Source: an uncultured Chlorobiaceae bacterium (GTDB taxonomy: Bacteria; Bacteroidota; Chlorobiia; Chlorobiales; Chlorobiaceae). Taken from it: a DNA stretch of 64,000 bases. The stretch spans positions 1 through 64,000 of the forward strand of contig CAIMPI010000046.1 of assembly GCA_903843305.1 (NCBI GenBank), read 5' to 3'. The notes below the pieces were generated by a model that was not told the DNA's origin, did no database searches, and saw only the letters and a list, made by a program, of their open reading frames with translations. The first letter of the stretch is position 1, and every line of letters starts with the position of its first letter. Of this stretch, positions 1 through 64,000 are shown in pieces. The position numbers and the translations under genes are program-made.

Positions 1-124
1 GCAGGTTCATGAAGCTCATATTCGTAATGAACAAACCGGCGAGGTGCTCGTGATGCAGATGGATGCCAGTGAATTTGCGGGCAGCGTGCTCGGTAGTCTC
101 TTGGATTCAGAACTTTCGCACTAA
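1..124 (+). CDS. C-terminal end of an unrecognised protein
   Basis: The window opens inside a plus-strand reading frame that starts at base 2 and stops at TAA 122-124. About 40 residues are visible, an acidic tail ending in DSELSH. I do not recognise the family from so short a piece. It is followed at once by a strong hairpin terminator and faces accC convergently, so it is probably the last gene of its transcript. Confidence 0.5.
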   Translation, partial: QVHEAHIRNEQTGEVLVMQMDASEFAGSVLGSLLDSELSH

Positions 125-163
125 GTGGCGCAACTCAGGAGCGATAGTCTCTGCAGGCTAAAT

Positions 164-198
164 CAAAAAAAGGGAGATTCACATCTCCCTTTTTTTTT
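164..198. terminator. Bidirectional hairpin terminator
   Basis: A perfect 7-bp stem (172-178 with 183-189) has a 4-base loop and is flanked by an A-run on the left and a T-run on the right, so it can stop transcription from both sides. It lies between the partial gene at the window start and the end of accC. Confidence 0.85.
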
Positions 199-199
199 A

Positions 200-1543
200 T
201 TACTTTTTTTCAAACCGGAACGTTTCCAGAAAACCGGTATCAAACTCTCCACTCTGAAAAACCGGAGAGTGCATAACTTGTTTGTGAAAAGGAATGGTCG
301 TTTTTACCCCGACTACAATAAATTCGTCCAGGGCTCGTGACATCCTTGATATAGCTTCCTCTCTGTTGTGGCCGGTGACGATAAGCTTTGCAATCATGGA
401 ATCGTAGTTTGATGGCACTACATAGCTTGCATAAGCATGTGAATCGACTCTTACACCGTGACCTCCAGGAGTGTGGAACACCTGAAGCTGCCCTGGTGAG
501 GGACGGAACATGTGTTCCGGATCCTCTGCATTAATGCGGCATTCAATCGAGTGGCCATGTGGAGTAAAGGTTCGATTTCCGATCGACTCTCCACTCGCAA
601 TGAGAATCTGCTCCTTGACGATATCGACATTATAACGCTCTTCCGTGACAGGATGTTCCACCTGAATACGGGTATTCATCTCCATGAAGTAGAAATCGCG
701 GTGTATGTCGAGAAGGAACTCAATAGTGCCAGCACCTTCATAGTTAATTGCACGTGCAGCGGCGACAGCAGCATCACCCATTTTTTTCCTCAATGCCTCA
801 TCAACAACGGGAGAAGGGGTTTCTTCAATCAGCTTCTGGTGACGTCTCTGGACGGTACAGTCGCGTTCGCCAAGATGGAAGGTGTTGCCGTGCTGGTCAG
901 AAAGGATCTGAATTTCAACATGGCGTGGATGTTCGAGATACTTTTCAATATAGACACCGCTGTTGCCAAAAGCCTGCTCAGCTTCACTGCGTGCAGTGTT
1001 CAGCGCTTTTTCAAGCTGGCTCTCCTCTGTAACAACACGCATACCCTTTCCACCACCACCTGCGGTTGGTTTAATGATAATCGGATAACCAGTTTTTTTT
1101 GCAGTTTCAATACCCTGCTTCAGATCAGTAACCAAACCCGGGCTTCCGGGAACAACAGGGACACCGGCCGCAATCATGGTTGCCTTAGCTGTGTTTTTGT
1201 CGCCCATCTGGTTGATCATTTTTGCTGTAGGGCCGATAAACTTGATGTTAGCTGAGTCGCATACATCAGCGAAATCAGCATTCTCAGCCAGAAATCCGTA
1301 TCCCGGATGGATAGCATCGGCATTGGTTACCTGTGCTGCAGCAATGATACGTGGAATATTAAGATAACTTTCTCTGGACAAAGCTGGTCCTATGCATACA
1401 GCTTCATCGGCGTATTTGACATGGATAGACTCAGCGTCAACTGTAGAATAAACAGCTACAGTACTGATCCCCATTTCACGGCAGGTCTGCATAATACGCA
1501 AAGCAATTTCGCCGCGATTTGCAACAAGTATTTTCTTGAACAA
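200..1543 (-). CDS. accC: Acetyl-CoA carboxylase biotin carboxylase subunit
   Basis: This subunit carboxylates the biotin of AccB with bicarbonate and ATP, the first half-reaction of malonyl-CoA synthesis. The ATP-grasp enzyme shows the N-terminal [10 protein letters not shown] motif, [10 protein letters not shown] near residue 80, the glycine-rich GGGGKGMR loop near 165 and the catalytic [15 protein letters not shown] segment. The frame is open back to an ATG at 1657, but that would put 38 extra residues inside accB. A TTG at 1543, just before [10 protein letters not shown] and 19 bases after the accB stop, gives 447 residues, the family's usual size, so I chose it. No good Shine-Dalgarno sequence precedes it, so translational coupling to accB is likely. 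Last gene of efp-accB-accC. Confidence 0.95.
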
Positions 1544-1562
1544 GGTTTTTTGTGATGAATGA

Positions 1563-2018
1563 TTATGGTTTAATCCGGAACAGAGGTTGATCGTACTCGA
1601 CCGCCTGTCCGTTTTCAACAAGAATTTCAACAATAGTACCAGAGACCTCAGCTTCAATTTCGTTCATCAGTTTCATGGCTTCGATAATGCAAAGCACATC
1701 ACCTTTCTTTACAATGTCATTGACCGCAACAAATGGTGGTGAATCCGGTGATGATGCATGATAGAATGTTCCAACAATAGGCGACCGGGACTCAATAAGA
1801 TCTGATACCGGTTCAGGCGTGGCCTGCGATGCTGCATCATTTGAAACTTGGGGAGCTGCCTGTAAGGTGGTTGTTGCCTGTACAGGAATTACCTGAGGAA
1901 TTGCTGTGGCAGAAGAACGCCTCAGAATAATTTTAAAGTTACCCTCCTCAATGATGGTTTCCTGAAGATCGGAGCTATTGACAATGTCAATAAGCTGTTT
2001 GATTTCGCTAAGGTTCAT
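1563..2018 (-). CDS. accB: Biotin carboxyl carrier protein of acetyl-CoA carboxylase
   Basis: The protein carries the covalently bound biotin that shuttles CO2 between biotin carboxylase and the carboxyltransferase. It has 151 residues: an N-terminal helical part (about 1-35), a Pro/Ala/Gln-rich flexible linker (about 36-75) and a biotinyl-lipoyl domain with the motif EAMKLMNE, where Lys116 is the expected biotinylation site. It lies between efp and accC, a very common bacterial order. The carboxyltransferase alpha gene accA is nearby at 3227 on the other strand; accD is not in the window. Confidence 0.96.
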
Positions 2019-2073
2019 GATATTTTGTTACTTAAGTTATAAACACCCTTCCTGAAACATCTTTTAAAGGCCG

Positions 2074-2640
2074 TTACTTTTTTACTCTTTCAATATAGTC
2101 CCCCGTTCTGGTGTCGACACGAATAATGCTTCCAGTCTGGATAAACATAGGGACGTTGATTTCTGCTCCGGTTTCTACAATTGCTGGTTTTGTTCCGCTG
2201 GTTGCCCTGTCGTCTTTCAATGCAGGGCTGGTTTCTGTTACTTCAACTTCAACGAATGTAGGGAGTTCGACTTCAAGAATAGAACCATCATCAGAAAAAA
2301 CAATGGTTACGGTGATGCCGTCCTTAATAAAGCGGGCTGAAGAACCAACTAAAGGTTCCGGAACATTTATCTGATCAAAGGTATCGTTGTCCATCATCAC
2401 AAAATCACTTCCATCCCGATAAAGATACTGATACTGTTTCCGCTCAGTTACGATCACATCAACAGATTCAGTGGCGCTGAAACGGTATTCGACATTTCTA
2501 CCAGATTTCAGATTTCTCATGTTTGCCTGGTAAAACGCACGCAAGTTCCCTGGGGTACGGTGCATTAGACTCTCGATACTGTGGGGCTCCCCTTTGAAAC
2601 GGATAATTGAACCTTTCGAAATATTGCTGATTGAGGCCAT
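2074..2640 (-). CDS. efp: Translation elongation factor P
   Basis: EF-P binds ribosomes stalled on polyproline stretches and promotes peptide bond formation. At 188 residues it has the normal three-domain length: a KOW-like N-terminal domain, then two OB-fold domains ending in the conserved [15 protein letters not shown]. The domain I loop that reaches the peptidyl-transferase centre reads TPGNLRAF (residues 29-36). In E. coli and B. subtilis the same loop reads PGKG with a modified lysine; here the aligned tip residue is Asn32, with an Arg two residues later. Lysine modification at the usual place is therefore impossible. First gene of the accB-accC transcript and divergent from HU. Confidence 0.95.
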
Positions 2641-2860
2641 AAGCTGGATAAAAAATTACCTTCTGCAAGTTAGGGATTTTTTAATAAAATCAGTTTGAAT
2701 ATAACACTGCGCATGACTAATACCAATTACCGTTACATTCAATTTTGGATAATGGTAAAAAGCCATTGCATGTTTGTCTCTTACTGTTTAAATTCGGGAA
2801 AAGAGGGCGTGTAATGGATAGACGTTAATTTTACTTTAACATTAACAACAAATATTTCAT

Positions 2861-3136
2861 ATGTCAAAAGCTGAATTAGTAGAGAAAATCGCCCAGCAAG
2901 CTAAGCTGACGAAAGTTGACGCCGAGCGCGCTCTCAATGCTTTTCTTAATGTTGTCACCGAATCATTAAAGGAAGGGGAAGATGTTGCTCTGGTTGGTTT
3001 TGGGACGTTTACTATTGGCGACAGAGCTGAAAGACAAGGACGCAATCCCCAGACAGGGGAGGTTATTACCATTTCCGCCAAAAAAGTTGTTAAGTTCAAA
3101 CCAGGAAAAGCGTTGAAGGATGAGGTCGGTGGATAG
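2861..3136 (+). CDS. hup: HU-family DNA-binding protein
   Basis: This small basic histone-like protein dimerises and bends DNA. It has 91 residues, typical for HU/IHF, with the N-terminal [11 protein letters not shown] helix, the GFGTF segment near residue 47, the RNPQTGE arm tip near 66 that intercalates at DNA kinks, and the KPGKALKD C-terminus. It is transcribed away from efp; the 220-base region between them should hold both promoters, but I could not assign -35/-10 boxes with confidence. A strong hairpin terminator follows, so it is probably monocistronic. Whether it is HU or an IHF-type subunit cannot be settled from one gene. Confidence 0.94.
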
Positions 3137-3166
3137 GCCCGATTCTTATATTCCTTCTTTCCTTTT

Positions 3167-3205
3167 AAAGCCCATCATAAGCTTTTGCTTGATGGGCTTT
3201 TTTTA
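3167..3205 (+). terminator. Rho-independent terminator after the HU gene
   Basis: An 11-bp stem (3167-3177 with 3190-3200) encloses a small inner hairpin (AAGC-TTTT-GCTT) and is followed by a T-run. It ends just before accA, insulating accA from HU transcription. Confidence 0.85.
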
Positions 3206-3226
3206 TCATTAATATTGCACACCACT

Positions 3227-4234
3227 ATGGTCACGAAAGTTGTCCTTGATTTTGAAAAGCCACTGTTTGAGCTTGAAGCCAAGCTGAACGAGATGCGCCA
3301 ATGCCTCAGGAGCAGCACGAGGGAGCAGGCTCAGTCAGAAACCGAGTTGCTCTATAATGACATAGAGAACCTTGAGCTGAAAGTGGATGCACTCCGTCGT
3401 TCAATCTATAAAAACCTTACTCGATGGCAGAAAGTGCAACTGGCCCGCCATCCGGCAAGACCCTATACTCTTGATTACATTTATATGATGACCACAGGCT
3501 TTGTCGAGCTGGCAGGTGACCGGCATTTCAGTGATGACAAAGCTATTGTTGGAGGCTTTGCCCGCATTGAAGAAAGTTCTTCAAAGTTTTCACAGTCAGT
3601 CATGGTTATTGGCCATCAGAAAGGTCGTGATACTAAATCCAATCTTTACAGAAATTTTGGGATGGCACAGCCAGAAGGCTACCGCAAGGCGCTTCGTTTG
3701 ATGAAACTTGCCGAAAAATTCCGTAAACCGGTCATTACATTAATTGATACACCGGGAGCATTTCCTGGCATCGAAGCTGAAGAACGGGGGCAGGCAGAGG
3801 CCATTGCCCGAAATCTGTTCGAAATGGCAAAGCTGACTGTTCCGGTAATCTGCGTGATTATTGGCGAAGGTGCGAGTGGAGGAGCTATTGGTATCGGAGT
3901 TGGAGATCGCATTCTTATGGCTGAAAATAGCTGGTATTCAGTGATTTCACCCGAAAGTTGTTCTTCCATTCTCTGGAGAAGCTGGAACTATAAAGAGCAG
4001 GCCGCTGAAGCTTTGCAGCTCACCGCAGAAGATCTTCTGGGGCAGGGTATCATCGACAGAATTATTCCTGAACCTGTTGGAGGGGCTCATACAGACCCTG
4101 ATGCCATGGCGGGAACATTGAAAAGTATACTGATAGAAGAGCTGAAGACGCTTCTTTCTAAGGATCCTGGTGATCTTGTTCATGACCGTATAGAAAAGTT
4201 TTCAGCTATGGGTGTCTGGAAAGAAGAGGCATAG
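3227..4234 (+). CDS. accA: Acetyl-CoA carboxylase carboxyltransferase subunit alpha
   Basis: With AccD it transfers the carboxyl group from biotin to acetyl-CoA. The 335-residue product begins [17 protein letters not shown], the conserved start of this subunit. An upstream in-frame start at 3185 would lie inside the HU terminator and is rejected. The N-terminal coiled-coil region (about 10-75) is followed by the crotonase-like carboxyltransferase core with GHQKGRDT, the [10 protein letters not shown] segment, the [10 protein letters not shown] oxyanion region and [10 protein letters not shown]. It is flanked by terminators on both sides, so it is probably transcribed alone. Confidence 0.95.
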
Positions 4235-4246
4235 CCACACGAAACA

Positions 4247-4275
4247 AAAAAAGCCAGCTTGAACACTGGCTTTTT
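4247..4275. terminator. Bidirectional terminator between accA and korB
   Basis: The A-rich left arm plus GCCAG (4247-4256) pairs with CTGGC plus a T-run (4266-4275) around a 9-base loop. It sits between the convergent accA and korB genes and can serve both. Confidence 0.8.
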
Positions 4276-4291
4276 GGTTCAATTCCTTTGT

Positions 4292-5332
4292 TTACTTTAT
4301 TACATAAGACTGGTCACCTTTAAGCAGTTCTTCAAAGGTTCCTATGCCGTTTTTCTGGGCATCATCGATCTGTGCAGTCAGAGCATCTTCATAAGTGATT
4401 CGCTCTTTTGCATAAAAAACACCGAAAGGTCTTGGAAGAGACTCTTCCGAGTCAGCATGATCATCAGCAAAATGAGCAAGAATTGATGCTTTGTTGATAT
4501 CTGTTTCATCATGAATCCAGAGGTCACTGCTGGAAATGCCCTCTTTGTCCAGATCAACAACGATAGGTTGGAATCCGTCAAGCCAAATACCCCGTTTTCC
4601 TTTTGCGAAAACAAGAGGTTTCGACTGTTCCAGATAGACTGTATTATTGGCTTTATTGTCGGCAGTGGCAAAAGCTTCAAAAGCGCCGTTGTTGAAAATA
4701 GGGCAGTTCTGATATATTTCTACCAGTGAGGTTCCCTTATGAAGGGCGGCGCGTTTCAATATCGAACGAAGGAATTTGCCGTCGCGGTCAAAAGCCCTTG
4801 CAAAAAATGATCCCCCGGAGCCAATCGTGAGGGCCGCTGTATTAAATGGCTGGTCAATAACTCCAGATGGAGAGGTAACAGTTCTCAAGCCGATTTTCGA
4901 GGTTGGAGAATATTGACCTTTCGTCAGACCGTAAATTTCATTGTTGAAGAGCACCACATTAAGGTCTGGATTTCTTCTCAGAGTATGAATAAAGTGGTTT
5001 CCACCAATTGAGAGTGCGTCACCATCTCCGGTTCCAACCCATACACTCAGATCCGGTCGTGAAACTTTCAAACCGGTTGCCATCGGGAGCGCTCTGCCGT
5101 GAATACCGTGAACACCATAGGTCGCAAGATAATAAGGGAGGCGGGACGAGCAGCCTATACCGGAAACAAACACAATGTTTTCAGGTGCAATACCAAGTTC
5201 AGGTAAAACATTTTTTATTTGCTGCAGCACGGCATGATCACCACAGCCGGGACACCATTTTGGCTCTTGATCCGAAGCGAAATCCTTTGCAATCAGTACT
5301 GGCAAAACAGGTATGGTTGTATTCTCGGTCAT
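4292..5332 (-). CDS. korB: 2-oxoglutarate:ferredoxin oxidoreductase subunit beta
   Basis: This is the TPP-binding subunit of the enzyme that, in green sulfur bacteria, carboxylates succinyl-CoA to 2-oxoglutarate with reduced ferredoxin in the reductive TCA cycle. At 346 residues it shows [11 protein letters not shown] near residue 27 (Cys for an Fe-S cluster), [11 protein letters not shown] and the TPP/Mg motif beginning [14 protein letters not shown] and ending LFNNEIYG. It overlaps the end of korA by 4 bases (ATGA), the usual sign of coupled translation. The C-terminal region with [12 protein letters not shown] is typical of this group. A role in the oxidative direction cannot be excluded from sequence. 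Confidence 0.93.
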
Positions 5333-7215
5333 GATTGAAGCTCCTTTATGATGTCAGTGATTTTAATCAGTATTTCCATTTCATTGAATGGAACTCCCTG
5401 TATCTTGGTGAATCCTTCCGGTGCAATCAGGAAGGTGTCACGAATAATATGGATAAGCTGTCCGTTATTGAGCTCGGGAATAAGTATTTTTTTGTAGTTG
5501 CTGAGAATTTCCCCAAGATTTTTCGGAAATGGGTGGATATAGCGCAAGTGAGCATGAGCGACGCTATAACCCTTTTCGATGGCTTGCTCAACAGCGGTTT
5601 TTATGGCTCCATAAGAAGAGCCCCATCCGAGGACAAGTAAATCTCCTTTTGTCGGTCCATTGTCAATGGTCTGAAGCGGAAGAGTATCAGCAATCTGATT
5701 AATTTTCTGTGCTCGAAGTTTTGTCATCAGCTCATGATTTTCCGGATCATGGGAGACATTGCCGGTTTCATTCTGCTTTTCGAGTCCGCCAATACGATGT
5801 TCAAGCCCTTTCGTTCCAGGGATTGCCCATGCCCGAACCTGGCGATCGTCGCGTTTATAGGGGAGGTATGGCGGATCTTCAGGTTGCCTTGGAGCGTGGA
5901 AATGTGGGGTAATGTCAGGAAGGTTATCCGGACTTTCGACTTTCCATGGTTCTGAGCTGAGTGCAAGATAGCCGTCAGTTAAACAGATAACAGGAGTCAT
6001 GTGCTCTACGGCAATTCTTGCGGCTTCATAAGTGCAATAGAAGCAATCAACAGGAGAGCAGGCAGCAATAACCGGAAGCGGAGCCTCTCCATGCCGGCCA
6101 TACATTGCCATGAAAAGATCAGACTGCTCCGGTTTTGTTGGAAGGCCGGTTGATGGGCCGCCGCGCTGAACATTGATCACCACCAGCGGCAGTTCAAGAA
6201 TCACCGCCAGACCAAGAGCTTCGGTTTTCAGTGCAAGACCCGGGCCAGAGGTGTTTGTTGCAGCAAGTGCCCCCCCGTAAGCTGCGCCGATGCTGCTAAC
6301 TATGCCAGCAATTTCATCTTCAGCCTGAAAAGTTTTGACACCATATTTTTTCTTTTTGGCAAGAGTCTGAAGGATCTCCGTTGCAGGCGTGATGGGGTAT
6401 GAGCCAAGGAACAATTTCAGACCAGCCTTTTTCGATGCTGCGGTCAGAGCTATGGCACAAGCTTCATTTCCAGTGACCCTGCGATAGGTGCCATGCTGTT
6501 TTTGCGGCGCAATATCGAAACGGCCAAGGTTTGCAAAGAGCTCAGTTTCATCGCCAAAGAAATAGCCAGCCTTTACAGCCCTGATGTTCGCTTCTGCCAT
6601 GTGCACATTTTTCTGGAATTTGGCACGCAGTGTTTCAAAAGTTCCTTCTAACGGAAGTGTGTAGAGCCAGTAGAGCAGGCCTAACACAAACATATTTTTG
6701 CAGCGGTCAATCTCCTTGCTGCTGAGACCGCTCTCTTTCAGTGCTTCCCGGGTAAGCTGCAGAATCGGGACAGGAAAAAGAATATAGTTGCTCAGAGAAC
6801 CGTCTTCGAGTGGATTCACTCCTGGGGGATATCCGGCAAGCTTGAGGTTCTTTTCATCAAATCCTTCAGTACCGGCAATGATGATACCACCACGATGCAG
6901 GTCTTTGAGATTTGCTTTCAATGCCGCTGAGTTCATGGCGACCATGACGTCAAAGCGAGCGCCAGGGGTATAAACAGGCTTACTGCTGAACTGGAGCTGA
7001 AATCCGGAAACACCGGCAATAGTGCCGGCAGGGGCTCTAATTTCTGAAGGAAAATTCGGGAATGTATTGAGTTCTGTTCCGTGAGTCGCCACTGTATTGG
7101 CGAATTGAGTGCCGGTCAATTGCATACCGTCTCCGGAATCTCCTGCAAAAAGCACGGAGACACTGGTTTTCGACGTTACATTGACCTGTTTGGTAGTAAG
7201 TTTTGTATCAGTCAT
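5329..7215 (-). CDS. korA: 2-oxoglutarate:ferredoxin oxidoreductase, fused gamma-alpha subunit
   Basis: The 628-residue subunit combines an N-terminal gamma domain (about 20-200, starting [16 protein letters not shown]) with the alpha-type pyrimidine-binding domain (about 245-490, with [12 protein letters not shown] and the acidic AEDEIAGI segment) and a C-terminal domain (about 520-628) with [11 protein letters not shown]. With KorB it forms the ferredoxin-dependent CO2-fixing enzyme of the reductive TCA cycle. The first ATG, at 7215, is the natural start, since the preceding 200 bases hold no other gene. The korA-korB order and 4-base overlap indicate one operon ending at the shared terminator. 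Confidence 0.93.
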
Positions 7216-7433
7216 TGTCCCTGTTAATTACTTTTCATGGTTAATAAACCGCAAGAAGATCCCCGTGTCAATGAAACATTGTGCCACGGAGGCCAATGGA
7301 GTTGTTATCTGGTAAAATGAAATTATTGGCGGGTAAAGAGAAGACAAAGCCCTACCCCTACAGTCCTCTGCAATAAAAAATAGTATAAGAGTTCTTCAGG
7401 ATTAAAACAAGAGTTCAACCCTTATAGCCAATA

Positions 7434-7685
7434 TTATTTCTCAATGACAATGTTGTTTTTTTTGAGGTAATCCTGCCACTCCAGCTCTTCTCTGGTTGGA
7501 CAATCTGGAGAGAGATCACAGAAATCACAGCGCTGGATAAGGTATATCTGCTCCATCCAGCAGTCGTTGTTGCTCTTGGCTACCTCATTGACGTGATTCG
7601 GGTTTTCCTGCATGATTTTGGATGCAATATCCATCAACTCCCGAATATCTTTTCTTTTTTGCTCACTTCCCACTCCCCAACTCAT
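7434..7685 (-). CDS. Small protein with a CxxC-x5-C motif, function unknown
   Basis: An 83-residue acidic protein. The start ATG at 7685 is preceded by AGGAG at good spacing, one of the clearer Shine-Dalgarno sites in the window, which supports a real gene. The N-terminal half is a charged helix. The C-terminal half holds Cys42 and a cluster Cys53-x2-Cys56-x5-Cys62 (CDFCDLSPDC), suitable for a metal ion or disulfides. No signal peptide or membrane segment is visible. It stands alone between korA and alaS. I do not recognise the family. Confidence 0.7.
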   Translation of the reverse strand: MSWGVGSEQKRKDIRELMDIASKIMQENPNHVNEVAKSNNDCWMEQIYLIQRCDFCDLSPDCPTREELEWQDYLKKNNIVIEK

Positions 7686-7954
7686 AACAGTACTCCTGTT
7701 TATTTAGCGGAAAAATAGACGCCAAAAGCTCCCCAAAACCTTACAATTGAATATAATTTTTTTTGTTTAAAAAAGAGTGACAGGCATTGACCTCTTACTG
7801 AAGCTCTCTTGTTTGAAAATGTTAGAGGTTGCAAGAGCAGTGGTAAAATTAAGTTGGCAACAAGCCTCAAAAAAGAGTAAATTCAGGCCCAAGAAGAGTT
7901 GCCGCATCGTGAGTGCTGCCTAAGGAAATGTGTTGTAACAAGATCATATTTTTT

Positions 7955-10636
7955 ATGAAATCCCGAGAAATCAGACAATCCTTTCTGGATTATTTTGCTC
8001 AAAAAGGTCATACAATAGTTCGTTCTGCTCCCGTTATTCCTGCTGATGATCCCACCTTGCTGTTTACCAATGCTGGCATGAACCAGTTCAAGGATGTCTT
8101 CCTTGGCAAGGGAACAAGGCCATATCTGCGGGCTGCTGATACACAGAAATGTATCAGGGCGTCTGGCAAGCATAATGATCTGGAAGATGTTGGTCGGGAT
8201 ACCTATCATCACACCTTTTTTGAGATGCTCGGCAACTGGTCGTTTGGTGACTATTATAAAAAGGAGGCGATTACCTGGGCATGGGAATTGCTGACCGATG
8301 TCTGGACGTTGCCAAAAGAGCGCCTTTACGCAACTGTTTATCAGGATGACGACGAGAGTTTTGAGATCTGGAAGAGCCTGACTGACATCAAGCCAGAGCA
8401 TATTCTCCGGTTTGGTGACAAGGATAATTTCTGGGAGATGGGGGAGAGCGGCCCCTGCGGCCCTTGTTCCGAAATTCATATTGATTTAACGCCAGATGGT
8501 TCCGGCAAGGAGCTTGTCAATGTCGGCGATTATCGGGTTATCGAACTGTGGAATCTTGTTTTTATTCAGTATAACCGAAAGAGTGATGGATCTCTTGAGC
8601 CTCTGCCCATGAAACATGTCGATACCGGCATGGGATTTGAACGCGTTGTGGCGGTTATGCAGGGGAAAGGATCCAATTATGACAGTGACGTCTTTCAGCC
8701 GCTGTTCGATCGTCTTACTGAAATTACCGGTGTCCGCTACGGCGCGTCGATGGATGATCCCCTCGATATAGCAATGAGGGTTATTGCCGACCATGCCCGT
8801 ACGCTCACCTTTGCCCTCTCCGATGGCGCCATGCCTTCAAACGAGGGGCGCGGTTACGTGCTTCGTCGTATTCTTCGCCGAGCCTTGCGCTATTCCAAAA
8901 ATCTTGGCTATAACGAACCGATTCTGCATCAGCTTGTTGGAACACTTGCCACGTCGATGGGCGATGTTTTTCCTGAACTCCAAAAACAGCAGCAGACGGT
9001 CACCAACATTATCAAGGCAGAAGAGGAGAGTTTTATTGTCACCCTTGATCGTGGCATGGAGATTTTCAATGATGTTGTCGATAAAGTCCGTGGTTCAAAA
9101 GGGAACACTATTGATGGGCATGATGCCTTCAAGCTCTATGATACCTACGGCTTTCCTTTTGATTTGACCAGCCTGATGGCTGCTGAGGTTGGTCTTCAGG
9201 TTGATGGTGAGGGCTTTGAGCGCTCTATGCTCGAACAGAAGACTCGCGCAAGAACCGACCGCAAGGAGAAGCAGCAGGTTGGTGATGATGGCACCACGTG
9301 GCAATGGTTCAGCGATGTTCACGCTTCCGTGTTTGCCGGTTACGACCAGCTTGAGATGCCTGTTGTTATTACCGGCATCAAACATGCAAAGGAAAAGTTG
9401 CTGCTCGCGCTTGACCAGACGCCGTTCTATGCCGAAAGCGGTGGTCAGACTGGTGACAAAGGAGTGATAGAGACGACTCGTTATCGTTTTCAGGTTGCCG
9501 ATACCATCAAGGATGGGGATTCAATTATTCATGTTATTTCGTATGCCTTCGACAAGATGCTCGATACTTCCGTTATTCTCGATGATCTCTTGCTGGATGA
9601 GCATGAGCTGTCAGCGGAAGCTGCCGTCGATCGCTGTCTGCGTCAGGATGCTGAGCGCAATCATACAGCAACTCACCTTATGCACGCGTCGCTCCGCAGG
9701 ATTCTTGGGCAACATGTGCAGCAGAAGGGTTCATTCGTGAGTGCCGAACGTCTCCGTTTCGACTTCAGCCACTTTTCAAAGCTCTCTGATGCAGAGATTG
9801 AAGCGGTCGAAGCCGAAGTAAACGAACAGATAAGAAGAGCTGAGCAGGTGGTCAAGCACGCCGATGTCCCTTACGATGAGGCGATTGCCAAAGGTGCCCT
9901 CGCCTTTTTTGGCGACAAGTATGCCGACCTTGTCAGGGTGGTCGAGGTGCCGGGCATCTCGGTTGAACTGTGTGGCGGCACCCACGTTGATAATATTGGC
10001 AGGATCGGTCTGGTCAAAATCGTCAGTGAATCGTCGGTAGCGTCTGGGGTGCGTCGTATTGAGGCGGTGACCGGCAGCGCAGCCGAAAAGCTTTTATGGA
10101 ACGAGTATCGGGAGCTTCAGCAGGTGCGCCATCTGCTGAAAGCCAAAGGAGATGAAACGGTATCGGAGAAAGTATCTGAACTGATGGAGGCTAAAAAAGA
10201 GCTTGAAAAGCAGCTTCTTGGGGGCAAGATTACCGTTCTTCTCAACACGTTGACCGGTGAACTTGATGCTTCTCCCGACATCAATGGTTGCCGTGTGATA
10301 ACAAAGGTTGTTGAAGGGGTGGATGCTGATACGTTGCGCCAGGCGGCTCTTGCCTTGCGTGAGAAGGTGCCTTGTGCGGCAGGTCTGCTCTGCACTGTTG
10401 ATGACGGAAAAGTCTCGCTGGTGAGTTTTGCTTCCGATAAAGCTGTTCGCGCATGCGGCATTGATGCAGGGAAACTGATTCGTGAAGCCGCAAAGCAGGT
10501 GCAGGGCGGTGGGGGCGGCAAACCTGAGTTCGCAACGGCGGGTGGCAAGAATATCGACGGCATAGCCAAAGCGCTTGAAACCTATGCAGCATCGCTCAAA
10601 ACTTTGCTTGTGCAGGGATCAATGAACAACAAATGA
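7955..10636 (+). CDS. alaS: Alanyl-tRNA synthetase
   Basis: It charges tRNA-Ala with alanine and edits misacylated Ser and Gly. The 893-residue protein has the class II catalytic core with motif 2 region [15 protein letters not shown], the tRNA-recognition middle part, the editing domain with [11 protein letters not shown] (the HxxxH zinc motif) and CGGTHV, and a C-terminal domain ending in a glycine-rich [14 protein letters not shown] stretch. The ATG at 7955 begins [14 protein letters not shown], the family's normal N-terminus; an open extension to 7913 adds 14 unconserved residues. The ferredoxin-like gene begins on the base after its stop, so the two are co-transcribed. Confidence 0.97.
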
Positions 10637-11137
10637 ATGGTTATGCTGGTTCTTGACTGCTTTTTCGGGCGATGCTCAAAGCCCTCATGCGACGGTTGTG
10701 CCTTGGGGCTTGTTCGTGTACTGCGCCTCACCCTCAAGTCACGTGTGATGCAGAGGAAAGAAGAGTCCTCTGTCGTTCCGGTCGGCTCGTGGGAGAAACC
10801 GGAGGCGGTGGCGCCGCATGCCAAGACAACGCACCCAAAACAGGATACAGCGAAAAAACGGAAGCGGCTGCTTGCTCCGAGGGAGGAGATTGCCTGGTAT
10901 CCTGTCATCAAACCGGAGCTTTGCAACGGCTGCGGCGACTGCAAGGTTCTCTGCAAACCCGGTGTCTTCGAGTTAGGCGAGCCAGATCCCACAGGTATCC
11001 ACCGCCCGAAACTGATTGTTGCGCATCCCTACAAGTGCCTCGTGCTCTGCACCAGATGTGTGCCGATTTGTACCTCCGGTGCAATCATCCTGCCACGTCA
11101 AGAGGATTTTGAGCAGTTTGTTGAATATGTTGATTGA
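10637..11137 (+). CDS. 4Fe-4S dicluster ferredoxin-like protein
   Basis: A 166-residue protein that begins on the base after the alaS stop. Its C-terminal part carries a typical bacterial two-cluster ferredoxin fold: [11 protein letters not shown] then, after an insertion, [12 protein letters not shown], with PGVFEL and SGAIILP around them. The N-terminal 25 residues hold four more cysteines in [15 protein letters not shown], and a basic, low-complexity linker (about 30-85) joins the two parts. It is presumably a cytoplasmic electron carrier or a subunit of a larger redox enzyme; the partner is unknown. Its last 53 bases overlap the 3' end of serB on the other strand. Confidence 0.85.
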
Positions 11138-12353
11138 CCGAAAGGTCGTCGCGATCCCTGAATCCCATCAGATAGAGAATTGCATCCAGACCAAGGGTTG
11201 AGATAGCCTGCTTGGCGCTCTCCCTGACAATGGGTTTTGCCCTGAAAGCAATACCGAGTCCCGCTTTTCCAAGCATAGGGAGGTCATTGGCGCCATCACC
11301 AACGGCAATAGTCTGTTCCAGCCGGATGTTCTCCTTTTTCGCAATATGCTCCAGCAGTTCAGCCTTTCTTTTTCCATCAACAATCTGACCGACCACTTTG
11401 CCGGTTAACCGGTGATTGTCAATTTCAAGAGTGTTGGCATAAACGTAATCGATATTCAGCTTTTTCTGGAGATAGTGACCGAAATAGGTGAAGCCGCCGG
11501 AGAGAATAGCAGTCTTGAATCCAAGGTTGTGCAGGTTATGAAAAAGCGTTTCAGCGCCCTCAGTCAGTTGAAGACGTTGAGCAATTTTTTCCAGAACATG
11601 TTCATCCAGCCCTTTCAGCAGAGAAACTCTTCGTTGAAGGCTGCCGGTAAAGTCGATCTCTCCACGCATCGCCTGCTCAGTTATTGCCGCCACCTCAGCG
11701 CCGACTCCAGCCTCAATGGCAAGCTCATCAATCACTTCAGAAGTAATCACGGTCGAATCCATATCAAACACCACCAAACGACGATTGCGCCGGAAAATGT
11801 TGTCCTCCTGAAATGCGATATCGACGCCAAGGCTGTCCGTAATGGCAAGCATCTGTTCGCGGAACCTGTTTTCACTCTGCAGCGTGCCCCGTATTGAAAA
11901 CTCCACGCAGGCCTTGGTGTGTCCACCGTTCTCGTTTTCAAGAGGAATACGACCCGAGAGGCGGTTGATCGTCTCAATATTGAGGTTATGCCCGGTGATG
12001 ATCGACGACACCCGCTCAAGCTGCTCAGCGGTAATCTTTCGCGCAAGCAGTGAGAGGAGATAACGGTGCTTGCCCTGCTCATGCACCCAGTCGTTGTATT
12101 CGGTATCGGTAACCGGCGTAAAGGTTATCTGAATACCGAGTGTATGAGCGCAGAAGAGCAGATCCTTCAGAACCGGCGAAGAGGCCGATTCTTTCGGCAC
12201 CTCCAGCAGCATCCCCAGCGACAGATGATTGTGGATAACCGCCTGGCCAATATCAAGCACCGGCACTTTATAGCCAGCAAGGATTGAGGTGATTTTCGAT
12301 GTCAGGCCAGGTTTGTCGGGGCCTGTAATGTTGATCAGGAGAAGCTCGCTCAT
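11085..12353 (-). CDS. serB: Phosphoserine phosphatase with N-terminal ACT domains
   Basis: Hydrolyses O-phosphoserine in the last step of serine synthesis. The 422-residue product starts [16 protein letters not shown] at the ATG 12353, an ACT-domain start; a second ACT-like segment lies near 95-180. The HAD phosphatase domain has [16 protein letters not shown] with nucleophile Asp197 and Asp199, the LSGGFTYF motif and [10 protein letters not shown]. It is about 100 residues longer than E. coli SerB because of the doubled regulatory part, a known variant, and suggests amino-acid feedback control. The 3' end runs 53 bases into the convergent ferredoxin gene. Confidence 0.94.
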
Positions 12354-12626
12354 AGTGGCATGGTAAGGATTTGTTATGCTGCGCAAGATATTACTAAAGT
12401 TGAAATTTTATCTGCTTTTTTGAGAATCGGGCGCATCAATTTCCATTATGGGCGCAATTCAGAGCGCTCTGTGCTGTGGTTTTCTTGTGGTTGTGGGTCT
12501 TTAATCCTTTCAAGGTTTATATTTGACATTCTGTATGTTGTGATTGTTTCTTTCCGCTGTTTTTTTGATGGTCTTGAAGTATTTTGCTATATCTTATGAG
12601 ATTATGATTTGTGATAGCAGTGGGGT
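12354..12626. other. Non-coding stretch upstream of the integrase fragment
   Basis: About 270 bases with no supported gene, AT-rich in its second half. A stop codon in the integrase frame lies a few codons before the fragment, and no recognisable N-terminal integrase sequence is present here, so the missing part seems deleted rather than frameshifted. It marks the left edge of the accessory island. Confidence 0.5.
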
Positions 12627-12968
12627 TTGCCTCAGGAGTACCGATGGGTAAATACGAAAACCGGTGAAGAAGGAATGCACCATACGGAAGAGTCACTGAT
12701 TCAAAAGGCTGTTAAAAGGGCGGTTCTTCATGCAAAAGTGATAAAACGAGCTACTTGCCATACATTCCGTCACTCTTCTGCTACTCACTTGTGGGAAGGC
12801 GGATATGATATTCGAACCGTTCAGGAACTTCTTGGGCATAATGATGTACGAACACCCATGATTTACACCCATGTTTTAAATCGTGGGTCGCGTCTGAGGG
12901 AGTTCGCAGTTCTGTTGACGGCTTGTAAGCAATGTTTTTATGTTGATCCCTACAAGATGCTGAAATAA
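12627..12968 (+). pseudogene. Truncated integron-type tyrosine recombinase (IntI-like), C-terminal part
   Basis: Only the C-terminal third of a tyrosine recombinase remains. Visible are [11 protein letters not shown] and IQKAVKRAV, characteristic of the integron-integrase branch, then the catalytic box [12 protein letters not shown] (His and Arg), the LLGHNDVRT histidine and the [10 protein letters not shown] active-site tyrosine. The N-terminal core-binding domain and the first catalytic arginine are absent, so the enzyme cannot be active. Conservation seems to fade after VLNRG near 12897, suggesting a 3' frameshift as well. It points in the same direction as the following cassettes, unlike classical integrons, as in the reversed-integrase type known from Treponema. 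Confidence 0.8.
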
Positions 12969-13105
12969 AAAGCAATATATGGTCTAATGGTTTCATATGT
13001 ATCCGATTAACTATATTTAATGTGTTTCTTATTTGCGTCTTATATGGGTTGAATTCAAAAATTCGCAGTTTAGGCGTATCCATCTAATTATCGTTAGCGG
13101 GCTTT

Positions 13106-13738
13106 ATGGCTGAGCGTATTACGAACATTTCCAAGCACACTGTGCGGTCACGAACTATCCTTGATCAGTTGACGGGATGGGGCTTTCCTTCAGAAGTGCA
13201 GCAACGAATGGGGGCTCTTGGCATTGTTTGGGGAGTCTTCGAGACCAATCTCGAAAGTACTTTGTGGGCGTTTCACGATGAAGATGTTGCAGGTGTCCGT
13301 CCCTCGACTGACAAATCGACAGTCAGCGACTGGATTAAGGCTTTCGGTGAGGGTTCCAAGAAGTTTGATCAGGACGTTCAAGATCTGTTGCGGATTGCCT
13401 CGCTCACAGCCAACGATCTAATGGAGTACCGCCATTCCCTGGTTCACGGATGGCTCATCCCCTTTCCATCAGGCCCGTCGTTTATTCGCAATCCCCGCTG
13501 GAATGGCGAGCAGAGAAAACGAGAGAGCAACGACGCTTATGTCGATGATAACCTTCTCGATATGGCAATTGATACGGCGTGGGTCTTGTGTAACGTCGTT
13601 TTCTCCGCACGAACGGTGTGCAAGGACTCCTCGAAGGTGCAGCGATTGCTTGCCGTGAAAACCGATCTGGCTCGTGCCCGTAGTCAGGCGTCAGAGTTGC
13701 GCCACCTTACTGCGCTTATGAATCATGAGAAATACTAA
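13106..13738 (+). CDS. Gene-cassette protein, HEPN-like by motif
   Basis: A 210-residue protein filling the first integron cassette (13094-13827). The cassette's left end TTAGCGGG lies 12 bases before the ATG, the usual tight arrangement. The protein is mostly helical with no signal peptide. The segment MEYRHSLVHGW contains Arg109-x4-His114, the Rx4-6H signature of HEPN-type RNases, but the fold cannot be confirmed by eye. HEPN proteins often act in toxin or defence roles, so this is a hypothesis only. G+C is higher than in the flanking non-coding DNA, in line with separate origin. Confidence 0.7.
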   Translation: MAERITNISKHTVRSRTILDQLTGWGFPSEVQQRMGALGIVWGVFETNLESTLWAFHDEDVAGVRPSTDKSTVSDWIKAFGEGSKKFDQDVQDLLRIASLTANDLMEYRHSLVHGWLIPFPSGPSFIRNPRWNGEQRKRESNDAYVDDNLLDMAIDTAWVLCNVVFSARTVCKDSSKVQRLLAVKTDLARARSQASELRHLTALMNHEKY

Positions 13739-13742
13739 ACAA

Positions 13743-13834
13743 CCCGCTAACCCATCGGTCAACCGGACGCCCTGCAAGCTGCGCTTGACGGTTCTCTTCA
13801 GCCTTCGGTCGTCGGTTACCTTGAGCGTTAGATG
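13743..13834 (+). other. attC recombination site of cassette 1
   Basis: The left end CCCGCTAAC (13743-13751) is the exact complement of GTTAGCGGG at 13093-13101, the cassette's own left boundary, which is the hallmark of an excised-then-integrated cassette. The right core is GCGTTAGAT (13825-13833), matching G/TTRRRY, with the exchange point after G13827. Between them, TCAACCGGAC and GTCGGTTACCTTGA can pair imperfectly as the inner arms. Length is about 90 bases. Confidence 0.8.
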
Positions 13835-13849
13835 CATAGGAGATAAATC

Positions 13850-14365
13850 ATGCGGCTTTTTACGCTTGCTTTTTTGTTAGGGTCAATTGTTATGCTTTGC
13901 GGTTGTGATTTGCTTCCGGAGCAGAAGTATACGGCGAACAATGTTGTCGCGAGACCTTCCGCAACAGAATCAGGAATGATGTGGGGTGGAGACCAAGCGA
14001 AAATAGTAGCGAACATTGATTCTGTCGTAATCGAATGCATACCAATAGAAAAAGTGAAGAATGAATCTTCTACGTCAAAAAGCAGGGGTAACACAGAGTA
14101 TGAGATAGCTGCTTCTGCCAGCGTGACTTATTCAATCATCGACCAGAAATTCTTTAAGGATATTACCCTATTCAAAAGCCTGGAACCAGCAGTGATTTTT
14201 GAAGCTATGACTGCCTCCGGTGTCGTAATAGGTCAATCCAGAGGCACAGTGCGAGTTATAGAGAACGGCAGCGTGGGTAAGGTGTCAGCGAAAATAATGG
14301 GCCTAACACGTGAAGAAATCAAAAGGATAAAAAGAGTTGAAGCAAGATGGGAATACGGAAGATGA
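13850..14365 (+). CDS. Predicted lipoprotein carried by a gene cassette
   Basis: A 171-residue product of the second cassette. The ATG is preceded by AGGAGA at 8-base spacing. The N-terminus is a lipoprotein signal: Met-Arg, a hydrophobic stretch and the lipobox LCGC with Cys19 as the lipidated residue, so the mature protein should sit on the periplasmic side or outer membrane. The rest is mixed alpha/beta with a basic C-terminus (EEIKRIKRVEARWEYGR). I do not recognise the family. Lipoprotein and unknown-function genes are common cargo of chromosomal integrons. Confidence 0.75.
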   Translation: MRLFTLAFLLGSIVMLCGCDLLPEQKYTANNVVARPSATESGMMWGGDQAKIVANIDSVVIECIPIEKVKNESSTSKSRGNTEYEIAASASVTYSIIDQKFFKDITLFKSLEPAVIFEAMTASGVVIGQSRGTVRVIENGSVGKVSAKIMGLTREEIKRIKRVEARWEYGR

Positions 14366-14377
14366 TGAAAAAGGAAA

Positions 14378-14487
14378 GCATCTAACGATTAGGTGCACCT
14401 GACGTGGAAGAATATCGGGCTGAATTCGTTGAGGCTTTCGAGTATCCCACGCCCCGTCCGCCGCGCAGGTGACAATCGTGTTGGCCC
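14378..14487 (+). other. attC recombination site of cassette 2
   Basis: The left end GCATCTAAC (14378-14386) is complementary to GTTAGATGC at 13827-13835, the left boundary of the same cassette. Inner arms CACCTG and CAGGTG, and CGTGG and CCACG, pair across the site. The right core GTGTTGGCC departs from the GTTRRRY consensus at one position. Exchange point after G14480; cassette 2 is therefore 13828-14480. Confidence 0.7.
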
Positions 14488-14515
14488 TTTTCTTTCATAA
14501 CATAATGTAGGCATT

Positions 14516-14935
14516 ATGGCTAAAAATCAGAGAATGTGGGTTTATAGACCACCTAAACCACCTGCTCCAAAAGTGTCAACGAGTACAAAAGTAATTGTCA
14601 AGCAAAAGGCGGACGAACTTGTGGAAAAGGTTTTGAAACCAAAAAACATTTAACCTCCGCCCGCTCCTGATGAATTTCAGCGCAATTACATTGCTGATAT
14701 TTATACAAAATGGTATCGACACTATTTTTACTTTTGTGCAAAATATAATGTTCCTGGCCCCAACGCTCTTACACCTTTCTTTGAAGCCAGGTTTGCCCGG
14801 CTGAAATATATCCAGGACAATCAGTTCAATATGGCGTTCATGCGCTATACTGGTGAGTGGGTAGAAGTTTATCAAGACTTATCGCTTGAACAATGTTTGG
14901 CAGCAGTTGAAAGCGATCCATTTTTTCATCCGTAA
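14516..14935 (+). pseudogene. Conserved hypothetical gene broken by one in-frame stop
   Basis: Reading from the ATG at 14516 gives a 140-codon frame with one internal TAA at 14651-14653 (codon 46) and the natural end TAA at 14933. The N-terminus is proline- and lysine-rich (MWVYRPPKPPAPKV). The part after the stop is rich in aromatic residues (YFYFCAKY) and ends FFHP, and the frame stays open and protein-like on both sides, so a single nonsense mutation is the simplest explanation. It lies directly after the attC of cassette 2, but I found no attC at its own 3' side, so cassette status is unproven. Function unknown. Confidence 0.65.
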
Positions 14936-14953
14936 TCTTTATAGCAGTTAAAT

Positions 14954-15268
14954 ATGGCAAAAACTGTTACAACAAAATATGAAGTATCCGAGCATCTTCG
15001 TACTCCTGAAGAAATGGCCGCTTATCTGGAGATGTGCATCGAAGAAGCAAATGGAGATACTGCGTTTATTACCAAGGCATTGGGAGACATCGCAAGGGCA
15101 AAAGGTATGACACAGGTGGCAAGGGACGCTGCTTTGTCTCGTGAAAGTCTGTATAAGGCTTTCTCCGGGGAAAGAAGTCCAGGGTTCGATACCATTCTTA
15201 AAGTAATAAGCATCCTTGGTTTGAAATTGCACGCAGAAGCAGCTCATACCACGAAATTAACAGCCTGA
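14954..15268 (+). CDS. Antitoxin of the HI1420/HigA-like addiction-module family
   Basis: A 104-residue protein with an N-terminal dimerisation-type segment (YEVSEHLRTPEEMAAYLEM) and a helix-turn-helix of the lambda-repressor type at about residues 55-90 (AKGMTQVARDAALSRE, then LYKAFSGERSP), the normal layout of this antitoxin family. Such proteins neutralise a RelE-like RNase and repress their own operon. No intact toxin gene lies next to it; a YafQ-like toxin pseudogene begins 40 bases downstream. It appears to be a solitary antitoxin, possibly retained as a regulator or as protection against related toxins. Confidence 0.85.
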   Translation: MAKTVTTKYEVSEHLRTPEEMAAYLEMCIEEANGDTAFITKALGDIARAKGMTQVARDAALSRESLYKAFSGERSPGFDTILKVISILGLKLHAEAAHTTKLTA

Positions 15269-15276
15269 GAAAAGCA

Positions 15277-15305
15277 AGCCAGCCGCTCTGGCTGATTTCT
15301 TCATT
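15277..15305 (+). terminator. Weak hairpin after the antitoxin gene
   Basis: AGCCAG (15277-15282) pairs with CTGGCT (15288-15293) around a 5-base loop, followed by a T-rich but interrupted tract. It may be a weak terminator or attenuator; the T-run is poor. Confidence 0.4.
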
Positions 15306-15308
15306 TTG

Positions 15309-15578
15309 CATACATTCCGGAAACAAGCACGTAGGCGCGTTGTACAGTTACTCACTGTCGTCCAGAATCTTGCCGACTGAGAACCACTGGATTCAGTGTA
15401 TCTTGATCATCCCCTGAAAGGTCAATATCGTGGAAAACGTGATTGTCATCTTGAGCCAGATTGGATTTTGATTTATGCCATTGAGTGGGAGTAACACACA
15501 CGTCAGTATTCAGTAGCGGGTTCTGGCCAACTGTTCAAAACAGACAACAATCACCAGAATATCGAAGCGATGTGGTAA
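15309..15578 (+). pseudogene. Decayed YafQ/RelE-family toxin gene
   Basis: One frame reads through a nearly complete YafQ-like toxin interrupted by TGA at 15378 and TAA at 15492. Between the stops is EPLDSVYLDHPLKGQY followed by GKRDCHLEPDWILIYAIEWE, which matches the conserved YafQ/RelE core (DHPL, G-Y, CH-x-PDW-LIY). After the second stop the same frame gives SVAGSGQLF, resembling the usual RTGSHSDLF end. No start codon in a good context is visible. It follows the antitoxin gene directly, so the pair was probably a toxin-antitoxin module whose toxin is now dead. The remaining 55 bases before the next gene show nothing. Confidence 0.75.
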
Positions 15579-15633
15579 TAAATATTTCCAGTTACTATAT
15601 TATCCGGAAAGAAATATATCTGGATGAAAAAGC

Positions 15634-16938
15634 ATGACTGAACTATTGAAAGAGATAATCCTTGATTTTCAGGAGGTTGATTTACCTACAGGCGTACCCC
15701 GAAGAGTAGATGTTACGCCTGTAGCGGGTAAAGCGACAGTTTGCATAGGTGTTCGTCGGAGTGGCAAATCGGTCTTTATGTTCCAACTTATCCAGCGACT
15801 TCTGGATATAGGAATACCACTGCAGAACATCTTCTATCTGAACTTTTTCGATGATCGTTTGTACAGCCTTCTGCAGCACGACAATCCTGGAGTTATTCTT
15901 GAAGCATACTTCTCGCTTTATCCGGAAAAAAAGAGTGTGGAAATGGTCTACTGCTTTTTTGATGAAATACAGGTCGTTTCTGGCTGGGAGCCGTTTATAG
16001 ACCGCCTGATGCGCACAGAAAAGTGCGAGGTCATTCTTACTGGCTCTTCTGCACAGATGCTTTCAAAGGAGATCGCAACCCAGATGCGTGGACGCGCTCT
16101 TTCCTGGGAAATCTTCCCTTTTTCTTTTCGGGAGTTTCTCGATTTCAAGGGAATCACCAGTGACGGCCCCCTGTCGACAAAAAAACGTCTTACCATACAG
16201 AAAGCGTTTGAAGAATATTGGGAAACCGGAGGCTTTCCCGAAGTGGCCGGGCTCGACAGGATGCTGCGGATAAAGATTCACCAGGAATATTTCAACGCAA
16301 TGTTGTTCCGCGATCTTGTTGAGCGTCACGACATCGCTCACCCTAAAGCGGTCAAGGATCTTGCCCATTGGCTGGTGGACAACACTGCGGCATTGTATTC
16401 GATCAACAATCTTACTGGCTACCTGAAATCACTGGGGCACAACGCGCCGAAATCGGCGATTGCTGATTATCTGGAATGGTTCGAGGACGCTTATGTTTTT
16501 TTCACTGTACGCATTTTCGACGCATCACTGGCACGCACCAATACTAATCCGAAAAAAATATATTGCATCGATCATGCTCTTGTGACCTCGGTCAGCTCAG
16601 GCATTCTTGTTAATTCTGGTCATTTGCTGGAAAATCTTGTTTTCATCGCACTTCGCCAGCTCACGCCAGATATCTTCTACTACAAAAACAAGTCCGGTCG
16701 GGAAGTTGATTTCATCGCCCAGCGGCAGGATCGCTCCCATACGCTGGTACAGGTCTGCGAGTCGATGGCTGACCCGCAAACCCGCAAACGGGAAATCGCA
16801 GCGCTTTCTGAAGCGATGACTGAGCTGAGTTTGACAGAAGGAACCATCGTAACCCGTAATGATGATGAGCAGCTTCACGTCGAATCAGGAATAATACATG
16901 TGGTGCCAGTGTGGCGTTTTCTTCTGAACGAGAAGTGA
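15634..16938 (+). CDS. AAA-family ATPase with C-terminal DUF4143-like domain
   Basis: A 434-residue protein with Walker A GVRRSGKS (near residue 39), Walker B YCFFDEIQ (near 110) and the sensor-like LTGSSAQML, followed by REFLDF and the C-terminal nuclease-like region with EVDFIAQR. This is the AAA_14/DUF4143 architecture, widespread in accessory DNA of bacteria and archaea and often scattered by horizontal transfer. The biological role of the family is not settled. It stands alone in the island, between the toxin remnant and the N-acetyltransferase gene, both in the same direction. Confidence 0.88.
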   Translation: MTELLKEIILDFQEVDLPTGVPRRVDVTPVAGKATVCIGVRRSGKSVFMFQLIQRLLDIGIPLQNIFYLNFFDDRLYSLLQHDNPGVILEAYFSLYPEKKSVEMVYCFFDEIQVVSGWEPFIDRLMRTEKCEVILTGSSAQMLSKEIATQMRGRALSWEIFPFSFREFLDFKGITSDGPLSTKKRLTIQKAFEEYWETGGFPEVAGLDRMLRIKIHQEYFNAMLFRDLVERHDIAHPKAVKDLAHWLVDNTAALYSINNLTGYLKSLGHNAPKSAIADYLEWFEDAYVFFTVRIFDASLARTNTNPKKIYCIDHALVTSVSSGILVNSGHLLENLVFIALRQLTPDIFYYKNKSGREVDFIAQRQDRSHTLVQVCESMADPQTRKREIAALSEAMTELSLTEGTIVTRNDDEQLHVESGIIHVVPVWRFLLNEK

Positions 16939-16998
16939 TGCCCGTCATGCCGGACTTCTATTCAGATTGTGCACGTCAGCAAAAAAGAATATGAAAAG

Positions 16999-17769
16999 AT
17001 GAATGTCGACAACTTCAGCCTTTCGGCATATTTTTTCAGAACAGGCTTTCAGGGTGCCGCTTCTGCAGATTTTGCCACACTGCAACGCATGATGCGTTGC
17101 CAGCTCTTTTCGGTGCCGTTCGAAAACCTCGATGTTCAGCAGGGGAAAGTGGTCTCGCTTGTCCCGGAGGAGATTTATCGGAAAATTGTTGATCGAAATC
17201 GAGGGGGTTACTGCTACGAGGTCAACGGTCTGTTTGCCATGGCTCTTGGAGCGTTGGGAATTCCTTATCAATTTGTCGCTGCCCGCCCGATGACCTACCC
17301 CGTTCGTCGTCCGAAGACGCACATGGCGATTGTGGTTACGATAGAGGGCGAACAATGGCTTTTCGACTTGGGTTTTGGCAGTTACGGCATACGGGAGCCG
17401 GTCAACCTGAACTGGATCAACCGGGAAATCAGGCAGCATTATGAGACGTTCAGACTGACCTTAAGCAAGGAGGGGGATTATCTTTTGCAGTCATTGACTG
17501 ATGATATCTGGAAAAATCTCTACGAGTTCAATCTCTCACCTCAGGAGTGGGTGGATTTCGAACCGGCGAACTATCTGAATTCGACGCATCAGGACTCGAT
17601 TTTCGTTCGCGGACTGATGGTGGTCATGCAGAACCCCTCGGGCAAGGATGTGCTTATCGGCGACCGCTTCATGTCCGTTTCAGAAGGCAGGACAACGGGG
17701 TGGACAGTCAGGCGCGAAGAGATTCCGGAGTTATTGCAACAGAAGTTTTCTCTCCAGTATCATCAATGA
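16999..17769 (+). CDS. nat: Arylamine N-acetyltransferase
   Basis: Transfers acetyl from acetyl-CoA to aromatic amines or hydrazines through a Cys-His-Asp triad. With the ATG at 16999 (MNVDNFSLSAYF) the 256-residue enzyme places Cys72 in RGGYCYEVN, His108 in THMAIVV and Asp123 in FDLGFGS, very close to the family's usual numbering; a GTG at 16969 would add ten unconserved residues. PFENLD near residue 40 is also typical. The natural substrate in this organism is unknown. Its last 7 bases overlap the 3' end of the convergent gene. Confidence 0.92.
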   Translation: MNVDNFSLSAYFFRTGFQGAASADFATLQRMMRCQLFSVPFENLDVQQGKVVSLVPEEIYRKIVDRNRGGYCYEVNGLFAMALGALGIPYQFVAARPMTYPVRRPKTHMAIVVTIEGEQWLFDLGFGSYGIREPVNLNWINREIRQHYETFRLTLSKEGDYLLQSLTDDIWKNLYEFNLSPQEWVDFEPANYLNSTHQDSIFVRGLMVVMQNPSGKDVLIGDRFMSVSEGRTTGWTVRREEIPELLQQKFSLQYHQ

Positions 17770-18542
17770 GCTGATTTGCCCTTCAATACTCGATAAACTG
17801 GTCGGAATGGCGAAATACTGCGTTTTAAATACCGCCTCATCGTTTTGGTAAATTCCTTACTGCGGCTCATAACAGGATGTCCAATAGGAATCGCAATACC
17901 TTCACGTGCTAAAAGTGGTAAGTTATACCGCAACCATTTGCCTCTCTCTAATCCATTAGTACGTTGAAATACGTTGCTCCGAGTAGCATAGAATCCGTTA
18001 AATTGATCAGACCTACGACTACCTGCTGATTCCATTTCCCAAGGCGATTCGCCTGTTTTTAAGAGGTTAAGTAACATTTCTCGGCTCCAGAAAGCATTAT
18101 CTAATGACGTACGATATTCAACACCAGGAAGTAACTCAAGTAACTTATCATCAATAATACGCTTCAACTGATCACTTCCTCCATCAGGTGACATCCTCAG
18201 GTAATTGGCCTGAAGTTTCAGAAATCGCTCATAAAGATTGGTAACTTTAGAAGTTGACACTGTATCCCAGAGAAGGTAGTCATCCAGAAACCATAGAATA
18301 TTTGTTGCTGGTAACATAGCAACCATTGCCTGAGTTGAATCAGCCCAACTTTTATCTGGCCCGACACAAAGAGTTGTTACCCTTGGATCATTATAGGTCT
18401 TTTCGTTACTTCCTAAAAATACTGGGAAGGGACAATCAGGCCAATATTTGAAAAATAATTGAAAAAAAACGGGCCAAATATCGGAATACTTGTCACAACT
18501 GTTTACCAAAACAGCGACATTCCCGTCTATGTTGTTTAACAC
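17763..18542 (-). CDS. Putative glycosyltransferase-like protein
   Basis: A 259-residue protein starting MLNNIDGNVAVLVNSCDKYSD, with a beta-strand-rich N-terminus followed by NILWFLDDYLLWD near residue 85. The DDY fits the metal-binding acidic motif of GT-A glycosyltransferases, and the layout resembles small sugar transferases of capsule or O-antigen loci. The C-terminus is basic (MRRYLKRSISPFRPVYRVLKGK) and could bind membrane. No neighbouring sugar genes support it, and the base composition is more AT-rich than guaA beside it, so it may belong to the adjacent island. Assignment is tentative. Confidence 0.55.
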   Translation of the reverse strand: MLNNIDGNVAVLVNSCDKYSDIWPVFFQLFFKYWPDCPFPVFLGSNEKTYNDPRVTTLCVGPDKSWADSTQAMVAMLPATNILWFLDDYLLWDTVSTSKVTNLYERFLKLQANYLRMSPDGGSDQLKRIIDDKLLELLPGVEYRTSLDNAFWSREMLLNLLKTGESPWEMESAGSRRSDQFNGFYATRSNVFQRTNGLERGKWLRYNLPLLAREGIAIPIGHPVMSRSKEFTKTMRRYLKRSISPFRPVYRVLKGKSAH

Positions 18543-18584
18543 CTATACTCCTAACAAGAATTAGAAAAAAGTTTGAATCTGATA

Positions 18585-20126
18585 TCACTCCCACTCAATC
18601 GTCGCAGGTGGCTTCGATGAAATATCATAAGCCACCCTGTTAATCCCGCGTACCTCGTTGATGATACGGTTTGAGACTCGGGCAAGAAAATCGTGTGGTA
18701 AAGGTGCCCAGTCCGCAGTCATGCCATCGGTTGACTCAACTGCCCGCAGTGCCAGAACATTCTCATAGGTGCGTTTGTCGCCCATGACGCCAACCGACTG
18801 GACTGGAAGAAGCACTGCAAATGCTTGCCACACCCGCTGGTAGAGGCCGCTGGATTTCAGCTCTTCGATGTAGATCTGGTCAGCTTCCCGCAACACCTCA
18901 AGCCTCTCTTTGTTGACTGACCCAAGCACTCGGACGGCAAGGCCGGGGCCTGGGAAAGGGTGGCGCATCAGAATATCCTCGGCAATGCCGAGCTCGCGGC
19001 CTACGGCACGAACTTCATCCTTGAAGAGTTCACGAAGCGGCTCAATCAGCTTGAGCTTCATCCGTTTTGGAAGACCGCCTACATTATGGTGCGACTTGAT
19101 GGTTTCCGATGGGCCTTTGACGCTTACACTCTCAATAACATCAGGGTAGAGAGTGCCCTGCACCAGAAACTTTTCATGAGCCATCTGTTCTTCAAAAACC
19201 TGTATAAAGGTTTTTCCTATGATTTTGCGCTTCTTTTCAGGTGATGCAACATTCTTCAGCCGTTTCAGGAAAAGATCGGAGGCATCGACGAGAGATACTC
19301 GCAGACCAAGTGTCGAGAGAAAGCTCATCACTTTTTCGGCCTCGTTTTTTCGCAGCAGGCCATTATCGACAAAGACGCAGTGCAGTTGTTTGCCTATCGC
19401 CTTACCAACCAGCACAGCAGCAACGGTTGAGTCAACTCCGCCGCTTATGCCGCAGATAACCGTTTCTTTACCTGCTTTGCGCCGAATCTCTTCAATCTGG
19501 TGGTCGATAAAGCATTTTGATGACCAGTCTGGCGTGATGCCAGCAATATCGAGAAGAAAGTTTGAGAAAAGTTGTTTGCCGTACAGGGTATGCTGCACTT
19601 CGGGATGAAATTGCAGGCCATAAACTTTCAGTGCCGCTTTGCTGCCGCAGCTTTCAAAGGCACATATTTCAGAGTTGTCGCTGCTGGCCGTTGCTCTGAA
19701 CCCTTCAGGAAGCCGTACTACCTTGTCGCCATGGCTCATCCAGACATCCGAATCTGGAATATTATGAAAAAGCATACTGTCACTTTCACCATTGCGATCA
19801 ACCATTATTTTTGAGCGCCCGAACTCATGCTTTGATGAACAGGCAACCTCACCCCCAAAATGGTTGGCGATTGCCTGCAAACCATAGCAGATGCCCAGTA
19901 TCGGAATACCAAGCGAAAAAATGCCTTCATTGGGAAGAATGGCCGACTCTTCATACACGCTGGTCGGGCCGCCCGAGAGGATAATTGCCTTGGGATGGTG
20001 TTTCCTGATTATTTCAGGTGTGGTGTTATAGGGGAGAATCTCAGAATAGATACCCAGCTCGCGGATACGACGGGCAATCAACTGGGTATATTGCGAACCA
20101 AAATCAAGGACGACTACCGATTGCAT
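18585..20126 (-). CDS. guaA: GMP synthase (glutamine-hydrolysing)
   Basis: Converts XMP to GMP using glutamine and ATP. The 513-residue protein has an N-terminal class I glutamine amidotransferase domain with the nucleophile Cys80 in GICYGLQAI and the [11 protein letters not shown] partner motif, then an ATP-pyrophosphatase domain with [10 protein letters not shown], and a C-terminal dimerisation domain ending PPATIEWE, the family's fixed terminus. It follows the penicillin-binding protein gene by 36 bases on the same strand and is likely co-transcribed with it. Confidence 0.97.
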
Positions 20127-20162
20127 AAAAAAATGTTCTTAGAGTTAACTGTGTTCAGGAGC

Positions 20163-22454
20163 TCAAAGGGCTTGCACTGGTTTTGGCTTCGGTTTTGGCG
20201 CAGGTACCGGAACCGGAGTTGGTGGTTTTGGAGAGCCATTGCCGTTTTTTGCGCTGCTGCTATCACTCTCTGTAGCGGTACCGATTCCATCGGATGGCTG
20301 TACGGGATGGGACTGATAGTATTGAAAGCCTTTTGGTGTGTAATATTCGATATAGACATCACTGCCGAGAAGGTCGGACGGTGTATTGGTCTGCCCGGAA
20401 ATAGGTACCGCTATAACGGTTTCAGGAATATGGAAATACTTGTTTTGAAGTTTCAGCGACGGATCATTGTAGCAACGTTTCATAAACCCTGCCCATACAG
20501 GAAGGGCTGCCCGTGCGCCCTGACCATATTCCATCGAGGTGAATTTAATGCGTTCATCATCAAACCCGGTCCATACAACAGCAACAAGTTGAGGTGTGAA
20601 GCCAGCAAACCATGCATCTCTCATGCTTTGGGTTGTCCCGGTTTTTCCTGCAGCCTCAGCAGTAAAGCCGTAACGGCCACGGACTGAGGCCCCGGTACCT
20701 TTATTGATCACATCCTTGAGCATCGAAACCATTACAAAGTTGGTGGTTGAGTCAATGGCAAAACGACGGTTTGGAGAGTATTCCGATATGGTACGGTTAT
20801 GTTTGTCCTCAACCTTCAGGATTGAGACCGGCTCGTTCCAGATGCCGTTGTTGGCAAATGTTGAAAAGGCTCCGGCAAGTTCAAGCGGGCTTACTTCCGA
20901 CGTTCCAAGGGCGATAGAGAGGTTCGATGCCATGGGTGAAGTGATACCCATTCTTCTTGCGTAACTGATAATTTCTGAAGTTGAAAGGTGCTCATAAGCA
21001 AGCCTTACTGTTACCTGGTTCAATGATCGACTTAATGCCGTGCGAAGTGTCGTCATCCCTCCTGACGAACCGTCGGAGTTTCTTGGTGACCAGATCCCGT
21101 TACCGCTATTGAGTTCAAGGGGCTGGTCCAAGACCTGGAAGTTTGCTGGTAATCCTTTATCGATGGCAGCAGTATAAACAAATGGTTTAAAGGTTGAACC
21201 TGGCTGCCGTTTTGCTTGCCACACATGGTCAAACTGGTATTTGTATTCATCAGGTGAGAATCTGTTGCCTCCAACCCAGGCTTTGACATGACCATTGGCA
21301 GGATCAATAGCCACTAAGGCCACCTGTATTCGGGTTTTTTCCTGTAACAGTTCATTCAGCCATACTTTGTCGGCCTTGAGCTTTGCCATGGCCTGCTGAT
21401 CCGAAAACCCGTTATCTTTAAGCTCCTTGAATCGGTCACTTTCCGTGATAATCTGATTTTTCAATGATTCAGGCCATCTCCATGAACGGTCGAATGCTGC
21501 CTGCAGTTCGGCAAGATGTTCAGCGGCAGCCTGCTGGGCATAGTTCTGCATGCGGCTGTCGAGTGTTGTCTGGATCGTTAGTCCGTCACGGTAAAGGTCG
21601 AGATTGCCAAGCATAGTCGATGGCTTGACGGTCTGTCGAACATATTCCGTAAAGTAAGGGGCCAGGCCTTGATGGTTGACGGGTGTATATTTTAGCACCA
21701 AAGGGCTCTTTTTTGCAGTTGCAGCCTGCTTTGGGGTAATGAATTTTACCTTTTCCATCAGTGAGAGGATAAGGTTTCTTCTTCCGATTGCACCAGCGGG
21801 GTTTTTTGCGGGATTGTAAGCTGTGGGGTTTTTCAACGTCGCGATAAGCGTTGCGCTTTCCGGCAGGGTAAGGAGGTATGCTGACTTGCCGAAATAGGTA
21901 TAGGCTGCAGCTTCAATGCCATAAGCTCCAGAGCCGAAATAAACAGTATTGAGATAGAGCGCCAGAATTTCATCTTTCGTATAGGTTTTTTCCAGCTCAA
22001 TTGCTGTAATCAACTCCTTGAATTTTCGGGTGACAGTGCGCTCCTGAGTGAGGTAAAGGTTTTTTGCAAGCTGCTGGGTAATGGTACTTGCTCCCTGCCA
22101 GCGGCTTGGTCCTCTGAATATATTTTCACCCATCGCAATTACAAGCCGTCGCAGATCTACACCCCAGTGGCTGTAAAAGGCTACATCTTCAGTAGCAATC
22201 AATGCGTAGCGAGTTGACAGGGGAATAGATTTGAGCGGAATGAAAGTTCTGTTTTTTAGAAAAAATTTATGTAGAAGCACACCGTCCTCCGAATAAACTA
22301 AAGAGGCGAGTTCCGGGTTAGGATTTTCAAGTTCCTCAAGGCTTGGCAGACCCATAAAAGACTTCATTGCGTAGGCCGCAGCGGTCGTCAGTGTTATGGC
22401 GATAAGTGATGCAAAAAGAAATAACAGGCTTTTGGAAAAAATTTTATTACTCAC
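20163..22454 (-). CDS. mrcA: Penicillin-binding protein 1A, bifunctional transglycosylase-transpeptidase
   Basis: Polymerises and cross-links peptidoglycan in the periplasm. The 763-residue protein has an N-terminal membrane anchor (about 8-30), a GT51 transglycosylase domain with EDVAFYSHWGVD, GASTITQQLAKN and the KFKELITAIELEK helix, and a transpeptidase domain with the catalytic STFK motif, SRSLNQ (SxN) and KTGTT (KTG). The C-terminus is a Pro/Lys-rich tail (PKPPTPVPVPAPKPKPKP), probably disordered and cell-wall-binding. It lies 8 bases after the alpha/beta hydrolase gene, in the same operon. Confidence 0.95.
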   Translation of the reverse strand: MSNKIFSKSLLFLFASLIAITLTTAAAYAMKSFMGLPSLEELENPNPELASLVYSEDGVLLHKFFLKNRTFIPLKSIPLSTRYALIATEDVAFYSHWGVDLRRLVIAMGENIFRGPSRWQGASTITQQLAKNLYLTQERTVTRKFKELITAIELEKTYTKDEILALYLNTVYFGSGAYGIEAAAYTYFGKSAYLLTLPESATLIATLKNPTAYNPAKNPAGAIGRRNLILSLMEKVKFITPKQAATAKKSPLVLKYTPVNHQGLAPYFTEYVRQTVKPSTMLGNLDLYRDGLTIQTTLDSRMQNYAQQAAAEHLAELQAAFDRSWRWPESLKNQIITESDRFKELKDNGFSDQQAMAKLKADKVWLNELLQEKTRIQVALVAIDPANGHVKAWVGGNRFSPDEYKYQFDHVWQAKRQPGSTFKPFVYTAAIDKGLPANFQVLDQPLELNSGNGIWSPRNSDGSSGGMTTLRTALSRSLNQVTVRLAYEHLSTSEIISYARRMGITSPMASNLSIALGTSEVSPLELAGAFSTFANNGIWNEPVSILKVEDKHNRTISEYSPNRRFAIDSTTNFVMVSMLKDVINKGTGASVRGRYGFTAEAAGKTGTTQSMRDAWFAGFTPQLVAVVWTGFDDERIKFTSMEYGQGARAALPVWAGFMKRCYNDPSLKLQNKYFHIPETVIAVPISGQTNTPSDLLGSDVYIEYYTPKGFQYYQSHPVQPSDGIGTATESDSSSAKNGNGSPKPPTPVPVPAPKPKPKPVQAL

Positions 22455-22462
22455 AGTAGAGA

Positions 22463-23350
22463 TTAAGGTTTAGACTTGTAAAATTGCTCCGCAAATTCAA
22501 AATGCTTTGTAAGCTCATTCGCAAATTCAGCAGTCTCTTCCAGCATTGGCAGATGACCAACCTCCATGAACTTTGCAAGGTGTGTCGGTGCCTCTGACTC
22601 TGCTTTGCGTTTGTTATAAAGCGAAATGGTACCTTCAGGTGGAATAGTGTGATCGGCCATTCCGACACAGCACAACAAGGGAGAAGCGATATAAAGAACG
22701 TGACGGGTATAAGCCCTCAGCGAATCACGATCGATTGAAAACTTTCCTACAGCAATAGTTGCATCCTTATCGGATTGAGTGAAGTCCTCAATAAGGATAT
22801 CATGATATTCAGGGCTGATCTCTTTTGAAGCAGCACGTTTGATAAACATGCTTTTTAATGGTTCAGTCTGAAAAATATTCCGGAAATTCAGAGAAACATC
22901 AATCAGTCCACCAAGAAAAAAGAGGCCCAGAAATGTATAGGGGGTCTCTTCAAAAATGCCGCAGGCAATGATGGTAGCTGATAAAAGAGCTTCACGGTAG
23001 CGAAGACAGAGTTCGGTAGCAACCATGCCACCCATCGAATGGCCTACAATATGCAGTTTTCTTGGCTTCTGGAGTCCTAGATGCTCAATGAGTTCACCAG
23101 CTTCATCAGTAAAGCCCTGAATGGTAAAGGTTGGTTGATAGCCCTTGATGATCGTTTTTCCAGTGCCGCTCTGATCATAAGTAATGCACCGGTAGTTTGC
23201 TGAAAGCATACCGACCAATGGTTTCCAGTATCGGGATGAGACTGCCCAGCCGTTCACAAACAGTATTGCGGGTTTGTCCCGTCCTGATGGGTCAGACTCC
23301 GCAGTGTCTTCATAGTAAAGCTTGCAGCGGGTTGATGCGAAATAACTCAT
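22463..23350 (-). CDS. Alpha/beta-fold hydrolase
   Basis: A 295-residue hydrolase with the oxyanion-hole region LFVNGWAVSSRYW, the nucleophile elbow GHSMGGMVA near residue 97, an acidic segment GMADHTIPPEG and the catalytic-histidine region EVGHLPMLEE. I chose ATG 23350 (MSYFASTRCKLYYED); an in-frame extension to 23401 adds 17 hydrophobic residues without conservation. The substrate cannot be read from sequence. It heads the hydrolase-PBP1A-guaA operon; nothing shows a shared pathway. Confidence 0.88.
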   Translation of the reverse strand: MSYFASTRCKLYYEDTAESDPSGRDKPAILFVNGWAVSSRYWKPLVGMLSANYRCITYDQSGTGKTIIKGYQPTFTIQGFTDEAGELIEHLGLQKPRKLHIVGHSMGGMVATELCLRYREALLSATIIACGIFEETPYTFLGLFFLGGLIDVSLNFRNIFQTEPLKSMFIKRAASKEISPEYHDILIEDFTQSDKDATIAVGKFSIDRDSLRAYTRHVLYIASPLLCCVGMADHTIPPEGTISLYNKRKAESEAPTHLAKFMEVGHLPMLEETAEFANELTKHFEFAEQFYKSKP

Positions 23351-23523
23351 TGGAGTTGCATTGTTATTCTTGCTTAAAAAGACGAAAACAAATATAAACA
23401 ATAATAACTTTTCTTTAGTCTTCCCTCCATTAAGCTCTTGACGGGTTTTGTGACTCTTGGGCTCAATAACTACATTGCATCGGCGAAGGGCAAAGATTTT
23501 TCATTTTTAAGAGCATAAATTTT

Positions 23524-24195
23524 ATGGACTATTCCCTAACCTCTCTGGTCACCTCTCTCGCCGATTTTGTTATCAATATTGATACACATCTTCAGCTTCT
23601 TGGTGCACAGTATGGTTTCTGGCTTTATGCCATTCTTTTTATTATCATTTTCTGCGAGACAGGACTCGTTGTTACACCGTTTCTTCCAGGCGACTCTCTG
23701 CTCTTTGCTGCTGGTTCGCTTGCATCAATGCCGGGTTCATCACTAAACCCTCACCTGCTCTTTTTACTCTTTTTTATTGCCGCTCTGCTTGGCGATAACC
23801 TTAACTACCTGATTGGTCGCAAGCTCGGACCAAAAGTATTTAATTATCAAAAATCCCGCTTCTTTAATCCGGAACATCTTGTCAATACCAATGTTTTTTT
23901 TGAAAAACACGGGGGGAAGACTATCATTATTGCTCGTTTCATTCCCATTATCAGGACTTTTGCTCCTTTCGTTGCCGGAATCGGCGCTATGTCCTATAGT
24001 CGCTTTCTTCTTTTCAGTATTGTCGGGGCGTTGTTTTGGGTGGGATTGTTTTGTTATGGTGGTTATTTAATCGGCCACCTTCACTTTGTGCAGCAGAACA
24101 GAAAGCTGATATTCCTTGCTATTATTGCGGGTTCCATTTTGCCGCCTTTTACAGGGTATTTGAAGCACAGGTTAGGCCGGAAGAAGGGTGTATGA
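23524..24195 (+). CDS. DedA-family membrane protein
   Basis: A 223-residue integral membrane protein of the DedA/VTT group, transporters linked to undecaprenyl-phosphate or phospholipid recycling. Visible are the family's re-entrant motif region FCETGLVVTPFLPGDSLLF, then GDNLNYLIGRKLG and the conserved RFIPIIRTFAPFVAGIGAMS with its functional arginines, and three C-terminal hydrophobic segments. It is divergent from the hydrolase operon with about 170 bases between them. The exact substrate is unknown. Confidence 0.92.
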   Translation: MDYSLTSLVTSLADFVINIDTHLQLLGAQYGFWLYAILFIIIFCETGLVVTPFLPGDSLLFAAGSLASMPGSSLNPHLLFLLFFIAALLGDNLNYLIGRKLGPKVFNYQKSRFFNPEHLVNTNVFFEKHGGKTIIIARFIPIIRTFAPFVAGIGAMSYSRFLLFSIVGALFWVGLFCYGGYLIGHLHFVQQNRKLIFLAIIAGSILPPFTGYLKHRLGRKKGV

Positions 24196-24520
24196 AAATG
24201 TTTGAGGATTGTTGATAACTTGTTGATTTGTAATTCGATGCTTCATGTTTCGGTATTGTCCGGCGCCACAGCTTTATTATTAACTTGCTATAAATAAGTA
24301 CTTTAATGTTTTGTTAGCAAATCCCAGTCATGTTTTCCGGTTAAATGATCGAGATCAGCCGTTTGTCGCTTATTAACAGGGGAAATGTTGATAACTTCTA
24401 CCATAAGAATGGGATGTGTTTGAAGATGCTTTCAGGAAGGAGCGTGAAAAGTCGAAACTTTCAAAAAAACATTATATTAATTCATGAATTTTTTTATAAT
24501 TACTACCTCTTCAGACACAT
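24196..24520. other. Intergenic region before tRNA-Pro
   Basis: About 325 AT-rich bases with no supported gene; short open frames here are too small and lack ribosome-binding sites. The only recognisable signal is a TATAAT box near its right end. Confidence 0.5.
24495..24500 (+). promoter_or_regulatory. Probable -10 box of the tRNA-Pro promoter
   Basis: A perfect TATAAT lies 20 bases before the tRNA 5' end, a fitting distance for a short leader. No good TTGACA-like -35 is visible at the expected place, so the call rests on the -10 alone. Confidence 0.4.
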
Positions 24521-24594
24521 CGGCGTATAGCGCAGCCTGGTAGCGCACTTCCTTGGGGTGGAAGGGGTCGTGGGTTCGAATCCCGCTACGCCGA
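24521..24594 (+). tRNA. tRNA-Pro, anticodon GGG
   Basis: Acceptor arms CGGCGTA (24521-24527) and TACGCCG (24587-24593) pair fully. The anticodon stem CTTCC/GGAAG encloses TTGGGGT, giving anticodon GGG (reads CCC and CCU). The T-arm has GTTCGAATC. The 3' CCA is not encoded; ACT follows the acceptor stem. The plus-strand gene run that follows begins 46 bases downstream. Confidence 0.96.
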
Positions 24595-24639
24595 CTCTCT
24601 CGCTACTGTTTTTTCCTTTCCGTTCCGTATATTTCCTGC

Positions 24640-25893
24640 ATGGATACCTTGGCAAAATTACAGATTCTTTCTGGTGCTGCTCGTTACGATGCTTCGTGTG
24701 CCTCAAGTGGAAGCAAGCGTGAAGTACCTTCATGCGGGACAGGCAATACCTCGCAGAGTGGTATCTGTCATTCCTGGTCGGATGATGGTCGGTGTATCTC
24801 ACTTCTGAAAATCCTGCTCTCCAACGATTGCCGTTACGACTGTGCCTACTGTGTGAACCGCTCAACCAATTCTGTTGAGCGAGCATCTTTCACCGCTCGA
24901 GAAGTGGTCGATCTTACCCTTGATTTCTATCGTCGGAACTATATTGAAGGCCTTTTTTTAAGTTCAGCCGTCATGCAGAGTCCCGATGTTACTATGGAAC
25001 GGATGGTCAGGGTTGTTGAAACGCTGCGTACCGAAGAGCATTTTGGCGGCTATATTCATCTGAAAATCATTCCCGGTTGCAGCAGTGAACTGGTGCGTAA
25101 AGCCGGGCTGTATGCCGACCGTATCAGTGTTAATATTGAGCTGCCTTCACAGGTTTCGCTTCAGCGGCTTGCGCCCCAGAAGCATAAAGATTCCATTCTG
25201 GAGCCCATGGCGCTTATCGGTCGGGAGATAAACTCCAGTCTTGTTGAGCGCCAAGCTGACCGCAGGGCGCCTCGGTTTGCCCCGGCAGGGCAAAGTACCC
25301 AGATGATTATCGGTGCAAGCCCTGAAAACGACTTTCAGATTTTACGTCTCTCTCAAGGGCTGTACAAAAAAATGAATCTCAAGCGCGTTTACTACTCCGC
25401 TTACGTACCAGTCAGTGCCGATAACCGTCTTCCGGTGCTCGCTGCACCTCCTTTGCTGCGTGAACACCGTCTCTACCAGGCCGACTGGCTTCTGCGTTTT
25501 TATGGCTTTTCCGCTGAAGAGATTTTGTCGGATGATTTGCCCAATCTTGACGAAACGTTCGATCCAAAAACTGCATGGGCTTTGCGCCATCCTGAATTCT
25601 TCCCGGTCGAGATCAACCGTGCCGACTACGCCACGCTGCTGCGCGTACCGGGTATTGGCGTCACTTCAGCCAAACGCATTATTGCTGCAAGGCGTTTTTC
25701 AGCCATTACTCCCGAAGGGATGAAAAAAATTGGGGTAGTCATAAAACGGGCAAAATATTTTATCACCAGTTCAGGCAGGAGTTTCGAAAAACCAGATCAG
25801 ACGCCTGCTCTAATCCGCCAGCAATTGCTCCTTGGCGAAGGATACGGAGCGCCACCTCCCCGACAGCTTGTTTTTCCCGGTCTCTTTGCATAA
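24640..25893 (+). CDS. Putative DNA modification/repair radical SAM protein
   Basis: A 417-residue protein with a radical SAM motif Cys64-x3-Cys68-x2-Cys71 (CRYDCAYC) that should bind a 4Fe-4S cluster and S-adenosylmethionine, and a C-terminal helix-hairpin-helix DNA-binding segment (LLRVPGIGVTSAKRIIAARR, about 345-365). This matches the family known to sit beside, or be linked with, uracil-DNA glycosylase-like genes, hence the repair annotation; the reaction is unknown. I chose ATG 24640 (MDTLAKLQILSGAARYD); the open frame before it runs into the tRNA gene. It overlaps the next gene by one base. Confidence 0.9.
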   Translation: MDTLAKLQILSGAARYDASCASSGSKREVPSCGTGNTSQSGICHSWSDDGRCISLLKILLSNDCRYDCAYCVNRSTNSVERASFTAREVVDLTLDFYRRNYIEGLFLSSAVMQSPDVTMERMVRVVETLRTEEHFGGYIHLKIIPGCSSELVRKAGLYADRISVNIELPSQVSLQRLAPQKHKDSILEPMALIGREINSSLVERQADRRAPRFAPAGQSTQMIIGASPENDFQILRLSQGLYKKMNLKRVYYSAYVPVSADNRLPVLAAPPLLREHRLYQADWLLRFYGFSAEEILSDDLPNLDETFDPKTAWALRHPEFFPVEINRADYATLLRVPGIGVTSAKRIIAARRFSAITPEGMKKIGVVIKRAKYFITSSGRSFEKPDQTPALIRQQLLLGEGYGAPPPRQLVFPGLFA

Positions 25894-26633
25894 TGCTTAT
25901 GAACCGATACCTCTACGACGGCACAGCCGACGGCCTTCTGTCAGCCATTGCATGGATTCTTGAAGAGGAGCCCGACCCGCAACAGGTAGCTCTTGTGGAG
26001 CGTGAGAACACTCTCTTTGAAGAGGGCTTCTTTATCGGGACCGATGTAATCCTTGCTGAATCGCTTTTTTTCCGCCTTCGCAAGCAGACGCCTGATGCTG
26101 CACACACCCTCTACTCCTTTATGCTTGCCGAAAAGGAGGGAATGGAAACCAGCCTTCTTCACTACATTTCACTTGCCTTCAGGTATGGCGACAAGGTCAA
26201 CGGTTACCTTACCCATTCGGCTGTACAAGAAATTGTCGCCATTGCCAAAAAAGCAGGAAGGGAGTTGCACCGCATGAAAGGGCTCCTGCGGTTCGAAAAA
26301 CTCAGGGATGGAGCCTATCTTGCCAAAATGGAGCCGGATCACAACATTATCCATCCTCTTGCATACCACTTCCGGACCAGGCTCAGAGCGCAGCACTGGT
26401 TTCTTTACGATGTTAAACGCCGTACCGCCGCCCGCTGGAGCAACGGCACACTTCAGTTCGGTACCATCGAACAGTTTACCACCCCTCCCCTCTCAGATGA
26501 TGAAAAAAAGGTTCAGGCAATGTGGCAGACTTTTTTTAAAACAATTGCTATTCCCGATCGTAAAAACGCCCGTCTCCAGAAATCCAATATGCCGATGAAG
26601 TACTGGAAGTATCTCACGGAGAAGCAGGGGTAG
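25893..26633 (+). CDS. Probable DNA metabolism protein, DUF4130 family
   Basis: A 246-residue protein that begins MLMNRYLYDGTADGLLSAI, the typical start of the partner of the radical SAM repair protein. FEKLRDGAYLAKMEPDHNI and HPLAYHFRTR, then WFLYDVKRRTAARW, are family features. In other bacteria the two genes are neighbours and this domain can be fused to a uracil-DNA glycosylase, so a role in nucleic-acid repair is likely though untested. Its start overlaps the previous stop by one base, implying coupled translation. Confidence 0.88.
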   Translation: MLMNRYLYDGTADGLLSAIAWILEEEPDPQQVALVERENTLFEEGFFIGTDVILAESLFFRLRKQTPDAAHTLYSFMLAEKEGMETSLLHYISLAFRYGDKVNGYLTHSAVQEIVAIAKKAGRELHRMKGLLRFEKLRDGAYLAKMEPDHNIIHPLAYHFRTRLRAQHWFLYDVKRRTAARWSNGTLQFGTIEQFTTPPLSDDEKKVQAMWQTFFKTIAIPDRKNARLQKSNMPMKYWKYLTEKQG

Positions 26634-26662
26634 TGATTGAAAAAATTCATAAATCTTTAATC

Positions 26663-26884
26663 ATGACAACATCTATCGAACATACTATCGGCAGCGGTAA
26701 AACGGTAACCTGCCCGATCTGCAAGGAGTTATTTATCTGTGGTCTCTCCTCAACATGCTGGTGTGCTACCAGGAAGGTTCCTGCCGAAGTGAAAGAGTAT
26801 CTTGCCGAACGTTACGAAACCTGCATTTGCAGCACTTGTCTTGACCGATTGATTGAGCAAGCCGGTACGGGTGAAAGCGCATGA
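26663..26884 (+). CDS. Cysteine-rich CWC-family protein
   Basis: A 73-residue protein with CPICKELFIC, STCWCATRKVP and CICSTCLDRL, the pattern of the small cysteine-rich CWC family, whose Cys residues probably bind a metal. ATG 26663 (MTTSIEHTIGSG) is the sensible start; a GTG at 26633 overlapping the previous stop would add ten residues. No function is known for the family. It sits 29 bases after the DUF4130 gene and is probably in the same transcript. Confidence 0.82.
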   Translation: MTTSIEHTIGSGKTVTCPICKELFICGLSSTCWCATRKVPAEVKEYLAERYETCICSTCLDRLIEQAGTGESA

Positions 26885-26995
26885 GTATTTCCGTGTTTTG
26901 TTTCGGAAGGTGTTCGGCAAGCAACACTTCAGGCTCATGAGAGGCCCGAGAATATAACTTTGATAATTTTTGATAGTAAATCAAGGAGGTATGTC

Positions 26996-27322
26996 ATGAA
27001 AAATGTATTGTGTTATCTGCTTTTCGTCATGCTGATCGTTTCGATGCATACCGGAGGGGCTTTTGCCGCTGAAAAGCCTTCATTGGAAAAGGGGCGTCTG
27101 CTTTTTAACTCTCAATTACTTGCCGGTGCAAACTCCGGAAAAAGTTGTGCGGGATGTCATCCCGCAGGTGCCGGGTTGGAAAACGCCTGGAAGAATCAGA
27201 ATCTTGCGGGACAGGTCAATACCTGTATTGCTGGTCCTTTGAAAGGCTTGAAACTCAATGAAAATTCAATTGAAATGCAGTCGCTGATCATGTACATTAG
27301 GTCATTGAAACAGCAACACTAA
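26996..27322 (+). CDS. Small periplasmic c-type cytochrome
   Basis: A 108-residue precursor with a Sec signal peptide (MKNVLCYLLFVMLIV, cleavage expected after GGAFA) and one haem site, SCAGCHPAG (CxxCH). A methionine in the C-terminal helix (SLIMYIRSL) could be the sixth haem ligand. AGGAGG at 26984-26989 lies 6 bases before the ATG and fixes the start. It resembles small monohaem cytochromes of green sulfur bacteria that feed electrons to the reaction centre, but I cannot assign a specific one. Confidence 0.88.
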   Translation: MKNVLCYLLFVMLIVSMHTGGAFAAEKPSLEKGRLLFNSQLLAGANSGKSCAGCHPAGAGLENAWKNQNLAGQVNTCIAGPLKGLKLNENSIEMQSLIMYIRSLKQQH

Positions 27323-27332
27323 AACCAGTACC

Positions 27333-28157
27333 ATGCAGAAAGAGACCATTACTATACTCGGGTGCGGCTGGCTCGGGTTGCCACTTGCTCAGACTCTTGT
27401 CAAAGAGGGCTATTCAGTCAAAGGATCGACCACGACGGAGGATAAGCTTGAGGTTTTGCAGGATGCCGGTGTCGAGCCGTATCTGGTTCGCCTTGACCCG
27501 GAAGTAACCGGCGACGATATAGTCGCATTTCTCCAAAGCGATATTCTTGTTGTCAATATTCCGCCGACTCGTCGCGATGACATTCTTGAGTACCATATCG
27601 AGCAGTTTTCTTCTCTGATTGACGCACTTGGTCAGTCACCGGTGCGCTCCGTGCTGATGGTCAGCTCCACGTCAGTCTATCCGTCGCTCAACAGGGAGGT
27701 TACTGAAGAGGATGCTGTTGATCCTGAATTCCCGTCCGGGCAGGCACTGCTTCTCGTCGAGGAGATGCTGATGCAGGAGGGCGGCTTTCAGACCACGGTG
27801 CTGCGTTTTGGCGGACTTGTTGGTTATGACCGTAACCCTGAAAAATATATTGCAGCGTTGAAAGAGGTGACGAATCCCGATCAGCCGATGAACCTTATCC
27901 ATCGTGATGATTGCATCAAGATCATTTCGGAGATCATCCGCTTGCAGCAGTGGGGCGAAGTGTTTAACGCCTGTTCACCGCATCATATCCTGCGGCGCGA
28001 CTATTACGGCAGAGCCGCCGATGCTGCAGGAGTTCCCCAACTCCCTCTGGCGCCATCTGACGCACCAGCTCCGTTTAAAGTGGTGAACAGCGACAAACTG
28101 GTGAGCGCCTTGCATTACAGCTTTCTTCATCCCGATCCGGTTGCGCAACAGGGATAG
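27333..28157 (+). CDS. NAD(P)-binding sugar epimerase/dehydratase-like protein
   Basis: A 274-residue Rossmann-fold protein beginning with the nucleotide-binding motif ILGCGWLGLPLAQ and the short STTTEDKL loop. The central region has MVSSTSVYPS with Ser and Tyr of an extended SDR but no clear YxxxK, so it belongs to the YeeZ-like group rather than to the active UDP-sugar epimerases. RDDCIKIISEII and EVFNACSPHH are characteristic. Function unknown. It lies 10 bases after the cytochrome and 3 bases before cobB. Confidence 0.85.
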   Translation: MQKETITILGCGWLGLPLAQTLVKEGYSVKGSTTTEDKLEVLQDAGVEPYLVRLDPEVTGDDIVAFLQSDILVVNIPPTRRDDILEYHIEQFSSLIDALGQSPVRSVLMVSSTSVYPSLNREVTEEDAVDPEFPSGQALLLVEEMLMQEGGFQTTVLRFGGLVGYDRNPEKYIAALKEVTNPDQPMNLIHRDDCIKIISEIIRLQQWGEVFNACSPHHILRRDYYGRAADAAGVPQLPLAPSDAPAPFKVVNSDKLVSALHYSFLHPDPVAQQG

Positions 28158-28160
28158 GAG

Positions 28161-29513
28161 ATGGGAGGACAACATGCTGCCTTTATGCTGGCCGCCCCAT
28201 CAAGTGGTTCCGGAAAAACAACCATAACTCTCGCACTCTTGAGGATGTTTGCCCAGCGGGGGCTGGCGGTTCAGCCGTTCAAGTGCGGGCCGGATTATCT
28301 CGATACTCGCTTGCACACCATGGCGGCCTCGTTTGGCGGGCGCGAGGGGGTCGGGATCAATCTTGATACTTTTATGGCCTCAAAGGAGCATGTTCAGGGG
28401 CTGTTCAGCCGCTACTCATCGGGTGCTGATGTCGCTGTGGTTGAGGGTGTTATGGGGCTTTTTGACGGGGCTGAAAAATCGCAAGGGAGCAGCGCTGAAA
28501 TTGCCATGCTGCTTGGTATTCCCGTTATCATGGTCATCAACGCTCAAAGCATGGCCTATTCGGCGGCGCCGATGCTCTATGGTTTTCGGACGTTTGATCC
28601 CGCGCTGAACCTTACAGGGGTGATTTTCAACCAGGTCAATACCTCTTCTCATTACAGCTACCTTGAAGCTGCAGCTCGTGATTCCGGAGTTGAACCGCTG
28701 GGCTATGTTCCCCGCAGTGAAGCGGTGGCGATCAGTGAGCGTCATCTTGGTCTTGACACCTCTGCCGCGTATGACCGGGAGGGAGTAATTGCCGCCATGG
28801 CAGAGCATGTTGGTAAAACTGTGAATGTTGACCGATTGCTGGAGATTGCGCAGGTGGAGAGATCTTGCACTCCTGTTCTTCCGCCGTCAATGGTAAAGGG
28901 TAATAAAGTCATTGCCGTGGCCCGTGACGAGGCGTTCAACTTTGTCTATCGCGAAAATATTGATGTGCTGGGCGAATATGGTCGCTTGTTGTTTTTCAGT
29001 CCACTGCATGATGAACGTTTGCCTGAAGCAGACATGCTTTACCTTGCGGGAGGCTACCCTGAACTCTATGCGGAACAGCTCTCTGCCAACAGCTTCATGC
29101 GTGAGCAGATCGCAGCTTATAGCCGCAATGGCGGGCGTGTCTATGCCGAGTGTGGCGGCATGATGTACCTTGGGAAAACAATAACGCTCAAGGATGGTTC
29201 GGTGTATCCCATGTGCGGTGCGCTTGATCTGGAGACAACCATGCAGGAGTCCAGACTGATTCTCGGTTACAGGAAAGTTGTTTTGAATGGTTCTTCACAA
29301 GAGCTTCGAGGCCATGAATTTCACTATTCACGCGTCAGCTATCAGGGAGAATTGCTGAACATTGCAGCGGTAAAAAACGCCCGAGGCGAAAATATGACAA
29401 CACCCCTTTTAAAAATAAACAACACGACAGCCTCATACATTCATCTTTACTGGGGCGAAATGCGTCAGGTACCCGCAATGCTTTTTTCGCTTGAGAACTG
29501 CATAACGCACTGA
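28161..29513 (+). CDS. cobB: Cobyrinate a,c-diamide synthase
   Basis: Amidates cobyrinate at the a and c side chains in corrin synthesis (called CbiA in the anaerobic pathway, CobB in the aerobic one). The 450-residue protein has a P-loop APSSGSGKTTITLAL, the PFKCGPDYLDTRLH segment, VEGVMGLFDGAE, and a C-terminal glutamine-amidotransferase-like domain with the catalytic Cys in YAECGGMMYLG and a late His in GHEFHYS. Green sulfur bacteria make cobalamin for bacteriochlorophyll synthesis and other enzymes; the remaining cob/cbi genes are not in this window. Confidence 0.94.
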   Translation: MGGQHAAFMLAAPSSGSGKTTITLALLRMFAQRGLAVQPFKCGPDYLDTRLHTMAASFGGREGVGINLDTFMASKEHVQGLFSRYSSGADVAVVEGVMGLFDGAEKSQGSSAEIAMLLGIPVIMVINAQSMAYSAAPMLYGFRTFDPALNLTGVIFNQVNTSSHYSYLEAAARDSGVEPLGYVPRSEAVAISERHLGLDTSAAYDREGVIAAMAEHVGKTVNVDRLLEIAQVERSCTPVLPPSMVKGNKVIAVARDEAFNFVYRENIDVLGEYGRLLFFSPLHDERLPEADMLYLAGGYPELYAEQLSANSFMREQIAAYSRNGGRVYAECGGMMYLGKTITLKDGSVYPMCGALDLETTMQESRLILGYRKVVLNGSSQELRGHEFHYSRVSYQGELLNIAAVKNARGENMTTPLLKINNTTASYIHLYWGEMRQVPAMLFSLENCITH

Positions 29514-29556
29514 TGACTTTTGTTGTAGCTTTCGGAGTGTCACATCGATATGCGTA

Positions 29557-29691
29557 GGTCGCCGAGGAGCACCTCGATACGGGCTTCGCCCTACTCGGTG
29601 TCCAGCAGTGGCGTATCTTGCGGTTGAACCATTTGGCAGAGTATACTGATCGGTCGCCGAGTAGCACGAAGTGCGTATCGAGGCACTACTC
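29557..29691. repeat. REPIN-like pair of inverted short repeats
   Basis: Two copies of a 29-base motif lie head to head, about 50 bases apart. Copy 1 (29557-29603, read on the minus strand) is CCGAGTAG-GGCGAAGCC-CGTATCGAGG; copy 2 (29656-29683, plus strand) is CCGAGTAG-CACGAAGTG-CGTATCGAGG. The flanks are identical and only the stem differs, by paired compensatory changes (GGC/GCC against CAC/GTG) around a GAA loop. GTAG stands immediately before each hairpin, as in REP elements mobilised by RAYT transposases. GGTCGCCGAG precedes both copies. Copy 2 runs to the stop codon of the next gene. Confidence 0.7.
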
Positions 29692-30160
29692 ACAACATAA
29701 ACTCCAAATCATACCCCTCAGTTACCGACTCTTCGACAAACACACCGAGTTTCGCAAGAAAAACAAGAAACCTTGCCGGATCAATGTCACGAAAGTATGC
29801 TACCCCAATCGGCTGATCCTGCCAGCCGAGCAGAATGGTTTCATGATGTTCTGGATCAATGGATGCCATGCGTTCAACAATAATCTTTTTCATGCGTCCA
29901 AGGTTGCTGTTATGTAGAAAAGCTTCATCCCAACTGTCAAGTCCGTTGTTGCTTTCCGAGATGAATGGCAGGTTGTTCAAGAGCTCAGGTATGCCGTAAT
30001 GAAAAAACGCAGCATAATTGTGGGCATCGATCTCCAGAGAGCTGTACGGTTTGTACGATGTATCCTGAAGTCGTACCCGATATATGGTGCCTGTACGGTA
30101 TATTGAAAGCTCGCGGTGTACGGGGCTGGTGTCATCAATAAGGATGTGTTGAACATTCAT
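29690..30160 (-). CDS. Hypothetical protein, no recognised family
   Basis: A 156-residue acidic soluble protein (MNVQHILIDDTSPVHREL). No signal peptide, membrane segment or catalytic motif stands out; the C-terminal half has hydrophobic segments (RFLVFLAKLGVFVEE) typical of a folded alpha/beta protein. The stop codon lies at the end of the REPIN repeat. It is divergent from clpC. The frame is fully open and in a normal gene position, so I regard it as real. Confidence 0.65.
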   Translation of the reverse strand: MNVQHILIDDTSPVHRELSIYRTGTIYRVRLQDTSYKPYSSLEIDAHNYAAFFHYGIPELLNNLPFISESNNGLDSWDEAFLHNSNLGRMKKIIVERMASIDPEHHETILLGWQDQPIGVAYFRDIDPARFLVFLAKLGVFVEESVTEGYDLEFML

Positions 30161-30347
30161 GGCTGAGTCAGAGAAAAAGAGAACCTTTAATCGATAGAGA
30201 GAGTTGTATGTTTTTATGGAATTGCTTTTAACATAGCTATCTTTAAGAAATTATTTTTTGAGTTCATTTTTGCTTGGACATATCGGTATATGATCAAACT
30301 GGGCACTCAATACAATATTCACAACAATTTTATCGACAAATAAAAGA

Positions 30348-32870
30348 ATGGAAGGAAATTTTTCAGATAGAGTACAGGATGTTATTCGTCTCAGTCGCGA
30401 GGAAGCGTTGCGGTTGGGTCATGATTACATCGGTACGGAGCACCTTCTTCTTGGTCTTATCAGGGAAGGGGAGGGGGTCGGTGCCAGAATATTAAAGAAT
30501 CTCAATATAGATTTGTTTGGTCTCAAGATGAAAATTGAGGAGAGTACGCACCCAAGGGTTGCTGAAACCCAGATGGGTAATGTTCCCCTGACCAAGCAGG
30601 CGGAAAAGGTGCTGAAAATTACCTATCTCGAAGCAAAAATATGCAAGTCAAATGTTATTGGAACTGAGCACCTGCTGTTGTCGATCATGAAAGGGGATGA
30701 CAATATTGCTGCCCAGATTCTCGAACAGTTTGGCGTGACGTATGATCTTGTAAGGGATGAGCTGATGGGTATTTCGAGCAGCAAGAGCGAAGCGGATGAG
30801 CCTTCTATGGAAGGTTCATATTCGTCGGGAGGATCTGAACGGCAGCAAAAAAAGGCGGATCCGAGAAAAGGTGAGAAAACAAAAACACCTGTGCTTGATA
30901 ATTTTGGACGTGATCTGACTCGTTTAGCCCTTGATGATAAACTCGATCCTATTATCGGACGTGAAAAGGAGATAGAGCGAGTTGCCCAGGTGTTAAGCCG
31001 TCGTAAAAAAAATAATCCAGTGTTGATTGGTGAGCCTGGTGTTGGCAAGACTGCCATTGCTGAAGGTCTTGCTCTCAAGATTGTGCAGCGCAAAGTTTCC
31101 AGGGTTCTCTATGACAAACGGGTGGTAGCCCTTGATCTTGCAGCGCTTGTTGCTGGTACCAAATACAGGGGGCAGTTTGAGGAAAGAATGAAAGCTCTCA
31201 TGAATGAGTTGGAGCGGTCACGTGATGTGATTCTTTTCATTGATGAATTACATACTATCGTCGGAGCTGGCGGCGCATCTGGTTCTCTTGATGCCAGCAA
31301 TATCTTTAAGCCCGCACTTGCCCGAGGCGAACTACAGTGTATTGGTGCTACAACGCTTGACGAGTACCGTCAGTTTATTGAAAAGGATGGTGCTCTTGAT
31401 CGTCGGTTCCAGAAAATCATGGTAGAACCAACTTCGGTTGATGAGACTATACAGATTCTGAACAACATCAAGTCGAAGTATGAGTCTCACCATCATGTCA
31501 ACTATTCTGAAAATTCAATCGAGAAGGCTGTAAAGCTATCCGAGCGTTATATCACTGACCGTTTTTTGCCTGATAAAGCCATTGATGTTATGGATGAAGC
31601 CGGGGCGCGTGTTCACCTGAGCAATATTCATGTCCCACAGGAGATTCTTGAGCTTGAAAAATCGATAGAGGAGGTTAAAAGCGAGAAGAATCAAGTGGTG
31701 AAAATGCAGAATTTTGAGGAGGCAGCAAGGCTTCGTGACAGGGAGAAAAGTATGCTTGATGCACTTGACCAGGCAAAGCAGGATTGGGAGGACAGGGCAT
31801 CTGAAAGTGTCTATGATGTCACCGAGGCTGATATCACATCGGTCATTGCCATGATGACTGGTATTCCTGTTGCGCGGGTTGCCCAATCGGAATCTAAAAA
31901 ATTGCTCACGATGGAAGCTGATCTCACCAAAGAGGTGATTGGTCAGGATGAAGCGATCAAAAAAATTACAAAGGCGATACAACGGACTCGTGCCGGGCTG
32001 AAAGATCCCTCGCGTCCGATCGGCTCCTTTATTTTTCTTGGTCCGACTGGTGTTGGCAAGACCGAACTTGCCAAAGCACTCACTCGCTATCTTTTTGACA
32101 GCGAAGATGCACTCATCAGGGCTGATATGAGTGAGTATATGGAGAAGTTCTCAGTCAGTCGTCTTGTTGGAGCTCCTCCCGGATATGTCGGCTACGAAGA
32201 GGGTGGCCAGTTAACTGAAAAGGTGCGTCGCAAGCCTTATGCTGTGGTGCTTATTGATGAGATTGAGAAGGCGCATCCAGATGTTTTCAATATTTTGCTT
32301 CAAGTACTTGATGAAGGTATTCTGACGGATGGTATGGGTAGAAAAGTTGATTTTCGTAACACCGTTATTATCATGACGTCGAATATCGGCGCTAAGGACA
32401 TCAAAAGTTTTGGAGCAGGATCGGGCATGGGTTTTACTCCTCCTGATGACTCGACCGGAAATTACAAGGCGATGAAGTCAACCATTGAGGATGCTCTTAA
32501 ACGTGTGTTCAATCCTGAATTCCTTAATCGAATTGATGATATTATCGTTTTTCATCCGCTTGAGAAGCAGCATATTTTTAAGATTATTGATATTACTGCT
32601 GGTAAGCTCTTCAAAAGACTCCACGATATGGGTATTGAGGTACAAATCGATGAAAATGCCAAGGAGTTTCTTGTTGACAAGGGTTATGACCAGAAATATG
32701 GTGCACGTCCTCTCAAAAGGGCTTTGCAGAAGTATGTAGAAGATCCCCTTGCCGAAGAGATGCTGAAAGGGCGGTTTTCGGAGGGCAGTATTATCAGGAT
32801 ATCCTTTGATGAAAAGGAGAAGGAACTGCGTTTTCTTGATGGCGAGGGTTCCTCCACAAATGGCAAATGA
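30348..32870 (+). CDS. clpC: ATP-dependent Clp protease ATP-binding subunit ClpC
   Basis: Hexameric AAA+ unfoldase that feeds proteins to ClpP. The 840-residue protein has the N-terminal double Clp_N repeat (about 1-145), a first AAA+ domain with Walker A GEPGVGKT at 228, a UVR-type segment near 450 ([14 protein letters not shown]), a second AAA+ domain with Walker A GPTGVGKT at 565 and a C-terminal D2 domain with [12 protein letters not shown]. The UVR segment and short middle region distinguish it from ClpB and ClpA. The start at 30348 ([20 protein letters not shown]) is the family's standard beginning. A perfect terminator follows. Confidence 0.96.
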
Positions 32871-32911
32871 GAACATGAAAAAACCCCGGAAACCGGGGTT
32901 TTTTCATGTTC
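32871..32911. terminator. Perfect 19-bp bidirectional terminator
   Basis: Arms 32871-32889 and 32893-32911 are exact reverse complements around a 3-base AAA loop, with CCCCGG/CCGGGG at the tip and A- and T-runs below. It begins right after the clpC stop and ends 2 bases before the stop codon of trpB2, so it serves both convergent genes. Confidence 0.9.
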
Positions 32912-32913
32912 TA

Positions 32914-34284
32914 TTATTGTGGAGGTATCGGATGATCTTTGACTGCTGCAAGTGACCGTTGCAGGAACTCTTCTGGCAGTCGGTAGTCACTGATTTTTCC
33001 TGATAAGAAAGCATCATAACCCTGCAGATCCATCAGTCCATGTCCCGACCAATTCATAAGAATCACCTTTTCTTTGCTCTCCTCTTTTGCTTTTTTCGCT
33101 TCACGGATGGTCTGTGCGATGGCATGAGAGGTTTCAGGCGCCGGTATGAACCCTTCGGTATGGGCAAACAGCAAAGCTGCTTCGTAGCACTCTGTCTGAG
33201 GAATAGAGGTTGCGTCAATCAGTCCAAGCTGTTTGACATGGCTCACCAGTGGCGCCATTCCATGGTAGCGCAACCCCCCGGCATGAATTGCAGGAGGAAT
33301 AAAGCCGTGACCAAGGCTGTGCATTGGTAGCAGCGGCGTCATTTTTGCAACATCACCGTTATCGTAAATGTATGGGCCTCTGGTAAGGGTTGGGCAAGCT
33401 TCAGGCTCTGTTGCAATAATCTGAATATCTCTACCGTGGATTTTGTCGCAGATAAAGGGGAAGCTGATGCCGGCAAAGTTCGATCCTCCACCAGCGCAGC
33501 CGATAACAATATCAGGATAAAGGCTGACCTTTTCAAGCTGTTTGCGGGCTTCAAGGCCGATAATGGTCTGGTGCAGCATCACATGGTTCAGGACGCTGCC
33601 GAGCGCATAGCGTGTATCATCGCGCTGTACTGCCAGCTCAATGGCTTCACTGATGGCGATGGCGAGGCTGCCAGGAGTGTCGGGTGTCTCCGCCAGAATT
33701 CGTCGTCCTGTCTCGGTTTGCATGCTTGGGCTGGCAATGCACTCTGCCCCCCAGGTGTTCATCATGATTTTGCGGAAAGGTTTCTGGTCGAAACTGATTC
33801 TGACCATAAAGACTTTACAGTCGATACCGACCAGTTTGCAGCTCATGGCAAGGGCGCTGCCCCATTGGCCCGCGCCAGTTTCAGTAATGAGATGCTTTAT
33901 GCCAAATTGCTTGTTGTACCATGCCTGGGCAACAGCGGAATTGGGTTTGTGGCTTCCGGCAGGCGAAACACCTTCATTTTTATAAAAGATTTTTGCCGGA
34001 GTTTTTAAGGCAGCTTCAAGTCGGTGGGCACGGTAGAGGGGGGATGGACGCCAGAGTTTCAGAATCGCCTGCACCTCCTGTGGAATTTCAATCCATCGTT
34101 CAGTGCTCATCTCCTGCTCAATAAGGTTCATCGGAAAAACCTTCGCAAGGGCATCGGGTCCTACCGGTTTGCCATCGGGCCCTAATGGCGGAGGCATCGG
34201 TGAGGGGAGATCAGCTTGTATATTATACCACTGGCGTGGCATTTCCTCTTCGTTCAGCAGGATCTTTGTAAGTTCCGAACTCAT
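32914..34284 (-). CDS. trpB2: Tryptophan synthase beta-like protein, TrpB2 type
   Basis: PLP enzyme that joins indole and serine to tryptophan; the TrpB2 branch usually lacks an adjacent trpA. The 456-residue protein has the long N-terminal extension of that branch ([21 protein letters not shown]), the PLP lysine in [22 protein letters not shown], the phosphate-binding [10 protein letters not shown] and the C-terminal LMNWSGHG. It stands alone, without trpA or other trp genes, as usual for TrpB2; a second trpB may exist elsewhere. Role inferred from the family. Confidence 0.93.
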
Positions 34285-34339
34285 GATAGCTGTGAATTAA
34301 AAATGAAGGAGTACTGCAAGAGAATAAAATAGCCTTCTA

Positions 34340-34428
34340 TGGTGCCGAAGACGGGAATCGAACCCGTACGTCCATTGCTGAACACGGGATTTTAAGTCCC
34401 GGGCGTCTACCAATTCCGCCACTTCGGC
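34340..34428 (-). tRNA. tRNA-Leu, anticodon TAA
   Basis: Read on the minus strand it begins GCCGAAGTGGCGGAATTGG and ends CTTCGGCACCA; the acceptor arm pairs fully. The anticodon loop CTTAAAA gives TAA (reads UUA and UUG), and a long variable arm typical of class II tRNAs is present. The 3' CCA is encoded in the genome, unlike tRNA-Pro in this window. It lies between trpB2 and thiL. Confidence 0.96.
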
Positions 34429-34532
34429 CTTTTGTTCTGCGTTACAGGGCAGGCAATTTACCATCTTTGTACTGTTTCCCCAAAAAATAAATGGTTCTTG
34501 CTCTGCCCTCTTTATTCCGAAAGCACTGGATG

Positions 34533-35600
34533 TTACGAACTGAAATGGTCGAAACCGCTGATCGATGCAAGGTCAATATTCATGCCATACCTATCGCAAA
34601 GATTTACACCCGAATCCGGGTCGGTTATCTCTCCAATGATCGATATTTCCCTGGTATCCGCAATGATCTGGTATTTCTCTCTCGGAATGGTAAAGAGTAA
34701 CTGGTAATCTTCGCCACCGGTGAGCGCCCAGGTGAGGGCGTCATCCTGCAGTTCATCAGCAATCCGGCGTGTACTTGAGTGGATCGGAAGATGATTTTCA
34801 TGAATCAGGGCGCCAGTGTTTGATTTGTGACAGATATGCTTGAGGTCAGAGCTGAGTCCATCGGAGATGTCGATCATCGAAGATGGATGAATATTTTTCG
34901 AATGGAAGTATCTTATTATATCAATTCGTGCAAGGGGAAGCAATTGTTGTTGTATGGCTTCGCTGTACTCTTTCAAGTCAGCCATAACGTTTTTTGTATA
35001 GGGCTCGTTGTTTTCGATATGGTTCAGCATGATCTCTTTTTCGCGCATGAGGAGTTTCAGACCAGCCGCAGCACCGCCAAGAGAGCCAGTAACACAAAGT
35101 AGTTCTCCAGGTTTTGCGCCGCTTCTGTGGGTAAGCTGCTCAGGTGAAACCTCTCCAACTATGGTAATAGAAATGACCAGCCCAGATCGTGAGGCGGATG
35201 TATCACCACCAGCGATGGCAAGGCCATACTCTTTTGCGGCATGACTCATGCCGATGTAGAGTTCCTCAATCATTGCGATCGGGAATGATTGAGGGACTGC
35301 AAGTGAAATCAATGCGTACCGGGGAAGTGCATTCATGGCACAGATATCGGATACATTGACACTTATGGCTTTACTGCCGAGATGTTTCAAGGGTGTTGTC
35401 ATCAGGTCGAAGTGCACCAGCTCGGCAAGAATATCGGTTGTCGATACCTGTAGAAGTTCTGCGGAAGGTTGAAAGACCGCGCAGTCGTCACCGATTCCTG
35501 TCAGCAGTTCCGGGACAGCCGCCAAAGTGGGGGCAGCAAGAGCAGCGATTTTGTTAATCAGGCCAAATTCCCCGATTTCCGGGATAGCTTTAAATGGCAT
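34533..35600 (-). CDS. thiL: Thiamine-monophosphate kinase
   Basis: Phosphorylates thiamine monophosphate to thiamine diphosphate, the cofactor of KorB and the TPP enzyme in this window. The 355-residue protein has the family's FGLINKIA start region, GIGDDCAVF, the SVNVSDICAM motif, GGDTSAS, LLCVTGSLGGAAAGL, DISDGLSSDLKHIC and GGEDYQLLFT. ATG 35600 (MPFKAIPEIGEFGLI) is the natural start; the frame is open to 35657 but the extra 19 residues are unconserved. It is divergent from ftsY. Confidence 0.95.
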   Translation of the reverse strand: MPFKAIPEIGEFGLINKIAALAAPTLAAVPELLTGIGDDCAVFQPSAELLQVSTTDILAELVHFDLMTTPLKHLGSKAISVNVSDICAMNALPRYALISLAVPQSFPIAMIEELYIGMSHAAKEYGLAIAGGDTSASRSGLVISITIVGEVSPEQLTHRSGAKPGELLCVTGSLGGAAAGLKLLMREKEIMLNHIENNEPYTKNVMADLKEYSEAIQQQLLPLARIDIIRYFHSKNIHPSSMIDISDGLSSDLKHICHKSNTGALIHENHLPIHSSTRRIADELQDDALTWALTGGEDYQLLFTIPREKYQIIADTREISIIGEITDPDSGVNLCDRYGMNIDLASISGFDHFSS

Positions 35601-35711
35601 ATTTTTGAGTAAATTAAGTTTCGTATAGTAATTATTAATGCCGAGCCCTTGTCTCATCCTATATTACTGAGGTCCAACTTTTATTAATAACAGGGATAAT
35701 ATCTGCTTTTT

Positions 35712-36656
35712 ATGGGTTTTTTTGACAAGTTCAAACTATCAAGGCTTAAGGAAGGGCTCGAAAAAACCAGGGATACCTTTCGCGAGAAGCTTGCTGTTAT
35801 AACAAAAGGAAAAACAGAGATCGATGACGAGTTTCTTGAGGAACTTGAAACGATTCTTGTTGCTGCCGATGTCGGGGTTGAGACCACGCTCGGGATTGTT
35901 GATGCGATTACAGAGAGGGCAAAAAAAGAAACTTATCACTCTGAAGCGGAGCTGAACAAAATGCTTATGGAGGAGATTCAGCAAATGCTTGAAGAGACGG
36001 GAGAGGAGCATCCGCTTGATTTTGATGCATTGCTTCCAGCGAAGCCATACGTCATTTTGATTGTCGGAGTGAACGGTGCAGGCAAGACCACCAGTGTTGC
36101 CAAACTGGCCCACAATTATGATAAAGCAGGGAAAAAAGTCATCATTGCCGCGGCTGATACTTTCAGGGCTGCGGCTTATGAACAGCTCCAGATATGGGCT
36201 GACAGGGCAGGCGTTCCAATGATCGGCCAAGGACAGGGTTCCGATCCAGCCTCGGTGGTTTATGATGCCGTCAGCGCAGCGGTTTCCCGAAATGCCGATG
36301 TAGTGCTTGTTGATACCGCAGGGCGCCTGCACAACAAAAGTCACTTAATGGAGGAGCTTGCCAAGATAATGCGGGTCGCTAAAAAGCGAATTCCCGCAGC
36401 TCCTCATGAGGTGCTGCTTGTACTTGATGGTACCACCGGGCAGAATGCCGTGCAGCAGGCAAGGGAGTTTACACGTTTTGTCAACGTTACTGGTCTTGTG
36501 GTTACCAAGCTCGATGGGACGGCAAAGGGCGGAATTGTGCTTTCGATTTCACGAGAGCTGAAGCTTCCAGTCAAATATATCGGCGTTGGCGAGAAAATTG
36601 ACGATCTTCAGTTGTTTGACCGTGCAGAGTTTGTTGCTGCGATTCTAGGACGTTAG
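35712..36656 (+). CDS. ftsY: Signal recognition particle receptor FtsY
   Basis: GTPase that docks SRP-ribosome complexes at the membrane. The 314-residue protein has only a short N-terminal part instead of the long acidic A domain of E. coli FtsY, then the four-helix N domain, the G domain with GVNGAGKTTSVAKLA, the DTFRAAAYEQL insertion-box region, DTAGRLHNKSHLMEEL and TKLDGTAKGG, and the C-terminal IGVGEKIDDLQLFD. Short FtsY forms are common outside the enterobacteria. Divergent from thiL, with about 110 bases between the two starts. Confidence 0.95.
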   Translation: MGFFDKFKLSRLKEGLEKTRDTFREKLAVITKGKTEIDDEFLEELETILVAADVGVETTLGIVDAITERAKKETYHSEAELNKMLMEEIQQMLEETGEEHPLDFDALLPAKPYVILIVGVNGAGKTTSVAKLAHNYDKAGKKVIIAAADTFRAAAYEQLQIWADRAGVPMIGQGQGSDPASVVYDAVSAAVSRNADVVLVDTAGRLHNKSHLMEELAKIMRVAKKRIPAAPHEVLLVLDGTTGQNAVQQAREFTRFVNVTGLVVTKLDGTAKGGIVLSISRELKLPVKYIGVGEKIDDLQLFDRAEFVAAILGR

Positions 36657-36829
36657 CTCGATGGCACTTTCTCTGTGATACTCTGAGCAGTATTTTTTAT
36701 CTAAAAATCGTAAACTGTGCTCTGGACATTGTTTTTTGTTGTTTTTGATGCAATATTAGCCACTTCAGTTAAAGAAGTATCAATATCTGTTGGTGGTTGA
36801 GAAAGGTAAGCACAAAATGATTATTTCTG

Positions 36830-37492
36830 ATGAAAGAATCGGAAAAACTTCATACTCTAAGACGAAGGGAGATGGTTGAAACGCTGAAAAAGTATGGGAT
36901 TGCTGATCAGCGTGTGCTTGATGTTTTTCAGAGGGTTCAACGACACCTTTTTTTTGATGTTGATGCCACTGATTTAGCCTATAATGACGGAGCTTATCCT
37001 ATTGGATTCGGCCAGACTATTTCTCAACCGTATACGGTTGCTTTTATGACGGCTTTGCTCGTTGAGCGATCTCCTTTTGGAAAAGTGCTTGAAATTGGCA
37101 CCGGCTCAGGTTATCAGGCGGCAATTCTTGAGGCCCTCGGTTATTGTGTTTATACCATCGAAAGGATTTTCGAGTTGTATGAAAGAGCTGAAAAACTTTT
37201 TTCCCGTCTTTGCCTGAATATAATCTGTCGTGGTGGAGATGGAACGCTGGGATGGGTTGATGAGGCCCCTTTTGATGGTATTATGGTCACTGCGGGAGCA
37301 CCTGCGGAACCGGAGTTGCTGATGCACCAGCTTGCAGAACACGGTAGTATGGTTATTCCAGTAGGTAATGCTGATTCTCAGCAGATGATGGTTATTACAA
37401 GGGATGGTGATACGTTCAGGAGAGAGGTATTTCAGCAGTTTACTTTTGTGCCCCTGGTTGGCAGGGAAGGTTGGAACGATACTGTTTTTTAA
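36830..37492 (+). CDS. pcm: Protein-L-isoaspartate O-methyltransferase
   Basis: Repairs damaged proteins by methylating isoaspartyl residues with S-adenosylmethionine. The 220-residue protein shows the SAM motif LEIGTGSGYQAAIL near residue 87, the QTISQPYTVAFM substrate segment just before it, GDGTLGWVDEAPFDGIMV and the closing LVPLVGREGW-like end (FVPLVGREGWNDTVF). It lies 25 bases upstream of the PpiD-like foldase gene in the same direction, a sensible pairing of two protein-quality functions. Confidence 0.95.
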   Translation: MKESEKLHTLRRREMVETLKKYGIADQRVLDVFQRVQRHLFFDVDATDLAYNDGAYPIGFGQTISQPYTVAFMTALLVERSPFGKVLEIGTGSGYQAAILEALGYCVYTIERIFELYERAEKLFSRLCLNIICRGGDGTLGWVDEAPFDGIMVTAGAPAEPELLMHQLAEHGSMVIPVGNADSQQMMVITRDGDTFRREVFQQFTFVPLVGREGWNDTVF

Positions 37493-37517
37493 CAACATCT
37501 TAATGAAGGAATGAACT

Positions 37518-39620
37518 ATGGCTGTAATGTCCAGCTTGCGGGATAAAACACATATTATACTTTACACTCTTTTGGCTGCGTTTCTTGCTCTGATTGTTTT
37601 CGAATGGGGAATGAATTTTGCCGGATTTAGTGGTAAAAAAGAAAATCTTGCAGGAAAGGTCAATGGGAAGCCTCTTGCTTATAGCCAGTATGATGATGCG
37701 TACAAGGCAATTACTGAAAATTTCAGAAGAAGCAACCCTGCAGTTGAAGTTACGCCTGAAATCGAGCTCGGTTTGCAGGAGAAGGCTTGGAGTAGTGTGG
37801 TTGACCAGACCTTGCTTGATCAGCAGTTTGAGAAATTCGGCATCACCCTTCAGGATCAGGAGGTATTAGAGGCTCTTAACAGCCCGACACCTCCCATGGT
37901 GATTCGCCAGTACTTTACTGATCCTGCAACAGGCTTGTTTGATCGAAAAAAACTGGAGAGTGCCCGCCTTGATTCTCGCTATAAGGATTTATGGCTTCAA
38001 GTTGAAAAGTATGTTCGCCTGGAACTAAAGGAGAATAAACTTGTCAGAGCTCTTCAAACTCTTGATCGTGTTACGGAGAGAGAACTTGGTGATATTGTCA
38101 GCAGAAAATTTTCTAGTTTTTCAGCTTCTTTTATTCCTGTTCCTTTAAGTTTTGCCGGTGTTGACAGTAACTTTCCTGTAACGGAGTCAGAGATCAAGCA
38201 GTATTATGATGCTCATAAAGAGCTTTTCAAACAGGAAAATCCCTCAAGGAAAGCTGATTATGTCTTTTTCCCTTTGATTCCATCATCAAAAGACAGTCTT
38301 GCTGTTCGATCTGAACTTGAAGCTGTTCGTACTGATTTTTCCAAATCGGTCAACGACAGCGACTATGTTAAAGTGCAGAGCGATCGTCCAACAGGTATCA
38401 ACGTAGCTTATAGCCGTGCGGATTTTTCGCCAGCGGCCGGATCTGTTGTGTTCATTTCTTCGAATCTCAAGGCAGGAACTGTTGTTGGTCCTGTAGCCGA
38501 TCAGGGTGAATACCGCTTGATCAAGATCAAGCAGGTAACATCGTCTACACAACCTGTTGCCAGGGCATCACATATTCTCTTGCGTTTCAATCCGGCAAAT
38601 AATGATGAGGTTCAGCAAGTACGCGAACTTACAATGCTTATTTATAAAGAGCTTCAGGCAGGTGTTCCTTTTGAGATACTGGCAAGAAAATATTCTGCTG
38701 ATCCAGGAAGTGCGGCCAATGGTGGAGATATTGGCTGGTTCAGTAAAGGGCGTATGCTCCCTGAATTTTCTGCAGCGGTTTTTAACGCTTCGCCTGGCTC
38801 CATTCTCAGACCGCTGCAGACACAGTTTGGTCTGCATATCATCAAAGTGACCGGTTTTGATCGAGCATCCCTCGTTTGTTCTGAGATTGTAAGGAATATT
38901 CGTCCATCAACGGAGACTGTGGACAGTGAACGTCGTCGCGCCATGGCGTTTCAGCAAAGTGCCAAAGAGAAAGGTTTTGAAAAGAGTGCCGCAAGTGAAA
39001 AGCTGCAGATCGAAAAGACTGGAGAATTCATCAAGCGTATGTTGATTCCCAAGATTGGCTATAGTGAGAAGGTGACGGCTTATGCATTCAAGGCTGGAGA
39101 AGGTGATCTTTCGGACGTTCTCGAAACGGAAAAAGGGTTTTATGTTATGCGTCTGACCAGCAAGAATGATACTGGATATCGTATGCTTGACAAGGAGCTG
39201 AAAGCGACGATTACAGCAGAACTGGTGAGGGAGAAAAAAGGTGCAGCTCTTGAAAAAAAACTTGCAGTCATGTCAAAAGCGTCTGGATTTTCTCTTGAAA
39301 AGATTGCGGCAGGGAATGCTGGTTTGCATATTGTTACCGCCGATAGTATACGGTGGAGTGACGGCTATATTCCCGGTTACGGCGTTGATCGTTCTCTTGT
39401 TGAGGCCATGTCGGGTCTTGTTTCGGGAAAGCTCTCCAGACCGGTTAAAACAAGCGGTGGTTATGCTGTAGTGCTTGTTAGCAAAAAAAATATGCCTTCT
39501 GAGGTTGATGTCAAGGCGGCAAAAACCAGTGTGGCTCCGCAACTGGTTCGGGCAAAACAGCAACAACTGATTGGCGAATATCTTCATTCATTGCGTAAAG
39601 TTGAAGACTTGCGTCCTTGA
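37518..39620 (+). CDS. Membrane-anchored peptidyl-prolyl isomerase, PpiD/SurA-like foldase
   Basis: A 700-residue protein with a single N-terminal membrane segment (about 12-30, IILYTLLAAFLALIVFEWG), leaving the rest in the periplasm. SurA_N-type helical region (about 40-190) precedes a parvulin rotamase domain (about 345-450) with ASHILLRF, YSADPGSAANGGDIGWF, MLPEFSAAVF and FGLHIIKVTG. A second degenerate rotamase-like region may follow. This layout is PpiD-like: a periplasmic chaperone helping outer-membrane and secreted proteins fold. AAGGA precedes ATG 37518. Confidence 0.9.
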   Translation: MAVMSSLRDKTHIILYTLLAAFLALIVFEWGMNFAGFSGKKENLAGKVNGKPLAYSQYDDAYKAITENFRRSNPAVEVTPEIELGLQEKAWSSVVDQTLLDQQFEKFGITLQDQEVLEALNSPTPPMVIRQYFTDPATGLFDRKKLESARLDSRYKDLWLQVEKYVRLELKENKLVRALQTLDRVTERELGDIVSRKFSSFSASFIPVPLSFAGVDSNFPVTESEIKQYYDAHKELFKQENPSRKADYVFFPLIPSSKDSLAVRSELEAVRTDFSKSVNDSDYVKVQSDRPTGINVAYSRADFSPAAGSVVFISSNLKAGTVVGPVADQGEYRLIKIKQVTSSTQPVARASHILLRFNPANNDEVQQVRELTMLIYKELQAGVPFEILARKYSADPGSAANGGDIGWFSKGRMLPEFSAAVFNASPGSILRPLQTQFGLHIIKVTGFDRASLVCSEIVRNIRPSTETVDSERRRAMAFQQSAKEKGFEKSAASEKLQIEKTGEFIKRMLIPKIGYSEKVTAYAFKAGEGDLSDVLETEKGFYVMRLTSKNDTGYRMLDKELKATITAELVREKKGAALEKKLAVMSKASGFSLEKIAAGNAGLHIVTADSIRWSDGYIPGYGVDRSLVEAMSGLVSGKLSRPVKTSGGYAVVLVSKKNMPSEVDVKAAKTSVAPQLVRAKQQQLIGEYLHSLRKVEDLRP

Positions 39621-39638
39621 AACTTTTACTTCTTCCGT

Positions 39639-41423
39639 TCAATGTTTTGCCTGGAAGTCTTCCAGGCAGGCTTTGATAGAGGCGGGCTTATCAAGTGTAA
39701 GGCATTCAAGTGCAAGCTCTTCGGTTTCGGCAAGTGAATAGCGGGATACCAGTGATTTGAGTTTCGGAATATCTGAAACGACAACACTGAATGTTCTGAG
39801 TCCGCACCCTAACAAGAAGGGAAGAGCGAGGGGATCCGAACCCATATCGCCGCAAATCATCGCTTTACAGTGATTGTTATTAGCAGCCGCAATTATCCGG
39901 TGCAGTTGCCTGATAAGTGCCGGGTGGAATTTTTCAAAAAGATCCTGTACAATAACGTTGTTTCTATCCACAGCAAGGGTGTACTGTGTGAGGTCGTTAG
40001 TGCCTATGCTGATAAAATCGACACATCTTGTTATTTCTTCAATGAGTTCTACAGCCGCAGGAAGCTCAATCATTGCACCTACTGCCGGTTTTTCAACCTG
40101 TACTCCGGCTTCCAGTATCATTTCTGCATAGTGCTTGTTAACGGTGTTACGGACATTTTGTATCTCTTCGAGAGACATGATCATTGGAATCAGAATATCA
40201 ATGTTGCCAAGTTTGTTTGCCTTAATGATCGCCCTGACCTGGGCATCAAGTATTTCTGGCAGATCAATCAGGATTCTGATTCCCCTCCATCCGAGGTTTG
40301 GATTTGGTTCTTTGACAGGAGAGTAAATCAGCTTGTCTCCGCCAATATCAAACAATCGGATATCGAGAGGCATCGGAGCAATTGCTTCCGCCATTTCCCA
40401 GTAACAGGCGTACTGCTCTGACTCCCTGGGCACTTTTGTGCCTTCGGTGAAAAGGTTTTCGCTTCTGAAGAGTCCCACTCCTTCTGCGCCAGCAGCGGTT
40501 AGGGAGCGTACTTCTTCTTTGAAGTCTATGTTGGCATAAAAGGTAACCCTGACTCCGCATTTTGTTGTCGCTGGAAGCTCAGCCGTCAAGGATGTATCGT
40601 CTTCCTTTTTTTTCTCAGTCTCTTTTTTTCTGAGGTATCGCGAGATAGTTTTTTTTTCCGGATTTGTAATCACGGTTCCGGTACTTCCGTCGATGATCAT
40701 CTGCATGCCGGTTGATACCTTTTGGGAGAGGTTCCCCAGCCCGACAACGATCGGAATGTTGAGAGACTTGCAGATCAGGGAGATATGTGAGGTTTTTCCT
40801 CCTGAATCGGTAACAAATCCCTTGACATTGCTGCGACTCAAAAGAATGATATCAGCAGGAGAGAGATTGTCGGATGACACAATTACCCCTTCTGGTATCC
40901 ATGAATGTAGTTTCCTGATGTGCAGGTTTCTTATAATCCGGTTTTTTATATCGTGCAGATCATCAGCCCTATCTTGGAAAATAAGTTCTTCGGAATTTAT
41001 AAAGCGCTGAAGATAGTGGTCAAACTCGTCTTCAATAATGATATGTGCTCCCTTCCGTTCCGAGCGGATACGATTGGTGATGGTATCAATCAGTACCGGA
41101 TCGTGAAGCATCATGATCTGTGCCTGAAACAGATTGGAGTAGCTTTTTCCAAGTTTTTTGATGGTGACATGTTCAATTTTTGTTAATTCATGTTCAGATC
41201 GTTCCAAGGCGGAAAGAAATCTTTCGATTTCTTCACTGATGTTTTTGTCATTCAGTTCTCTGATTTCATGTTTACTCTCCTCCTTGATGAATGCATAGCA
41301 CTCTCCGATAGCAATGCCTCTTGAGCCGCCGATTCCTGCGTAGGTGGCTTCCGGCTCATTGAGAATAAGTACTGGTCTTTCTGTCCTGCTTCCAGAGTTC
41401 ATTGGTTGTTGATTGTCTTGCAT
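39639..41423 (-). CDS. ptsI: Phosphoenolpyruvate-protein phosphotransferase (enzyme I)
   Basis: First enzyme of the PTS: moves phosphate from PEP to HPr. The 594-residue protein has an N-terminal HPr-binding helical domain, the swivelling domain with the phosphorylated histidine His213 in GGKTSHISL, and a PEP-binding TIM barrel with LFRSENLF, GWRGIRILI, IELPAAVELI and the active-site Cys in PFLLGCGLRTFSV. In a mainly photoautotrophic lineage with few sugar permeases it probably serves regulation. It ends its operon, 9 bases after dnaB. Confidence 0.94.
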   Translation of the reverse strand: MQDNQQPMNSGSRTERPVLILNEPEATYAGIGGSRGIAIGECYAFIKEESKHEIRELNDKNISEEIERFLSALERSEHELTKIEHVTIKKLGKSYSNLFQAQIMMLHDPVLIDTITNRIRSERKGAHIIIEDEFDHYLQRFINSEELIFQDRADDLHDIKNRIIRNLHIRKLHSWIPEGVIVSSDNLSPADIILLSRSNVKGFVTDSGGKTSHISLICKSLNIPIVVGLGNLSQKVSTGMQMIIDGSTGTVITNPEKKTISRYLRKKETEKKKEDDTSLTAELPATTKCGVRVTFYANIDFKEEVRSLTAAGAEGVGLFRSENLFTEGTKVPRESEQYACYWEMAEAIAPMPLDIRLFDIGGDKLIYSPVKEPNPNLGWRGIRILIDLPEILDAQVRAIIKANKLGNIDILIPMIMSLEEIQNVRNTVNKHYAEMILEAGVQVEKPAVGAMIELPAAVELIEEITRCVDFISIGTNDLTQYTLAVDRNNVIVQDLFEKFHPALIRQLHRIIAAANNNHCKAMICGDMGSDPLALPFLLGCGLRTFSVVVSDIPKLKSLVSRYSLAETEELALECLTLDKPASIKACLEDFQAKH

Positions 41424-41432
41424 AATAATGGC

Positions 41433-42956
41433 TTAAAAAGGTGCATCGTCTTGAGCGATAAATGCGTCAGCATTCGATTTTTCCTGTTCCGGTAAAGAGG
41501 GCAGATAATGCTCCTGTTTCTGAAAAGCTCCTTTTCCCTCACCCGCAGTAACATAGGTGTTGGCTGTTGACTGAAAACGTCCATAATTTTTCAGGAACAA
41601 AAGTCGTATATCTCCGATCGGGCCGTTTCTCTGCTTACCGATGACAATTTCAACAATATCTTTTGTGGATGAGCCATCTTCAAAGGTTGTTTTGCCGTAC
41701 ATTTCAGGTCTGGACAGGAACATGACGACATCAGCATCTTGTTCTATAGAACCGGATTCTCTGAGATCGCTGAGTTGGGGTCTTCTGTCGCCTGAGCGCT
41801 GTTCGACCGAACGGTTAAGCTGTGCAAGGGCGATTACAGGGATATTCAGCTCTTTGGCAAGAGCTTTCAGTGACCGGGATATCTGCGCGATCTCCTGCTC
41901 CCTGTTTGTTCTGCCATCCCTGACCGGAGTGACCAACTGAAGGTAATCGACCACTATCATGCCGATATTGTGTTCCTGCTTCATACGGCGGGTTTTGGCG
42001 GCAAGTTCCATAATGGAGATTCCTGGAGTATCGTCAATAAATAACTTTGCTTCATTAAGCTTGTCCATACTATTAATGATCCTCCCCATCATTTCGGGAG
42101 TTATACGACCAGTTCTGACAAGCTGTGATTCAACGTAGGCTTCAGCGCACATGAGCCTTATTGCTAATTGTACCTCTGCCATTTCAAGACTAAAAAAAAG
42201 AACCGGGGTATCGAAATCAACGGCCGCATTACGGGCAACGGCCAGTGCTAATGCTGTTTTCCCTGCTGAAGGCCTTGCCGCAATAATGATCATGTCTGAT
42301 GGCTGGAATCCGGCAGTGAGCTGATCGAGTTCGGAGAATCCCGATCCTATACCGGTGACGGATGATTGTGAAGCCCTCAGGCTTTCAAGCATTCGGATGC
42401 CGTTTTTAACCAACTCTTTTATTAATGAAGCTTTCTTTTTTATACCCGCTTGGGAGATATTGAAAAATTGCTGGGATGCATGTTCAACAAGATCAAAAAT
42501 GTCCATGGATGAGCTGTAGGCGACACCAGAGATTTTTGCCGAAATAGAGATCATTCTCCGGTAAAGGTATTTTTCTTTTGCCAGACGTGCATAGTACTCA
42601 ATATTGGCTGCGCTGATAACTTTACCCGAAAGCTCGGCAAGGTAGTGTCTGCCTCCAACAGGTTCAAGTTCGCTCATTTTCAGCAGCTCTTCACTGACAG
42701 TGATAATATCGATAGCCTGCCGTTTATGGTAGAGTTGCATCATGGCCTTGAAAATGGTCTGATGCCGCCTTTCGTAAAAAACCTCCTCACCGTTGTCGCC
42801 GAAAATCTGGATGACCTGTTCAATAGGGTCATCTTCAAGTAGAATACAGGCAAGAACCTCCTGTTCAATTTCAGTTGAATAGGGAGGGATGCGGCTCTCC
42901 TGAGTAAAATCAATATCCTTGCTGAAATCTATGGCAACAGGTACTTTTTTAATCAT
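41433..42956 (-). CDS. dnaB: Replicative DNA helicase DnaB
   Basis: Hexameric helicase that unwinds DNA at the replication fork. The 507-residue protein has the N-terminal DnaB domain (PPYSTEIEQEVLACIL), the RecA-like core with Walker A AARPSAGKTALALA, Walker B-type IGMIVVDYLQLV and the LSDLRESGSIEQDADVV motif. No intein is inserted at the usual sites. The C-terminal tail (about 460-507) is polar and variable, as in many DnaB proteins. It overlaps the glycosylase gene by 4 bases upstream and precedes ptsI. Confidence 0.96.
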   Translation of the reverse strand: MIKKVPVAIDFSKDIDFTQESRIPPYSTEIEQEVLACILLEDDPIEQVIQIFGDNGEEVFYERRHQTIFKAMMQLYHKRQAIDIITVSEELLKMSELEPVGGRHYLAELSGKVISAANIEYYARLAKEKYLYRRMISISAKISGVAYSSSMDIFDLVEHASQQFFNISQAGIKKKASLIKELVKNGIRMLESLRASQSSVTGIGSGFSELDQLTAGFQPSDMIIIAARPSAGKTALALAVARNAAVDFDTPVLFFSLEMAEVQLAIRLMCAEAYVESQLVRTGRITPEMMGRIINSMDKLNEAKLFIDDTPGISIMELAAKTRRMKQEHNIGMIVVDYLQLVTPVRDGRTNREQEIAQISRSLKALAKELNIPVIALAQLNRSVEQRSGDRRPQLSDLRESGSIEQDADVVMFLSRPEMYGKTTFEDGSSTKDIVEIVIGKQRNGPIGDIRLLFLKNYGRFQSTANTYVTAGEGKGAFQKQEHYLPSLPEQEKSNADAFIAQDDAPF

Positions 42957-43609
42957 TGGTTCTCTCTTTTTTCAGTGTACAGCTCTCTTCCGCTGATGGT
43001 AGCGTAGTGACGCATCATTACCTGAATATCTTCCCAGCATCCCCTTTTCCAGTTGGGATTACGCAAAAGAGCTGCGGGATGATAGGTAATAAAACAGTCA
43101 TATCCTTTCCATTTTATCAGTTTTCCTCTCATGGATCCCAGCGAAAGAGTATTATTCAGAATGGTGTTAGCTGCAACTTTTCCCATCATCAGGATAACTT
43201 TTGGTTGGATAATTTCCAGTTGACCGAGTAACCAGGGCATGCAGCTCTTGATTTCATTATCAAGCGGATTTCTGTTACCGGGTGGACGGCATTTCAGGAT
43301 ATTGCATATATAGACTTCCTCTCGTCTGAATCCAGCAGCCAGAAGAATTTTATCAAGGAGCTGACCAGATCTTCCGACAAAAGGTCGTCCTGACGCATCT
43401 TCTTCCGCACCAGGGGCTTCTCCTATAACGACAAGGCTTGCTGTAGGGTTTCCTTCACCAAAAACAAAATTTTGCCGGGTTTCAGCAAGTGTGCATTTAT
43501 GGCACACCTTTGCTGTGTCGAACAATAGACGCAGATCTGTTGATGTCGAAGCAGAATGTTTTCCTGCAGGTAAACTCTGTTCATGTTCGTCGAATAAAAA
43601 ACCTTGCAT
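42953..43609 (-). CDS. Uracil-DNA glycosylase, family 4-like
   Basis: Removes uracil from DNA to start base-excision repair. The 218-residue protein has CHKCTLAETRQNFVFGEG (two of the Fe-S cysteines), the motif GEAPGAEEDASGRPFVGRSG typical of families 4 and 5, CNILKCRPPGNRNP with further cysteines and the HPAALLRNP motif. These features fit an Fe-S-cluster family 4 enzyme. Overlap of 4 bases with dnaB suggests coupled expression with replication. Confidence 0.93.
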   Translation of the reverse strand: MQGFLFDEHEQSLPAGKHSASTSTDLRLLFDTAKVCHKCTLAETRQNFVFGEGNPTASLVVIGEAPGAEEDASGRPFVGRSGQLLDKILLAAGFRREEVYICNILKCRPPGNRNPLDNEIKSCMPWLLGQLEIIQPKVILMMGKVAANTILNNTLSLGSMRGKLIKWKGYDCFITYHPAALLRNPNWKRGCWEDIQVMMRHYATISGRELYTEKRENQ

Positions 43610-43632
43610 GAAAATTTTTATGTTTTCAGGGT

Positions 43633-44865
43633 TTAGTGCTGGTTTTCGGGCAAGAGTTTTTCTATAGCATCAAGAAGCTTGCCTGCGGCCTCATCCTTGC
43701 TCAATTGCGGGAGCTCTGTTGTTTTTCCATTACTCTCTATCAGGGTAAGAATATTTGTGTTAACATCAAAACCAGAGGTCTTGCGGTCAAAAAAATTAAA
43801 AGCAATCAGGTCAAGATTTTTGGAAGCAAGTTTTTTTCGGGCATTCTCCAAACCGGATTGGGTTTCAAGCGCAAACCCTACAGCAAGCTGAGCGGAAGTT
43901 TTCTGCATACCGAATTCAGCCAGGATATCAGGATTTTTTTTAAGAGTAAGCTCAATCTGGTCATCATCTTTTTTCATTTTTCCCTCGTAAGGTGCCACAG
44001 GGCGGTAATCGGAAACTGCCGCAGCAGCGATAAAAATGTTACAATTTTTGAAAAAGGGCTGGGCGGCGGCCTGCATTTCTGTTGCGCTTTCAATATCAAG
44101 GCGATCTACCCCGAAAGGCGTTTCAAGATAAACCGGTCCAGTAATAAGCGTGACTATTGCGCCCCGTTTTGCTGCAGTGCGTGCTATGGCAAATCCCATC
44201 TTTCCAGAAGAGTAGTTGGAGATAAAACGGACGCCATCAATTTTTTCTCGTGTCGGGCCGGCGGTAACAACCACTGATTTTCCATAAAGCGGAGAGTGTC
44301 GGGTGGAAGAACAGAGTTCATCTTCCAGATATTTAAGAATGGACTCAGGTTCTGGCATGCGACCGCAGCCAACCTGGCCTGAAGCTAACTCACCACTTTC
44401 TGGACTAATCATGCGACAGCCTTGGGTGAAAAGGGTTTGTATATTTCTCTGTACAGAAGGCGACAGGAACATCTGACCGTCCATTGCCGGAAATATCAGC
44501 ACTGGTTTGCCGGGTCGCAGGGTGATAAAACAAGCAGTAAGCATATCGTCGCAGAGACCAATGGCAAGTTTTGCCAGTGTATTTGCCGTGGCAGGGGCAA
44601 TGATGAGGGCGTCAGCCCATTCACCAAGGGATATATGCCCTGTATAATCAGTTCCTTCAGTATTTGCCATGGGAAAGAGAGAGCGGTATACGGGTTCCTC
44701 AGCAACTGTGGCCAGTGCAAGTTCACTGACAAAGCGTACTCCTCCTTCCGTTATAGCCACTCTGACATTTGCTCCTCTTTTTTTTAAAAGCCTAACAAGC
44801 AGGGGCGTTTTATAGGCAGCAATGCCACCACAGATGCCGATGATGATGTTTTTTCCTCTTAACAC
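43633..44865 (-). CDS. coaBC: Bifunctional phosphopantothenoylcysteine decarboxylase/phosphopantothenate-cysteine ligase
   Basis: Carries out two successive steps of coenzyme A synthesis. The CoaC half has GICGGIAAYKTPLLVR, the catalytic histidine region TGHISLGEWADAL, and PAMDGQMF; the CoaB half has VVTAGPTREKIDGVRFISN, SSGKMGFAIARTA and VGFALETQ. I prefer the GTG at 44865 (VLRGKNIIIGICGG), preceded by AAGG at 5 bases, giving 410 residues; a TTG at 44904 would add 13 residues. It comes before the glycosylase-dnaB-ptsI genes. Confidence 0.93.
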   Translation of the reverse strand: MLRGKNIIIGICGGIAAYKTPLLVRLLKKRGANVRVAITEGGVRFVSELALATVAEEPVYRSLFPMANTEGTDYTGHISLGEWADALIIAPATANTLAKLAIGLCDDMLTACFITLRPGKPVLIFPAMDGQMFLSPSVQRNIQTLFTQGCRMISPESGELASGQVGCGRMPEPESILKYLEDELCSSTRHSPLYGKSVVVTAGPTREKIDGVRFISNYSSGKMGFAIARTAAKRGAIVTLITGPVYLETPFGVDRLDIESATEMQAAAQPFFKNCNIFIAAAAVSDYRPVAPYEGKMKKDDDQIELTLKKNPDILAEFGMQKTSAQLAVGFALETQSGLENARKKLASKNLDLIAFNFFDRKTSGFDVNTNILTLIESNGKTTELPQLSKDEAAGKLLDAIEKLLPENQH

Positions 44866-44924
44866 GTTAACCTTAAGTTTGTTGCAGAATGCTGGTTTTA
44901 GCAATTTACAAAAATGGTAAGGAT

Positions 44925-47900
44925 TTATTCCTTTTTGCGGGATGATGGAATCAGATGTTTCCAGAACTCATCCCAGGTCTGAAAACGTTCTTTATAGGAA
45001 AGGCTTACACCCCAGGTTTCTGCAGGTTTTTGCAGGTTGGAGCTGGATGATGTATTTCCGACTTGCCCAAAAGAGCGGGATGCTTCAACGTAGACTTTCG
45101 GAGTAACGCGATATTCAATTTTTTGTGCTGTGCCGTAATAATCGTTTATAGCGGCTCCTCCGATGTTGGTAGAACCACCTGTACCGATAAAACGGACTTT
45201 TCCACTGGTGCCAGGTACATTGAGGGCAAAGTAAAGGTCAAGTCCGCTCAGAGCCCCTCGTTTATCCATTCCAACATTGACATTGAAGCTTTCAAGGCCT
45301 CCGATATCCTGAATGACTTTCGAAATTCGGGAAGAAACAATTCCTGTGCCAGCAGAGAGTCCTACACTTGAAACTGCAATATTTCCATTCAGTCCTCCGC
45401 TTCCAGGCTTGATATACCATTGTTTAGAAAGCAGCATGGAGATGACGTTCAGTTCTGCATTAGGGTCAATCAGGCTTGACCGTCCTCCGATCATGTTGAC
45501 CGAAGCATAAGGTTGCGTCTGTTCATTCAGGTAATACCCCATGGCAACCTGGGGGTCATTCAAGGAACCGGTTATGGCAAGGAGCAGGCTGACATTATCG
45601 CGTTCACCGGTCTGCTGGTTTGAAGCATTCACATACTTGTAACCGTAGAGATTATCCATAACGCCACTTCGGATATCAACATTGTTCCACGTGATTTTCC
45701 CTCCATTCTGGAGGTCGAAGTTTGAGTTTGAAAATTTGTATTTGCCGCCAATGACGTTTACCGATCCAAACAACCGGTATAGCTGATTGTTTTTGTTGAC
45801 AAACAGGGATAGATTATTGATTGATGTTTCAAGTTGTTCTCCTCTGATGCGGTCAAAAATTATCGTATACTTGAGTGGTTCAATGCTGTTAATGCGCAAG
45901 TTATTTATCTGTAGTATATCGATCAGCGAATGATAAAACTCTGTTTGTTTGGCTGTTACTCTTTTCTTTTCAATACCTTTAGGACTCAGAGATGGAAAAC
46001 GAGGCACAAATTCAATAAATTTGTCAACACCTACATACTTTGCGCTTTCATTGGATCCTGATCGGTAGAGCGAGAAATCAGCAGCATCAATCCTTAATTC
46101 TCCTTCAACAATCGGTGACGAGAGGTTTCCATGCAAAAGAATATTATTGGTCGTACCAGTAATGCTCCCGAACGAGGTTTCATCTTGTCTGTCTTCCTTG
46201 TTAAACAAGAGAAGTTTGTTAAATCTGCCTGCGAGTTGCAGTTCTCTGGGTTCTAGCTTTTCAAGCATCACTACGCCATCAATTTCTCCGTGTCCATGGA
46301 GGTTATCACTGATAGTTATATTCCGAAGTTGAATGGCTTTTGGAGTGACATTTACATTGCCATTGAGCAGATAGGAGACTTGAGTTGGTTCGATTTTAAT
46401 TTTTGTATTACGTAGATGAGTGGTCAGATAAATATCAGGTTTTGGTGTTTTTCCCTCAATGTTGAGCGTTGTCGGGATAATGCCTTCAGCCGAGGAAAAG
46501 AAAGGGAGGAGGTATTCAAGAAACTGGGCAGAAAGATTATCTGATCGAAACGATGCGCTGATATTTTGTTGTTCAACAGTATGCAACTGCAGGGGATAGT
46601 AGTTGATAACCAGAGGAATAGTTCCACTTCCGCTAATAGTGTTCACTGATGGTGAAGTTCGGTCCGAGATTTTTTCCGATATAGAAGCGTTGCTGTGCAC
46701 TTCAAAACGGAGTTGATTGCCTCGGTGAATGGCATTACCTTGCAGGATACCTATCGTGAACTTATCATAACGGATTTCAGCTCCCCTTATGCTAAGTGAA
46801 CTTGTTTTAGCGCCAGGGTTTCCGCTGACCGTCAGGGATGCATTGATTGTGCCCGCAAACTTCTCAAGGGCAGGGTCCAGCGCAAACCGTTGTAGCTCGT
46901 TGAGTTCAATATTTGACAAAGTACATTGAAAGCTGCCTGGTTGCGAGTTGCTGAGTTCTCCATCAAACACAGCCCGTTGTGTACCTTTTCCAAGAGTAAA
47001 ATTGTGAAATTTTGCAGATGTTCTGCCTAGCATGATATGAGAGTTTTCTTCTGTCTGCCAAACCCCGGTAGTATCTTTTATTGACAAGTGGTTGAAAAGC
47101 AGGTCATAGCCGCTATTGCTTTTTGATCCGGTAAATTTCACCGACATACTTTGTGCAGGATCGGGTATGGCAATGTCGAGGGATGCTTCGAGGTGTGACG
47201 GAGAATAGTGGCTTGAAAACATTGCATTGCTAGCTTTTTTGCCAGCGGCGGTTATTGAGGAAGCTTTGCCGCTTATCGAGGCATTCGAAGCTCCGCTGCC
47301 GTTGCATTCCACTCCGGCATCCATGGAGAGATTTTCAAGAAACAAGTTGTCGTGATAGTGCAGGCTGGCAAGGTTGATTGAAGAGCTGATTGAACATTGC
47401 CCGTTACGGTATACTGCACGCCCTTGAGCCCGCCCCTGTAAGGCAAGGTTCTGTACTGGTAAAAACAGTGCCAGAGGGGAGATATCTTTGACCGTGATGT
47501 GGTAGTTGACTGTGAATGGCTTCTTGAGTGTATTCCCTGCACCAACAGGAGCGGGAAGTGTTGCCTGCCAAATATTCTGGCCAGTTATTTCCCTTGAAAT
47601 ACCAGAACCTGCAAGTTTCCCAAGGTTAATCAGTTCTTCAAACGAATAATCCCCTTCAGCAAGAATGTCAAGAAAATCGCTCTTTATGCTTGTCAGAGAG
47701 GAGGCTGTGTTCTGAACAATTTCGATGGAAGCTTTCGAATGTTCCTTAAGCTCGAACCCGTTGATTGTCGAGGGAGCAAACTGCATAATCGCAACGACGT
47801 TAAGCATTCCGGGATCAAATCCTGAGCCTTGTATGGCGAAGACTCCGTTCAGATCAGTTGTGAACTTTTTTGAATCGAGTAGTTTTGAAATATCGAACTT

Positions 47901-49460
47901 TGTTGTTTTCCCTGACGCACGGTAACGGGGCACTTTATCGTTCCAGTCGATTCCGGCTTCAAGAGTGAAACTTGTCAGGTCGTTTTTCAGGAACAGGGAA
48001 GTATTCAGTAGACTACTACTGTAATTCATTGATATTGAGCCCTCTTTCACAGCCTGATTTTGCCAGAAGGAATCAGCAACCTTCATGTCAAGTGTTAGTT
48101 GGCGAATCTGCTTGTTGTCCGCTTTTCCTTCAAAACTGCCTGAAGCATTGAGCAGGCTTTTTCCGAGCCATAAAGGTATGAATATGTGCGGCTTGAAGCT
48201 TTTCAGTGCAAACGTGCCTTTACAGGAAAGTTGCTCTGATTCTTTTCTTGATACCTCTGCAGTCACTGATGCTTTTCCGATCGCAGAAAGAGTCGTAATA
48301 TCGGTTTTAACTGTATTCAGGTTACCCTTAGCAGTTCCTGAAAAAGTAATGTCGCCAGTTTTGCTGGCAATTTCCTTTTGCCAACTCTCTTTCATGAGTG
48401 AGTCAACAAAGAGCTCTGAGATTTTGGAACTGTCGCATTTCAATTCATAAGCAAAGGCATTCCTGTTAAGCAGGTTAAGCAGCTCTCCCTTTACAGCAAT
48501 TCTGCTTTTGAGGTGAGTCAAAAGCGCATCAATGATTTTAACATTGTCTTTTTTCCCTCTGGCGCTCCCTTTAAGAGTGTAGAGACCTGAAGGGATAACA
48601 AGTTCCGGGCGCAGGAGTTTCAGGTCGTCGCTATGGATAGCCAGTTCCTGAATATTCAGGAATGAGGTGCTGAGAGCGAGTTGTTGTTGCAACTGATGGG
48701 AGAAAATATTGAAATGATCAATAGTGGCCGAAAGCTCAGCATGGCTTTTACTGCTCGCCGCTTTCAGGGCAAGAACCTCAGAACGGGTTTCAGAAAAAAG
48801 AAATGTTCCTGCGGCTTGCTGCAAGAAGAATCGACTCTGGGGAATGTTGAACTTCAGGTGGTCGAGTGTTCCCTTCAGAAGTTTTTTCTTGACCGTAAAT
48901 TCTGAAAGCTCCAGATTGATCTCTTTTGCGCTTAAATTTACGTTGTCTCCACGGGTGATATTCCCGGAGTAAGAGAGATTACTATTGTTAATCCGCAGGT
49001 TTTTACAGAAAAAATGTTCCAATGGTGCTTTCGTCGAGTCAGGGTCGCGGGAGGTAAAAATAGTTTGAAGATTAAGCTTGCCGTTTTTTTCTTCAATAAC
49101 CCTTGCGCTGAGCGAGTCGGCCGTAAGGCGACGTACGTACAATGTTTTGATATCAGGCTGAAGGAGTGTGAGAAAGTTGAATTTCAGTGAAAGTGTTCGG
49201 GCTTCAAGTGCCGGTGTTTTTTCTCCCGGCCCATAAATCCGGGGATTGATGAGGGTGACATTGTTCGGAAACTTAAGATGCAGCTCTTGTAGTTCCAATC
49301 TTCCTAAAAGCTTCTCGTTAAACAGGCTGATCGCCAGATGTTTGGCAAATCGGTCAAGTACTCCGCTGTTCAGCACAATCAGGGAAACTAACGACAGCAC
49401 AAGCATGAATGCAAGAAAGGCTGCAAGCAGTTTAAGGCTATAGTGTTTAAGGCGTTCCAC
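44925..49460 (-). CDS. TamB-like envelope protein (DUF490)
   Basis: A 1511-residue protein with one N-terminal membrane segment (about 10-32) and a very long, repetitive beta-rich body of AsmA/TamB type, expected to span the periplasm. The C-terminal domain contains the features of DUF490/TamB proteins: VNVIGGKYKFSNSNFDL, the DPQVAMGYYLNEQTQPY segment, LLSKQWYI and GLDLYFALNVPGTSG. TamB homologs take part in lipid transport or outer-membrane protein assembly. The gene starts inside the 3' end of the heptose adenylyltransferase gene (14-base overlap), linking it to surface lipopolysaccharide. No tamA is adjacent in the window. Confidence 0.88.
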   Translation of the reverse strand: MERLKHYSLKLLAAFLAFMLVLSLVSLIVLNSGVLDRFAKHLAISLFNEKLLGRLELQELHLKFPNNVTLINPRIYGPGEKTPALEARTLSLKFNFLTLLQPDIKTLYVRRLTADSLSARVIEEKNGKLNLQTIFTSRDPDSTKAPLEHFFCKNLRINNSNLSYSGNITRGDNVNLSAKEINLELSEFTVKKKLLKGTLDHLKFNIPQSRFFLQQAAGTFLFSETRSEVLALKAASSKSHAELSATIDHFNIFSHQLQQQLALSTSFLNIQELAIHSDDLKLLRPELVIPSGLYTLKGSARGKKDNVKIIDALLTHLKSRIAVKGELLNLLNRNAFAYELKCDSSKISELFVDSLMKESWQKEIASKTGDITFSGTAKGNLNTVKTDITTLSAIGKASVTAEVSRKESEQLSCKGTFALKSFKPHIFIPLWLGKSLLNASGSFEGKADNKQIRQLTLDMKVADSFWQNQAVKEGSISMNYSSSLLNTSLFLKNDLTSFTLEAGIDWNDKVPRYRASGKTTKFDISKLLDSKKFTTDLNGVFAIQGSGFDPGMLNVVAIMQFAPSTINGFELKEHSKASIEIVQNTASSLTSIKSDFLDILAEGDYSFEELINLGKLAGSGISREITGQNIWQATLPAPVGAGNTLKKPFTVNYHITVKDISPLALFLPVQNLALQGRAQGRAVYRNGQCSISSSINLASLHYHDNLFLENLSMDAGVECNGSGASNASISGKASSITAAGKKASNAMFSSHYSPSHLEASLDIAIPDPAQSMSVKFTGSKSNSGYDLLFNHLSIKDTTGVWQTEENSHIMLGRTSAKFHNFTLGKGTQRAVFDGELSNSQPGSFQCTLSNIELNELQRFALDPALEKFAGTINASLTVSGNPGAKTSSLSIRGAEIRYDKFTIGILQGNAIHRGNQLRFEVHSNASISEKISDRTSPSVNTISGSGTIPLVINYYPLQLHTVEQQNISASFRSDNLSAQFLEYLLPFFSSAEGIIPTTLNIEGKTPKPDIYLTTHLRNTKIKIEPTQVSYLLNGNVNVTPKAIQLRNITISDNLHGHGEIDGVVMLEKLEPRELQLAGRFNKLLLFNKEDRQDETSFGSITGTTNNILLHGNLSSPIVEGELRIDAADFSLYRSGSNESAKYVGVDKFIEFVPRFPSLSPKGIEKKRVTAKQTEFYHSLIDILQINNLRINSIEPLKYTIIFDRIRGEQLETSINNLSLFVNKNNQLYRLFGSVNVIGGKYKFSNSNFDLQNGGKITWNNVDIRSGVMDNLYGYKYVNASNQQTGERDNVSLLLAITGSLNDPQVAMGYYLNEQTQPYASVNMIGGRSSLIDPNAELNVISMLLSKQWYIKPGSGGLNGNIAVSSVGLSAGTGIVSSRISKVIQDIGGLESFNVNVGMDKRGALSGLDLYFALNVPGTSGKVRFIGTGGSTNIGGAAINDYYGTAQKIEYRVTPKVYVEASRSFGQVGNTSSSSNLQKPAETWGVSLSYKERFQTWDEFWKHLIPSSRKKE

Positions 49461-49959
49461 TATCTGTCAATGATTGTGAATAAATTCGAATGATTTTTTC
49501 GATGATGCCGCTTGTTGAACGGCCTTCAAGCAAGGGAATGGTCAGCACAGCGCCGCCATGTTCCAGTACCGCACCTGCTCCGGCAATACGCTCGATTTCC
49601 CAGTCTGATCCCTTGACCAGAATGTCCGGCAATAAGGTGGCAATAAGTTCTTCAGGCGTATCTTCATCAAAAAGGGTGACAGCATCGACAACCTGGAGAG
49701 CAGAGAGCACCGCAGCGCGGTCCATTTCGCAACAGACAGGACGATTTGGACCTTTGAGGCGACGGACTGAAGCATCGCTGTTCAGGCCGATCAGCAGCAT
49801 ATCGCCAAGTTGTTTGGCTGCCGTCAGATACTCAACATGTCCTGCATGAAGGATATCGAAACAGCCGTTTGAAAAGACAACTTTTTTCCCCGAAGCCTGC
49901 CATGCCCGAATTTTTTCACCAACTTCGCATCGGGTTATAAGCTTGTTGGAAGCAGTCAT
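49447..49959 (-). CDS. rfaE2: ADP-heptose synthesis adenylyltransferase (HldE C-domain type)
   Basis: Transfers AMP from ATP to heptose 1-phosphate to make ADP-heptose for the LPS core. The 170-residue protein has the nucleotidyltransferase motif FSNGCFDILHAGHVEYL, LLIGLNSDASVRRLKGP and VDAVTLFDEDTPEELI with KGSDWEIE. It corresponds to the stand-alone C-terminal domain of HldE. ATG 49959 (MTASNKLITRCEVG) was preferred to a TTG three codons upstream. It sits at the edge of the polysaccharide locus but faces the other way. Confidence 0.93.
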   Translation of the reverse strand: MTASNKLITRCEVGEKIRAWQASGKKVVFSNGCFDILHAGHVEYLTAAKQLGDMLLIGLNSDASVRRLKGPNRPVCCEMDRAAVLSALQVVDAVTLFDEDTPEELIATLLPDILVKGSDWEIERIAGAGAVLEHGGAVLTIPLLEGRSTSGIIEKIIRIYSQSLTDSGTP

Positions 49960-49968
49960 AGTGATCAA

Positions 49969-50272
49969 TAATAGATTAAGTTCTAAATATGTTGTTTCAA
50001 TTTAGCGTATACTCTCCGATTGTCCGCATTAGTAATAAATGAAGGCTTTTTCTTATGAGACGTTGTTGGGAAAATGATGAAAAGCTGATCCAAATATGTT
50101 ATTGATCAAATGACATTGTTGATGTTACAGAGTAATTCAAAAGAAAACGTGTGTCTATGAAGGAATTTGATATACCGCACTATATGTTTACATTATAAGT
50201 ACTTTGTCTTCTGCTAGGAAAATATAGGGATACTGTACGTAATTTGTTTTAACCGTTCACGACTTTTTTTGT
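49969..50272. other. Intergenic region before the polysaccharide locus
   Basis: About 300 AT-rich bases between the divergent rfaE2 and rfbF genes. It must contain promoters for both directions, but I could not assign boxes, operators or a convincing hairpin. Nothing else seen. Confidence 0.5.
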
Positions 50273-51043
50273 ATGAAAGCCGTAATTCTTGCTGGTGGGC
50301 TCGGTACAAGAATTTCTGAAGAGACACATCTTAAACCAAAACCGATGATTGAAATCGGCGGTATGCCGATACTTTGGCACATTTTGAAAATCTATTCGGC
50401 CTACGATGTTCACGATTTCATTATCTGCTGTGGCTATAAAGGCTACTTGATAAAAGAGTATTTTGCAAACTACTTTCTGCACATGTCGGATGTGACGTTC
50501 GATATGGAGCATAACGAAATGCAGGTTCATCAACACAAGGCTGAACCATGGCGAGTTACGCTGGTCGATACGGGCGAAGAGACTATGACCGGTGGAAGGC
50601 TCAAAAGAGTGAAGGAATATGTCAAGGACGAACAGGAGATCTTTTTCACCTATGGTGACGGGATAAGCGATGTAAATATCAGTGAGTTGTTGGCGTTCCA
50701 CCGATCACAGCATGTAAAGGCAACGCTGACGGCGACCATGCCGGCCGGCCGGTTCGGTGTGCTTGATATCGGGGAGCACAAGGTAAGGACTTTCAAGGAG
50801 AAACCGAAAGGGGATGGGGCGATGATTAACGGAGGTTTTTTTGTGCTTTCGCCGGAGGTCATCGATTATATTGCTGGTGATGGCACCTCATGGGAGAGGG
50901 AGCCGCTCGAACGGCTTGCTCATGAAGGGAATCTTGCCGCGTACGCTCATCACGGTTTTTGGCAACCTATGGATACTCTTAGGGATAAAAATTATCTTGA
51001 AGAACTTTGGAAATCTGGTGAAGCCCCTTGGAAGGTCTGGTAA
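50273..51043 (+). CDS. rfbF: Glucose-1-phosphate cytidylyltransferase
   Basis: Makes CDP-glucose from CTP and glucose 1-phosphate, the first step towards CDP-linked deoxysugars of O-antigen. The 256-residue protein has the nucleotidyltransferase start ILAGGLGTRISEETHLKPKPMIEIGG, WHILKIYS, FTYGDGISDVN with metal-binding Asp, FGVLDI and the late FWQPMDTLRDKNYLE. It begins the locus, and its product is used by the next gene, which lies 17 bases downstream. Confidence 0.95.
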   Translation: MKAVILAGGLGTRISEETHLKPKPMIEIGGMPILWHILKIYSAYDVHDFIICCGYKGYLIKEYFANYFLHMSDVTFDMEHNEMQVHQHKAEPWRVTLVDTGEETMTGGRLKRVKEYVKDEQEIFFTYGDGISDVNISELLAFHRSQHVKATLTATMPAGRFGVLDIGEHKVRTFKEKPKGDGAMINGGFFVLSPEVIDYIAGDGTSWEREPLERLAHEGNLAAYAHHGFWQPMDTLRDKNYLEELWKSGEAPWKVW

Positions 51044-51060
51044 AAGGAGTAAAAAAAATC

Positions 51061-52128
51061 ATGTTGAATAAAGAGTTCTGGGCGGGTAAGAAAGTGCTTG
51101 TTACCGGTCATACCGGTTTTAAGGGTTCGTGGCTTTCGATATGGTTGAATATTCTTGGTGCGAAGGTTATCGGCTATGCCCTCGAACCGTTGACCCCCGA
51201 CGATAATTTTGTACTCTCCAATATTGCTGCTTGTATGAGGCATGAGACTGGGGATGTCAGGAATTTCGATAACTTGCGGCGCATTTTCGAGGAAACGAAG
51301 CCGGAGATTGTGTTTCATCTTGCTGCTCAGCCCCTCGTCAGGGAATCATATAACAGCCCGAAGGCGGCCTATGATATTAATGTGGGCGGTACGGTCAATG
51401 TGCTCGAATGTTGCCGCATAAGCGATTCGGTGCAGGTGATTGTTAATATTACGACAGATAAGTGCTACGAAAACAAGGAGTGGGTCTGGGGCTATCGTGA
51501 AAACGACCGGCTGGGCGGATACGATCCATACAGTTCAAGCAAGGCTTGCAGTGAATTGGTAACTGAGGCCTACCGTAAGTCGTTTTTCAATCCAGATGAT
51601 TTTGCCCGGCATGGAAAAAGCCTTGCATCTGTCAGGGCGGGCAATGTATTAGGTGGCGGGGATTGGCAGGTTGACCGGATCGTGCCGGACTGCATCAGGC
51701 ACCTCGAACGAGGCGAGCCGATCGTTGTCAGGAACCCTCATGCCATTCGTCCTTGGCAGCATGTGCTCGAGCCGCTTTCTGGCTATCTTCTACTGGCTGA
51801 AAAGATGCACGACAAGCCGACGAGCTATTTTGGGGCATGGAATTTCGGTCCTGAAGATTCAAGTTTCTTTACCGTCGGCACGCTGGTAGATACCATAGTG
51901 AAGGTTTGGGGCAAAGGATCATGGGAAGACAGGTCGATGCCTGGTGCGGTTCATGAAGCTCACTTGCTCAAGCTCGATATTTCCAAGGCCAAGTCGCTGC
52001 TTGGATGGAGTCCAGTGTGGGGTATCGAAAAAGCTGTTGGTGCAACCGTTGATTGGTACAAGACGTATGGGAATAGTCAGGTGTATGATCTTTGTCTGAG
52101 GCAGATAAGGGACTACATGAATGATTGA
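51061..52128 (+). CDS. rfbG: CDP-glucose 4,6-dehydratase
   Basis: Converts CDP-glucose to CDP-4-keto-6-deoxyglucose. The 355-residue extended SDR begins with the NAD motif VTGHTGFKGSWLS, followed by HLAAQPLVRESY, NITTDKCYENKEW, the catalytic YDPYSSSKAC (Tyr and Lys) and RAGNVLGGGDW. ATG 51061 (MLNKEFWAGKK) is the natural start. In most deoxysugar loci the 3-dehydratase rfbH follows; here it is absent, so the fate of the product is open. Confidence 0.95.
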   Translation: MLNKEFWAGKKVLVTGHTGFKGSWLSIWLNILGAKVIGYALEPLTPDDNFVLSNIAACMRHETGDVRNFDNLRRIFEETKPEIVFHLAAQPLVRESYNSPKAAYDINVGGTVNVLECCRISDSVQVIVNITTDKCYENKEWVWGYRENDRLGGYDPYSSSKACSELVTEAYRKSFFNPDDFARHGKSLASVRAGNVLGGGDWQVDRIVPDCIRHLERGEPIVVRNPHAIRPWQHVLEPLSGYLLLAEKMHDKPTSYFGAWNFGPEDSSFFTVGTLVDTIVKVWGKGSWEDRSMPGAVHEAHLLKLDISKAKSLLGWSPVWGIEKAVGATVDWYKTYGNSQVYDLCLRQIRDYMND

Positions 52129-52577
52129 TAAACCGGACAAGCAGCAGTTGACTGTGTTTTTTCTTGCCACGAATTACTGGTATGATACTCCATTAGGAAA
52201 TACTACTCGCACACCGATCGAAACCGCACGTTTGTTTAGTATGTTTGAGTCCGGCAGAGGTGTACACAAGGTCTGTCGTTATATTATAGCATACAAGCCG
52301 GTGAATCTCTTACTGAGCTATTTGTACTTTGATCACATCATCTTCCTGCCTCTGTTCAACAAGTTCCGCATAATTTCAAGTTTCATTTTTCATTATTACA
52401 AAAGTGATGCCGGACATCATTGCTTCACTTTTTATAGTTGTTAAAATTTCAAATGAGCTGGTACAAAGCAATTAGTTTTTGATTATTTTAACGTGTTCAG
52501 GCACCCCACAACCCGGAACGCAGTATAGCCTTGATAAAGAATCCCGTTGTTATTGTAATGCCTATAGAAATTAAGTT
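52129..52577. other. Gap after rfbG, possible gene remnant
   Basis: About 450 bases where rfbH would be expected. An open frame of 107 codons (52121-52444) begins inside the end of rfbG, but its translation matches nothing I know and the second half is rich in hydrophobic and aromatic residues. It may be the 5' remnant of a lost gene. From about 52440 onward the DNA becomes AT-rich, so this stretch could be an old junction. Confidence 0.35.
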
Positions 52578-53969
52578 ATGGATGAAAAAATAAAAAAAGA
52601 TATTGCAATTAGCCAATTAGTTCTTCCTTGCATTGCAATTGCTATGTTTTTGTTTTTATCCTATTTTAAATATGATTTAATCGATCATTTTGGCGGAATA
52701 AGGCATCGTAGCGTATTAATATATCATGCCATTAGACTTATTTTCTTTGGTATATATATTGTTACTCTTTTTCAGACAACTATTTTATTAAAAATACCTG
52801 TAATAAAAGAAAGTGATACTTATGAAGAGTTGAGGAAAAAATATGACCCGTTGCTTGGTTTGAGAGCGGCAGCTTTTTTAATGGTTTTTCTCGGCCATTG
52901 GTTTATGGTTGTATTTTCACCTTACGATATGCTGAGACCCGATGGTGATTTAATACTACGATTTCTTATGTCAGCATCTCCTTGGGGTGGAGTTTGGTTT
53001 TTTTTTACGTTAAGCGGTTACTTGATGGGTAAAAGTTTTATTATTGGACGCTATGCGCCCAATAATATAGGAATAAAACTTTTTTATCGAAATCGCGCAT
53101 TAAGAATCATTCCATTATATTTAATATCTGTATTTCTTGTTGCATTGCTTCAAAAACCAGAATTTTTTGGTTTTGCAAATTCCATGCAGCTTGATTCCTT
53201 TTTATCAGAATTGCTTTTCGATTCACATGGTCATGGTGCAATTGGCGCCCTATGGTCAGTATCTACAGAAGTTCAGTTTTATATTGCTATACCCTTTATT
53301 TATATACTTACTTCACGCTATTTGATTTCTTTGAAAAGAGTATTAATAGTTTCAGGAATCATATTTCCGATAATAATTGCAATTAAAACTTATTTGGTAG
53401 TTGGTTGGCCTTCTTATTGGCATACACACATATACTTTCCATTTATAGCAAATATTGATTGTTTTTTTGCTGGATATGTATCGGCTGTTATTGTGAGCCA
53501 TTTACGTAAACGCCAATTTTATATGAGTTTAGGTATAAGAGTTGGCGTAATAATTGCCTTTATCTATTATATAATATTGTCTTATGCATCTTATGTTTTT
53601 ATGGCTCAGGAATATACTCCCCATCGATTGATATATTTAGGTCTATTTCCGGGACTCACTGCTATTGTGACATCAATAATTATTATTTTATTTGAATCAT
53701 CAGAGCGAATACCTCCGAGTAATAGGTTTATCAGTCAAAAAGGATGGCTTATTCAATCCTCTCTTGGAGCACTTACTTATTCGCTTTATGTATGGCATGA
53801 GCCTGTTATTTTGAGCATTAGAAAAATATTTAAGACAACAATCACTTTTGGTGATGCGTTAACATATTTACCCATTGGGTTTTTTTTATGCGTATGTACT
53901 GCTTTCATTTTTTATGAATTTTTCGAAAAGAAATTTGATACAATGCGTTCATTAGCGTTAAAGAAATGA
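52578..53969 (+). CDS. Membrane O-acyltransferase (acyltransferase 3 family)
   Basis: A 463-residue integral membrane protein with about ten hydrophobic segments. The core starts LLGLRAAAFLMVFLGHW, where the His is the family's catalytic residue, then FTLSGYLMGKSF, YRNRALRIIPLY and the WSVSTEVQFYIAIPF segment of OafA/YrhL-type O-acetyltransferases. It probably acylates the surface polysaccharide. Strongly AT-rich, unlike rfbF-rfbG. The N-terminal 100 residues with two extra membrane segments are less typical. Confidence 0.85.
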   Translation: MDEKIKKDIAISQLVLPCIAIAMFLFLSYFKYDLIDHFGGIRHRSVLIYHAIRLIFFGIYIVTLFQTTILLKIPVIKESDTYEELRKKYDPLLGLRAAAFLMVFLGHWFMVVFSPYDMLRPDGDLILRFLMSASPWGGVWFFFTLSGYLMGKSFIIGRYAPNNIGIKLFYRNRALRIIPLYLISVFLVALLQKPEFFGFANSMQLDSFLSELLFDSHGHGAIGALWSVSTEVQFYIAIPFIYILTSRYLISLKRVLIVSGIIFPIIIAIKTYLVVGWPSYWHTHIYFPFIANIDCFFAGYVSAVIVSHLRKRQFYMSLGIRVGVIIAFIYYIILSYASYVFMAQEYTPHRLIYLGLFPGLTAIVTSIIIILFESSERIPPSNRFISQKGWLIQSSLGALTYSLYVWHEPVILSIRKIFKTTITFGDALTYLPIGFFLCVCTAFIFYEFFEKKFDTMRSLALKK

Positions 53970-54020
53970 TTGTAAATCAACCCAGGTATATTTTTTATCA
54001 GATGGTATTCCTGTTAAATT

Positions 54021-54917
54021 ATGATAGATAAATCTCGGATATTGTTGACAGGTGCCTCTGGTTTTATAGGTAAAAATATAGTAGAATCGTATCTTAGTAA
54101 AAGATATTGTATTCTTGCTCCAAGCCATAAAGAACTTGATTTGACAGTTTGCAAAGATGTCGATAAGTTTTTTTTGAATCATGATGTTGATTATGTTATT
54201 CATTCTGCTGTAAAGCCTGGGCACAGAAATGCCCCAAATAAAGATGACCTTTTCTACTTGAATAGCAGGATGTTTTATAATCTGCTGCATAATACTTCCA
54301 AATTCAAGAAGATGATTTATCTGAGTTCAGGATCGGTTTATGATATGGCACGACAAGATCTTGATAATGTGAATGAAGATTTTTTTGGACATTTTATTCC
54401 TGAAGATGAACATGGCTTTTTTAGATATGTTACAGCTAAGTATGTTGAAAAAATCGAAAAAATCGTTGAATTAAGAATTTTCAGTATTTATGGAAAATAT
54501 GAAGATTATGCCATTCGGTTTATATCAAACGCTTTATGTAAGTCCATATTTGATTTGCCGATCACAATCAAACAGAACCGTGTATTTAATTTTATGTATG
54601 TCGATGATTTAATGCCTGTGCTTGAATATTTTATTGAATATGAGGCTAAAAATACCACATATAATGTTTGTCAGGATTCTCCTGTAAACCTGCTTGATGT
54701 TGCTAAAATTGTGAATGAGGTTACTGGAAAGAATTTGCCCATACATATAGCTGAAAGCGGCATGGGTTATACTTATAGTGGTAGCAACTCAAGGCTGCAT
54801 GCCGAGATGCCATCATTGCAATTAACATCTATAAAAGAAGGTATAGGTCATTTGTATGATTGGTATGGGAATAATAAGAATTTGATAAATAGAGATTTAC
54901 TGCTATTCGATAAATGA
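54021..54917 (+). CDS. NAD-dependent epimerase/dehydratase of the extended SDR family
   Basis: A 298-residue protein beginning with the NAD-binding motif LLTGASGFIGKNIVE, then HSAVKPGHRNAPN, YLSSGSVYD and the catalytic YVTAKY (Tyr-x3-Lys). The short length and SGSVYD motif are closest to GDP-fucose/dTDP-sugar reductases and epimerases. It is the first of six closely packed genes and lies 7 bases before the TPP enzyme. The substrate may be a nucleotide sugar, or an intermediate of the following genes. Confidence 0.85.
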   Translation: MIDKSRILLTGASGFIGKNIVESYLSKRYCILAPSHKELDLTVCKDVDKFFLNHDVDYVIHSAVKPGHRNAPNKDDLFYLNSRMFYNLLHNTSKFKKMIYLSSGSVYDMARQDLDNVNEDFFGHFIPEDEHGFFRYVTAKYVEKIEKIVELRIFSIYGKYEDYAIRFISNALCKSIFDLPITIKQNRVFNFMYVDDLMPVLEYFIEYEAKNTTYNVCQDSPVNLLDVAKIVNEVTGKNLPIHIAESGMGYTYSGSNSRLHAEMPSLQLTSIKEGIGHLYDWYGNNKNLINRDLLLFDK

Positions 54918-54924
54918 AAATTAT

Positions 54925-56736
54925 ATGTCGATGAAGTTATCAGATTATGTTATAGAACGACTTGCATATCATGGAGTGGATATAGTATTCACAATTCCTG
55001 GTGGTGGAGCAATGCATTTGAATGATTCGCTTGGCAAGTCAAAAAGTGTGAAGTATTTTTGTAACCATCATGAACAGGGATGCGCAATAGCGGCTGAAGG
55101 ATATTCAAGAGCTACAAATAAGCTGGGTGTTGTGATGGTTACCTCTGGTCCTGGTGGCACAAATACGATAACGGGTGTTATTGGTCAATGGACAGATTCT
55201 GTGCCTGTTTTCTACATATCCGGTCAGATAAAGTATGAAACATCCATCGAATCCTGCAGGGAGATCGGATTACGTCAGTTGGGCGACCAGGAAATAAATA
55301 TCACTGATATCGTTAGGTCAATTACCAAATACGCAGTGTTTATTGAAGACCCCAGAACGATAAAATATCACATCGATAAGGCTGTTTATCTTGCAACCCA
55401 CGGTCGTCCGGGACCTGTCTGGCTTGATGTGCCTCTGAACGTCCAGAGCGCCAATATCGATCCTGATAATCTTGTGGAGTTCGACGAGATGGTTGAACAT
55501 GTTGCGCAGTATGACGGCAAGGAAATCGAGCGTTGCCTTGAAATGATCATGTCTTCGAAAAGGCCTGTTGTTGTGGCTGGTCGAGGTATTCGTATATCGT
55601 GTGCTAAAGACGAATTGGTGAAATTCGTCAGGCGCCTGAACATTCCTGTTGTGACTACTTTCAACGGTGTCGATCTTATCGAGAATGATGATCCTCTGTA
55701 TATGGGTCGTCTGGGTACTCTTGGAGATAGGGCGGCTAATTTCATTGTTCAGAACAGCGACCTGTATATTTCGATAGGAACAAGAAATAATATAAGGCAA
55801 ATCAGTTATAACTGGGCAGCTTTTGCTCGTGAGGCAAAAAAAATAATCGTTGATATCGATCAGGCAGAATTACAAAAGCCAACACTGCATCCTGATCTGG
55901 GGATTTGTGCCGACGCGAACGAATTTTTACAAGCGATTAACAGCCGCCTTGCAAAGGAAAATATAGGTCAAGGACAAAATGCTGAATGGTTTGGATGGTG
56001 TGATGAGCGAAAGGAAAAATATGCGAGGCGTTTGAGCAATACCGCGGGTAGCAGCTTGCCAGTAGAATTGTATGATTTCATCAAGGTTTTTACCGAATCC
56101 ATTGATGAGGGCGATATCGTAGTCGCGGGGAATGGGAGTGCTTGTGTAGGACTGTTTCAGGCGGCCGTTGTAAAAAAAAATCAAAGGATGATCTGGAATT
56201 CAGGCAGTGCTACAATGGGTTTTGATTTGCCCGCCGCCATCGGAGCTTGTCTCGGCACAAATGGAAAGAGGGTGTATTGCATTGCCGGAGATGGAAGCAT
56301 GCAGATGAACATTCAAGAATTACAGACTATCGTGCACCATAATCTGCCTGTGGTGATTTTCTATCTGAACAATGATGGGTATATCTCAATGCGCCAGACT
56401 CAGAACTCATTTTTCGATGGTCGCATAATGGGGAGTGATAAATTGAGCGGTATCAGCTTCCCGAACATCATTGATCTTGCTATGGCATACGGTCTGAAGA
56501 CAGAGCGTATTTGTTCTGGACATGAAATGAAAGCCAAAGTCAAGGAGTTAACAAAAGCTTTGTCACCGGTGCTGTGTGAAGTGGTGATGTCGCGAGAATA
56601 TATATTCAGCCCAAAATTGTCTTCGGAGGTAAAACCGGATGGTCGGGTTGTCTCGAAACCTCTTGAAGATATGTATCCATTTTTGGAAAGAGATGAATTT
56701 TATGAGAATATGATTATTAATCCTATTAACGAATAG
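54925..56736 (+). CDS. Acetolactate-synthase-like thiamine diphosphate enzyme
   Basis: A 603-residue TPP enzyme with the three-domain layout of acetohydroxyacid synthases: N-terminal pyrimidine-binding domain with catalytic Glu50 (HHEQGCAIAAEGYSR) and SGPGGTNTITGVI, a central domain, and the C-terminal pyrophosphate-binding domain with GDGSMQMN at 455 and LNNDGY. As an isolated gene in a polysaccharide locus it is not a branched-chain amino-acid enzyme; a decarboxylating carboligase role is likely. The known precedent is YerE, which adds a two-carbon branch to a CDP-sugar, and rfbFG here make such a CDP-sugar. That link is inference. Confidence 0.85.
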   Translation: MSMKLSDYVIERLAYHGVDIVFTIPGGGAMHLNDSLGKSKSVKYFCNHHEQGCAIAAEGYSRATNKLGVVMVTSGPGGTNTITGVIGQWTDSVPVFYISGQIKYETSIESCREIGLRQLGDQEINITDIVRSITKYAVFIEDPRTIKYHIDKAVYLATHGRPGPVWLDVPLNVQSANIDPDNLVEFDEMVEHVAQYDGKEIERCLEMIMSSKRPVVVAGRGIRISCAKDELVKFVRRLNIPVVTTFNGVDLIENDDPLYMGRLGTLGDRAANFIVQNSDLYISIGTRNNIRQISYNWAAFAREAKKIIVDIDQAELQKPTLHPDLGICADANEFLQAINSRLAKENIGQGQNAEWFGWCDERKEKYARRLSNTAGSSLPVELYDFIKVFTESIDEGDIVVAGNGSACVGLFQAAVVKKNQRMIWNSGSATMGFDLPAAIGACLGTNGKRVYCIAGDGSMQMNIQELQTIVHHNLPVVIFYLNNDGYISMRQTQNSFFDGRIMGSDKLSGISFPNIIDLAMAYGLKTERICSGHEMKAKVKELTKALSPVLCEVVMSREYIFSPKLSSEVKPDGRVVSKPLEDMYPFLERDEFYENMIINPINE

Positions 56737-56738
56737 CG

Positions 56739-57437
56739 ATGGCTGTTTTTGATAAATATGCAGATAATTATGATGAGGGGCATAAAAAGGCGGTGAGTCT
56801 CTCTGGTTATGAACCATCGTATTTTGATGAGTATAAAGTCAAGATTCTGGCGGATATTTTGAGTGATAAAATGAGCCGCAATTCGCTTTCTATCCTTAAT
56901 TATGGATGTGGAACGGGTAAGACGGAAGGGTATATACATAAGTATATGCCTGATGTTAGTGTTCACGGTATTGATGTTTCAGAAGCGTCCGTCAGGGTTG
57001 CGAGTATGAGCAATTCACAATATTCGCGCATCAGGTTTGATGCGTTTGATGGAAAAAATATTCCTGGTGATGAACTGTATGATGTTATATTTTGCGCGAA
57101 TGTATTTCATCATATTCCCAGAAAAGAACATATGGAATCTCTTGCAGGGATATATTCAAGGTTAAAGGTTGGCGGCTTGTTTGTGATATTTGAGCTGAAT
57201 CCGATAAATCCTCTTACTCAGCTTGTAGCGATTCAGAATGATTATAAGTTTGATCCTAGTGCAAACCTGTTGAGCCCGTATTATCTTAAGAGCGCGTTGT
57301 GTAAAAACGGGTTTAAAAATCCTGAATCGAGGTTTACCATATTTTTTCCTTCAGTGCTGTCAGGTTTGTCGCATTTTGAAAAGTACCTGATGTGGTTGCC
57401 ACTTGGTGCTCATTATTATTATGTGTCAACTAAATAA
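56739..57437 (+). CDS. Class I SAM-dependent methyltransferase
   Basis: A 232-residue protein with NYGCGTGKTEGYI near residue 53 (motif I for SAM), GIDVSEASVRVA with the ribose-binding acidic residue and VIFCANVFHHIP, all typical of Rossmann-fold methyltransferases. The C-terminal part (PYYLKSALCKNGF) resembles small-molecule or lipid methyltransferases. It starts 2 bases after the TPP enzyme gene, so both are co-translated, and it may methylate the product of this operon. Substrate unknown. Confidence 0.85.
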   Translation: MAVFDKYADNYDEGHKKAVSLSGYEPSYFDEYKVKILADILSDKMSRNSLSILNYGCGTGKTEGYIHKYMPDVSVHGIDVSEASVRVASMSNSQYSRIRFDAFDGKNIPGDELYDVIFCANVFHHIPRKEHMESLAGIYSRLKVGGLFVIFELNPINPLTQLVAIQNDYKFDPSANLLSPYYLKSALCKNGFKNPESRFTIFFPSVLSGLSHFEKYLMWLPLGAHYYYVSTK

Positions 57438-57469
57438 CAGGCTGTGAGGTCAAGAAAAGGAATTGTGTA

Positions 57470-58135
57470 ATGAGCATAAAAAACGTATTGATTACCGGCG
57501 CATCGGGAGGAATCGGTATTGCTATCGTTTCTTGTCTTTTGTTAGATCCAAGATATAAACTTTATACTCCATCAAGGAAAGAGCTCGATCTTGCATCTGA
57601 AAAGTCTATAGATGATTATTTTAAGTGTTTTTCGGAATACGATATAGTGATTAACAATGCAGGGGTCAACGTACCGGAATGTATAGAAGATATTGTGAGC
57701 GATCATATAAAGAACTCGCTGACGATCAATCTCGTTGCTCCGTTGCTTATTATTAAAAACTGTGTTCCGTATATGAAAAGGAATGGATTCGGACGAATCG
57801 TGAATGTGAGTTCCATATGGGGTGTTCGGTCAAAAGAAAAAAGGACACTTTATTCAGCTACAAAGTTTGGTTTGAATGGTATCACAAAATCTCTTTCAAG
57901 GGAACTTGGTCAGTATAATATTCTTGTCAATTCTATCTGTCCAGGATATGTTCGCACAAACTTGACTGAACAGAATGTGTCGAGAGAAGAACAGGAAATA
58001 ATAAAGAAAGAGATCCCGTTGAGACGTTTTGCTGAACCCTCTGAAATTGCTGAATCAATTGCTTTTATGATAGATGAAAAAAATTCATACATGACAGGTC
58101 AGACACTTATCGTTGACGGAGGGTTTCTGGCATGA
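57470..58135 (+). CDS. Short-chain dehydrogenase/reductase
   Basis: A 221-residue classical SDR with the cofactor motif ITGASGGIGIA, the NNAGVN motif, NVSSIWG with the catalytic serine, YSATKFG (Tyr-x3-Lys) and the C-terminal GQTLIVDGG. It resembles FabG and sugar-alcohol dehydrogenases and should reduce or oxidise a keto/hydroxy group with NAD(P)H. Its stop overlaps the start of the cyclase gene by 4 bases, which ties the two functionally. Confidence 0.88.
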   Translation: MSIKNVLITGASGGIGIAIVSCLLLDPRYKLYTPSRKELDLASEKSIDDYFKCFSEYDIVINNAGVNVPECIEDIVSDHIKNSLTINLVAPLLIIKNCVPYMKRNGFGRIVNVSSIWGVRSKEKRTLYSATKFGLNGITKSLSRELGQYNILVNSICPGYVRTNLTEQNVSREEQEIIKKEIPLRRFAEPSEIAESIAFMIDEKNSYMTGQTLIVDGGFLA

Positions 58136-59205
58136 ATGAACTGCTGATAAAGTCAAAAATCAAAGACTATAAGGTCGTATTCAAAACTAATGTTGTAGAG
58201 GTGTCTGAGACCATCAAAATCCTACCCAACAAGGTACTTATCGTTGATGCGAATGTATTGTCGATCTATCGGACTGAGATTGAAGATATGGCAGGAGATG
58301 GTGATATTATCCCATTCAAGGCTGTAGAGGACAACAAGGATCTCGATGCGGTAGCAGAATTCTATGCATACCTAATCGACAGGAATGCAAAAAGGAACAT
58401 CAATCTTGTTTCTGTCGGAGGAGGGATAACCCAAGACGTAACAGGCTTCGTCGCGTCGACTCTTTATAGGGGGATCAACTGGACCTTCGTACCTACCACA
58501 TTTCTTGCGCAGACTGACAGTTGTATAGGGAGTAAAACATCATTAAATTTTCAAAATAGAAAGAATTTGCTTGGTACGTTTTATCCACCAAGCATAATAT
58601 ATCTTTGTCCGGCATTTCTGTCATCCTTGAAAACTATCGATTATTACAGTGGTATTGGTGAATCGATTAAGTTTCAATTGATGAACCCGTTTGTGAAGCC
58701 AGACCTTCAAGATGTCGGGCAGAAGATCGAGAGACTGAGAAAGTACGAGTTACTTGATGAGGTCATAATGGAGAATATGGCTGTTAAGATCAACTATATG
58801 GAAAACGACGAGTTCGATCTTGGCAGAAGAAATCTTTTGAATTACGGTCATTGCTTCGGACATGCGCTCGAGATTTCGTCCGTGTATGATATTCCTCATG
58901 GCATCGCTGTGTCCATCGGGATACTGTTTGCTGGCGTGGTCTCGGTTAACAGGGGGATAATGAGCAGCAGTATGTTCGAAGGTATCAGAAAGATTATTTT
59001 GCCTTGTCTGCTGGTCAGGTATGAAGAACGGCATTACGAGCGGAACATGCTTCTGTCAGCAATGAAAAACGACAAGAAAAGAACGGGCAGCAGGTTGAGC
59101 ATTGTACTGTCGGACAACGACTTCATGTTGTCCAAATATGATGACCTCGAAGAGAAAGAATTTTATGAAGCTTTAAAAACATTAATTGTAACATTAGAGA
59201 GATAA
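58132..59205 (+). CDS. 3-dehydroquinate-synthase-like sugar-phosphate cyclase
   Basis: A 357-residue member of the sugar phosphate cyclase superfamily. GGGITQDVTGF (residues 96-106), RG at 113-114, QTDSCIGSKTSLN with Asp129 and Lys135, KNLLG at 144, GIGESIKF with Glu177 and Lys180, LLNYGHCFGHALE with His240 and His244, and PHGIAV with His256 are present. The three expected metal ligands (Glu177, His240, His256) are intact, so the enzyme looks active. One change is that the usual HGEAV reads HGIAV. In a polysaccharide locus it probably cyclises an unusual sugar phosphate rather than serving the shikimate pathway. Substrate undetermined. Confidence 0.85.
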   Translation: MNELLIKSKIKDYKVVFKTNVVEVSETIKILPNKVLIVDANVLSIYRTEIEDMAGDGDIIPFKAVEDNKDLDAVAEFYAYLIDRNAKRNINLVSVGGGITQDVTGFVASTLYRGINWTFVPTTFLAQTDSCIGSKTSLNFQNRKNLLGTFYPPSIIYLCPAFLSSLKTIDYYSGIGESIKFQLMNPFVKPDLQDVGQKIERLRKYELLDEVIMENMAVKINYMENDEFDLGRRNLLNYGHCFGHALEISSVYDIPHGIAVSIGILFAGVVSVNRGIMSSSMFEGIRKIILPCLLVRYEERHYERNMLLSAMKNDKKRTGSRLSIVLSDNDFMLSKYDDLEEKEFYEALKTLIVTLER

Positions 59206-59211
59206 AATTAT

Positions 59212-60000
59212 ATGAACAGCATTGAATATCAGATGATTGAGGTTCTTAAGGAACTTAAAGAAAAATATGGCGTATTCGAGATCAAAGCTGAATTCGAAGC
59301 TGAAGGCAGCAGAATTGAGGAACTGATGAGGCTCAAAGATGTTACTTCAAGAGTAGATCTGCCCATTATTCTTAAAATCGGTGGAGTGGAAGCTGTGACA
59401 GATATTTATAATGCTATAACAATTGGGGTAAAAGGAGTTATTGCGCCAATGGCAGAAACGGCTTTTGCTGTTTCCAAGTTTCTGAATGCCATTGAGACAT
59501 TTGTTGCTGATGATAATAGGGATGATGTTGATTTTGCTATAAATATTGAAACTATAACCGCATTCAATAATCTTGACGAAATGTTGAGTTTAGAGAATAT
59601 CCGTTTTTTGCAGGGCATTACTATCGGCCGTGTTGATTTTGTTGGTTCAATGGGTGGTGACCGATGCATCGTTGATAGTGATAAGATCTTTGACTATTGC
59701 CATACTATTTTTAGTAAGGCTCGACAGAGAGGACTGAAAACAGGTCTTGGCGGTGCAATATCGACTGGTTCTATCGATTTCATTAGGCACCTTCATGCAG
59801 ATGGTTTAGTCGACAAATTCGAGACTCGAAAAGTAGTGTTCAAGTCTGATACCATTCTGAATGACCCTGAAATGGCTATACTCAAAGCGGTCGAATTTGA
59901 GCTTCTCTGGCTGAAGAGTAAACGCAGATATTACCATAGGATCAAGTCTGAGGATGAACATCGGATCGAAATGTTAGAAAAGAGATTAGGTCAGAGATAA
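59212..60000 (+). CDS. HpcH/HpaI aldolase/citrate lyase-like protein
   Basis: A 262-residue protein with a TIM-barrel pattern of this superfamily: LPIILKIGGVEAVTD, GVIAPMAET, FAINIETITAF (the Glu for the metal) and TIGRVDFVGSMG (the Asp). Such enzymes split or form C-C bonds using pyruvate or related enolates and a divalent metal. It starts 6 bases after the cyclase gene. The C-terminal part (about 225-262) is a charged helix. Together with the TPP enzyme it gives this operon two carbon-carbon bond-forming activities. Substrate unknown. Confidence 0.78.
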   Translation: MNSIEYQMIEVLKELKEKYGVFEIKAEFEAEGSRIEELMRLKDVTSRVDLPIILKIGGVEAVTDIYNAITIGVKGVIAPMAETAFAVSKFLNAIETFVADDNRDDVDFAINIETITAFNNLDEMLSLENIRFLQGITIGRVDFVGSMGGDRCIVDSDKIFDYCHTIFSKARQRGLKTGLGGAISTGSIDFIRHLHADGLVDKFETRKVVFKSDTILNDPEMAILKAVEFELLWLKSKRRYYHRIKSEDEHRIEMLEKRLGQR

Positions 60001-60035
60001 TATTTTCTGATATTAACTGGCTTGAAAATCACTAA

Positions 60036-60452
60036 ATGAAAATCACTATTGTAATAGAATATTGGGGAAAATATAGAGAGAAAATTTCATATCTAATTGT
60101 TGGCGTATGGAATACCATATTTGGTTTTGGATTGTTTTCGTTTTTGTATTTTCTACTATCTAATATATTAAGCTATGGTATTATATTAGCAATAAGTTAT
60201 GTTATTAGTGTTACTAATGCGTTTTATTTATATAAATATTTTGTTTTCAAAAGTAAGGGAAGTATTTGGAAAGAATATATAAAGTTTTCATCTGTGTATT
60301 TAAATATATATTTGATAAATCTATGCTTATTGTATTTATTAAATCTTATTGCATTTAATAATATATATTATGGTCAAGCCATTTCAGTATCTATAATAAT
60401 GTTGATTAGCTATTTTTCACATAAAAAATTTACATTTAAGAAAGTATTGTGA
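60036..60452 (+). CDS. GtrA-family membrane protein
   Basis: A 138-residue protein with four hydrophobic segments (about 20-42, 44-68, 84-106, 112-130), YLIVGVWNTIFGFGLFSFLY near the start and the basic end SYFSHKKFTFKKVL, typical of GtrA-like flippases that turn undecaprenyl-phosphate-linked sugars across the inner membrane. Very AT-rich. Its stop overlaps the start of the next gene by 4 bases, so the two are translationally coupled. Confidence 0.85.
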   Translation: MKITIVIEYWGKYREKISYLIVGVWNTIFGFGLFSFLYFLLSNILSYGIILAISYVISVTNAFYLYKYFVFKSKGSIWKEYIKFSSVYLNIYLINLCLLYLLNLIAFNNIYYGQAISVSIIMLISYFSHKKFTFKKVL

Positions 60453-62956
60453 AGGTTTATCGAAGTATTTTTAGTGCACTAATTAAGGCGATATTTGGTG
60501 TAAATCTATTGCTATTTATTCATTATATAGGAGTATTCCTTGTCGAGACTTTAGTTAGTTTGCCAAAATATCAAATATATGATGGAGTTGGTTTATATTT
60601 TAATTTTAATAAAAAGAGAGAGTTAATACTATATGTCTTTGATGTGTTTTGGTTGTTTTGGTCGTTTGTTAGTTATATCGGTGTTGAGAAACGGTTTGGG
60701 TTTAAAATAAAGAGATTTATTGATAGGCTGTATCTAAAGAAGTATTATCTTTTAAAGATATTGGCTATTGGTATTTTGTTGCCTGTAATTGCTAGTATTT
60801 TTGGGAGTCATACATCGCATGATTCTGATTTGATGAGGGGTATCGTTGAGATTTTAATTTTTATAATTTTATATGTGATTAGTGATAATAGTTTTTTGTT
60901 AAGAATACAAAAAAAAAATCAGAGAATCAGAGAAAAAGCACATCAGTTTTCTGCCAGTATATGTGTGTCTTGCAAAAAGTGGTTTTATGTATTGATGATT
61001 GTTGTTGGATTTTTCGAGTTGGCATATCTTTTTTATGATCCATTAATAAATAAACCTAAAATAGCAAATGAGTATTACGCTATACCGGAAAAAACAATTA
61101 TAGATAATAGGTTTTATGATAATACTTCATTTTTTAATAAGAATATCCAGTCGCCCTTAACGTATAAATATGATATTATAAGTGGTGATTCAAAAGAAAA
61201 TGTTATTCCTTTAGATAAGTCAAAATTGCGGATTGTGTTTTCTGGTGAGTCTTCTGTTAGAGATAGTTCAATTAATCAGATTTTTTATGATAAAAATGGG
61301 CGATATACGTCATTTAATTTGATGCGTTCAGGTGATTGTATGGAAGTTATGTCAAATGATTATCTATATGCTCTTATGCAAAGAGTTGTAAGTAGAAGTA
61401 GTTATATGGATACTGTTCAATATGGTAAAAAAGTGATGGATTTCTTGGATAAAAATCGTTATGAAATTCATCAACAAGTTCTTGGTAGATATATTATTCA
61501 TCATCATAATTTTGTTTTATCACCAGTAAATGAGTTGTCTCTGGGTAAGGAAAAAAATCAAATTAATGCTCAATATGGTTTGGGAAGCGCAATATTAATA
61601 AATAAATTATTATCATATACTGGTGGTGTGTCTCTGCATAATTGGTTGAAGTGGTGTTACTTGTTCTATATTATTTATTTTTTATTATTTGTTGTTGTCG
61701 TTAATAAGGTTTCTGAGAGTGTAGCTATAACATCTTTAGTATTTATTGCCTCACTCATTATTATAAATAATAGAGGGTATGATATATTGTTGATGCCCCC
61801 AGGTGAATCACCATGGAGGCATTTTTTTGATGTTGTGGTTTTATACTTTATTTATAGATATGGTGTTAGTCAAAAACTTATCTATTATGTTATTGCGTTG
61901 ATATTATCAGTCGCTTCAGTGTATATCAACCCCCAGATTGGGATGATGGTACTTCTTTCTGTTATTGCGGCAGGCATGATCTATTCGTGGCATGAAAAAC
62001 ACTTTTTCTTTTTGATGATAGCATTGTCTTGCATGGCATTATTGTTCGGTATTATGTTTTATTTGCAACAAGGTGCACAAATCGGATTGACACGATATTA
62101 TATAGATGGTCTTGTTGGTATAAAAATTGATTCCCTATATATACTTGGTATTTCTCTTGTGTTTTTGATGGCATATATGGGGCTCTATTATTTGATGCAA
62201 CAACGTGAAAGAAGTGATTATTTCCCTTTGGCTTATTTGCTTTTTTATTCACAAGCACTGATGTTGTATACTGTATGGCATTTCGATAGAAATGGTATTA
62301 CATCAAGGTTTTTTATTTATATACTTACAGTAATTTTATTGGTATATAAATTATCATACAATAAAAATTTCAAATGGCAATATTTTCGTTTTTTGAAAGC
62401 AGGAGCGATTTTTGTTTTTTTATTGGTTTATTTAAATAGTTTGTTATTTGTGCTGAAGGGGAAAAAAGAATATGATGATATATTTAAATCCCATAAAGTG
62501 TATAGTTGGGGTTTGAAACGAGCTGATATAGTCTCGACAATTGATCCGATATATTTTAAGGAGAGCATTGATTTGATAAGAAAATATTCATTATTTAAAG
62601 ATGGTATATATATTATTTCGAAATACGATAATATATTACCTTTTTTATCTGAAAAGTATACTGAAATGCCATTCATAGATATGTCATGGTATTTTGTAAC
62701 TAATAAAGAAGTGCGGAATGTATTAGATTTGTTGAGAAGAAATAAACCAGAATATATTTATGTTGATACGGATATTTATAGGAATTATAATAATGATTTG
62801 ATCGACATTAGAATACCTAAAATAGGATACTTGTCACAAGAATCTGCTTGGAGAGTACAGCGGATGAAATTGCTTAATCTTGTATTTGAAGGGATATCAA
62901 ATGATTATTCTTTATGTGAAAAAGGTATACTTATATCTGTATATAAAAGAAAGTGA
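60449..62956 (+). CDS. Large polytopic membrane protein, candidate GT-C-type glycosyltransferase
   Basis: An 835-residue protein with many hydrophobic segments in two blocks (about 10-190 and 385-680) separated by a soluble region and followed by a soluble C-terminal domain (about 690-835). The soluble middle part contains IVFSGESSVRDSSINQIFY. An acidic SHDSDLM lies after an early membrane segment and could be the DxD-type motif of lipid-sugar-dependent enzymes. No family is recognised. Its position between GtrA-like and GtrB-like genes suggests the sugar-transferring member of a three-component module. Very AT-rich. Confidence 0.7.
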   Translation: MKVYRSIFSALIKAIFGVNLLLFIHYIGVFLVETLVSLPKYQIYDGVGLYFNFNKKRELILYVFDVFWLFWSFVSYIGVEKRFGFKIKRFIDRLYLKKYYLLKILAIGILLPVIASIFGSHTSHDSDLMRGIVEILIFIILYVISDNSFLLRIQKKNQRIREKAHQFSASICVSCKKWFYVLMIVVGFFELAYLFYDPLINKPKIANEYYAIPEKTIIDNRFYDNTSFFNKNIQSPLTYKYDIISGDSKENVIPLDKSKLRIVFSGESSVRDSSINQIFYDKNGRYTSFNLMRSGDCMEVMSNDYLYALMQRVVSRSSYMDTVQYGKKVMDFLDKNRYEIHQQVLGRYIIHHHNFVLSPVNELSLGKEKNQINAQYGLGSAILINKLLSYTGGVSLHNWLKWCYLFYIIYFLLFVVVVNKVSESVAITSLVFIASLIIINNRGYDILLMPPGESPWRHFFDVVVLYFIYRYGVSQKLIYYVIALILSVASVYINPQIGMMVLLSVIAAGMIYSWHEKHFFFLMIALSCMALLFGIMFYLQQGAQIGLTRYYIDGLVGIKIDSLYILGISLVFLMAYMGLYYLMQQRERSDYFPLAYLLFYSQALMLYTVWHFDRNGITSRFFIYILTVILLVYKLSYNKNFKWQYFRFLKAGAIFVFLLVYLNSLLFVLKGKKEYDDIFKSHKVYSWGLKRADIVSTIDPIYFKESIDLIRKYSLFKDGIYIISKYDNILPFLSEKYTEMPFIDMSWYFVTNKEVRNVLDLLRRNKPEYIYVDTDIYRNYNNDLIDIRIPKIGYLSQESAWRVQRMKLLNLVFEGISNDYSLCEKGILISVYKRK

Positions 62957-62958
62957 TT

Positions 62959-63912
62959 ATGAAAAAAATAAGTATAGTTACTGCTTGCTATAATGAGGAA
63001 CAGAACATTGAGGATCTTTATAATCAGGTGCGCTTGGTATTCTCTGAAAACCTAAATGATTATAGTTATGATCACCTTTTTATTGATAATTGCTCCGAAG
63101 ATGATACTATAAAAATTTTACAAAAACTGGCTAAGAATGATAAGAATGTAAAGATTATAATAAATTCCAGAAATTATGGGCATATCCGCTCACCATACCA
63201 TGGATTGATTCAGGGAAACGGTGATGCGGTTATTTCGATTGTGGCCGATCTGCAGGATCCACCGGAAATGATAGTTGATTTTGTTAGAAAGTGGGAGGAT
63301 GGAAACGATATCGTTGTTGCGATCAAGAACAAGAGCATGGAAAACAAGCTTATGTATGCAATAAGGACTATGTATTATAAAGTCCTTAAAAAAATGTCAG
63401 ACGTGAATATTTTTGAGAATTTTACTGGCTTTGGTCTTTATGATAAAAAAATAATAAAAATTTTAAGAGAGATTAATGACCCTTATCCATTTTTCAGAGG
63501 TATTATATCTGAATTGGGCTTTAAAGTTGCAACTGTGAATTATACGCAGCCCAGAAGAGAAAGAGGGATAACAAAAAATAACTTATTCACACTTTATGAT
63601 ATGGGTATTCTTGGAATTATCAGTAACTCCAAAGTGCCTTTACGTATTGCGACTTTTTTAGGATTTATTTTTGCAGTGATAAGTTTTATTGCTGGTATTG
63701 GTTTTTTTGTAGGCAAGCTCTTGTTCTGGAATTCATTTCAGGCAGGGATAGCGCCGTTGCTGATAGGCAATTTTTTTCTTTTTGGTCTTCTTCTTTTCTT
63801 TATCGGTATTCTTGGAGAATATGTTGGGGCAATTTATACTCAGGTTCTTGCACGTCCAAGAGTTTATGAGGCTGAAAGGATTAATTTCGAGAAAAAGGAT
63901 GGTGAGGTGTAA
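62959..63912 (+). CDS. GtrB/DPM1-like family 2 glycosyltransferase
   Basis: A 317-residue enzyme with the GT-A start ISIVTACYNEEQNIEDLY, a metal-binding VADLQDPPEM region, RGIISELGF and two C-terminal membrane segments (about 232-255 and 268-295), the layout of enzymes that load a sugar onto undecaprenyl phosphate. ATG 62959 (MKKISIVTACYN) follows the previous stop by 2 bases; a GTG at 62953 is the alternative. With the preceding two genes it fits a GtrA-GtrB-type side-chain glycosylation unit. The following gene starts on its stop codon. Confidence 0.9.
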   Translation: MKKISIVTACYNEEQNIEDLYNQVRLVFSENLNDYSYDHLFIDNCSEDDTIKILQKLAKNDKNVKIIINSRNYGHIRSPYHGLIQGNGDAVISIVADLQDPPEMIVDFVRKWEDGNDIVVAIKNKSMENKLMYAIRTMYYKVLKKMSDVNIFENFTGFGLYDKKIIKILREINDPYPFFRGIISELGFKVATVNYTQPRRERGITKNNLFTLYDMGILGIISNSKVPLRIATFLGFIFAVISFIAGIGFFVGKLLFWNSFQAGIAPLLIGNFFLFGLLLFFIGILGEYVGAIYTQVLARPRVYEAERINFEKKDGEV

Positions 63913-64000
63913 TGGCTGCGCCAGTATTGTTATCTATCGCCTTGCCAACGTATAACAGGGCGGGTTTTCTTGAACAATCTCTTGTAGAGCACAGATTTTG
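63912..64000 (+). CDS. Family 2 glycosyltransferase, N-terminal fragment
   Basis: The ATG overlaps the preceding stop by one base. Only 29 residues are visible before the window ends: MAAPVLLSIALPTYNRAGFL and the following helix start, the standard N-terminus of GT-A family 2 glycosyltransferases (ALPTYNR). It continues the polysaccharide operon. Confidence 0.8.
   Translation, partial: MAAPVLLSIALPTYNRAGFLEQSLVEHRF

Follow-up and report, generated by a model that had tools for sequence, protein, structure and literature searches.

In our reading, the repeat at positions 29557 to 29691 of the window, the whole stretch of 64,000 nucleotides analysed here from an uncultured Chlorobiaceae bacterium, is a REPIN-like dimer whose cognate protein is probably a free-standing GIY-YIG nuclease of about 97 amino acids and not a RAYT. 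The repeat, scattered through the genome of this green sulfur bacterium, resembles a large class of bacterial palindromes, and since repeats of this sort often flank a small GIY-YIG gene on both sides, we regard the nuclease as the most promising candidate for spreading them.

The inverted pair and its two-helix unit

Two copies of a single palindromic unit stand in inverted orientation in the window, and their stems differ in sequence while both remain paired. The features of the site are the following:

28161..29513, plus strand: upstream neighbour ORF of 450 aa, convergent with the next gene and presumably resembling cobyrinate a,c-diamide synthase
29557..29566, plus strand: 10-base fragment of a third copy, GGTCGCCGAG, with tag, outer arm and GAG, equal to the start of a copy
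29566..29603, minus strand: element copy 1, GGACACC-GAGTAG-GGC-GAA-GCC-CGTATCGA-GGTGCTCC, inner stem GGC/GCC, outer stem of 4 bp, strict core at 29574-29596
29604..29650, no strand: spacer inside the inverted pair, faced by the 5' tags of both copies (GGAC, GGTC)
29651..29688, plus strand: element copy 2, CGGTCGCC-GAGTAG-CAC-GAA-GTG-CGTATCGA-GGCAC, inner stem CAC/GTG, outer stem of 3 bp, core at 29659-29681
29690..30160, minus strand: downstream ORF of 156 aa, convergent, ending beside the element pair

Read as motifs, the minus copy is CCGAGTAG-GGC-GAA-GCC-CGTATCGAGG and the plus copy CCGAGTAG-CAC-GAA-GTG-CGTATCGAGG. A preliminary description had seen here a REPIN-like element of two inverted 29-base motifs with identical flanks, differing only at paired stem positions. 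The identical flanks stand, CCGAGTAG and CGTATCGAGG being the same in both copies, but the shared block comprises 27 bases in all and not 29; the four bases that differ form two pairs of the three-pair inner stem, just as described. The strict core pattern, GAGTAGN{5,25}CGTATCGA, was matched twice in the window as against 0.00 expected from 100 dinucleotide shuffles, and 32 times in the window's genome (G000, 2.59 Mb) as against once for the reversed control. Many of these 32 copies form inverted pairs, and the genome-wide count proposed at the outset thus shows a motif that is not limited to the window and that deserves the name REPIN-like.

Compared across copies, the unit is composed of a 5' tag CGG(T/A)C, an outer stem that is variable but paired and an inner hairpin that is variable but mostly paired, whereas GAGTAG on one side and CGTATCGA on the other are conserved and remain unpaired or bulged. 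The fetched loci yielded 119 different elements, each unique over its 30-nt flanks; of their 39 different inner segments, 27 have arms of at least three Watson-Crick pairs. For lengths represented by at least two inner segments, the arms were paired in this way in 26 of 37, whereas 1000 half re-pairings averaged 8.3 and never exceeded 16. Covariation was measured on those copies, 87 different ones, whose inner segment has 9 bases: seven pairs, four outer and three inner, were standard in 579 of 609 cells, while registers slid by 1 or 2 gave 147-294. Six of the seven pairs have cells changed on both sides, the seventh (16-20) being nearly invariant. Pairing is therefore kept while the letters change, as had been suggested from the two window copies, and the alternative offered at the same time, that of related stem subfamilies, also holds, the window displaying both GGC/GCC and CAC/GTG. 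A consensus based on sequence only was rejected for all families, as inner and outer arms vary provided that they pair.

Two positions beyond the outer stem are G in 86 of the 87 copies each, whatever base stands opposite, and so look like the 5' tag CGG(T/A)C and not like stem; the composition of the tag in these copies is C 70, G 86, G 86, T 63 or A 21, and C 80. The case for structure rests on this covariation across copies and not on energy, because the two window hairpins, folded singly as ssDNA, are weak (z -0.40 and -1.20).

Folded together as ssDNA, the inverted pair is strong (z -3.78), which, along with its position between convergent ORFs, would suit a bidirectional terminator or an mRNA-stabilising hairpin, kept for that function and mobile only incidentally. 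We give this explanation very little credit: apart from the weakness of the single hairpins, no Rfam family rose above threshold at 29000-30300, the bracketing of GIY-YIG genes described below would be left unexplained, and relatives have no copy, one copy or two at the site. Among 12 sequences alignable across the site, G000 and G228 carry the pair, G228 together with a further, longer fragment to its left; G229, G028 and G013 carry one copy, decayed in G028; the site is empty in G235, G010 and G026, and the alignment across it revealed no recognisable copy in G018, G031, G023 and G006. The units are multicopy and polymorphic between relatives. As the single copy of G229 and G013 has a GGC/GCC stem and the same site in G000 and G228 has CAC/GTG, the stem has changed with its pairing kept, be it by mutation or by replacement.

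A small GIY-YIG gene beside the motif

In relatives, dense motif clusters surround an ORF of 96-99 aa with a GIY-YIG domain (PF01541, E 2.7e-17) at residues 1-73, the sole domain recognised in the protein of about 97 aa. From this domain and its conserved residues, the bracketed gene is predicted to encode a GIY-YIG nuclease: Y15, G17, R25 and H29 are conserved in 139 of 139 aligned proteins and E62 in 138 of 139, all five being residues that we take to be catalytic. The structure model (pLDDT 88.6) found its best Foldseek match in the UPF0213 protein 1zg2 (E 9.1e-6), followed by 1ywl, another small GIY-YIG protein (E 0.008), and by the branched-DNA nuclease Slx1 (Slx1-Slx4 entries, E 0.08-0.33), and weakly matched the I-TevI entry 1ln0 (E 0.87). 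The protein thus has its fold in common with UPF0213 (1zg2, 1ywl) and with Slx1, which works with Slx4; the structure entries of these proteins name no repeat association, whereas the bracketed protein has one. GIY-YIG homing endonucleases such as I-TevI possess a catalytic domain of the same kind, but the I-TevI type has one homing site, while the bracketed protein of about 97 aa consists of the GIY-YIG domain only and goes with dispersed palindromes. A UPF0213/Slx1-like fold would suit a protein that recognises the folded form of an element in which only the loop has a fixed sequence.

Nine intact GIY-YIG genes of subfamily A were tested within the genus Chlorobium (G003, G013, G018, G028 twice, G031, G229, G235 and G226), and all nine have the strict motif on both sides, with gaps of 9-75 bp; several of these loci are related by descent, so that the nine are not independent events. 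Over 33 genus genomes compared, subfamily-A genes or fragments occur in six of the 11 with at least five motifs, G023 being counted from fragments, versus none of the 22 with at most one (Fisher 4e-4, a value that overstates certainty because the loci share ancestry). None of the weak or partial matches in G019, G001, G032, G027:C8, G035:C61 and G035:C40, each of which was inspected, is subfamily A. The small GIY-YIG genes of G015, G027, G008, G035 and G025, genomes with at most one motif, belong to other subfamilies and lie amid GTCA-type repeats; those other-subfamily genus proteins that were aligned are 29-39% identical to the G003 protein. Several Chlorobium genomes also have a BRO-N domain gene between motif clusters beside the GIY-YIG gene (L091 2918-3823, L093 1084-2043 and L338 486-1155), part of which remains in G000.

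No small GIY-YIG match was obtained in G000, G006, G014 and G029, which hold 6 to 32 motifs, and a protein search of G000 for a GIY-YIG gene at E<=10, run without a positive control, returned nothing. The relatives' GIY-YIG neighbourhood is partly kept in G000, on C29 (part of the BRO-N gene and one motif copy) and on C49 (a cobO-like gene). As the nuclease gene is absent from this remnant neighbourhood on both contigs, the window copies are probably orphans, with some doubt left by the gaps in an assembly of 55 contigs.

The preliminary description had likened the GTAG before each hairpin to that of REPs handled by RAYT transposases and had pointed to a RAYT gene flanked by the motif; neither expectation was confirmed. 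According to Di Nocera et al. (PMC3733652), RAYT REPs carry GTAG as a terminal unpaired tag, whereas the GTAG of the window element is internal, between the outer and the inner stem, since the outer stem covaries in the 87 copies. The window's genome has three matches to the RAYT model, all below the model's own cut-off, two of which exceed that of Y1_Tnp. Following a family search in 17 genomes, motif scans of 30 RAYT-like loci from 11 genomes revealed the strict motif at none of the 30, 14 of which say little, as only 16 come from genomes with at least five motifs; the GAG/CGA element described below stood at none of 26 usable loci. As controls for the 14-mer test, also described below, RAYT loci served as positives and gave only 4 of 26, and uvrC of the genus offered only two usable loci, so that neither control carries weight. 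RAYT was rejected as the partner on the strength of the 30 empty loci and the internal GTAG.

Two RAYT-like genes of G000 have palindromes of their own upstream, of the GGGAACGCCGAGCTCCAGCTCGGC type and the GTAGAGACAACGCATGCGTTGTCTCTAC type, the same palindrome also being present within each coding sequence (L031 1129-1854, G000:C41; L082 1435-2016, G000:C20). One might still regard the window elements as orphan RAYT REPs, spread by another kind of RAYT or by a lost one, in line with the three RAYT-like genes of the genome and with GTAG within each strict copy. We consider this very unlikely in view of the RAYT-like loci devoid of both the strict motif and the GAG/CGA element, of the internal GTAG, and of the other palindromes upstream of and inside two of the genome's RAYT-like genes. 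What the window family has in common with RAYT REPs and REPINs (TnpA-REP) is that repetitive palindromes in inverted pairs bracket a nuclease gene; there it is a HUH/Y1 transposase with a terminal GTAG, while here it is a GIY-YIG gene with an internal GTAG.

Repeats at GIY-YIG genes of other lineages

Subfamily-A relatives beyond the genus were taken as the best 80 among the matches listed in a contig scan with five subfamily-A proteins (set 1), with 64-100% identity to the query and hosts among Chlorobiaceae (4), Bacteroidota, Calditrichia, Melainabacteria, Kuenenia, Deltaproteobacteria, Spirochaetia, Leptospiraceae, Acidobacteria and others. Using no motif definition, the 14-mer test asks whether the two 400-nt flanks of a gene share a 14-mer; it was positive across the gene in 38 of 69 usable loci from these best 80, versus 7 of 359 shifted windows of the same loci. 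The main repeat architecture, judged by eye, is arm - (T/C)GAG - inner hairpin - CGA(A/G) - arm'. A GAG/CGA element of this kind (arms of at least six) occurred within 350 nt at 59 of 74 set-1 loci from the best 80, four of the 74 being Chlorobiaceae, versus 21 of 526 control windows, a result that is partly circular because the pattern was defined after seeing set 1; 15 of the 74 loci fail this test. Four other trinucleotide pairs put in place of GAG/CGA were found at 0-2 of the 74. Elements are densest close to the genes, numbering 131 in 154 bins at 0-200 nt, 34 in 149 at 200-400 nt and 8 in 148 at 400-600 nt.

For 39 chosen loci of the 80, 38 whole genomes were searched for the strict core, which was present in 10. 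Six of these have at least three copies, with reversed controls of 0, or 1 in one of the six. Per genome, named here by its locus, the copies number 20 in L137 (Bacteroidia), 20 in L163 (Leptospiraceae), 17 in L209 (Chryseobacterium), six each in L138 (Calditrichia) and L193 (Ignavibacteriales), and three in L171 (Spirochaetia). The strict-core list of those genomes displays arms of at least three Watson-Crick pairs in 39 of 58 distinct inner segments, or 43 counting G-T. Outside the Chlorobiaceae, the window-type motif lies beside the fetched GIY-YIG gene in three loci only, L137, L138 and L171. It was not seen beside the fetched gene in L163, L193 and L209, from genomes with 6-20 strict copies; different GAG/CGA repeats flank the gene in L193 and L209, and the L163 locus ends at a contig edge.

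Other subfamilies were sampled with 39 small GIY-YIG genes from 39 Bacteroidota genomes (set 2), hand-picked roughly by score (40 fetched, one without an ORF dropped). The 14-mer test was positive in 27 of 39 versus 5 of 234 shifted windows, a count also raised by at least three loci (L215, L220 and L235) that are tandem gene copies. A third set, 20 small GIY-YIG genes from the phylum of a Desulfobacterales genome, gave 8 of 20 versus 1 of 20 uvrC genes, themselves also GIY-YIG, of the same 20 genomes, and versus 0 of 133 shifted windows; the test was failed by 12 of 39 loci in set 2 and by 12 of 20 in the third set. As a universal signature, GAG/CGA was rejected for these subfamilies, with 6 of 40 versus 7 of 316 in set 2 and 1 of 20 versus 3 of 131 in the third set. 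GTCA-tagged palindromes, a pattern drawn after seeing the set-2 flanks, fit set 2 better, occurring at 12 of 39 versus 16 of 312 with six-base arms and at 22 of 39 versus 53 of 312 with five. They are modestly enriched in the third set (5 of 20 versus 8 of 131 with six-base arms, 8 of 20 versus 20 of 131 with five; its uvrC genes 1 of 20 and 4 of 20, respectively), and set 1 revealed no enrichment (2 of 74 versus 23 of 526).

In a plasmid collection, where a search with the subfamily-A protein returned four distant matches, we inspected 14 records, 12 of the 33 matches in one search and two of the four in another. GTCA-tagged palindromes flank the GIY-YIG gene on both sides in 10 of the 14, including Sinorhizobium meliloti, Azospirillum lipoferum 4B and Neisseria gonorrhoeae, and on one side in a Photobacterium record, with one doubtful palindrome in Methylobacterium; none was found near the gene in the Sphingomonas and Sinorhizobium K101 records, the ORF of K101 being oddly long. 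Over the 14 records, the roughly 9.8 kb that extend up to 350 nt from the genes contain 39 such palindromes, and the other 97 kb contain 51.

Some of these genes have unusual settings. The GTCA-bracketed gene of Azospirillum lipoferum 4B AZO_p3 (L326 3983-4276) lies within the suf cluster, between sufB and sufC, and that of Planktothrix agardhii p1 (L331 4001-4285), with GTCA repeats on both sides, has neighbours annotated as MmeI-like restriction-modification and DISARM DrmA. Tandem arrays of three small GIY-YIG genes, spaced by 317-420 bp, were seen at G163:C1:1733881-1734727, G115:C2:234372-235265 and G106:C86:45033-46092, and 7 of 148 genomes searched have 15 to 25 PF01541 matches.

GIY-YIG being a known homing-endonuclease domain, the gene might be a passenger or a homing-type gene, inserted or tolerated in REP clusters, with another agent spreading the repeats. 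Among the matches listed, subfamily-A proteins 64-83% identical to the query occur in many phyla outside the Chlorobiaceae, so that the genes evidently move, and some repeat-rich genomes have no GIY-YIG gene. We nevertheless judge this reading rather unlikely, as the gene is bracketed by full-length copies and does not split one copy. Moreover, one GTCA-type strict repeat is present in G105 in 21 copies, of which two bracket a GIY-YIG gene, and in G125 in just two copies genome-wide, both adjoining its GIY-YIG gene. Repeat class also tracks protein clade, with 2 changes for 80 labelled rows versus a shuffled mean of 18.9, a difference inflated by similarity-based sampling, on a tree that was built quickly from 102 columns and has 66 of its 136 branches open. 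Less telling are the 24 rows not collected by similarity (21 GTCA, 3 GAG/CGA), with 2 changes versus a shuffled mean of 2.95, as low in 9 of 200. With 59 unlabelled rows as a third state there were 27 changes versus a shuffled mean of 58.9.

CGTC REPs and a proposed mobile unit

The superfamily of CGTC-tagged REPs was defined by Di Nocera et al. in 2013 (PMC3733652), whose text counts Neisseria dRS3 and Rickettsia RPE-4/RPE-6 in it and lists S. meliloti and A. lipoferum among the hosts and Chlorobi among the host phyla. Its members are described there as having a 5' unpaired tag CGTC (or TGTC/CCTC), a stem of 8-9 bp starting with AT pairs, a loop of 4-5 and a short tail, and as forming dimers that are mostly HH, tags outside (PMC3733652). 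The window family resembles them in its short tagged palindromes, compensatory stem subfamilies, inverted dimers and Chlorobi hosts, but differs in its tag (CGG(T/A)C, not CGTC), in its long internal loop and in possessing a second inner hairpin; most of its pairs in G000, moreover, face their tags inward. Failing the CGTC tag test as well as the stem test, having two helices with an internal loop, it is a relative by architecture and partner, not a member.

The same survey stated that CGTC repeats come without associated transposase genes (PMC3733652). The GTCA palindromes at the GIY-YIG genes of S. meliloti, A. lipoferum and N. gonorrhoeae are presumably that paper's CGTC repeats, and the lack of a transposase-type gene does not hold for GTCA palindromes that bracket a GIY-YIG gene in 10 of 14 records; as GIY-YIG is not a known transposase, this link is one of association only. 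A search of titles and abstract beginnings in a PMC library returned no paper joining GIY-YIG with REPs.

Association of the nuclease with the repeats does not prove that it moves them. In the mechanism that we propose, the nuclease would recognise the two helices and their conserved loop when the DNA is extruded or single-stranded, and would nick or cut near the tag, after which repair or strand transfer would copy the unit to new sites; the gene would either travel along, making an autonomous REP-nuclease-REP unit, or stay behind. The window's genome would have lost its GIY-YIG gene and retained orphan copies. A broader form would include GTCA-tagged palindromes with other GIY-YIG subfamilies, and the same pairing would cover CGTC REPs. 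We are inclined to believe, with some reserve, that small GIY-YIG nucleases act as the transposases for repetitive palindromes of a very large class, one that spans phyla and includes CGTC REPs of the Neisseria and rhizobial types, and that REP-GIY-YIG-REP represents a new class of bacterial mobile element whose DNA recognition relies on a fold of two stems and a conserved internal loop.

Having no transposase gene beside CGTC REPs to point to, the 2013 survey closes by asking what mobilises them (PMC3733652). The pairing of GIY-YIG genes with repeats names a candidate enzyme, matches repeat to protein and makes the question of mobilisation testable with a 97-aa protein and a 40-base DNA. If true, it would assign a function to a family that is common but carries no annotation beyond 'GIY-YIG nuclease family protein', and it would explain palindromes that keep their pairing while their letters change.
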